Shown here in pieces: positions 1 through 29,994 of a stretch of 29,994 bases of DNA. The stretch is from the IMG/VR virus record IMGVR_UViG_3300030380_005164, positions 1 through 29,994 of that record. One strand, given 5' to 3'. The stretch is from a virus. Under the pieces are notes generated by a model. It was given only the letters and a program-made list of their open reading frames with translations. It did not search any database and was not told the origin of the DNA. A program made the position numbers and the translations under genes. Position 1 is the first letter of the stretch; the number at the start of each line of letters is the position of its first letter.

Positions 1-2
1 AT

Positions 3-395
3 TTAAAAGACTTTAAAAATGACGATTTCAAGGATGAAAGAGTCTACAAAAGAGTAGGCAATTATTCTGATGAAACACCAAAAAGGAAAATACTTGAATT
101 TCACAAAGACTTTACTAGTTATGAGCAAGTAATACCTGAGTGGGATATGACTATGAATGAGCTGGTTAGCAAAGGTATTTACGAAAAAATTGAACCCGTT
201 GTGGATAACAGTTTTTCTTACAATGGTGCTTGTAATCAAACTTGCTACAACAAGGAACATGGTGGTCAATTGAAAGCACAGAATGGTTATGATATTGCAG
301 TGGTATCGTCAACTGGATATGGAGATGGTGGCTATGATGTTTATGCTACTTATGAAGATGGTTTTGTTAAGAAACTAGAAGTAGTATTTTTCTAG
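3..395 (+). CDS. Hypothetical protein, 5' end outside the window
   Basis: The frame is open from the first bases of the window to the TAG at 393-395, so this is the C-terminal 130 or so residues of a longer protein. A methionine at 147 exists, but coding-like sequence continues upstream of it, so 147 is unlikely to be the start. The C-terminus carries a glycine-rich turn followed by aromatic residues (STGYGDGGYDVYATYEDG, ending KKLEVVF). This resembles the GDGxYxVY endings of small bacterial and phage proteins of unknown function such as DUF4241-like proteins. That resemblance is from memory and weak, and no function is assigned. The gene lies on the plus strand, against the main transcription direction, directly before a likely promoter for the next gene. 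Confidence 0.65.
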   Translation, partial: LKDFKNDDFKDERVYKRVGNYSDETPKRKILEFHKDFTSYEQVIPEWDMTMNELVSKGIYEKIEPVVDNSFSYNGACNQTCYNKEHGGQLKAQNGYDIAVVSSTGYGDGGYDVYATYEDGFVKKLEVVFF

Positions 396-424
396 TTTAC
401 ATATTTGCTGACATGTGGTATATT
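396..424 (+). promoter_or_regulatory. Putative sigma70-type promoter
   Basis: TTTACA at 396-401 and TATATT at 419-424 are separated by 17 bp, which is the ideal spacing. The expected transcript start near 431 would leave a leader of about 28 nt containing the AAGGAG ribosome site of the gene starting at 459. It begins right after the stop codon of the preceding gene. Inferred from consensus only. Confidence 0.5.
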
Positions 425-458
425 TTAGGTTCTTTAAACGATAACTAAGGAGTACAAA

Positions 459-743
459 ATGAAAAATAGATATGCACGATGGTGGGAAAAAGCCGAGAAA
501 GATTTTGTCGGTAAAAAGATTATAAAAGTGCAATATATGTCTAGTGAAGATTGTGAAGAAATGGGGTGGGACTCTGCCCCTATTTGTTTATTACTTGACG
601 ACGGCACATGGATATATCCATCTCAAGATGATGAAGGAAATGATGGTGGAGCATTGTTCGCAAGTAACGACGACAAAGATTGCCCAGTTTTAAGAGTAGG
701 TTGGGAAAAGGAGTTTGAAAAAATAGAGGTGGCAAAAGGATGA
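459..743 (+). CDS. Hypothetical phage protein (acidic, 94 aa)
   Basis: Encodes 94 residues from an ATG with a strong ribosome site (AAGGAG about 5 nt upstream). The protein has a basic N-terminus (KNRYARWWEKAEKDF), then a segment CLLLDDGTWIYPSQDDEGND followed by GGALF. The DDGT...P..DDEGNDGGALF pattern is familiar from small hypothetical proteins in marine and cyanobacterial phages, and no biochemical role is known to me. There is no membrane segment or signal peptide. The stop overlaps the next start by four bases, so the two genes should be translationally coupled and transcribed from the promoter at 396-424. Confidence 0.75.
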   Translation: MKNRYARWWEKAEKDFVGKKIIKVQYMSSEDCEEMGWDSAPICLLLDDGTWIYPSQDDEGNDGGALFASNDDKDCPVLRVGWEKEFEKIEVAKG

Positions 744-937
744 AAATTAATTTAGCAGTTAGGGACTCTCGTGAGAGAGTCCTGAAGCTACACTGGCAGG
801 TAAACTTTAAAGACCAGGACTATGCTTATCTTGACCTGGCCATAAAAAAATGGTCCCAGGAAAACTATCCCGGTAAAAAAGTCCAGGTTATGGTTTATGA
901 TTCTGTAATTGAAAAATATGATGGAGAAAAACAATGA
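740..937 (+). CDS. Hypothetical protein (65 aa)
   Basis: Starts at an ATG overlapping the upstream stop (ATGA) and encodes 65 residues, with AAAGG close upstream. It is soluble-looking, of mixed charge and rich in aromatic residues, with no motif I can name. The coding sequence holds four CCWGG sites in under 80 bp (814, 835, 856, 883), which is unusual for such AT-rich DNA. It sits between an acidic hypothetical gene and a tiny membrane-protein gene, overlapping both, so it is probably one unit of an early accessory operon. Confidence 0.65.
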   Translation: MKINLAVRDSRERVLKLHWQVNFKDQDYAYLDLAIKKWSQENYPGKKVQVMVYDSVIEKYDGEKQ

Positions 938-1035
938 TGATGGTATTTATTTTTGGCTTTGCTACAGGTTTAATGTTTACAGCTTTAGGATTATTGATTC
1001 TGTTGCATCACCAGGATATGAAAAAGTATAGATAA
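934..1035 (+). CDS. Small single-pass membrane protein (33 aa)
   Basis: An ATG-ATG-ATG start overlaps the TGA of the preceding gene, giving 33 codons to TAA at 1033-1035. A GGAG lies about 7-10 nt upstream, in the end of the previous gene. The protein is one hydrophobic stretch (about residues 4-25, FIFGFATGLMFTALGLLILL) followed by a short polar tail HHQDMKKYR. That is a classic inner-membrane micro-protein layout with a positive cytoplasmic tail. It could modulate the host envelope, but nothing in the sequence tells the role. Support is the coupled start, the ribosome site and the clean transmembrane profile. Confidence 0.55.
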   Translation: MMMVFIFGFATGLMFTALGLLILLHHQDMKKYR

Positions 1036-1040
1036 AATAT

Positions 1041-1134
1041 GATTATGGTTATGGTTATGGTTATGATTGAGAAATGGTTATGAGGATCTCGGTTATGGTT
1101 GCGATATGGTTATGGTTATGGTCATATGGATATG
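1041..1134. repeat. Degenerate GGTTAT hexamer array
   Basis: The plus strand shows repeated TTATGG/GGTTAT units. There are about four clean copies from 1043, an interruption, then further copies around 1075-1117 and decayed ones (CATATGGATATG) to about 1134. The array lies just after the plus-strand gene cluster and covers the last codons of the convergent minus-strand nuclease gene. There it encodes an alternating His-Asn run (DHNHNH). This looks like slippage expansion in the 3' end of a gene. Confidence 0.7.
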
Positions 1135-1453
1135 ATTTAACCAGGACCAAGTCCCTCGGCTCACGGATCACTAGAATTTCGTAGCATGACTCCTTGTCAT
1201 TGGCATTAAGAATAAATGATTTACCCCCAGCTCTATGGTAATCAATGTGCCAATTCCACTGCCATTTAGAAAGTCCTTTATTTTTAGCATCTATGGCTTT
1301 TAATTCAACCCAAAAAGGTTGCCCATTCATGCAACCGTGAACATCAGGTATTCCGTTGATAGTACGGCTTTCTAGCCTAAAAAAATGCCAGTTTTTATGT
1401 ATTTTTTGACTCTCTTTGATAAAAGTCCACAATTTTGACTCATTTATTGACAT
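1061..1453 (-). CDS. VRR-NUC / PD-(D/E)XK endonuclease-like protein
   Basis: Encodes 130 residues starting MSINESKLWTFI. The core FFRLESRTINGIPDVHGCM followed by PFWVELKA fits the PD-(D/E)XK nuclease signature of the VRR-NUC family: G-x-P-D in one strand, then E-L-K in the next, with an upstream Glu. The downstream KWQWNWHIDYHRAGGKSFIL block matches the Q-x-x-x-H...G pattern after the active site in phage members. Known relatives are structure-specific or resolvase-like DNA nucleases acting in replication, recombination or packaging. The C-terminal 25 residues are built from the local hexamer repeat and are probably dispensable. It is isolated on the minus strand between plus-strand genes. 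Exact substrate is unknown. Confidence 0.75.
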   Translation of the reverse strand: MSINESKLWTFIKESQKIHKNWHFFRLESRTINGIPDVHGCMNGQPFWVELKAIDAKNKGLSKWQWNWHIDYHRAGGKSFILNANDKESCYEILVIREPRDLVLVKSYPYDHNHNHIATITEILITISQS

Positions 1454-1455
1454 AT

Positions 1456-1486
1456 TTGATGAAAAATACCATATTAAAGGTATAAT
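1456..1486 (+). promoter_or_regulatory. Possible promoter before the 1511 gene
   Basis: A perfect TATAAT at 1481-1486 lies 24 bp before the ATG. The best -35 partner is TTGATG at 1456-1461, with a longish 19-bp spacer. A TTGACA at 1447-1452 is too far away (28 bp). The transcript would carry the AAGGTG ribosome site at 1496-1501. Confidence 0.35.
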
Positions 1487-1510
1487 TTAAACAAATAAGG
1501 TGCTTTATTT

Positions 1511-1798
1511 ATGGATATTTATTTAAACGAACATAATAAACTTGAAATTGATATTTTTGATATTGAAACATCAGAAGATCATGATAAATTTATTTATTTT
1601 TATGTTGCTTTGCCAAAAAAAGTGAGAAAAAAGTTTGAAAATGCTTACTACCAGGCTTTTACAAAAAAACTACTTCAAGAATCTGAAGCAAAGATTATTC
1701 ATACAGATATAAACAACATAACTCATATAGAAGTTCACCCAGAAGATATATTAAGAAATATTCGTATCATAAAACAGTGTGTTGAAAATCAAAACTAA
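1511..1798 (+). CDS. Hypothetical protein (95 aa)
   Basis: An isolated plus-strand gene of 95 codons with AAGGTG about 9 nt before its ATG and a TATAAT further upstream. The protein is acidic at its N-terminus (residues 8-25 include LEIDIFDIETSEDHDKF), then has a lysine-rich helix (PKKVRKKFENAYYQAFTKKL) and an Ile-rich C-terminus ending RIIKQCVENQN. I recognise no family. There is no signal peptide or membrane span. It ends just before the 3' end of the convergent small-terminase gene. The divergent nuclease gene on its left shares a 57-bp control region with it. Confidence 0.6.
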   Translation: MDIYLNEHNKLEIDIFDIETSEDHDKFIYFYVALPKKVRKKFENAYYQAFTKKLLQESEAKIIHTDINNITHIEVHPEDILRNIRIIKQCVENQN

Positions 1799-1801
1799 AG
1801 A

Positions 1802-2314
1802 CTAACTTTCCTCTACAACCTCACCCTGAATTACAATAGTGTTTGCCCCAATTTTAGATTCTAATTCCTGGAGTCTCTGTTCAAGTTGTTCACGAGACAT
1901 GCCCTCAAGAGTAGAATGTTGGATCTCTTTTTTATCAACAAAAAGTCCTGCCAATTGCCCAGATCTGTACTCTGAATTAATTGCAGCAGTATACTGACCT
2001 TTAACTTCAGCACCGTCTCTTAATCTTTCAAAAGTTTTATATCTTCTTAACTTATCTTTTTCATATTTTTGAGATTCTTTTGCCAACATATTTTCTAAAG
2101 CACGAGCAATATGTGGATTGATACTTGCGTCAAGCATTTTAGAGGCAATAGTTGCGGCAGATCTATAAGTTTTGCCATACCCGGCTTTTTGTGCAGCTTC
2201 AACCTGGCTTATTGAACCCCAATTTTTAACAAGTAGTTTCAAAAACTTCTTTTGTTTGGTGGTCAAATCTTTTTCTGTTCGCTTTTCTATTAATTTACTA
2301 GCCATAAGCAACAC
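1802..2314 (-). CDS. Terminase small subunit-like protein
   Basis: Encodes 170 residues from a GTG at 2314 (GGAAT just upstream), or 167 from an ATG at 2305. The start is not settled, but MASKLIEKRTEKDL from the ATG looks natural. The N-terminal half has a helix-turn-helix pattern, LTTKQKKFLKLLVKNWG then VEAAQKAGYGKTYRSAATIA, typical of small terminase DNA-recognition domains. The middle, TFERLRDGAEVKGQYTAAI followed by SGQLAGLFVDKKEI, matches marine phage small terminases that I know as a type. A coiled-coil tail (REQLEQRLQELES) suits ring oligomerisation. The family binds the packaging site and loads the large terminase. The large subunit is not adjacent, which is somewhat unusual. The neighbouring AT-rich repeats could be its site. 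Confidence 0.7.
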   Translation of the reverse strand: MLLMASKLIEKRTEKDLTTKQKKFLKLLVKNWGSISQVEAAQKAGYGKTYRSAATIASKMLDASINPHIARALENMLAKESQKYEKDKLRRYKTFERLRDGAEVKGQYTAAINSEYRSGQLAGLFVDKKEIQHSTLEGMSREQLEQRLQELESKIGANTIVIQGEVVEES

Positions 2315-2579
2315 TATATTCCAAATTCCTATAATGTAAATACTTAGAAATAAAAAAAATAAAAACTTTTTCTAGTAATAACGATCGAAAATTGTATATA
2401 TATTCCTATTTTTTAGGAATTATTCCTAAAATATTCCTAATAATGTATTATATATTGTATTGTATATATACTATATTTGCTTATTTTTCCTAATTTCCTA
2501 AAATATATTTAAAAACTTTTTTACTTTTAAAGTTTTTTTTGTAAGTAACTACATTATAAGAATTTTGGAATTTTGGAAA
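2315..2579. other. AT-rich non-coding region with TTCCTA iterons
   Basis: These 265 bp hold no credible ORF and are extremely AT-rich. TTCCTA occurs at 2326, 2403, 2423, 2434, 2487 and 2495, and its complement TAGGAA at 2414. Several copies are about one or two helical turns apart. AAAAACTTTTT is repeated directly at 2361 and 2511, and AATTTTGG is tandemly doubled at 2561-2576. It lies between two minus-strand genes, beside the small terminase. Candidate roles are a replication origin, a packaging site or an operator region. None is proven. Confidence 0.5.
2411..2431. repeat. Perfect palindrome with 10-bp arms
   Basis: TTTTAGGAAT at 2411-2420 and ATTCCTAAAA at 2422-2431 are exact reverse complements around a single T. 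The centre is too tight for an RNA hairpin loop, so a dimeric protein-binding site is more likely than a terminator. The half-site matches the iterated TTCCTA unit of the same region. Confidence 0.7.
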
Positions 2580-2813
2580 TTATCCTGTCTCCAGGTTTTT
2601 TTCTAACCTGGCTTTTTGCCTTTTAACCTTGGTTATTGTTTCATAGTGATACTCATTATTGAGCCGTTTTGCCCTTGATCCATGACCCGTGGTCCTATAC
2701 CACTTGTCATACGCACGATGATACTCACGGTCATCATCAAAATCTACACGCATAGGTCTTGACTCTAACTCTTCAACAGTTAGATACTGCTCTAACTTAG
2801 TTTTCCTTCCCAT
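2580..2813 (-). CDS. Hypothetical protein (77 aa)
   Basis: Starts at an ATG with a strong AAGGAG about 6 nt upstream and encodes 77 charged residues. The pattern YHRAYDKWYRTTGHGSRAKR in the middle and a Lys/Arg-rich helix KVKRQKARLEKNL at the end suggest a small nucleic-acid or protein-binding polypeptide. I know no family for it. It is the last gene before the AT-rich region and follows another small acidic gene with a 16-bp gap, so they are probably co-transcribed leftward. Its 3' end contains an inverted repeat that on the plus strand looks like a terminator. Confidence 0.65.
   Translation of the reverse strand: MGRKTKLEQYLTVEELESRPMRVDFDDDREYHRAYDKWYRTTGHGSRAKRLNNEYHYETITKVKRQKARLEKNLETG
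2591..2616 (+). terminator. Terminator-like hairpin on the plus strand
   Basis: CCAGGTT at 2591-2597 and AACCTGG at 2605-2611 form a perfect 7-bp stem with a 7-nt T-rich loop, followed on the plus strand by CTTTTT. It lies inside the end of the minus-strand gene 2580-2813. It could stop plus-strand transcripts coming from 1511-1798, or be chance within coding sequence. Confidence 0.3.
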
Positions 2814-2829
2814 TCTATCTCCTTAAGTT

Positions 2830-3138
2830 TTAATCCTCGTCTAATACTTTTACTCTTACAAATCTACTACCCACACTATTGATGTACTTTGTCAATGTTT
2901 CTGACTCTACCTCTGACATATTGATATCAATCCTAAGTACATGATTATTTACTTGATGACTTACTTCCATATCATCTGAACAATTAGCAGACAACATTTG
3001 TTGTGCTGAATCTATATATTCATGTATGCCCCAAGCTACATCTTCTGCGTGTTTTTCTTCTTCATTAAGTTCTGCTTCTAGCTGATCCTGGTTGTCCATG
3101 TATGTGTTTAAATCTTCTTCTGGTGTGCCTCTACCCAT
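2830..3138 (-). CDS. Hypothetical acidic protein (102 aa)
   Basis: I chose the ATG at 3138 (MGRGTPEEDLNT) because GGAG lies 7 nt upstream of it, whereas the in-frame ATG two codons earlier is only 2 nt from that site. The N-terminal half is very acidic and helical (LEAELNEEEKHAEDVAW). The C-terminal half contains alternating hydrophobic strands (HVLRIDINMSEVE, then SRFVRVKVLDED). No family recognised, and no membrane segment. It is co-directional and closely spaced with the next gene. The small acidic fold could be an anti-host protein or a DNA mimic, but this is only a guess from charge. Confidence 0.6.
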   Translation of the reverse strand: MGRGTPEEDLNTYMDNQDQLEAELNEEEKHAEDVAWGIHEYIDSAQQMLSANCSDDMEVSHQVNNHVLRIDINMSEVESETLTKYINSVGSRFVRVKVLDED

Positions 3139-3209
3139 TTTCATTCTCCATCATTATTAAAAGTACCTAAAGTTTAACATAATGTAAGCAAATTTCAAGT
3201 GTTTTGTAG

Positions 3210-3893
3210 TTATTTATCTACATAAAGCTCGGTTTCGTGCCTTATAAGGAGTTTTTTAATATCAGAATCACTAGCTCTGGCCACACACCAACGCTGAATA
3301 AATTCTAATAACAGGTAATTTCTTTCAAAATATTCATTACCTCGCTGACGAAAAGCCCGGTAAATGTGGTGTAACTTGCTTTCGGTAATCACATCACTTT
3401 GTTCTCGCATACCTAATAAAAAAACACCCTCTTGTGAGCCAACCAGGTCTCGCATACGATTCCAAATATCATTGGATTTACCAATCTTGATCTTGTCATC
3501 ACTTTGTAGAAAATAAATCATGGCAGGAAAACGATGTACTTCAAACAACTCGTCATACTCCAAACCCTCTTCAATACAACGCTTTTGTATTTCACGAGCT
3601 TTTTCCCTGGCTTCACTTACCGTCATACTTGGAAAGTAACCAAAGACTTTTGACTTATGCACCGAACCTGAACGATAGTCGTAAGCGTAAGAATGACTGC
3701 CTTTTTTAGAATAATTGACCAACAGGCAGTTAACTTTAGCATCACGAACATAAAACGAACGACGACCCGCCATCATGACATGCCACTCAACTAAAAAATG
3801 GTCTGTGAGGTCAACAATTTTGTCAGCAGAGCGTGTACGACCTTTAGCAGATTTTTTATTATAGTCGGGCGTTTTATAATGATAACGACTCAT
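3210..3893 (-). CDS. Arm-type DNA-binding domain fused to T5orf172/GIY-YIG-like domain
   Basis: About 227 residues, counted from the ATG at 3893. A TTG two codons earlier is possible, and neither has a clear ribosome site. In 229-aa numbering, residues 33-105 look like the arm DNA-binding (DUF4102-type) domain at the N-terminus of tyrosine integrases, ending VFGYFPSMTVSEAREKAREI, the typical GxYP...S..EAR..A block. Residues 127-205 look like a T5orf172/MUG113 domain of the GIY-YIG superfamily: MIYFLQSDDKIKIGKSNDIW, then a paired His, then GNEYFE, with Glu at the expected site. No tyrosine recombinase catalytic domain follows, so it is not an integrase. It probably binds DNA and may nick it. 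The domain calls are from motif memory and the pairing is unusual. Confidence 0.65.
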   Translation of the reverse strand: MSRYHYKTPDYNKKSAKGRTRSADKIVDLTDHFLVEWHVMMAGRRSFYVRDAKVNCLLVNYSKKGSHSYAYDYRSGSVHKSKVFGYFPSMTVSEAREKAREIQKRCIEEGLEYDELFEVHRFPAMIYFLQSDDKIKIGKSNDIWNRMRDLVGSQEGVFLLGMREQSDVITESKLHHIYRAFRQRGNEYFERNYLLLEFIQRWCVARASDSDIKKLLIRHETELYVDK

Positions 3894-3931
3894 ATTCAAG
3901 GTTTATAACAAAAACAAATACTTAAAACAAG

Positions 3932-4015
3932 TTATTTATTCAATGTCAAACCTTTATAATATAAACGACGAGTACCTCTTGCAGCACGAATTTTTGCCAA
4001 CCAGTAAAAGTTCAT
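3932..4015 (-). CDS. Basic micro-protein (27 aa)
   Basis: A 27-codon ORF with ATG at 4013-4015 and TAA at 3932-3934, preceded by GGAG 5 nt upstream. The product, MNFYWLAKIRAARGTRRLYY plus KGLTLNK, is strongly basic with an aromatic N-terminus and looks like a designed short peptide, not noise. It lies in a 330-bp stretch otherwise free of genes, on the same strand as its neighbours. Function unknown. Membrane association or RNA binding would fit the composition. Support is the ribosome site and the composition only. Confidence 0.45.
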   Translation of the reverse strand: MNFYWLAKIRAARGTRRLYYKGLTLNK

Positions 4016-4227
4016 AATATCTCCAAAACAATTTATGTGGTTAGCTTGTCATCCATGCTAAATGGAATGTGATTTCAGGATACCTGGTATTAATAACCCG
4101 GAAGATAACAAAATGAGCCAGGTACCCCTCAACCAACTTTAAACAACAAGGAGTTCAATGTTCCAATGAAAGAAAAACAAAGAACGCCCTAATGTTATAA
4201 TTAATGTGTCAGTAAATCAAGTTTTAG
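4016..4227. other. Non-coding stretch with an inverted repeat
   Basis: No convincing gene here. A 7-bp inverted repeat (TACCTGG at 4081-4087, CCAGGTA at 4118-4124) encloses 30 nt. A plus-strand AAGGAG at 4148-4153 is followed by ATGs that give only 3- and 8-codon ORFs. On the minus strand a TATAAC at 4194-4199 with TTGATT at 4215-4220 (15-bp spacer) is a weak promoter candidate for the genes at 3210-4015. Confidence 0.35.
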
Positions 4228-4701
4228 TTATATTTTTAAAGGATCTATGAACAATGTGGTGTGGTATGTGGTAGATGATTCCATAATTAAACAGCGTAGG
4301 TCTCTTATTTTTGCCCTTATTTGCCTTTTTTGCCTTGATCCGTGGCTCATGTTCAATCTTTTCCATAAACGCTGGTATTCAAGCCATTTCAGCTGTCTAT
4401 TACTAAACCTGACTAAGCCCTGGCGTATCAATCGCAGGTAAATATCACGAACATTGTCTGGATCTAAATCTGCCCAGTAACAAGCGTGTTGAAAATCTCT
4501 ACCTTGTTCTAAAATCCAATTGTGAGCAATGGCTTTAGCAACGGATGGTTTTCGTTCGTGGCTTTCTATTAAAGTATCTTCCAAAGCGTGAGCAATGACT
4601 CGTCGCCAAAGGCGTGTTTCCGGGAGATAACTGTTATCATTTATAAAATCAGCGTGTAGTTGATAAGATTCAACGCTTTTATTACTCTCGTCCATAAGCA
4701 C
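4228..4701 (-). CDS. Hypothetical protein (157 aa), regulator-like
   Basis: The frame opens with GTG at 4701, and an ATG at 4695 is equally possible. No ribosome site is clear, and the upstream stop lies only 6 bp away, so coupling is likely. The segment YLPETRLWRRVIAHALEDTL is a pattern seen in many small phage and bacterial proteins of unknown function. It is followed by a predicted helical region ending in a basic stretch, MSHGSRQKRQIRAKIRDLRC, which would suit nucleic-acid binding. There is no membrane segment. I cannot name a family. It may be a small replication-associated or regulatory protein, judging from its position just after the operon terminator. Confidence 0.55.
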   Translation of the reverse strand: MLMDESNKSVESYQLHADFINDNSYLPETRLWRRVIAHALEDTLIESHERKPSVAKAIAHNWILEQGRDFQHACYWADLDPDNVRDIYLRLIRQGLVRFSNRQLKWLEYQRLWKRLNMSHGSRQKRQIRAKIRDLRCLIMESSTTYHTTLFIDPLKI

Positions 4702-4707
4702 ATCATA

Positions 4708-4938
4708 TTAGTGTCCATATAACTGAACCATATACGATAGAGCAGTTTCATACAAGCGTAAAAATTCACCATCGTAACCTTGCTTTTCGTAAAAGAGATA
4801 ATCCTCATACAAAGTGTTCAAAAAATGACAACGCTCAAACCCAGACAAAGTTTCAGGGTCAACCAAACCTTGAGCGAAAAATTCTTTGTCAAATACTTCA
4901 CTCCAATCTATGTTCTTAATTGTTTTTTTAGGTTCCAT
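4708..4938 (-). CDS. Hypothetical protein (76 aa), starts right after a terminator-like T tract
   Basis: The frame is open back to 4974, but that longer form would read through a hairpin and T8 and has no ribosome site. The ATG at 4936-4938 (MEPKKTIKNIDWSEVF) gives a sensible soluble acidic protein of 76 residues. It has no Shine-Dalgarno, because eight T residues of the preceding hairpin directly precede it. The sequence is helical and rich in Glu, Asp, Phe and Tyr (VFDKEFFAQGLVDPETLSGF), with no family I recognise. Expression would depend on read-through of, or anti-termination at, 4939-4976. The start could also lie further downstream. Confidence 0.5.
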   Translation of the reverse strand: MEPKKTIKNIDWSEVFDKEFFAQGLVDPETLSGFERCHFLNTLYEDYLFYEKQGYDGEFLRLYETALSYMVQLYGH

Positions 4939-4976
4939 AAAAAAAAGGATGACACAAAATGGTAGGTGTGTCATCC
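4939..4976 (-). terminator. Intrinsic terminator or attenuator of the replication operon
   Basis: Read on the minus strand, GGATGACACA (4976-4967) and TGTGTCATCC (4956-4947) form a perfect 10-bp stem with a 10-nt loop. The stem is followed immediately by eight T residues (4946-4939). This is the best intrinsic terminator in the window and lies after the gene at 5009, where a leftward replication operon should end. The ATG of the next gene follows the T tract with no gap, so it might instead act as an attenuator. Confidence 0.75.
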
Positions 4977-4982
4977 AAGAGG

Positions 4983-5001
4983 GTCAAGCGGGGGGCTTGA
5001 C
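4983..5001 (-). promoter_or_regulatory. GC-rich hairpin in tandem with the terminator
   Basis: GTCAAGC (4983-4989) and GCTTGAC (4995-5001) form a perfect 7-bp stem around a loop of five identical bases (G on plus, C on minus). It stands 6 bp upstream, in the leftward direction, of the terminator hairpin and 7 bp after the stop of the 5009-5176 gene. No T run follows, so it probably stabilises the mRNA end or modulates the adjacent terminator. Confidence 0.5.
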
Positions 5002-5008
5002 AATGAAA

Positions 5009-5176
5009 TTAATCTTCAAAAGGTATGTCGGTGTAATACTCGTCTACCACTTGTAAATCTGGATAGCTTTCTAATTCTACCTCTGCAGCAATTTGGGCAT
5101 CAATATCCGATAAACCTAAATTAATAAACTTATTATATAACTCTTCTAGTAATCTTTCTTTATTTAAACAAGACAT
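5009..5176 (-). CDS. Small acidic hypothetical protein (55 aa)
   Basis: A short gene: ATG at 5174-5176, TAA at 5009-5011, and GGGAG 7 nt upstream. The 55-residue product MSCLNKERLLEELYNKFINL... is helical at its N-terminus and very acidic at its C-terminus (LESYPDLQVVDEYYTDIPFE). No family recognised. It is the last gene before a double hairpin and terminator, thus probably the distal gene of the leftward replication operon. The acidic tail could mimic DNA or an SSB tail, but that is only a thought from composition. Confidence 0.55.
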   Translation of the reverse strand: MSCLNKERLLEELYNKFINLGLSDIDAQIAAEVELESYPDLQVVDEYYTDIPFED

Positions 5177-5200
5177 AATAAACTCCCATATACTATTATC

Positions 5201-5428
5201 TTAAAGTTCTTTATTCAGTTGTTCAAGTAAAGAACTGTGCTTTTGTAAGAGTTGATCCAAACTAACTCCCGTTTCTTTTGCAGTTTCTAATTTAACCCAA
5301 TCGTGTTGTGTAACATTTAATTTTTCATGTGTTTTAAGATACATAGTCAACCATGCTACCGTAGTTTGTAAATTCTCTGCGTATTCACAAAAATTTTTAA
5401 GATCTGTGAGTTTTCGTTTATCTAACAT
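5201..5428 (-). CDS. Hypothetical protein (75 aa), helical
   Basis: Starts at an ATG with GGGGG(T) about 7 nt upstream. The 75 residues are predicted almost entirely helical, with heptad-like leucines at the C-terminus (LDQLLQKHSSLLEQLNKEL) and a tryptophan-containing middle (VAWLTMYLKTHEKL). No motif identifies a family. It sits between two other small genes with 16-24 bp gaps in the same direction, so it belongs to the replication operon's distal part. A small coiled-coil dimer is the likely form. Confidence 0.6.
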   Translation of the reverse strand: MLDKRKLTDLKNFCEYAENLQTTVAWLTMYLKTHEKLNVTQHDWVKLETAKETGVSLDQLLQKHSSLLEQLNKEL

Positions 5429-5444
5429 ATTTACCCCCTAGTTG

Positions 5445-5834
5445 TCAGTTAAGTTTTCTATCTTTTAGACTAACTTCATCGCCACATACAAATGAATCAT
5501 ACACTTTATAAATATCCAAATGAGAGCGTTGCATTTTTGTGCGTTGCTGTGGTCGTGTGATAGCTTTTTTTGGCAGTAAAGCTTGTTGTTTGTATAAATC
5601 ATAAAGATTCACATTCATTAACTTTTCTGTCCTATTTTCTGCTAAATCTATTAATTGTTTAACAAATTCAGCTTTTTTTGATTGAGATTCATTCAATAAC
5701 AATTGTTTATCTGTCATTAATTTAAGCTCAAATAAAACTGTTTCGTAAAAGTGGATAATCTTTAACAAAGAAAAAACTTCTTTATTATTCTTTTCCATCG
5801 TTTCACTTAATAATTTATATAGATCCTCGTTCAT
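5445..5834 (-). CDS. Hypothetical protein (129 aa), helical
   Basis: The ATG at 5834 (MNEDLYKLLSETMEKNNKE) is preferred because GGGAG lies 4 nt before it. The in-frame ATG at 5858 has only AT-rich sequence upstream. The protein is helical with a long Glu/Lys/Leu-rich stretch and a basic region around PKKAITRPQQRTKMQRSH, which could contact nucleic acid. I recognise no family. It follows the methyltransferase gene after a gap of about 50 bp and is co-directional with it. That gap contains a weak leftward promoter-like pair. Confidence 0.55.
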   Translation of the reverse strand: MNEDLYKLLSETMEKNNKEVFSLLKIIHFYETVLFELKLMTDKQLLLNESQSKKAEFVKQLIDLAENRTEKLMNVNLYDLYKQQALLPKKAITRPQQRTKMQRSHLDIYKVYDSFVCGDEVSLKDRKLN

Positions 5835-5886
5835 AAGTCTCCCGTTGTAAGTAAACAATTTAATATTACATCAAATTGACTGACAT

Positions 5887-7152
5887 TCAAGACTTTTTTT
5901 CTGCGTTAATTATAGCATTACCAATAAACCAGGCTATTTGAGGTACGATAGCGTTACCTAATCCTTTGATTCTTCCGACTCTACCTTTGTCCAGTTCATA
6001 GGAAATCCCATAAGGAACTCCACAAAGTTCGGATTGAGTTTGCCACCAGTTTTCTCCTTGTTGTAAGTGTGCTGTACTGCCACATCCAGTGTGTCCCAAC
6101 TCACTTTCCCCTTCCTGATTCTCCCACCTTGGTAACCACCTTTGTGATCCCTGGATGTCGGTGTCGGAAACAGTTTCTTTACGGTGTTGGATAACATCTT
6201 CTGATTCGCTGTGTCCATGTTCTTCCAATCCGACGCTTGAGGTGTCGGATACATCTTCTGTTTCTCCAGAAACAACATCGCATCGCTCAACTTCGCTCCG
6301 AATGTGCTGTCTGGTTTGTTCTTCTTCCTCAGAATAAAACTGCCATTGGGGGTAAGCTCTACTCTGCTGCTCTGTTCTCCCCCTTCCTCGCATCCTACTG
6401 TCGGTGTCGGATACATTCTCACTGTGTCCGCCAAATTCAAGCTGTGACTGTTCTTGCCATCCTTGGTCAGTCTGCGGTTGTTCTCGGTCAGTTTCATGTC
6501 TGGATGTTCTATCTCTTGAGTTGTCGGTGTCGGGTACATTTTCATGGTTTCTGGGTCTACTTGCTCCCTTAGATTGCTCGGCTTGGTTCTGCCTTTGCGA
6601 TGTCCCTCTTGTAGTTTCTTGGTGCTTTCTGGACTTCTTGGTGGCAAGTGATCCATTGTGTTCGGAGTAGCCAATAATCCAGAGTCTTTGCCTTTGGTGC
6701 CATGCACCAACGGATGAAGCTGGAATAACAAATGTCCTTGTGTCGTAACCTTCGCTCTCCAAGTCCTGGAGTACGGTGTCAAGACCGAGTTTAATGTGCC
6801 CACTAACATTTTCTCCAACGAACCAAGTGGGTTGGCACTCTTGGACAAGTCTAAAAGTGTCTGGCCAGAGGTGTCTTGGATCTTCTTCGCCTTTTTGTTT
6901 GCCTGCGACACTAAAAGGTTGGCAGGGGTAGGAACAAGTGAGGATGTCAATGCCATCAACTCCTGTTCTTTCTTTGATATCTTCATAAGTCAACTCCTTT
7001 AAGTCATTAAATATTGGAACACCAGGAAAGTTTTTTTGCAATACTTGTCTTGGGTACTTTTCTATCTCACAAAAGGCAACCGTGTTGATACCTAGCTCAC
7101 GAAAAGCCAAAGCCCAACCACCAATACCTGAACAAAAGTCTAAATGATTCAT
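5887..7152 (-). CDS. dcm: DNA C5-cytosine methyltransferase
   Basis: The 421-residue frame begins at 7152 (MNHLDFCSGIGGWALAF), where GAGGTG lies 7 nt upstream; an earlier in-frame start at 7185 lacks a ribosome site. The protein transfers a methyl group from S-adenosylmethionine to cytosine C5. Visible motifs are motif I FCSGIGG (6-12), motif IV PCQPF (76-80) with catalytic Cys77, motif VI ENV (114-116), motif VIII QRQRLWIIG (153-161) and motif X GNAIVPQIA (from about 399). The region between VIII and X, normally target recognition, is hydrophilic and contains four V-P/S-D-T blocks (nucleotides near 6523, 6400, 6239 and 6157). It likely protects phage DNA from host restriction. A second ORF is nested in another frame. 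Target sequence unknown. Confidence 0.9.
   Translation of the reverse strand: MNHLDFCSGIGGWALAFRELGINTVAFCEIEKYPRQVLQKNFPGVPIFNDLKELTYEDIKERTGVDGIDILTCSYPCQPFSVAGKQKGEEDPRHLWPDTFRLVQECQPTWFVGENVSGHIKLGLDTVLQDLESEGYDTRTFVIPASSVGAWHQRQRLWIIGYSEHNGSLATKKSRKHQETTRGTSQRQNQAEQSKGASRPRNHENVPDTDNSRDRTSRHETDREQPQTDQGWQEQSQLEFGGHSENVSDTDSRMRGRGRTEQQSRAYPQWQFYSEEEEQTRQHIRSEVERCDVVSGETEDVSDTSSVGLEEHGHSESEDVIQHRKETVSDTDIQGSQRWLPRWENQEGESELGHTGCGSTAHLQQGENWWQTQSELCGVPYGISYELDKGRVGRIKGLGNAIVPQIAWFIGNAIINAEKKS
5958..6986 (-). CDS. Nested +1-frame ORF of the PTPT-repeat, MTase-associated family (342 aa)
   Basis: This ORF lies wholly within the methyltransferase gene, same strand, shifted +1, covering about codons 56-398 of it. 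It has its own AAAGGAG 7 nt before its ATG (6984-6986). The product starts MKISKKEQELMALTSSLVPT. It has a TSGQTLLDLSKS block (39-50), YSRTWRAK (72-79), DSGLLATPN (101-109), PTP-containing blocks at about 151, 192, 246 and 273, a DGKNSHSLNLADTV segment (176-189), and GKLNPNFVEFLMGFPMNWT near the end (315-333). I remember this motif series from proteins annotated near phage and bacterial C5 methyltransferases. So it appears to be a true second product, not a shadow. Function unknown; an accessory or specificity role is inference. Confidence 0.6.
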   Translation of the reverse strand: MKISKKEQELMALTSSLVPTPANLLVSQANKKAKKIQDTSGQTLLDLSKSANPLGSLEKMLVGTLNSVLTPYSRTWRAKVTTQGHLLFQLHPLVHGTKGKDSGLLATPNTMDHLPPRSPESTKKLQEGHRKGRTKPSNLREQVDPETMKMYPTPTTQEIEHPDMKLTENNRRLTKDGKNSHSLNLADTVRMYPTPTVGCEEGGEQSSRVELTPNGSFILRKKNKPDSTFGAKLSDAMLFLEKQKMYPTPQASDWKNMDTANQKMLSNTVKKLFPTPTSRDHKGGYQGGRIRKGKVSWDTLDVAVQHTYNKEKTGGKLNPNFVEFLMGFPMNWTKVESEESKD

Positions 7153-7168
7153 TGTTTCACCTCTACTT

Positions 7169-9046
7169 TCACACCGCTTCTCCAAAGTTATTACCTAATG
7201 CTACATCCACAACACTTGGTACTTTTAATTCCACACAAGTTTCCATAGCTTCTTTAATTTGTTTGGCTTGTTTATCACTCTCTACATTAAAACATAGTTC
7301 ATCATGCACTTGTAATAAAGGTTGATGTCCTAATTCAATACAATTAAGAATAGCTTGTTTGGTTTGATCGGCCGCACTACCTTGTATTAAACGGTTGAGT
7401 GCTTTATAAGTAAATGCTCTTTTGATGTTTGCTTGACCGTACTTAGCCGATGCGTTTTCAAAACGCTCTGCTGTATGTATACCAAAATCACGAGGTTCCC
7501 ACATATCAAACCTACATTTACGACCTAATTTAGTCCTAATAACACCTTCATTGTCTGCTTTTTTCATACACATATCAGACAGCTCTTTTACAAAAGGAAC
7601 TTTTCTATTGTATAAATTTATTAAGTCATGGGCTTCATCATTTGACACACCTAATTGTGTACCCAATTTATTTTTACCCATGCCATACATTAAACCTAAA
7701 CCAATCGTCTTTGCTTGTTTACGATCAATACCAACTAAATCAGCGACCGTTTGATGAAAGTCAGCATCACCTTTTTTATAAGCTTCTACTAACTCTTTTG
7801 AACCCGCAAAACCATCACCTACACTAGCAGCATAATGCACCACAAGTCTTGGCTCTTGTTGGGAGTAATCAAAGCTACCCCACTGACAATCTTTTTCAGG
7901 TAAAAACAAACCTCTAATCAGTGGTCCAAACTCTTTACTCCGGGCAGGTAGTTGTTGCAAGTTAGGATTAGACATCGCTAATCTGCCAGTAGTTGTACCA
8001 CCTTGTTCGTTTTTAAGTTGTCTTATCTCACCGTGAATACGACCGTTATGTTCAAACTTCAAAATAGAATTAATAAAAGTGTTTTGAAACTTATTAAGTT
8101 CTCTTGCCTGGACTATTAATTTACTAAGTTTATGTGGCGAGTTGTTCAACCATTGTGCCGTAAAACTAGGTTCTTTTGATTTTGCTGTTTTAGGGTAATC
8201 AATACCTAGCTTATCAAACGCATGACCAATCTGTCTTGCTGCCCATATATCTACATCAGTTCCAGTTAATTTCTTTATATCGTGTAAAACTGTTTTCTCT
8301 CGTTTTGAAAAATCCTTTTTAAGTTGGTTTGCTTTATCAACATCTACTCTAATACCTTGCATACGCATATTAATTAAATGTGGTAATAACTTACTCTCTA
8401 AATTCCATATAGTGTTTAAACTTTGATTTTGTATCTCAACCTTAAATCTTTGCCACAACATATGAGTAAGTCTTGCATCTTGTTCTGCATAAAATCCTAC
8501 ATGCTCTGCGGGTAATTTCCACATCTCCCCTTTTGGATCTACTCCATGCTGTTGTGCAGCTTCAATCAATTCAGTTTCTGCTTTTAATTCACCTAAATAA
8601 TCTTTTGATAAACTATTTAGTGCATAGCTATACCTATTTTCATCAATCAATGCACCCGCTACCATCGTGTCTACAATTGTTCCGTGAACCGTGATTCCTG
8701 AGGCTTGTAGCCAACCCACATCGTACTGAGCGTTGTGAAATATCTTTGTTCCTGGCAAAGCACATACATCTTTCATGTATTGCCAAACTTGTTCCTTAAT
8801 TAAATTACCGCCACCCAAATGTCCAAAAGGAAAGTAACCTTGCCAACCCGCAACGGCAACGGCAAAGCCAACAATCTCACCAGACTTCGTAGCCCAACCT
8901 GCACCCATACCTGAATTAATACCATCATCACGAGTCTCCAAGTCAATAGCGATTTCATCATATCCACTCAAATCCTTGTACTCACTGGGAGCTGACCATA
9001 TTGATTTTTTAAAACTAAAGTTTAACTGTAATCCATCACTGTTCAT
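7169..9046 (-). CDS. polA: Family A DNA polymerase with 3'-5' exonuclease
   Basis: The replicative polymerase, 625 aa. The ATG at 9046 is preferred because AGGAG lies 8 nt upstream. The frame is open to 9280, but that stretch lies in the helicase gene. The exonuclease has IDLE (Asp35, Glu37), NAQYD (Asp109) and YAEQD (Asp190). The polymerase has TTGRLAMSNPNLQQLP (352-367), motif A FDYSQQEPR (Asp393), motif B KQAKTIGLGLMYG (443-455) and motif C QVHDE (579-583). The position equal to E. coli Phe762 is Leu450, a variant known among viral family A polymerases. There is no 5' nuclease domain, as usual in phages. It overlaps the helicase end by 11 bp and precedes the methyltransferase, in one operon. 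Confidence 0.95.
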   Translation of the reverse strand: MNSDGLQLNFSFKKSIWSAPSEYKDLSGYDEIAIDLETRDDGINSGMGAGWATKSGEIVGFAVAVAGWQGYFPFGHLGGGNLIKEQVWQYMKDVCALPGTKIFHNAQYDVGWLQASGITVHGTIVDTMVAGALIDENRYSYALNSLSKDYLGELKAETELIEAAQQHGVDPKGEMWKLPAEHVGFYAEQDARLTHMLWQRFKVEIQNQSLNTIWNLESKLLPHLINMRMQGIRVDVDKANQLKKDFSKREKTVLHDIKKLTGTDVDIWAARQIGHAFDKLGIDYPKTAKSKEPSFTAQWLNNSPHKLSKLIVQARELNKFQNTFINSILKFEHNGRIHGEIRQLKNEQGGTTTGRLAMSNPNLQQLPARSKEFGPLIRGLFLPEKDCQWGSFDYSQQEPRLVVHYAASVGDGFAGSKELVEAYKKGDADFHQTVADLVGIDRKQAKTIGLGLMYGMGKNKLGTQLGVSNDEAHDLINLYNRKVPFVKELSDMCMKKADNEGVIRTKLGRKCRFDMWEPRDFGIHTAERFENASAKYGQANIKRAFTYKALNRLIQGSAADQTKQAILNCIELGHQPLLQVHDELCFNVESDKQAKQIKEAMETCVELKVPSVVDVALGNNFGEAV

Positions 9047-10655
9047 ATTTACTCTCCTGTAAGTAAACAAAATAATCTTCTCCCATAGGGTAGTTATATT
9101 GATGATCGGTTGATAATAAATGTAATGTATCTTTAGCCCTTGTTGCTCCTGTATAGTACACTCGTTTTTCGTCAGATTGTTCTTCTCGGTTCTTATGACT
9201 AAAAGCAGAAGGCCAGTTTGTTTTTGAGTACAATAAAACATTGTCCGCCTCTCCACCTTTGACCGAATGAATGGTGTCAATAATAATTTGTGGTTCTTTA
9301 TCTAAAGCTTTTTGTCCGTAATTTTTTAACAAACGCACAAAATAATTTACTTGTTCAGGTTTAAAGTTACGCTGTAACACTTTCCACCATACTAGTTCTT
9401 TTGTTTCCACAGGTAAATCAAGACCACAAAACTCAACCAAATAATCAAAATCATAGATATCAGCATTTGGCATTTTCAACCAAAACTTTTGAGTTCTATA
9501 ATCTGGATCTTTTATATCACGCAAGTATTGATACATAGTTTCCGCTGACTCCCGGTTCAATGGTTTTTGGTTAGACAAACGAGTCCAGGCTTTAATTGCA
9601 ATCCATTGTTTTTTATCAAAAGACTTTGTGCCAGAGTTGTTAGAAAAATATAAACCTGATTCTTTAGCACACATACGCAATTCATTCACTGTTGTGTTGA
9701 CACGACCTAAAATATACCAAGTACCTTTGAGTTCTGTAATTGGAACTTCTTGAAAACTTAAATATCGTTTTACCGTGCCTTGTTTGTCTTGACAGTCGTA
9801 TTCTTTTTCAACACTGTCTAAAATACCACGGCGAATAACTTTAGAAAAATGATGTATTGCCTCACCAAAACGGCGAGTCTTTCTTAAGATAACCTTTCTC
9901 CCAGGAAAGTAAGTTGTGAAGTATTTTGGATCTGCACCATTCCAACGGTAAATACCTTGATCATCATCACCCGCTAAATAAATGCGTTTTACATTGTCCG
10001 CCATTTTGTAAATGACTGACCACTGCAATGGTGTAAAGTCTTGTGCTTCATCTAAAATTAAAACATCTAGAGGTGGAAAGTTTATTTCATCTACTGCTCT
10101 TAAAATCATGTCCGTAAAATCTATAAACGAATCTTTTTTATAGTGCTCGTAAGTTGATATCTTTCGTAAATAAATATCCATATTATCTTTTTTGTACGAC
10201 TCTTTCTTATAAGTTAGTCTTGGATCTTCCATCATGTTCCGTGCTTTGTCATACACACCCAACGACCAATCCTTATAAGTAAAGTTATCATCAGCTAAAC
10301 GAGTGTCAGATGTTTTAATAATCTTAGCTTCCATAGCATAGTCCAACATACAGTTCTTTGGATCAAACACTTCTTCTTTGAAGTAACGACGACAATATTT
10401 ATGTAATGTCTTGAAACGAGTAAAGTCTTCTGTTGTAAACTGTGGAAAGGCAGCTAATGCTCTATCTCGTGCTGTGTTAACAGCTTTATTGGTAAATGAA
10501 ATAAAAGCAATGTTGTTTGGGTGCACCCCTTTTTTCAAATAACCTTTTAATACACGCTCTATCAAAGTGTGTGTTTTACCTGTACCTGGTGGACCAAATA
10601 TCTTAATGGTCTTGTGGTGCAGAGCTTTCTGTTTTTCCAGTCCTGAATTTTGCAT
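9036..10655 (-). CDS. SF1 (UvrD/PcrA-like) DNA helicase
   Basis: An ATP-dependent DNA helicase of about 539 residues from the ATG at 10655; a GTG at 10676 is also possible. Neither has a ribosome site, and the start lies inside the end of the primase gene, implying coupled translation. Motifs, numbered from the ATG: Walker A GPPGTGKT (21-28), SFTNKA (Ia region), Walker B LILDEAQD (about 199-206), motif III region AGDDDQGIYRWNG, motif IV-type TRRFGEAIHHF, motif V IDTIHSVKGGEADNV, and motif VI VYYTGATRAKDTLHLL. The set is complete and intact. It is short for UvrD, with the 2B region reduced. No DnaB-type helicase gene is visible, so this may be the replicative helicase or a recombination helicase. 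Confidence 0.9.
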   Translation of the reverse strand: MQNSGLEKQKALHHKTIKIFGPPGTGKTHTLIERVLKGYLKKGVHPNNIAFISFTNKAVNTARDRALAAFPQFTTEDFTRFKTLHKYCRRYFKEEVFDPKNCMLDYAMEAKIIKTSDTRLADDNFTYKDWSLGVYDKARNMMEDPRLTYKKESYKKDNMDIYLRKISTYEHYKKDSFIDFTDMILRAVDEINFPPLDVLILDEAQDFTPLQWSVIYKMADNVKRIYLAGDDDQGIYRWNGADPKYFTTYFPGRKVILRKTRRFGEAIHHFSKVIRRGILDSVEKEYDCQDKQGTVKRYLSFQEVPITELKGTWYILGRVNTTVNELRMCAKESGLYFSNNSGTKSFDKKQWIAIKAWTRLSNQKPLNRESAETMYQYLRDIKDPDYRTQKFWLKMPNADIYDFDYLVEFCGLDLPVETKELVWWKVLQRNFKPEQVNYFVRLLKNYGQKALDKEPQIIIDTIHSVKGGEADNVLLYSKTNWPSAFSHKNREEQSDEKRVYYTGATRAKDTLHLLSTDHQYNYPMGEDYFVYLQESKYEQ

Positions 10656-12189
10656 GATAATCGTCGTCAATTTCACTTACTGCGTGTTTTGTTTTGGATT
10701 TGCTTTTTATTGCTTGATGACTCACAAAGTCTGGCATCTTCACCCACCATATATTTTTCTCTCCCTCGTGATAATCCTTACGCTTACATTCTAACAGACG
10801 AAGAGCATCAGCGGGAGTGTTAAATACCCCATTTGCCTTTTTTTTCAAGAAGTTAGATAAGGTAATCTTTTTAAAATAACAAATATTACTTTTAGAATCC
10901 AACACGACATAACCATCTTTTAGTTTGTCAAACTTATCTTGTTCAATGTGAGATTCAAAAAAATCTTTTAAAACTCTATATCGTTCTTCTTCAACAGTGT
11001 CCTCATACAAATGATCTTTATTCTCAATTGCTTTCTCAACAATGCCTTTCATTAACAATTCAAAAGGCACTGGACCTTTTCTTGGTTTAGGTAAAGACAT
11101 CCAAAATAATTTATATTGTAGAAGTTTGACCCGAAAAGATTTTTCATCTTTCATATCACTAGGAGTGATCATCACATGTTTACCCTCATAATCAAATTCA
11201 TAAAAAATTGTTTTGGTATCCATGATATAAGTAATGTTGTCAAACTTATCAATAATGTCAGGTGTTGCCTCACCAATGCCAAGTCGTCTTGTTTTACATA
11301 ATTCTTTGTTACAAATAGGTTGAAACTCTGGGTGTTTAGGTGGACATTGAAATTCATATCCTTGTTTATGTACGGATTTACACAAATTAGTAACTTCATT
11401 CTGTCCCAAAGGCTTTGTAAAAATTTGACTGTTTCGTTCAAAAGCAACTTCTTCTATTTGTTGTAGAGACAAACCTTGGTTTTTTTTCATCTCTAATACC
11501 ATGACATTGAATAAATAATTATTACGATTATTACCAGACCAACCCTCTTGAACTAATTTTTGCACACAAGGGGGATAGTGTGACCACTCACTTTCGGCAT
11601 CATATTCTGCCACTGAAAACTCATAAAATTCATCTGGGTCAATCTTTCTTTTGTTAGCAAATTCAATGAAACGACCAACCATCATTGGTGTGTTACTATC
11701 GTCAAAACCATATTCCATTGTGGCATTACAATTAAAATACGGCATATTAACGGCTTTGTTCATTGGAAAAACTTCATCAGATAAAAAATATTGTTCGTTT
11801 ATCTCATTAAGCTTTTGCTTTACTTTTATTACTTTTGCTTTTTGTTTAAAAAATACAAATATATGTAAACCACCCGACTTTGATTTTACGGGCACAAAAG
11901 GTAATTTATATTTTGCAATTATCTCTACATACTTTTTCTCAGAGTAATCTTTGTAATTGTTTGGGTCTACATCAATACAACCCCAAAAACATTCGTCACC
12001 GATTTCAGGTTTGACTCCGATACGAGTCTTACCGTCAAGGTGTTCTTTCCAGAGTTCTGCGGTTAGAGATTCTTTTACAGTGACATATTGTGCACCTTTC
12101 TTGCCCCTCTCGTCGTCCTCACCCGTAAGTGAGGACTTCAAGTAGGAACTATCATCTCCTTCAAATAAAGAAAATAATTCTTTGTGCAT
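10603..12189 (-). CDS. Archaeo-eukaryotic-type (AEP) DNA primase
   Basis: A 528-residue protein that should make primers for the family A polymerase. Around residues 64-112 it shows the AEP signature. GDECFWGCIDVDPN supplies the metal-binding D-x-D (Asp73, Asp75). VPVKSKSGGLHIFVFF supplies the S-G-G-x-H nucleotide-binding motif (His109). The C-terminal half is long, with a cysteine/histidine-containing segment (FQCPPKHPEF followed by CNKELCKT) that may bind zinc, and a helical region resembling accessory domains of phage primases. The ATG at 12189 follows the SSB-like gene's stop by two bases and has no Shine-Dalgarno, indicating coupling. It overlaps the helicase start. The AEP call is firm by motif, though the subfamily is not settled. 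Confidence 0.75.
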   Translation of the reverse strand: MHKELFSLFEGDDSSYLKSSLTGEDDERGKKGAQYVTVKESLTAELWKEHLDGKTRIGVKPEIGDECFWGCIDVDPNNYKDYSEKKYVEIIAKYKLPFVPVKSKSGGLHIFVFFKQKAKVIKVKQKLNEINEQYFLSDEVFPMNKAVNMPYFNCNATMEYGFDDSNTPMMVGRFIEFANKRKIDPDEFYEFSVAEYDAESEWSHYPPCVQKLVQEGWSGNNRNNYLFNVMVLEMKKNQGLSLQQIEEVAFERNSQIFTKPLGQNEVTNLCKSVHKQGYEFQCPPKHPEFQPICNKELCKTRRLGIGEATPDIIDKFDNITYIMDTKTIFYEFDYEGKHVMITPSDMKDEKSFRVKLLQYKLFWMSLPKPRKGPVPFELLMKGIVEKAIENKDHLYEDTVEEERYRVLKDFFESHIEQDKFDKLKDGYVVLDSKSNICYFKKITLSNFLKKKANGVFNTPADALRLLECKRKDYHEGEKNIWWVKMPDFVSHQAIKSKSKTKHAVSEIDDDYHAKFRTGKTESSAPQDH

Positions 12190-12191
12190 GA

Positions 12192-13055
12192 CTAGAAGAG
12201 TACATTACCGTCTTCAAAATCGGAGTCTTTTGAGACAGCTTCAGGCTTGTTTTTTCCAACAACAACTGCATCTTTAACGCCATCCTCTGAATAATCAACT
12301 TTGTTAGCTATGTCCATTTTCTTACTACTCTCACTAAACCCTTGAGTTACTTTAAGGGTATCGCTGTCAGTAGGTTGATCAAGAAAACGCTCAAAGTTTA
12401 TCGCCCAACCATACCACTTACCTTTAGAGTTTTCCTCTTGTATAGAAGTAAGTCTATACGCAGTAGCCCATGTTGGTGGAGTAAAAAACCCTTTACTGCC
12501 TTCCATCTTTTTAGACATCATCATAGTGTTCCATAACCTAGATTTTTTCTTTTGAGTTGACTTCATTGTAATTAAAGCTGTCTCAATAGGTTTGTACTCT
12601 TCGTTAAGAATGTATACAAAGTGATTAGCTGTATCTTCAATATAGTGACCGTTTGATAATCTATCTTTACCGTCATCAGCTCTCTTGGTATCTTTCATCA
12701 CCGTAGGATCTCTGTGAATAGCGAATGGTGCACCAGTTGAATCTTCTGACCCACGATCTGCCCATTCGTTGAATGTGTTGATGTAGTGGCAAGGAACAAC
12801 AAGCATACCCTCTTTACCTTTGTAAATTGAGCCAGTGACTTCGTTCAACATGTCTCCAGGTTTTGCACCCGCAACATACTTGGCATTGTCTTCATCCAAG
12901 GCAGGTGATATTTTTGTCAGCAATTTTATGATTGGTAACTTAACATCTCTTGTTCCAATATTTTCTGTGCCTTGTCCAGCAAATGCTTCAAGGTCAGAAA
13001 TAGTATCTACTGACACCGCTGTATTTTTTGCTTTCGCAACTTTCTTATCTGTCAT
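12192..13055 (-). CDS. Single-stranded DNA-binding protein-like
   Basis: 287 residues from the ATG at 13055, chosen because GGAG lies about 8 nt upstream; the frame extends to 13109 without support. The N-terminus is Lys-rich (MTDKKVAKAKN). A central region with KEGMLVVPCHYINTFNEW and aromatic/basic strands fits a phage OB-fold protein. The protein ends in an acidic tail finishing with Phe (KDSDFEDGNVLF), as in SSB and T7 gp2.5, where the tail binds partner replication proteins. Its place directly before the primase and helicase genes supports this role. Sequence similarity to known SSBs is low, so the assignment rests on context, the tail and recollection of similar marine phage genes. Confidence 0.6.
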   Translation of the reverse strand: MTDKKVAKAKNTAVSVDTISDLEAFAGQGTENIGTRDVKLPIIKLLTKISPALDEDNAKYVAGAKPGDMLNEVTGSIYKGKEGMLVVPCHYINTFNEWADRGSEDSTGAPFAIHRDPTVMKDTKRADDGKDRLSNGHYIEDTANHFVYILNEEYKPIETALITMKSTQKKKSRLWNTMMMSKKMEGSKGFFTPPTWATAYRLTSIQEENSKGKWYGWAINFERFLDQPTDSDTLKVTQGFSESSKKMDIANKVDYSEDGVKDAVVVGKNKPEAVSKDSDFEDGNVLF

Positions 13056-13068
13056 TTTTTTTTCTCCA

Positions 13069-13605
13069 TTAACTTTTAATCGTGGTTTTGTTTCCAACAA
13101 AAATGCCAAATAAATCCATTGGCACTTCTCGCCCTTCTTCTATTTCATTACGAACAAAGGCTTTTAGTGTCATTGGTTCTACTTTCATTTTTTGAGAAAC
13201 ATTGTGACCTTTACTTTTCAGTTCAGTTACAAGATTATTTGCATCTTCATCTTGTGCTTTACCAAATTGGAGTATCACATTATTTTTAATCAAATCTCCA
13301 AAGCCATTGTCACGCAACCAAGTAAAGGCTTCGTCTTGTTTAGCTTTAGAAATACTTGCGGCATAGTAAGGTTTTACTCCGATAGCAGTGCCATCTTCAA
13401 GTTTAATCTCACTAATACCAGCTTCACGCATCAAGTTAGGTATAGACTGCTCAGAAAGGGTTCGCTCTGTTTCCTTTAGCTTCTTTAACTGCTCTTCCAT
13501 GTTTGCTACTTCTTTCTGAGTCTCTATTAACTTGTTGCACTCTTTTGCAATGTCTGTTGTCATTGCTGTATCTACATTTACCGTAGATAGTGCTTCAAGA
13601 TCCAT
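13069..13605 (-). CDS. Coiled-coil protein, first gene of the replication operon
   Basis: 178 residues from an ATG with a near-perfect AGGAGG 5 nt upstream. Residues about 25-52 form a coiled coil (ETQKEVANMEEQLKKLKETE). The C-terminal half is alpha/beta (SEIKLEDGTAIGVKPYYAAS, then LRDNGFGDLIKNNV) and ends with the conserved-looking block EGREVPMDLFGIFVGNKT. I know this type from marine phages, always next to SSB/primase genes, without an assigned function. The transcript start expected from the promoter at 13638-13666 gives a leader of about 25 nt. Its leading position and strong ribosome site suggest high expression. It may be a scaffold or loader in replication, which is inference from position. 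Confidence 0.75.
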   Translation of the reverse strand: MDLEALSTVNVDTAMTTDIAKECNKLIETQKEVANMEEQLKKLKETERTLSEQSIPNLMREAGISEIKLEDGTAIGVKPYYAASISKAKQDEAFTWLRDNGFGDLIKNNVILQFGKAQDEDANNLVTELKSKGHNVSQKMKVEPMTLKAFVRNEIEEGREVPMDLFGIFVGNKTTIKS

Positions 13606-13637
13606 AGGACCCTCCTATATTTATTTATAGAAACTCA

Positions 13638-13666
13638 AAGATATTCTTATTTTCTTGCAATGTCAA
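13638..13666 (-). promoter_or_regulatory. Leftward sigma70-type promoter of the replication operon
   Basis: On the minus strand a perfect TTGACA (13666-13661) and TATCTT (13643-13638) are separated by 17 bp. The predicted start near 13631 lies about 26 nt before the ATG at 13605, with AGGAGG in the leader. It would drive the genes from 13605 down to the terminator at 4976-4939. It overlaps the rightward promoter of the SNF2 gene. Confidence 0.6.
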
Positions 13667-13683
13667 TAGTAGGATTGTAAAAT
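13655..13683 (+). promoter_or_regulatory. Rightward promoter of the SNF2 gene
   Basis: TTGCAA (13655-13660) and TAAAAT (13678-13683) are separated by 17 bp, with a TG one base before the -10. The ATG lies 10 bp after the -10, so a transcript would start at or next to the start codon. A small inverted repeat (GTAGG...CCTAC, 13669-13689) spans the -10. The -35 abuts that of the divergent promoter. Confidence 0.5.
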
Positions 13684-13692
13684 ACCTACCAT

Positions 13693-15093
13693 ATGTATGA
13701 ATATAAAACACAACCGTTTGAACATCAAAGAGAAGCTTTAATCAATGGAGCTGAAAAAGAAGTATACGCCTATCTTATGGAGATGGGTACAGGTAAAACT
13801 AAAGTATCTATTGATAATGCTGCGTATTTATACCAACAAAATAAAATAAAAATGTGTGTAGTTATAGCACCTAATTCTGTATATCAAAATTGGAAAGACG
13901 AAATAAATATGCACTGCCCGGTAGCTAACTCGATTTTTGTATATAAAATTGATAAAGGTTTTAAATACACTGAGGGCAAATTAAATTTTATTCTTATGAA
14001 TGTAGAAGCTTTTAGCCATAAGTCGGGAGTAAGTTTCCTTGAACAAATTCTTAAATACTATGGGGTATACTCCATGGTGGTGCTTGACGAATCAACTACA
14101 ATTAAAAACAGAACAGCAAAACGAACTAAATCTTTGCTTAAACTAGGTAAAATGAGTAAATACCGTAGGATTCTGACTGGATCACCTGTGACCAAATCAC
14201 CTTTAGATTTATTTTCTCAGTTTCAGTTTTTAAAACCAAACCTATTAGGGACAGATAATTTTTATGTGTTTAGAGCAAAATACTGTGTGATGCACGATAT
14301 ACCGTCGCCGTCTGGTAAACGAATTAGCATACCGAACTATTACATTAACTTAGATGAATTAGAATCAAAAATAAAAGCACACTCTTTTAGAGTATTGAAA
14401 AAAGACTGTTTAGATCTAAAACCGAAAGTATATACAAAAAGATTTGTTGGTATGAAGAAAGATCAGGCAGAGGCTTATGCACAGTTAGCTGAGTTCGCCA
14501 GGACTATTATACATAACGATGAAATCAGTTATAACAACAAACTTACAGAGATATTAAAACTACATGAGTTGACCGATGGTTTTTATACATCTGACGATGG
14601 CCAGAAGAAAGATCTACCATCAGCAAAACTAGATGAACTTTTACACATATTAGAAGAGACTAGTGGCAAGGTAATTATTTGGGCAAATTATGTTAGATCT
14701 ATTGAAAAGATTATTTTGACCTTACAAAAAAAATACGGCACGGATAGTGTGGTTGCCATCTATGGAAAGATACCCGCAAAAGATAGACCAGGAATTAATC
14801 ATCGTTTTCAAAACGACAATGCTGTTAAATTTTTTGTAGGTAATCCACAAACCGCAGGTTACGGAATAAATCTTACCAGTGCCAACACAGTCATTTATTA
14901 TAGTAACAATTATAATTTAGAATATAGACAGCAATCAGAAGATCGTGCACACCGAGCTGGACAAAAAGGACAAGTTTTATATATTGATTTGGTCTGTAAA
15001 AATACAGTGGATGAACTAATTATTAAATCTTTAAAAAATAAAATACAAATCTCGTCAAAAACGCTCGGAGAGGAAATTGACAACTATTTATGA
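13693..15093 (+). CDS. SNF2-family DNA helicase/translocase
   Basis: A 466-residue ATPase of superfamily 2, the only long gene on the plus strand. Motif I is MEMGTGKTK (29-37). Motif Ia lies near VVIAPNSVYQNW, motif II is LDEST (131-135; DEAH/DEGH is usual) and motif III is LTGSPV (161-166). The second RecA lobe has GKVIIWANYVRSIEKI, then TAGYGINLTSANTVIYYSNN and the arginine-finger block QQSEDRAHRAGQKGQ. Both lobes are complete, and no extra DNA-binding domain is visible. Phage members are assumed to remodel protein-DNA complexes or aid replication and recombination. It has no Shine-Dalgarno and looks leaderless. It is transcribed divergently from the replication operon. Confidence 0.9.
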   Translation: MYEYKTQPFEHQREALINGAEKEVYAYLMEMGTGKTKVSIDNAAYLYQQNKIKMCVVIAPNSVYQNWKDEINMHCPVANSIFVYKIDKGFKYTEGKLNFILMNVEAFSHKSGVSFLEQILKYYGVYSMVVLDESTTIKNRTAKRTKSLLKLGKMSKYRRILTGSPVTKSPLDLFSQFQFLKPNLLGTDNFYVFRAKYCVMHDIPSPSGKRISIPNYYINLDELESKIKAHSFRVLKKDCLDLKPKVYTKRFVGMKKDQAEAYAQLAEFARTIIHNDEISYNNKLTEILKLHELTDGFYTSDDGQKKDLPSAKLDELLHILEETSGKVIIWANYVRSIEKIILTLQKKYGTDSVVAIYGKIPAKDRPGINHRFQNDNAVKFFVGNPQTAGYGINLTSANTVIYYSNNYNLEYRQQSEDRAHRAGQKGQVLYIDLVCKNTVDELIIKSLKNKIQISSKTLGEEIDNYL

Positions 15094-15098
15094 AAATA

Positions 15099-15132
15099 AT
15101 AGCCCTCTACAAGGCTATATTTGAGCTTTTTT
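15099..15132. terminator. Probable bidirectional terminator between convergent genes
   Basis: ATAGCC (15099-15104) and GGCTAT (15113-15118) form a 6-bp stem with an 8-nt loop. T-rich sequence follows in both directions (ATTTGAGCTTTTTT on plus, TATTTTC on minus). A second small stem, GCTTT/AAAGC, lies at 15125-15137. It separates the rightward SNF2 gene from the leftward nuclease gene. Confidence 0.45.
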
Positions 15133-15195
15133 AAAGCACCCTAACCCAATTAGTCATAAAATAAATAAACCGTCTAAATTGTACGGTAAAAGGGC

Positions 15196-15915
15196 TTAGA
15201 ATTGATTTTTGTTGGTTTGGTAGTATTTTTCTACCCGATTCATCCATTTTTTCTCATATTCGTCTAACATAACCTCATTCATAAGAAATTGTTGAAAAAC
15301 TAAATCTTTAGTACAGATTAAAATTAAACCTTGTAAAATTTTACCGTATTGTTTTTTGTGAGCCAAAGAATATGCAGCGATTTGATAAAAGTAATCTTCA
15401 ATCCATTCTTCTCTTTTTGGTTTGTTTGATTGTTTAAAATCAGCGATGGTTGGTTTACCATTGTAGACACAAACCAAATCAGTTGAACCCGCCCATTTAT
15501 CTTCATACGCAAGATTTACTTCTGTTCCATACACCTCAGAAAGATTAGCTAAGTTTTCTACGATAGTGTGTGCCATCATTCTTGGTAGCGAACCTTCTGA
15601 CCCCAGGTTTAAATATCCTTGACCCTTCATATATTGTTCTAAAACATAGTGCATTTCTGTGCCACGCTTTGCAGCTTGAGCCGTGATCCGTGATGCTTCA
15701 GTATAGCCCACTCGTTCACGCCAACGATCTAATGACTGTTGTTTTTCTTTTGATTGAGTGCCTGACAATATTGTTGTAACGCTAGGTACTTTTTTATCTT
15801 TTACATTGTAAGTACGAATCTTTTCATCATTCCTGGTGAGCTGATTATAATTATATATTGGGTTTAATTTAAAGTCAGTGATTGTAAAAGAAGTATCATT
15901 CCTTATTATTTTCAT
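15196..15915 (-). CDS. RecB-like PD-(D/E)XK exonuclease
   Basis: 239 residues with the full RecB/Cas4-type nuclease pattern: AAKRGTEMHYVLEQYM (His89), a Glu near 132, WAGSTDLVCVYNG (Asp146), IADFKQS (Asp159, Lys161) and QIAAYSLAH (Gln178, motif QxxxY). This arrangement binds two metal ions and hydrolyses DNA. In podophages such enzymes take the role of the T7 gp6 or lambda exonuclease in host DNA breakdown, recombination and primer removal. The ATG at 15915 lies within the end of the sugar dehydrogenase gene (20-bp overlap) with only a weak AAGAA upstream. The PSVTTILSG region near residues 44-52 is common in phage members. Confidence 0.85.
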   Translation of the reverse strand: MKIIRNDTSFTITDFKLNPIYNYNQLTRNDEKIRTYNVKDKKVPSVTTILSGTQSKEKQQSLDRWRERVGYTEASRITAQAAKRGTEMHYVLEQYMKGQGYLNLGSEGSLPRMMAHTIVENLANLSEVYGTEVNLAYEDKWAGSTDLVCVYNGKPTIADFKQSNKPKREEWIEDYFYQIAAYSLAHKKQYGKILQGLILICTKDLVFQQFLMNEVMLDEYEKKWMNRVEKYYQTNKNQF

Positions 15916-16651
15916 TTCTTATTGTCTTGTTGTATTTAATTGTTTCCTCAATAATACTTAATTTTGTGGAAAAATACAAAGCTGAAGCATAAATAGCATT
16001 AATATCTTTGATTAAACAACTTCCGCCAAAACCACGCTCTTTGGTTACTAAACTGTGAGAACTGCCGATACGTGGATCCCCGGTAATCGCTTTTCTCACT
16101 TGGTTGTAATCTAAACCCGATGCTGTGCATAAGTCATAGACTTGATTGAAAAACGACACCTTCAAAGCTAAAAAACTATTTCTAAAATATTTCCCCAGGA
16201 TTAATTCTTCTGGTTCAAATACTTCAACATAAGGTGCAAAATATATTTTTTGAAAAATTTTTGTCCAAAAAGGTATTTCGTCTCCACCAATCAACACATG
16301 TTCACAATTTTTTACATCTTCAAGACTGGTTTTTTCTCGTAGGAACTCTGGTGAAAAAGCCATTTTTTTTTCATAAGTTTTTTTGCAATGTCTCCAACCT
16401 TCTAAAGAAATCGTGCTTTTGATTAAAATGGGTACATCGGGACAAGCACGAATCACTTCGTATACATTACGCATGTCACAAACACCGCCATTGCCCTGTG
16501 GCGTGGACACACATACGATGACTGCATCACTATCCTCTTTTATTTTATTATTAGTATATTTCGGATCTACAATTTCTATTTCGTAATGTGGAGACAAAAT
16601 AGATTCAAATGCCTTACCGACATACCCGTAACCTACAATGATAATTTTCAT
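15896..16651 (-). CDS. Short UDP-glucose/GDP-mannose dehydrogenase family enzyme
   Basis: The family oxidises a nucleotide sugar's C6 hydroxyl to the acid with NAD+, for example UDP-glucose to UDP-glucuronate. Seen here: Rossmann GYGYVG (7-12), VCVSTPQGNGG (46-56), IKSTISLEG (77-85), MAFSPEFLRE (97-106), KYFRNSFLALKVSFFNQ (154-170), and GFGGSCLIKD (207-216) with catalytic Cys212. All catalytic parts are present. At 251 residues it lacks the C-terminal sugar-nucleotide-binding domain of typical 400-450-residue enzymes, so substrate and activity are uncertain. The ATG overlaps the upstream stop (ATGA), and the end overlaps the RecB-like gene. It may serve the two glycosyltransferases at 27626-29327 or alter host polysaccharide, by inference. 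Confidence 0.8.
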   Translation of the reverse strand: MKIIIVGYGYVGKAFESILSPHYEIEIVDPKYTNNKIKEDSDAVIVCVSTPQGNGGVCDMRNVYEVIRACPDVPILIKSTISLEGWRHCKKTYEKKMAFSPEFLREKTSLEDVKNCEHVLIGGDEIPFWTKIFQKIYFAPYVEVFEPEELILGKYFRNSFLALKVSFFNQVYDLCTASGLDYNQVRKAITGDPRIGSSHSLVTKERGFGGSCLIKDINAIYASALYFSTKLSIIEETIKYNKTIRNENNKE

Positions 16652-17334
16652 TTTTTGTTTTTATCTTCAGGTGCATACAAGTTGTTAAAAGTATACTCCC
16701 AATCCATGTAACTGTCATGTGCTTCTGCTTTATGTGTCCATTGTGACGGTATGAAATCAGGTGGTCCGTTGCCCGTGACCCACATAGCAGGAGAGGTGAC
16801 TCTTACTCTGTTGTTTGGTAATGCTACAAAACAACCTTTCCAGGGTCCTTCAGTCAAGGCTAGAACATGAGATTGTTTGTGTTGAGCTGGATCGTCTGCT
16901 ATTTCACTATTAGTGTAGTCCACGGTGAAATAATACTTAGCGGTGTAAAACTCACCTTCAATACGAGCCAACCAAGGACTAGAACTTGTTCTGTCAAATA
17001 CAACAATAGAATGATCCCTGGAGGACACATCCCAAGGTTGAGCGATATGTGTTGGCATAGGTGGTGGCATCTGATCTAAAGGTTCATCTTCAACTAAGGC
17101 GGTGATTGGCATACGAGCCCACATAGCACCACCATGAGGATTCTCTAAACGATTCTCCTCGTCTTCACAACCAGTAAAGATAACTTGAAAACTTAAACAA
17201 CGATCTGGAATACAATTAACTGCGATAACATAACAGTGTAGGAACTCACCATGATAAGCACGATGGTTGTGTGTAAATTCTTTTCTTACCCAAGCTTTTA
17301 AAACTAAAGGTATGTTTGATATTAAATGTGACAA
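16648..17334 (-). CDS. Hypothetical protein (228 aa), TTG start
   Basis: An intact frame of about 228 residues. The only usual start between the upstream in-frame stop and clearly coding sequence is a TTG at 17334, with AGAG about 8 nt upstream. There is no ATG or GTG alternative near it. The protein begins MSHLISNIPLVLKAWVRKEF, is rich in Trp, His and Pro, and ends in a charged tail (APEDKNKK). The AWVRKEFTHNHRAYHGEF segment resembles hypothetical proteins I recall from marine podophages, with no known function. No transmembrane segment. It is linked by ATGA to the dehydrogenase gene and follows the basic repeat gene by two bases, so the three are one transcription unit. Confidence 0.7.
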   Translation of the reverse strand: MSHLISNIPLVLKAWVRKEFTHNHRAYHGEFLHCYVIAVNCIPDRCLSFQVIFTGCEDEENRLENPHGGAMWARMPITALVEDEPLDQMPPPMPTHIAQPWDVSSRDHSIVVFDRTSSSPWLARIEGEFYTAKYYFTVDYTNSEIADDPAQHKQSHVLALTEGPWKGCFVALPNNRVRVTSPAMWVTGNGPPDFIPSQWTHKAEAHDSYMDWEYTFNNLYAPEDKNKK

Positions 17335-17336
17335 AT

Positions 17337-17552
17337 TTAAGCTCTAGAAACCTTCATCCCTAATCTTTTTGCAGCTGCTTTTAGTTGAGCCACGGTCATT
17401 GGTTTTACACCACCTTTACCCGTGCCTTTAGAATAGCCTTTAGCCATTTTACCAGCTTTAGCTTTCATCATTTTAGCTCCGCCTTTAGCGTAGCCTTTAG
17501 CCATTTTACCGCCTCTGGCTCTCATTACTTTTGAATTACCTTTAGTTTTCAT
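17337..17552 (-). CDS. Lys/Gly-rich repeat protein (71 aa)
   Basis: A strong AGGAG 8 nt before the ATG supports this small gene. The product is extremely basic. Its first two thirds consist of imperfect repeats around GKMAKGYAKGGAKMMK and AGKMAKGYSKG. The C-terminus, VKPMTVAQLKAAAKRLGMKV, forms one or two helices that resemble a SAP-type motif. Such a protein should bind DNA or RNA non-specifically, possibly inside the virion. Similar small GKM-repeat proteins occur in marine phages, from memory. It lies between the hypothetical 228-aa gene and the holin-like gene. Confidence 0.7.
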   Translation of the reverse strand: MKTKGNSKVMRARGGKMAKGYAKGGAKMMKAKAGKMAKGYSKGTGKGGVKPMTVAQLKAAAKRLGMKVSRA

Positions 17553-17563
17553 TTAAATAACTC

Positions 17564-17941
17564 CTACTTAGTAAATTTACCAATTGATTTTAAACCAAAA
17601 CTGGCTCCAATACTAGCCATAATTGACCATTGTAACCACTCTGGAAATGTGCCTAAAAACTCTATGCCCCTGGCAACATAGGGTTGAAAATAAGGTATGA
17701 AGCTAAAAATAATAATGGCTATAAACGTGAGAGTCCAAGCTTCGTCTTTCCAGCTATCATCAGAGGCTTTTGCCATGGTGGTCTCCCATTCAACCTTACC
17801 TTCCGCAACCTTCTTCTGTACAGCAGTTTTTGCGTCAATCTCTGCTATTTTTAAATCAGATTTAGCTTTAGCTTTCTTTGCACTATGTTCAAAATAACCA
17901 CCCACAGCTTTTGATAATCCATTAACAATAAGTCCAATCAT
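17564..17941 (-). CDS. Putative holin (3TM-holin-like)
   Basis: 125 residues with a charged, helical N-terminal half (EHSAKKAKAKSDLKIAEIDA) followed by hydrophobic spans: WTLTFIAIIIFSFIPYF (about 70-86) and a C-terminal one, WLQWSIMASIGASFGLKS. The layout and the W-K-D-E-x-W before the first span resemble the GTA/phage holin-of-3TMs family. Holins permeabilise the inner membrane to time lysis. The ATG overlaps the upstream gene's stop by four bases. Two more small membrane-anchored genes precede it, so this looks like a lysis or envelope cassette, although no endolysin is visible. Confidence 0.6.
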   Translation of the reverse strand: MIGLIVNGLSKAVGGYFEHSAKKAKAKSDLKIAEIDAKTAVQKKVAEGKVEWETTMAKASDDSWKDEAWTLTFIAIIIFSFIPYFQPYVARGIEFLGTFPEWLQWSIMASIGASFGLKSIGKFTK

Positions 17942-18168
17942 TTTACTTTCTCCAAAATAGTATCTAATTTTTCGCTGTTCTTTTGCACTTGAACTTTTAT
18001 ATATTCTAGCTCTACTTTAAGTCGGGTAATATCTTCTATCTTTTCTGACATCTTCTCTTGTGTTTCTTCTACGGCATACAAACGGTTCATACTAGCACCC
18101 CAGGCTACGCCAACCAAAACCAACATTGGTAGAACTTGTGTTATAACTTTTGTGTCCATCTTAATCAT
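17938..18168 (-). CDS. Membrane-anchored coiled-coil protein (76 aa)
   Basis: The protein has an N-terminal hydrophobic anchor (VLPMLVLVGVAWGASM, about 12-27) and then an unbroken helix with heptads (EETQEKMSEKIEDI, ending QVQKNSEKLDTILEKVK). This is a typical topology for a small periplasm-facing spanin-like or holin-partner protein. Start at the ATG that overlaps the upstream stop (ATGA); a second Met at codon 4 is possible. Its own stop overlaps the holin-like start in the same way. The role in lysis is inferred from neighbours, not from a motif. Confidence 0.6.
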   Translation of the reverse strand: MIKMDTKVITQVLPMLVLVGVAWGASMNRLYAVEETQEKMSEKIEDITRLKVELEYIKVQVQKNSEKLDTILEKVK

Positions 18169-18506
18169 TTGCCTAGGGGGTTGTCGTTAATAATGTCGTA
18201 AACTTTGGATAGTTCTCTTTCCATCCAAGCAGAGAGTTTATCTTCCATGTCTCCCATTTCTGTATCCATTTTCTCAAAGCTTTCCCAAACATCATCAATG
18301 TTTTCAATATTGAATTGTATTCGTTCTTCTGCTTGAGTAAGTCTGTCATTTAATGTACCTGTGTCACTACTGGCTATACTACCTTCCATAGCCACTAAAC
18401 GAGTGCTTAGGTCTGACATCCACCATACGAACCCACCTGCTGCTGGAACTACTGATAAGACTATCGTAAGTAGAACCGCTGGTGATAGCACTAATGTCTT
18501 GCTCAT
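18165..18506 (-). CDS. Membrane-anchored coiled-coil protein (113 aa)
   Basis: An AGGAG 7 nt before the ATG gives a confident start, although the first 128 bp are also the 3' end of the exported acidic protein in another frame. The N-terminus is hydrophobic (LVLSPAVLLTIVLSVVPAAG, 5-24; then FVWWMSDL). The rest is an acidic helical rod (LNDRLTQAEERIQFNIENID, MEDKLSAWMERELSKVY). The layout parallels the following 76-aa gene, so the pair might form an envelope-spanning or holin-regulating complex. No family named. Confidence 0.65.
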   Translation of the reverse strand: MSKTLVLSPAVLLTIVLSVVPAAGGFVWWMSDLSTRLVAMEGSIASSDTGTLNDRLTQAEERIQFNIENIDDVWESFEKMDTEMGDMEDKLSAWMERELSKVYDIINDNPLGK

Positions 18507-19731
18507 ATATCATCTCCTGTGTCAGTGACACTGTTTCTAATATTGTAATCGTTTGCGGTATTTCTTGCAATCCAATCAAATTGACCATATCTACTTGCTC
18601 AATCCCTGTATTCTTTTTAGTAGTTTCAGAAACTTGAGATTTAGATTGCTTAGGCTTTTGTTTAGTTTCAGCTTTAGGCTCATTTTTTGATTCTGCAACT
18701 TCTGTTTCTTCTTCTGATTCGGCTTTTTCTTCTTCTTCAGAGCTCTCTGTTTCTTCAACTTCTTCATTTTCAGCAAGATCTTCCTCCATGTCAGTTTCTT
18801 TTAATTCTTCTGGTTGTTCTACTACTTCTTCAGTTACCTCTGCAACTTCCTCTACTTCTATTTCTTGTATTTCTGGAATCTCCTCTACAATTTCAATTTC
18901 TTGTGGTACTTCAATCACTGTTGGTATTTCTATTTCAACAGAGGGTAAATCAGGTAACTCAGGTAAATTATTTACAGATACTTCTGGTTGCACTGGAGTA
19001 TCAATTATTACATCAGTTACAATTTCAGTGTCTAAACTAAGACCTTCAATCACAGTGTTTTCTATAATAGGTTCTATAACAGTTTCTACAATCGGTTCTA
19101 CAACAATTTCTACAATGGGTTCTACTATCACAGGTGCAATATATTCTTCAATAGTTAAAGTAAGACTAATATTATCTACAATTGGGCCATACCAGTTACT
19201 GCTATTGCCTGTGTCGTCTCCCGCAACATTAAGGTTTATATTTAAATTGTCAGTATTAAAATCACCTGTAACATCTTCAGTAAAAGAATAATCACTCCAC
19301 CCATCTTCATAAGGCACAGCAGTTGTATTGCTAATAACTTCTGCGGTATCAGTTGAAGTCAAGGTAACCGTGTTAGTTACCGTATCATCAGCACCAGCAT
19401 TACACCATTGACTGCCTGAATTACCACAACCAATGCTTTGAAAGTTCATGTGTATTTGTTTGACGATGTGATTGTCAGGTAGTTTATCCATGTCTATATC
19501 TTGACTAATGTAACCATCTTGATATCTAAATCTTATACTTTTAGATGCAGAATCAGAATAGGTGTTTGGATCACGCTTGACTTTGTTTTGATTATTATCA
19601 GACAACTCCCAATCAGAAGTATCGGTAGTAAAGCTGTCGTTATTCAGTAGGTTGTCCGTAGTCGTTTCTGCGTGGCTTGTTAACACCACCATGAACAACA
19701 TTAGGATTGACCATAATATGATTTTTGTCAT
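18379..19731 (-). CDS. Exported acidic repeat protein (450 aa)
   Basis: A Sec-type signal peptide is clear (MTKIILWSILMLFMVVLTSH, likely cleavage after SHA near residue 21). Residues about 25-190 look like a secreted beta-sandwich domain (DNLLNNDSFTTDTSDWELSD, ...GWSDYSF) such as a carbohydrate-binding-like module. Next come a Val/Ile/Glu/Pro low-complexity region with repeated PIVE units, a Glu-rich then Lys-rich stretch, and a C-terminal tail. A signal peptide on a phage protein this long is unusual, suggesting surface or periplasmic delivery. Both ends overlap neighbours in other frames (92 bp and 128 bp). The start has AGG about 9 nt upstream. Function unknown. Confidence 0.7.
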   Translation of the reverse strand: MTKIILWSILMLFMVVLTSHAETTTDNLLNNDSFTTDTSDWELSDNNQNKVKRDPNTYSDSASKSIRFRYQDGYISQDIDMDKLPDNHIVKQIHMNFQSIGCGNSGSQWCNAGADDTVTNTVTLTSTDTAEVISNTTAVPYEDGWSDYSFTEDVTGDFNTDNLNINLNVAGDDTGNSSNWYGPIVDNISLTLTIEEYIAPVIVEPIVEIVVEPIVETVIEPIIENTVIEGLSLDTEIVTDVIIDTPVQPEVSVNNLPELPDLPSVEIEIPTVIEVPQEIEIVEEIPEIQEIEVEEVAEVTEEVVEQPEELKETDMEEDLAENEEVEETESSEEEEKAESEEETEVAESKNEPKAETKQKPKQSKSQVSETTKKNTGIEQVDMVNLIGLQEIPQTITILETVSLTQEMIYEQDISAITSGSTYDSLISSSSSRWVRMVDVRPKHSFSGYGR

Positions 19732-20143
19732 TGATAATACCTAGTTCTATATACTTAGCTTTAGCTTCCTTACCGACTAAACCGTCTATTGGACACGGAG
19801 ACCCAGCAGCTAACATTGCACGAAATACTCGGATGTCTTGACAGAGAACTGCGGTGGCCGATACCTTGAGGCCAAGCTGTGCTAAACCCCTACTGAGCTT
19901 TAAACGCTCACAATTCATGTCTCTTACATGGGTACCAAAACTACCAGAGAAAATACCTGTGCCCACAGCACCACTTCTTACTACGACACAAACATCATTA
20001 CCACTGCCGATAGATAACCCAGGACTTATTGCCGAAGGTGGCGGTTGATCTTTATATCGGATTGTGGTTTCATTGCCGAAAATTAATGAACTAAAACTTA
20101 ACAGTGAGATAAGTAAGAATAGATTGATAAGTAACCTAATCAT
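19640..20143 (-). CDS. Exported hypothetical protein (167 aa)
   Basis: A signal peptide is plain: MIRLLINLFLLISLLSFSSL, with cleavage probably near residue 23. The mature part has PPPSAISPGLSIGSGNDVCV, THVRDMNCERLKLSRGLAQL and LCQDIRVFRAMLAAGSPCPI, with four Cys that could form disulfides in the periplasm. I recall this pattern as a widespread hypothetical in marine phages. Its last 92 bp overlap the start of the next exported protein in another frame. The ATG lies two bases from the stop of the large virion gene, with no ribosome site, so it is translated by coupling. It may act at the host envelope or on a virion surface. Confidence 0.7.
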   Translation of the reverse strand: MIRLLINLFLLISLLSFSSLIFGNETTIRYKDQPPPSAISPGLSIGSGNDVCVVVRSGAVGTGIFSGSFGTHVRDMNCERLKLSRGLAQLGLKVSATAVLCQDIRVFRAMLAAGSPCPIDGLVGKEAKAKYIELGIINDKNHIMVNPNVVHGGVNKPRRNDYGQPTE

Positions 20144-20144
20144 G

Positions 20145-23100
20145 TTACGAAAAGTAGTTCATACCCAGCGAAGCTAGTCCCTGGAGTGTTTGTTGTTTGT
20201 CAGTTACAGATCCACTGGCAACAGGTCTTTGTTGATTATTAGTGACAGATCCTTGTGGTTGCGGTTTTATTTGTGCCACATTAATTGGTGCTTGAGATAA
20301 GTTTGATTGATTTTTTCTAATTTGTTCCTCATCTTTTATTTTTTTTACTTTTTCAAAAATACTGTTTTTTTGTTCCTCTGTAATATTTTCTATTGTTTTA
20401 TCTTTTACCGCAGGAACATACTCTTTTAAAAATTCATATGTAGCAGGTAATTTTAATATTGATTTTATAGCTTCGTGTGCTTCACCATATTTACCAGCAT
20501 TATAAAGTTTTGCTAATCTATCTAAAGCTTTTTTCGAATCAGGTTCTAATAAAATATCCCCAAGTTTATTATTTAGAAAAACGCTGTAATTATTTAAAAA
20601 GTTTGTAAATGCTACACCTTTTGCAGACAGTGGTCTAAAGTATAAAGACCTAAGAGCACCAACAGAGATATCTTCAGGACCTAATTCTCCATACGCTTGT
20701 CTCATTCTTGCTGATTGTTTTGATATACTATCGTTCGCTATATCAACAGCTACTTCAAATCTTCTTAAAAATTTAATCTGTTCTGGAGACATTGCTATGG
20801 TCAATAACTGTTCGTTTTTTTTCATAAAATCTGTATATTTCAAAGGATTGAAAAAATTCGTACCAGCATCTGCTGCCCTATCAGAAGTTTCAGCTTGAAA
20901 CTTTCTTAAAATTCCAGCTTGTAAATCACCCATGATTTGTTTATTGCTACTTTGTTTTAAAATTTTTACAACATCTAAAAATTTTTGTGGAGCTTCTGGA
21001 TCCCATAAATCTCGTAAAATAAGTTCTGGGTTCATTTCAGTTATTTTACCGCCACTTGCTATGTTTAATTCATCTATCTCTCTATTATGTTTTAGAATAC
21101 GGTCATCAAAAACTTTTAACTTGTCTTTTACTGAATTTAATTTTGCATACTCTTCAGGAAATAAATATTCAATGTTATCTCCGAAATCTTTCATAAACTG
21201 TTTGTGTGCGGTTGGGTCTATGCCGAATGTTTCTATATCTCCAGCTTTTGTTTTAATTGGCTTTTCTTTAAATACTTGTCTTTTATAAAAAGCCCTTAAA
21301 TCTGTCAAATACGCATTTTTAAAATCTGCGTCATCATCCATTATTTTTTTTAAATCAAATAAATTTTTAAAACGGTTTTGTGAACCTGCTGATCTAAATG
21401 TACTTGTAAATACATTTTCACCAGCAACTTCATATTGCCCAGCAGAATTTTTTTTCAAAACACTTTTTAACACACCGCCTAAATTATTGATACCCTCGCT
21501 GTATATCTTACTTGCCTCTGCCCAATCATTAACAACTGCACGTTCTTCAGTTATAAAATCTTTAGCTTTACCTTTTTCACTTGATTTAGCCCAAGCTTCC
21601 ATATCAGCATCTATTGAATCAATTAATTTTTTAAAATCGCCTTCTCTAAAATTTTTACGAAAGAACCCATCCCTTTCAAGTTTCATTAAATCAGATTTAG
21701 TATTTCTTAAAACTGCAAAAGAAACTCCTTCTTTTTTGGTTTTAAACAATTCTTGAACTGGATTTGATGTATTAATTAAAGTATCTCTTTCTCTTTTTTT
21801 AATACTTCCTATTGCTTTATAAAAGTTATTAGTTGGTATTTTTCCTACTTTAGTAACTTGAGAGGCAAGTTTTATATTATCGTAAAGTTCATTTACATCT
21901 TTATAAAACTTATCAAAAACTAATTCTAAAGGTTTTCTTAATTCTGTTTCTTGACTTGCCTTACTTGTCGGATACCCCAATGTTATATCATTAACTTCAT
22001 CATAATTTTTTGCAAGTTTATCTAATTTTGCTCTTTTAATTGGATCTCTATAATCATTAATAATTCCTTGGATATCTTTTCCTAATTTTGTTGTTGCAAA
22101 ATCACCACCCTGATCAACAATTTGCCTAGTGATTTCAATATTTTTTTTACTTGCACCCATTATGTAAGTTTTAAAAATATTATTTAATGCTTTCATTTGT
22201 GTAATTTTTTGTAAATCAAAAGCATCAATATTTTTACTTAAAGATGCTTGAACCGCTTGTCGAAATAAAAACTCAGGTCTTCTTGACCCTTCAGCTAAAG
22301 TGTATTTTAAATTTATATTATCTGGAAAATCTAAATTTTTATATTTACCCCTAATTTCTTTTGAAACATTGTTCATAAAATCTGCAAGTTCTTCAGATTC
22401 TTTTATATTTTTTGTTAAAAATCCGTACTCTTCAGGGGTAACTTTACTACCTTTTAATAAAGTACCAAAACCTCTTCCTGCCCTATAAAACAAATCCATT
22501 ACGCCAGTAAATAAAGCAGCATCTCCAGAAAATTTTACCACATCTTCTCTATCTAGTTCCCCTTTACGAACGCCCTCTGTTAATATGTCTAGTAAAGGTT
22601 GAATTGCTTTATCGTTAACTGTCCTATTAAAAACTTTACTAAAATCTTCAACCTTTGCATCTGGATCAAGTATTTGTGTTGCATAAGCTAATTTTATTGC
22701 CTCGCCTAAACCATCACCATACCCAGAACCTGTAGCGTAAAGTCCAGTTTTTGTTAAGCCACCTACAGTTTTAGTAAGATATGTTCGTATAGTTTTATCT
22801 TGTACTTTTTTTAAAATAGCATTTCTTACTAAATTGACCATAACACTACCACCACCGCCTATCGTTCCCATACCTGCTAAATCAAACGCAATAGGTAAAG
22901 AACTTCCAGACAAACTTTCAATGCCCGGTGTATTTGAGTTACGGACTAATTGTGTTTCTTGAGTTATTGGATTTACAAAAGTTAATTCATCTAAGTTATC
23001 ATCCATAGACATTTCAACTTTAAGATTTGGATTACCTGTAAGTTCTCTAAAATGTTTATTAATGGTATTTTGTGCAGCAAGATTTTTTGTAGTTTTTTGA

Positions 23101-23717
23101 TTCATAAAACTTTTTGCAAATTCAATATCATTTATGAGTACAGGTGTTTTACTTAAATCATAACCAAAAGATTCAGCTATTTGCTCATAAGAATATCTTT
23201 TTCTAAGACCTGGATTTAAAATTTTCTTTTGATAGTCAATTAAATCAAAAGCTATATTTCTTTTAATGTTACTTTCGCTTTCAAGCACTGGATCAACTCC
23301 ATTTGCATAATCAACAAAATTAATATTAAGAGATCTAAGTTTGTCACTTGGTTGAAGATTTTTGTGAATTAAAAGAGAATTACTATTGTCAGTTACATTT
23401 TGCCTTAAAACTTGATACATCATATTACTTGCTTTTATATTATCAGCAGGTATATCCATATCATTACCATATTTTTTTCTAAATTCTGACAAATTAGTAA
23501 AAGAATTATTAGCCTTGTAGCCTTCCATATACTTAAATATATCAATATTTTTTTTAGTAATACGCTGTTTAGCATCATGTATTTTAAACATAACTGCATC
23601 TTCGTTGCCGTACTTTTCAAACATCCAAGGATATTTATCTATAACATCTTGTTCACTTTGAATGTTAAGAATATCTTTACTTTTAATTTCTTGATTTGTA
23701 TATTTACTATCTGCCAT
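20145..23717 (-). CDS. Large internal virion/ejection-type protein (1190 aa)
   Basis: The largest gene of the window. The protein is charged, mostly helical and Lys/Asn/Asp-rich, without an enzyme motif I can see. Residues 271-303 (SSLPIAFDLAGMGTIGGGG then VMVNLVRNAIL) and 318-340 are glycine-rich hydrophobic segments that could insert in a membrane. The C-terminus holds a short repeat (GSVTNNQQ, GSVTDKQQ). Size, composition and neighbours of virion type suggest an internal core protein ejected with the DNA, as in T7-like podophages. Homology is not evident, so the role is inferred from context. ATG at 23717 lacks a good ribosome site, and the preceding gene ends 9 bp upstream. Confidence 0.6.
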   Translation of the reverse strand: MADSKYTNQEIKSKDILNIQSEQDVIDKYPWMFEKYGNEDAVMFKIHDAKQRITKKNIDIFKYMEGYKANNSFTNLSEFRKKYGNDMDIPADNIKASNMMYQVLRQNVTDNSNSLLIHKNLQPSDKLRSLNINFVDYANGVDPVLESESNIKRNIAFDLIDYQKKILNPGLRKRYSYEQIAESFGYDLSKTPVLINDIEFAKSFMNQKTTKNLAAQNTINKHFRELTGNPNLKVEMSMDDNLDELTFVNPITQETQLVRNSNTPGIESLSGSSLPIAFDLAGMGTIGGGGSVMVNLVRNAILKKVQDKTIRTYLTKTVGGLTKTGLYATGSGYGDGLGEAIKLAYATQILDPDAKVEDFSKVFNRTVNDKAIQPLLDILTEGVRKGELDREDVVKFSGDAALFTGVMDLFYRAGRGFGTLLKGSKVTPEEYGFLTKNIKESEELADFMNNVSKEIRGKYKNLDFPDNINLKYTLAEGSRRPEFLFRQAVQASLSKNIDAFDLQKITQMKALNNIFKTYIMGASKKNIEITRQIVDQGGDFATTKLGKDIQGIINDYRDPIKRAKLDKLAKNYDEVNDITLGYPTSKASQETELRKPLELVFDKFYKDVNELYDNIKLASQVTKVGKIPTNNFYKAIGSIKKRERDTLINTSNPVQELFKTKKEGVSFAVLRNTKSDLMKLERDGFFRKNFREGDFKKLIDSIDADMEAWAKSSEKGKAKDFITEERAVVNDWAEASKIYSEGINNLGGVLKSVLKKNSAGQYEVAGENVFTSTFRSAGSQNRFKNLFDLKKIMDDDADFKNAYLTDLRAFYKRQVFKEKPIKTKAGDIETFGIDPTAHKQFMKDFGDNIEYLFPEEYAKLNSVKDKLKVFDDRILKHNREIDELNIASGGKITEMNPELILRDLWDPEAPQKFLDVVKILKQSSNKQIMGDLQAGILRKFQAETSDRAADAGTNFFNPLKYTDFMKKNEQLLTIAMSPEQIKFLRRFEVAVDIANDSISKQSARMRQAYGELGPEDISVGALRSLYFRPLSAKGVAFTNFLNNYSVFLNNKLGDILLEPDSKKALDRLAKLYNAGKYGEAHEAIKSILKLPATYEFLKEYVPAVKDKTIENITEEQKNSIFEKVKKIKDEEQIRKNQSNLSQAPINVAQIKPQPQGSVTNNQQRPVASGSVTDKQQTLQGLASLGMNYFS

Positions 23718-23726
23718 AATTTTTAT

Positions 23727-25232
23727 CTATAGTTTAATACCATCATCTTCTTCATTAACAAAACCTTTACCTATTAAATACGGTTTAATATAAGGAATAA
23801 TTCTAGGGTCAGCCTTTGCAATTTCTTCTAATGCTGCTTGTTCTGTCATTTTACCTGCTCTTATTTCACTTAAATATTTTCTATAATCAACATGATTAAA
23901 ATATCTAGTAACCACATCGTTAACAGCTGTTTTTTTAATTTCAGCTATTTTAGCTAAAGCTTGTTCACGGCTATTGCCATTACCCACAGATCGCATCGCT
24001 AATTCAATATCACTTACACTAAATCTTCCACCTTCTTCTCTAGCTTTTGCAAGAGCATAAGCTAATTCAATAACTAAAGTTTGTGCCTTAGCGTCTAAAA
24101 CCGCAAATTGTTTAATACCTGTTTTAGTTAAACCAAAACCACTTTGTGAAGATAATTGATTACCTTTACTATCCTCATAGTTTGTAATGTAGTCTTCAAT
24201 TTGTTTTTCTTTTTCAGCTTTACTTAAATCTTTATTTTTACGGATAGCTTCTAAATCACTTTCTATGTCCATAGCATCACCGTATTTAAGATCTTCGCTA
24301 GTTCTGTAAACTCCAAAAACACCTCTTTCAGAAATTGCAGTATTAAGACCAGACAGCGTGTTATCTAACCAAGTTTGTGCACCTCCGACAGACCCTAAAG
24401 TAGCACTAAAACCATCACCAGAAATAGTATCCTCTAGCCTACTAGCTAAATCAATAAAAGTGCTTTTTTTATTAATGTCTGCACTTATACCCTTATTATC
24501 TTCTTTTAATTGCTCTGAATACTCATCAGCTCTTAGTTTTGCAATGTATTCATCATATTTAAAAGCACTTGAATCATAAGGCAAAAAGGTTTTAGCAAAT
24601 TTTTCAGCACCTAAATTTTTTAAATAATATATTCTTGCAGGAGCACTTAAACTTCTGTTGTCTCCTTTTTTACCTAAACCAGAAACATCTGCACCTAAAG
24701 TATATTTTTCTGATTTTCCAAACATGTACCTTGGTTCTGGTTGTTGTTGGTCTAATACATATTCGTTATATGGAATTTGTTTTTCTTCCTCTCCTGTACT
24801 TAAATCAGTAACTTTTACTAAATTTAAACTTCCTGTTTTTGTTCTTGCAGCACGATCCTCTAAACTTAATTTTTGAATAACAGGAAAGTCTTCAGTAAGG
24901 GCTTTACCCACACCACGACCCACACCAGAGAACATACTCTCACCTGGTCTTTGTTGTGCTTGTAATAGTTGGCCTGCTATAGCAAGTACCATCGCTTGTT
25001 TTGAATTATAAGGTTGACCTGCTGAAGATGATGTATTTTTGTCTTCTCCTGTGACATTTAAAAAGTTGTTACCAAATACTTTTCTTAAACTAGCTAATCC
25101 AGAATCAAGTTTGCCCTGTGGTTTTTCAGTCACATTTAAATCACCTGTTTTGTATTTAGGCAACATATCGCCACCATATTTCTTTAGTGCTTTCTCTCTA
25201 AACATCTTGCGTTGTAATACTTTATCTTTCAT
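23727..25232 (-). CDS. Virion-associated protein (501 aa), probably internal
   Basis: AGGTG lies about 4-6 nt before the ATG. The product is soluble and helical. It begins with a Lys-rich segment (KDKVLQRKMFREKALKKYGG). It contains the block LVIELAYALAKAREEGGRFS followed by DIELAMRSVG, near residues 400-430, which I know from structural genes of marine phages. An earlier part, KQAMVLAIAGQLLQAQQRPG, fits alpha-helical core proteins. No catalytic motif seen. It is sandwiched between a Gln/Ala-rich virion gene and the 1190-residue protein, in one tight run of genes with gaps of 7-9 bp, so an internal or neck component is the most reasonable guess. Confidence 0.6.
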   Translation of the reverse strand: MKDKVLQRKMFREKALKKYGGDMLPKYKTGDLNVTEKPQGKLDSGLASLRKVFGNNFLNVTGEDKNTSSSAGQPYNSKQAMVLAIAGQLLQAQQRPGESMFSGVGRGVGKALTEDFPVIQKLSLEDRAARTKTGSLNLVKVTDLSTGEEEKQIPYNEYVLDQQQPEPRYMFGKSEKYTLGADVSGLGKKGDNRSLSAPARIYYLKNLGAEKFAKTFLPYDSSAFKYDEYIAKLRADEYSEQLKEDNKGISADINKKSTFIDLASRLEDTISGDGFSATLGSVGGAQTWLDNTLSGLNTAISERGVFGVYRTSEDLKYGDAMDIESDLEAIRKNKDLSKAEKEKQIEDYITNYEDSKGNQLSSQSGFGLTKTGIKQFAVLDAKAQTLVIELAYALAKAREEGGRFSVSDIELAMRSVGNGNSREQALAKIAEIKKTAVNDVVTRYFNHVDYRKYLSEIRAGKMTEQAALEEIAKADPRIIPYIKPYLIGKGFVNEEDDGIKL

Positions 25233-25239
25233 CTGTCAC

Positions 25240-26286
25240 CTATGCTGATTTAGGTAAGCCACTAAACGCAGCATACGCACCCAATCCTGTTCCAACTGTT
25301 TGTGCAAGTGGGTTAGATCTTGGAGATGCTGCTTGTGTAACTTGACTCGCTGCGGTTGGCAACGCTGTCATAATACCTTTTTGGAACTCAACTCTTTGAT
25401 ACGGCTCATACGCTCTAGCCAGTTCTGTTTGTCTCTGTGCTTCTAATGCGGCTTGACCAATACCTCTTTGAGCTTGACCTAATTGAGCAGCTTGTTGTAT
25501 ATCAGCTTGAGCCATTTGTTGCTGTTGACCAGCAAAGCCAGACAATTGTTTGGCAGCATTTTGTTGTGCCGCTACTTGTGCTGCTTGTTGAGCTTGTGCT
25601 GCACTTAACGCTTGACCAAAACCTGCCGCTTGTGCTTGACCAATAGTGCCAAGTTCACGACCTTGTTGTTCTGCTAATTGCACACCTTCTCTGCCACCAC
25701 CAAATGCACCTGACTGTATAGCGTTTGCTGCAATACCTTGTCTTTGTATTTGACCTTGTCTTTGTATTTCACCAATTACATTATCCATGTATGGGTTCAT
25801 AAAGGCGTTAATGTCTGGGGGCAACATTGCTGTTTGTTGTGCATTTAACGCACTGGTTATACCTTGTTGCACTAACGGTTGTCCTATTCCAGGTTGTGCT
25901 GCAGCAGTAAATGCTTGTTGTTCTAAAGGACTAGGTCCTGCGACTTGAAACTCAGGAATATTTACAGGTGTACTTGCTAAGTCTGCACCAATATCAAACA
26001 AAGCTAATTTACGAGCTTCAATTTCAGGTGCTTCACGAGTAATTGTAGTTTGTCTTTCTGGTGATCCACCACCACTAGAACCACCACCACCAAAGTATTG
26101 TTTAAGCCCGGTCTCATTATTGACTGTGCCACAACCACCATGTGCAATAAGAAGTTTTCTTTCGTATTCATTAATGTGTGCTAAATGCACATCACCATTT
26201 GTTCCGTGAGCCGTGATATCAGAATAGAGTTTCTCAAACAACTCTACCTTTTCATTTATACTAAGTTTTTCTATATTTATACTCAT
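25240..26286 (-). CDS. Gln/Ala-rich virion protein (348 aa)
   Basis: The N-terminus (NGDVHLAHINEYERKLLIAH then GGCGTVNNETGLKQYFGGGG) is a small conserved-looking domain followed by a glycine/serine linker. Next are PEFQVAGPSPLEQQAF and MNPYMDNVIGEIQRQG, and ANAIQSGAFGGGREGVQLAE, all patterns shared by internal virion or tail proteins of marine phages. Residues about 215-290 are a long Gln/Ala helical segment, typical of coiled-coil core or ejection proteins. The ATG overlaps the acetyltransferase-like stop (ATGA), with AGAG close by. Role inferred from family resemblance and position. Confidence 0.65.
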   Translation of the reverse strand: MSINIEKLSINEKVELFEKLYSDITAHGTNGDVHLAHINEYERKLLIAHGGCGTVNNETGLKQYFGGGGSSGGGSPERQTTITREAPEIEARKLALFDIGADLASTPVNIPEFQVAGPSPLEQQAFTAAAQPGIGQPLVQQGITSALNAQQTAMLPPDINAFMNPYMDNVIGEIQRQGQIQRQGIAANAIQSGAFGGGREGVQLAEQQGRELGTIGQAQAAGFGQALSAAQAQQAAQVAAQQNAAKQLSGFAGQQQQMAQADIQQAAQLGQAQRGIGQAALEAQRQTELARAYEPYQRVEFQKGIMTALPTAASQVTQAASPRSNPLAQTVGTGLGAYAAFSGLPKSA

Positions 26287-26696
26287 AACTCTTTCTCTAT
26301 TTGTACATGTGTTTTTTTATAACCTTTTGGTTTCATAATTTTTTCCCATCCCGGTCTTGCATACAACTCCATTTTTTTACAACCCTCTCCTTTAGCCCAC
26401 TTTTCTAAATCACTAACGTGGTGGTGCCACTTTTCCATCTGCGTTCCCGTGACAATACGAGCATCACAGACTTTATAGTTAGGATAACTCCTAAGTTCAG
26501 TCACAACTGTAGCAAGAACTGTATCGGAGTCAGAAACAACTAACCAAAGTTGCATGGCTCCTTGTCTACAAAGGTCTTTTATATCGTCTGAATTAAAAGC
26601 ACCGTTTGTATCACATGCCAGTTGGACTAAATCTTTTGCTAAAGGCCATATCTTTTCTACTTCATGCTTAGTAAATTTAATAAACTTAGTTTGCAT
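26283..26696 (-). CDS. GNAT acetyltransferase-like protein (137 aa)
   Basis: The fold pattern fits the GNAT family: N-terminal helix (FTKHEVEKIWPLAKDLVQLA), a beta strand AMQLWLVVSDSD, then VLATVVTELRSYP, and a C-terminal HVSDLEKWAKGEGCKKMELY plus ARPGWEKIMKPKGYKKTHV. The last part is a common sequence in phage structural gene clusters. The acetyl-CoA P-loop (Q/RxxGxG/A) is not clearly visible (VTGTQMEKW stands there), so enzymatic activity is doubtful. It overlaps its neighbours by 11 and 4 bp. It could modify virion or host proteins, or be a structural derivative. Confidence 0.6.
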   Translation of the reverse strand: MQTKFIKFTKHEVEKIWPLAKDLVQLACDTNGAFNSDDIKDLCRQGAMQLWLVVSDSDTVLATVVTELRSYPNYKVCDARIVTGTQMEKWHHHVSDLEKWAKGEGCKKMELYARPGWEKIMKPKGYKKTHVQIEKEL

Positions 26697-27585
26697 TTAT
26701 AAGATCATAAATTCGTTTCATCTGATCCTGTTGATTGTAGAAAAATGCAGCTCCTTTCTTACGCATTTCTTTAAAGTCCTCAGGATTTGCACCTGCCATG
26801 ATGCCTGCCCCTAGGACAGCATCTGCACGAGACACAAACTCACCATCGGCAAGTTGTGCTAACATGGTATCTTCATCTTTATCACCGTTACCAGAGCCGT
26901 CTTCAACATAACCGTGAGCTCTGACATAGTTGTTAATATCTTTTTCATCGTGGTCAATTTTACTTGGTAGATAATTTACCCCACCTTGATTGTATTTTGG
27001 TAAAGCATTAATGATGCCACCTTGGTTTGCAGTAGCCACTGGGCTACCAAATACTATATCTTTATAAGGCACTGAGTAGTCTCTATCAGCAAAAGTATAT
27101 TCTCTTCCTTGAATGATAGGCTTCATTTGTGCATATGCTTTGCCATACTCTTCAGCTCTTTTGTCTGCATCTATATCAGAAATACCTTGAAATTGTGGAT
27201 TATAATCATCAAATTTGGTAGTCATTGCAGCCGCCATAGCTGGATATGCAACATTATACCTATTAAGTCCTTGTCCCATACCAGCTACTTGTTTTGCAAG
27301 TTCTTTGTTTTCTGCAAATTGTTTTGTAAGAAAACCACTAATTCCAGATGTTGCTGCTTTTGTGCCTTCTTGTCCTGCAGCAGTAACCATGCCTGTAACT
27401 GGATCAAAAGGTATGCCAGTAGCGGTTACCCCACCAGCTGTTGTTCCAGCAAGACCAGACAATGCTTGTATACCACCAGAAAAAACTCCACCTGTCAGTC
27501 CAGATATCAAAGCATTTCTTGTTGAGGCACCAGACATTTTTGCTACAGCGAAACTTGCTAATCCAGCGATAATTTGAGGTAACAT
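26686..27585 (-). CDS. Virion structural protein (299 aa)
   Basis: Start at the ATG 27585 (MLPQIIAGLASFAVAKMSGA), 6 nt after AGGAG; a TTG two codons earlier is less likely. The first 60 residues are small and hydrophobic with many Gly and Ala, compatible with a membrane-inserting or oligomerising segment. Later, KIDHDEKDINNYVRAHGYVE and DEDTMLAQLADGEFVSRADA followed by VLGAGIMAGANP match a C-terminal block widely seen in marine phage tail/virion proteins. It is the first gene of the run of virion genes extending leftward. No enzymatic motif recognised. Confidence 0.65.
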   Translation of the reverse strand: MLPQIIAGLASFAVAKMSGASTRNALISGLTGGVFSGGIQALSGLAGTTAGGVTATGIPFDPVTGMVTAAGQEGTKAATSGISGFLTKQFAENKELAKQVAGMGQGLNRYNVAYPAMAAAMTTKFDDYNPQFQGISDIDADKRAEEYGKAYAQMKPIIQGREYTFADRDYSVPYKDIVFGSPVATANQGGIINALPKYNQGGVNYLPSKIDHDEKDINNYVRAHGYVEDGSGNGDKDEDTMLAQLADGEFVSRADAVLGAGIMAGANPEDFKEMRKKGAAFFYNQQDQMKRIYDLINAN

Positions 27586-27597
27586 TAACAACTCCTA

Positions 27598-27611
27598 ATA
27601 TATATATATAT
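27598..27611. repeat. AT dinucleotide repeat
   Basis: Seven consecutive AT units lie in the short gap between the structural gene start and the glycosyltransferase end. An inverted repeat TACTAA/TTAGTA lies beside it (about 27611-27634). This might be a weak terminator or a promoter -10 region for the structural genes. Nothing more can be said. Confidence 0.4.
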
Positions 27612-27625
27612 TACTAAGTTTACCC

Positions 27626-28420
27626 TTATTTAGTAGGGTCTTCAACACTACTTGGTCTCATTTCATCCCACAAACGACCTGTATATTGAAATTCTCCTAC
27701 ATGTGTTATGTAATCCATTATATAACAGTAACATTTTCCGCCTAAATTACGCCATAAACGGCAAAAAGCAAAGTCCTCACCTAAAAAATGTTTGGATTCT
27801 TTGTCATGATATGTGTCAAAAAAGTTATACAAATAAGGTTTTTTCTGTAATCTACCATCAACAATGGTCTCTTGTGTAATTTCTGTGTCGGGATAAGCCT
27901 TGATCATTTGTTCAAATACATTCCTTTTGATAAGCATACAACCAGTGGGTGCATGAGTGACTTCAATGACACCATCACCTTCAACTTTAATATCCTCTTC
28001 ATCCTCTAATCGCAAAGGATAGGTATTACAATTGACATGAGCTTGTTTGGCTGTGGTCACATCACCCGCTTGTATCTTAGCAATGAGTCGGTCAAACTTA
28101 ATGTGTTTAAGTGGATAAGGTACAGAAATGACATCCTTGTCAGCCTCAAGCATTTTCCATATGCTATCAATGGTAAAGGCTATATCACTATCTATAAACA
28201 ATAAATGTGACATACCGCTTTCTAAAAAACCCGCCACACATAAATTACGACCCTGGGTGACAAGTGATGATTTCATCATCTGTACTGTAATGTCTATGTT
28301 ATTCACAAGACATTCTTTTTGAAAGTCTAATATACTTTGAACATAATGTATAGACACTTCACTATGCACAGGTGTTGCTAAATATATTGATATGTTATTT
28401 TTTTGCACCTTTAGCACCAA
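27626..28420 (-). CDS. Family 2-like (GT-A) glycosyltransferase
   Basis: About 264 residues from a GTG at 28420, overlapping the previous gene by 26 bp; the exact start is uncertain. GT-A features: an N-terminal strand ISIYLATPVHSEVSI, SSLVTQGRNLCVAGFLESG typical of phage nucleotide-sugar binders, and the metal-binding FIDSDI (75-80, DxD). Further on are THAPTGCMLIKRNVFEQM and HFLGEDFAFCRLWRNLGGKC, which contain the conserved E-D before the catalytic region. It transfers sugar from a nucleotide donor, with acceptor unknown. Its partner next door is a GT-B enzyme. Together they may decorate virion proteins or host surface glycans. Confidence 0.75.
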   Translation of the reverse strand: MVLKVQKNNISIYLATPVHSEVSIHYVQSILDFQKECLVNNIDITVQMMKSSLVTQGRNLCVAGFLESGMSHLLFIDSDIAFTIDSIWKMLEADKDVISVPYPLKHIKFDRLIAKIQAGDVTTAKQAHVNCNTYPLRLEDEEDIKVEGDGVIEVTHAPTGCMLIKRNVFEQMIKAYPDTEITQETIVDGRLQKKPYLYNFFDTYHDKESKHFLGEDFAFCRLWRNLGGKCYCYIMDYITHVGEFQYTGRLWDEMRPSSVEDPTK

Positions 28421-29327
28421 TTAAAAAATTTGTCCATTGTGTTTTTCTACTATCCCAACTGTAGAAACGCTTCATATAGTTTTGTTGTAATTCTAAATGA
28501 TCTTGAGCGTAATCTCTATGCAGTTGACACATAAGGTGTTTAATTGCATAGGCAAACTTGTAAGCTAATTTTTTGTAGTCTTTGTCATAATTTATGTAAA
28601 CTGGGAAATCAGCACATGTTTCAAACAATGCACCATAGTTTGTCGTAATTGTATACAAACCTGCTGACATACACTCAATTGCTGATATACAAGAAGTTTC
28701 TTCCCAAATACAAGGGTAGGCAAACATGTGATAATTAGTGATCTTATTCAAAATAAATTCATTTGGACGATTACCTAGATAATTTACATTAGGGAGAGAT
28801 CTAGCTTGTTCATACAGTTTTTTCCAAGTTTCATCATTATTTTTAGCAAACTCACTACCGTATAAATTGCAACTACTATACACATCTAATTCTATGTTTT
28901 CATCTTTCAGAAGATCCATGGCACCTAACAAAACATTAAGACCACGCCAAGGTGTTGGTTGAAAAATTAATCTTAACCTATCTCCTTCTTTGTAAGGCTG
29001 ACGCTCTGGAAAGTGTGAAATAGCGTTTTTAATAACATGGCATTTTTCAAGCGGTAATCCATACATCATACGATACTTTTCTGCACTCCAATGAGAGTTA
29101 AATATATACCAATCGTATTGATCGTGATTCTTTTTATCACTAAACCAGGGTTGTATGTTAGGTTGATTGTAGTTGTTTTTCTGCCACAAGATGTTTATTT
29201 TGTTTTTATCAATAGGAACTTTGCCCGGTATAGAGGTGCAGATTTGAAAGTGATCAAGTAACTCGTTATCTACATACTTTTGAAGAAAGCCTAATTGTAA
29301 TTCTGTGCCGCCTTTAGGCTCACTCAT
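28395..29327 (-). CDS. GT-B (family 4-like) glycosyltransferase
   Basis: The ATG at 29327 (MSEPKGGTELQLGFLQKYVD) follows GGGGAG at about 5 nt; a longer frame to 29339 starts with TTG and is less likely. Domain signs: the N-terminal GGTEL loop, DWYIFNSHWSAEKYRMMYGL (donor-side linker), IFQPTPWRGLNVLLGAMDLL (121-140) and the EX7E element in WEETSCISAIECMSAG (Glu210, Glu218) with TTNYGALFE after it. At about 310 residues it is somewhat short but complete. It is coupled to the upstream small gene (8-bp overlap) and to the GT-A gene downstream. The acceptor is unknown. Confidence 0.8.
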   Translation of the reverse strand: MSEPKGGTELQLGFLQKYVDNELLDHFQICTSIPGKVPIDKNKINILWQKNNYNQPNIQPWFSDKKNHDQYDWYIFNSHWSAEKYRMMYGLPLEKCHVIKNAISHFPERQPYKEGDRLRLIFQPTPWRGLNVLLGAMDLLKDENIELDVYSSCNLYGSEFAKNNDETWKKLYEQARSLPNVNYLGNRPNEFILNKITNYHMFAYPCIWEETSCISAIECMSAGLYTITTNYGALFETCADFPVYINYDKDYKKLAYKFAYAIKHLMCQLHRDYAQDHLELQQNYMKRFYSWDSRKTQWTNFLIGAKGAKK

Positions 29328-29511
29328 TCGTCTCCCCAAACAAGTCTAGTTTTGGAACAATAATGGTTACATCACGCCTAATGTCTTCTTCTTTGGTAGA
29401 AGTACCAGCATCCGCTATATCTGCTTGAGCCTCTTCTTCAGAAGAATATTCTAAGCCTGACTTTTTATTAGTTATTTTTGTTTTTGCTTCGCAATCAATA
29501 GTAATCGTCAT
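29320..29511 (-). CDS. Hypothetical virion-associated protein (63 aa)
   Basis: A small acidic protein, MTITIDCEAKTKITNKKSGL then EYSSEEEAQADIADAG and a VTIIVPKLDLFGETNE end, the kind of short beta-rich protein found beside tail genes in marine podophages. No Shine-Dalgarno is evident; translation could follow from the gene ending at 29521. Its end overlaps the GT-B gene by 8 bp. Function unknown. Confidence 0.6.
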   Translation of the reverse strand: MTITIDCEAKTKITNKKSGLEYSSEEEAQADIADAGTSTKEEDIRRDVTIIVPKLDLFGETNE

Positions 29512-29520
29512 GGCTGTATT

Positions 29521-29862
29521 TTAACCATTTTCTTGAGATCGGTCAATTTGAGCGTATGAAATAACACCTGATATTTTAGCTGCTGTTTCTGCGGTCATTT
29601 TAAGTATGTCACCCTCTTCTAATACAAGCGTGTTCGTAATAATATCTGTCGTGCTTACCGTAGCTATATCTTGATTGCCAATCGTGTGTGTAGCAGATGC
29701 TGAGGTATCTGTTAATTTAGTTGTTAATGTAACAGCACTACTGTGTATATTGACTGCTTGGATCTGTTTAATTAATAATCTTGCATCACTAGGTGCAGTT
29801 AACACTGAGGTTTCATCGGTACTGGCTAAAGTAAAACCTTGATTCTTATATTGTATTGTCAT
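29521..29862 (-). CDS. Beta-rich virion-associated protein (113 aa)
   Basis: MTIQYKNQGFTLASTDETSV opens a Thr/Ser/Ala-rich, beta-sandwich-like sequence (AVTLTTKLTDTSASATHTIG, VLEEGDILKMTAETAAKISG). It is typical of small phage neck, tail or decoration proteins. The ATG overlaps the TGA of the next upstream gene by four bases, so translation is coupled. No enzyme motif. I recall similar proteins in marine phage structural clusters, but no tested function. Confidence 0.6.
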   Translation of the reverse strand: MTIQYKNQGFTLASTDETSVLTAPSDARLLIKQIQAVNIHSSAVTLTTKLTDTSASATHTIGNQDIATVSTTDIITNTLVLEEGDILKMTAETAAKISGVISYAQIDRSQENG

Positions 29863-29994
29863 GAAATAAACCAGTTAAAAGTATCTTGTTCGTTTTTAAA
29901 ATCTGTCTGAAAAGAAAAATTAAGTTGATTTTTGAGTGTAGCCAAAGCATCCATAATTTGTCTTTGATTAGACGCATCATATTCAGGTTTAGGT
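29859..29994 (-). CDS. Hypothetical protein, C-terminal fragment
   Basis: The frame is open from the window edge to TGA (29861-29859), and 45 residues are visible. They read PKPEYDASNQRQIMDALATL, KNQLNFSF and NEQDTFNWFIS. The helical, Asn/Gln-rich C-terminus with a final NWF-type end is familiar from small genes upstream of tail or virion genes in marine phages. The start lies beyond the window. The stop overlaps the next start (ATGA), placing it in the same operon. Confidence 0.6.
   Translation of the reverse strand, partial: PKPEYDASNQRQIMDALATLKNQLNFSFQTDFKNEQDTFNWFIS

Follow-up and report, generated by a model that had tools for sequence, protein, structure and literature searches.

What could be the role of a very AT-rich stretch, crowded with copies of one hexamer, that lies directly upstream of a phage small terminase gene? 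An earlier note had drawn attention to such a stretch at positions 2315–2579 of the window, by which we mean the whole DNA analysed here (the full 29,994 bases of an IMG/VR record), and had suggested that it may be a replication origin, a packaging site or an operator. The window comes from a pelagiphage of the HTVC023P type, of which it is a fragment: the DNA polymerase shares 72% identity with the counterpart in Pelagibacter phage HTVC023P and the small terminase protein (TerS) 55%. The stretch is upstream of the TerS-like ORF 1802–2314, which is on the minus strand, and Rfam gave no match within the window. Of the three readings we consider the packaging site, itself an inference, the best.

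The repeats described in the earlier note are all present. TTCCTA starts at 2326, 2403, 2423, 2434, 2487 and 2495 and its inverse, TAGGAA, at 2414, all of them within 2315–2579; in the whole window AAAAACTTTTT occurs only at 2361 and 2511 and AATTTTGG only at 2561 and 2569, and 2411–2431 is a perfect 21-bp palindrome, TTTTAGGAATTATTCCTAAAA, with a free centre base. The region is also AT-rich, as had been said, with a GC content of 17%. The 265 bp had been described as free of genes; since the TerS ORF contains, besides the GTG at 2314, an ATG at 2305, the gene-free stretch may begin nearer 2306. What the earlier note missed is a long imperfect inverted repeat which encloses the array (2323–2355 and 2533–2565, 33 nt, 85% complementary) and belongs to a left arm at 2533–2571 and a right arm at 2317–2356. 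Read on the TerS strand, on which the direct box is TAGGAA, the order is left arm, A/T tract, D1 (2495–2500), D2 (2487–2492, 8 bp from D1), a spacer, D3 (2434–2439, 53 bp from D2, which is the long spacer class), D4 (2423–2428, 11 bp from D3), the inverted box I5 (2414–2419, plus strand), which forms the palindrome with D4, D6 (2403–2408, 20 bp from D4), a second A/T tract, right arm and start codon; an outlying direct box, D7 (2326–2331), lies within the right arm. Could DNA so rich in A and T form such repeats by chance? For the palindrome alone this is quite possible, since arms of at least 10 appeared in 36 of 2000 shuffles. The boxes are not matched in this way: dinucleotide-preserving shuffles held 0.35 of them on average and 3 at most, none of 2000 reached seven, and no hexamer with at least two G/C attained seven copies in any of 2000 shuffles of the region.

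The neighbouring gene is, as the earlier note proposed, a small terminase, with an SF6/SPP1-like DNA-binding domain. Of 35 members of the TerS family, 32 matched Terminase_2 (E up to 1e-3), the window protein scoring below Pfam's own cut-off (21.2 versus 26.1 bits). In the structural model of TerS (mean pLDDT 72) a long helical hairpin comes after a helix-turn-helix (HTH) domain. Foldseek with this model matched no TerS at a significant level (E 3.6 for the best TerS row) and a PDB sequence search with the TerS profile returned no terminase, the best hit being a bacterioferritin chain at E 0.19. In a second structural comparison the closest chains were those of SF6 TerS, namely the DNA-binding domain 2cmp, 4zc3 and the full-length 3zqq; 2cmp aligned over 56/56 residues with rmsd 1.5, 32% identity and Z 7.7, a value within the range which the tool calls common. 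Two other minus-strand genes recur around the array. The one at 1061–1453 we take, from the look of its sequence, to be a VRR-NUC-like nuclease, and its PHROG matches are to DNA helicase and endonuclease. The other, at 4228–4701, is conserved upstream of the array and corresponds to gp19 of HTVC023P (10226–10666); the proteins of this gp19-like family have about 145–157 amino acids. On the same strand, 3210–3899 encodes a protein with Arm-DNA-bind_3 and T5orf172 domains, both barely over the Pfam cut-offs, and about 1 kb is read in two differing frames by the minus-strand ORFs 5887–7185 and 5958–6986. One of these frames matches the Pfam C-5 cytosine methylase (147 bits) and the other a PHROG 'DNA methyltransferase' family (4e-36); this may be genuine overlapping coding, and the GC content of the window peaks in this stretch.

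Are the repeats a peculiarity of one fragment? Half of the condition under which the earlier note would have given up its view was a lack of conservation in related phages; they are conserved. A search based on TerS yielded 15 loci, and boxes were found in all 14 that had DNA upstream of TerS, with a degenerate D4 in one pair (L008, L016), as well as in HTVC023P itself. Scanning 2.9 million viral contigs with the pattern D1–D2–spacer–D3–D4 gave 90 stretches, each contig having a single match among the matches listed. In 97 of 101 array loci (the window and duplicates included) a TerS ORF lay downstream on the same strand, and the other four loci end within 102 bp. The position of D1 is conserved among relatives, and the internal distances are 8–9 bp for D1–D2, 11 for D3–D4, 7–9 for D4–I5 (inverted) and 20–21 for D4–D6. 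Neither I5 nor D6 was part of the scan pattern. Even so, 64 of 66 distinct loci have I5 at +7 to +9 from D4, and at +20/21 the D6 box reads T[AG]GGAA or TAGG[AT]A in 60 of the 66 and CAGGAA in 5 more. In 257 Gb of genome contigs there was one strict match, on a 3.7-kb contig from a Flavobacteriaceae MAG (L208, DIAL01000039.1) which carries the gp19-like gene, the array and TerS; given these ORFs, it is probably a phage contig binned into a bacterial MAG. Chance repeats are refuted by the box shuffles, by conservation across clades and by the fact that this one match in so much genomic DNA is itself on a phage-like contig.

The array is also a single-copy element. Exactly one strict array was found in each of 12 near-complete records, and in seven genomes the array was the sole cluster of at least three boxes, boxes elsewhere being near expectation (for example, 46 versus 40.0 in HTVC023P). 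The distribution among relatives was examined with a TerS-profile search that was independent of the DNA pattern. Among the best 80 of its 282 loci, 76 had at least 350 bp upstream, and of these 19 carried a strict and 53 a relaxed array. In the other 23, which lack a relaxed array upstream, variants were seen by eye in five (L133, L181 and, partly turned round, L184, L185 and L188) and partial arrays in L144, L156 and L157; in the remainder a different gene abuts TerS, or boxes are absent. Upstream of TerS in L184, L185 and L188 there are sub-clusters such as TTCCCA-11-TTCCCA-20-TGGGAA, part of the array being reversed relative to TerS. HTVC027P and 023Pt_psg01, whose TerS is distant, had no cluster of three boxes in their entire genomes, and no array was seen by eye upstream of TerS in DSL-LC04. 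From the 23 of 76 loci that lack the relaxed array and from the former two phages it follows that this type of array is not general to the wider group. A limited search of the literature on HTVC023P and pelagiphages, which took in PMC9599517 and PMC12753301, found no description of the element. The proposal of a cis site bound by a phage protein thus stands in so far as sequence can speak to it, with conserved repeats, one array per genome and TerS as the neighbour.

Is the array then an autoregulatory operator of terS alone? A relaxed scan gave 117 stretches; among the 103 distinct arrays of the loci analysed, TerS was directly downstream in 91, which favours such an operator. The exceptions tell against it. 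VRR-NUC was directly downstream instead in seven arrays, one was followed by a SET-domain ORF near a contig end and four had too little DNA. In G017, whose lineage is among the seven, and in G012, which is additional to them, the gp19-like gene adjoins TerS with no array between (for G012 this was read at the L134 locus). A complete array with both arms and with no mismatches to the relaxed pattern is found in G017 about 4 kb past TerS, directly before VRR-NUC and upstream of the large terminase. In G012 a looser box-cluster scan found a five-box cluster about 3.2 kb past TerS, again before VRR-NUC and upstream of the large terminase. Of 17 records picked for an absent or odd upstream array, G017 alone had a match to the relaxed pattern at another place, and the remaining four matches were the four positive controls; a reversed control pattern matched 2 of 21 records, so a match with two mismatches is weak when taken alone. 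In one group of pelagiphages a SET-domain ORF lies between the array and TerS (9432–9815 in L055, and similarly in L085, L082, L023 and L051; 26.5 bits to Pfam SET, whose cut-off is 22.4). The otherwise similar phages L061 and L085, and likewise L063 and L082, differ by this insertion of about 320 bp. Since the array is kept where TerS is displaced, it is not merely a terS operator, and we consider that reading very improbable. The displaced arrays and the SET-ORF cases together indicate a stand-alone element at the boundary before the terminase/late module.

The D2–D3 distance was 42–44 bp in 173 and 53–54 bp in 31 of 204 arrays, which were not de-duplicated, and the two classes are one helical turn apart; the range searched (36–65 bp) and the box criterion shape this result, and by the same criterion the D1–D2 pair was absent from 14 of the 103 relaxed-scan arrays. 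The strict pattern with gaps of 0–24 or 56–86 had no matches. On a tree of 95 TerS proteins the spacing class switches at least four times, and one of four changes (L244) is accompanied by an extra 11-bp copy of the box. In the window D3, D4 and D6 lie 5.05, 6.1 and 8.0 helical turns from D2. The arms co-vary between clades: for 23 clade representatives the identity within own pairs was 18.9 of 26, compared with 17.0 for permuted pairs, and this was reached in 0 of 20000 permutations. Arms were undetected in three of the 23 (L061, L062 and L102), with 14–16 of 26 against a shuffled mean of 15.1 by this ungapped measure. When 66 loci were compared all against all, with clades left unreduced, the contrast was weak (mean percentile 0.64), because arms are common to close relatives. 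The element is also predicted to be strongly bent. Under a wedge model, it is the maximum of predicted curvature in four of five genomes (HTVC023P, G002, G007 and G011), and in the fifth, the window, it reaches the 99.03 percentile and not the maximum. The mean predicted curvature for the 23 representatives was 140 degrees versus 70 in shuffles; for 22 of them at most 2 of 40 dinucleotide shuffles reached the observed value, and for the remaining one, again the window, 3 of 40 did so.

Several of these features would suit a replication origin, in which the boxes would serve as iterons for an initiator and the A/T tracts as the unwinding element. The low GC content, the iteron-like and helically phased boxes, the palindrome, the single occurrence per genome and the predicted bend all agree with this, as does the position of the array at the edge of the replication module. 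However, no initiator gene was recognised adjoining the array, and the array is linked to terS and the large terminase and not to primase, helicase or polymerase. The earlier note had looked to a switch in GC skew; in six near-complete genomes the skew was uniform along the coding strand with no switch at the array, which weighs little, since skew follows the gene strand. We regard an origin as unlikely. Contig ends, used as a stand-in for genome ends, gave no clear sign of a first cut there: six fell within 200 bp of the array where 2.6 were expected, with no significant clustering (80 of 90 contigs), and five near-complete contigs break at differing places and have no exact end overlap of 15–399 bases. 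Circular genomes have been reported from terminal overlap in PMC9599517.

Might the boxes and arms instead have no role in packaging and be the operators through which a phage regulator, of which the gp19-like protein is one possibility, acts on the promoter that opens the TerS/VRR-NUC/late operon? Inspected by eye, the right arm is near the start codon of the gene that comes next, be it TerS, the SET-domain ORF or VRR-NUC, and a weak sigma70-like match (10/12, TTTACA-16-TATAGT, 2340–2313 on the minus strand) overlaps it and runs to the TerS start. The gp19-like gene was present in every member of one set of array-bearing genomes and, among array loci with 3 kb or more of upstream DNA, in 54 of 58; it was not found in two array-less relatives. 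However, promoter-like matches turn up about as often in shuffles (2.8, against 3 observed), and the lack of a second array in seven genomes is unusual for a regulator. Two arms, six phased boxes over some 200 bp and a strong predicted bend exceed what a simple operator needs. The gp19-like model is confident (pLDDT 85) and all-helical, but comparison with the PDB gave no convincing match and no convincing DNA-binding relative; in Pfam 31 members had weak, scattered matches (best E 0.0097), and those in PHROG were likewise weak and scattered, with one member matching a transcriptional-regulator family at 3.2e-5. Moreover, where TerS and the array part, the gp19-like gene remains with TerS. All in all, transcription control without packaging seems to us rather unlikely. 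Beside the left arm, within the end of ORF 2580–2813, there is a terminator-like hairpin with a T-run (2591–2611, plus strand; 1 versus 0.1 expected).

We therefore return to packaging. Our hypothesis, to which we give about an even chance, is that the region is the packaging-initiation (pac) region of HTVC023P-type pelagiphages and is SPP1-like, with a TerS ring on bent DNA and an overlap with a promoter. It draws on the conservation of the array, its single copy per genome, the helical phasing, the co-varying arms, the identity of TerS, the predicted bend and the place before the terminase/late module. TerS as the binder, cleavage at the array and transcription control are what we infer beyond these. 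In such a complex a TerS ring would wrap the intrinsically bent 100–200 bp or so, with D2, D3, D4 and D6 all facing the same side of the helix. The wrapped DNA would then be presented to the large terminase, whose first cut might fall in the D2–D3 spacer or at an arm. A ring that places one HTH at each turn agrees with the fixed helical phase. Since the right arm is only a short way from the start codon of the gene downstream, this complex may regulate terS or late-gene transcription as well, which has been reported for SPP1. One result does not sit easily with a simple reading of the boxes by TerS: its recognition helix (residues 50–60) is the most variable helix of the protein (mean entropy 1.52 versus 0.68–1.19 for the others), while the boxes hardly vary. 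It is conceivable, and we offer this speculatively as something quite unlikely, that the region is a pac of a new build, in which the TerS ring wraps the DNA without reading it, a second protein (the gp19-like one being a candidate) reads the invariant boxes, the fast-evolving inverted arms mark ends or cut sites, and the phase (42–44 or 53–54 bp) is the constraint. If true, such a site would separate 'reading' from 'wrapping' and would double as a switch from late transcription to packaging.

How does the element compare with known systems? In the pac of phage P1, clusters of a hexamer lie on both sides of the cut. The present array resembles it in that short hexamers, grouped into two clusters on either side of a spacer, occur close to a packaging gene; the hexamer differs. 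The cosB of lambda has repeated TerS sites with a bend between them, which is comparable to the several putative TerS sites in helical register with bending here, whereas the TerS considered here is SF6-like and no cohesive-end site was found. Iteron origins, such as SPP1 oriL (PMC6316719), share direct repeats and AT-rich DNA with our region, but they differ from it in that here no adjoining initiator gene was recognised and there is no skew signal.

The closest parallel is the pac of SPP1 and SF6, and most of those features of an SPP1-type pac which are visible in a sequence occur here. According to PMC4737164, SPP1 pac has three sets of direct repeats that span promoters and the TerS start, and its authors propose that a ring of HTH domains, about one turn of B-DNA apart, selects intrinsically bent DNA. 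In SPP1, as PMC6316719 describes it, gp1 binds pacL and pacR, gp2 cuts between them and pac overlaps promoters. The pelagiphage region is alike in its repeats beside the TerS start, the similar fold of the TerS DNA-binding domain, the suspected promoter overlap and the bend, which is predicted here and proposed in PMC4737164; binding and cutting, which have been shown for SPP1/SF6, are proposed here. PMC4737164 reports that the DNA-binding domain of SF6 TerS has little sequence preference and does not follow the repeats, so the conserved boxes of the pelagiphages are not predicted by that model. According to the same paper the box A repeats are not conserved in the SPP1/SF6 pair. In the pelagiphages, by contrast, one hexamer occurs six times in the fixed order D D / D D I D; only two helical spacings are allowed, the inverted arms co-vary and the array can lie kilobases from TerS. 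The work on SPP1/SF6 raised the question of whether TerS selects its site by repeats or by intrinsic bend. Should the region indeed be a pac, this question could be tested directly on the many variants that nature provides. The boxes, the helical phase and the predicted bend are all conserved here and can be separated by mutation.
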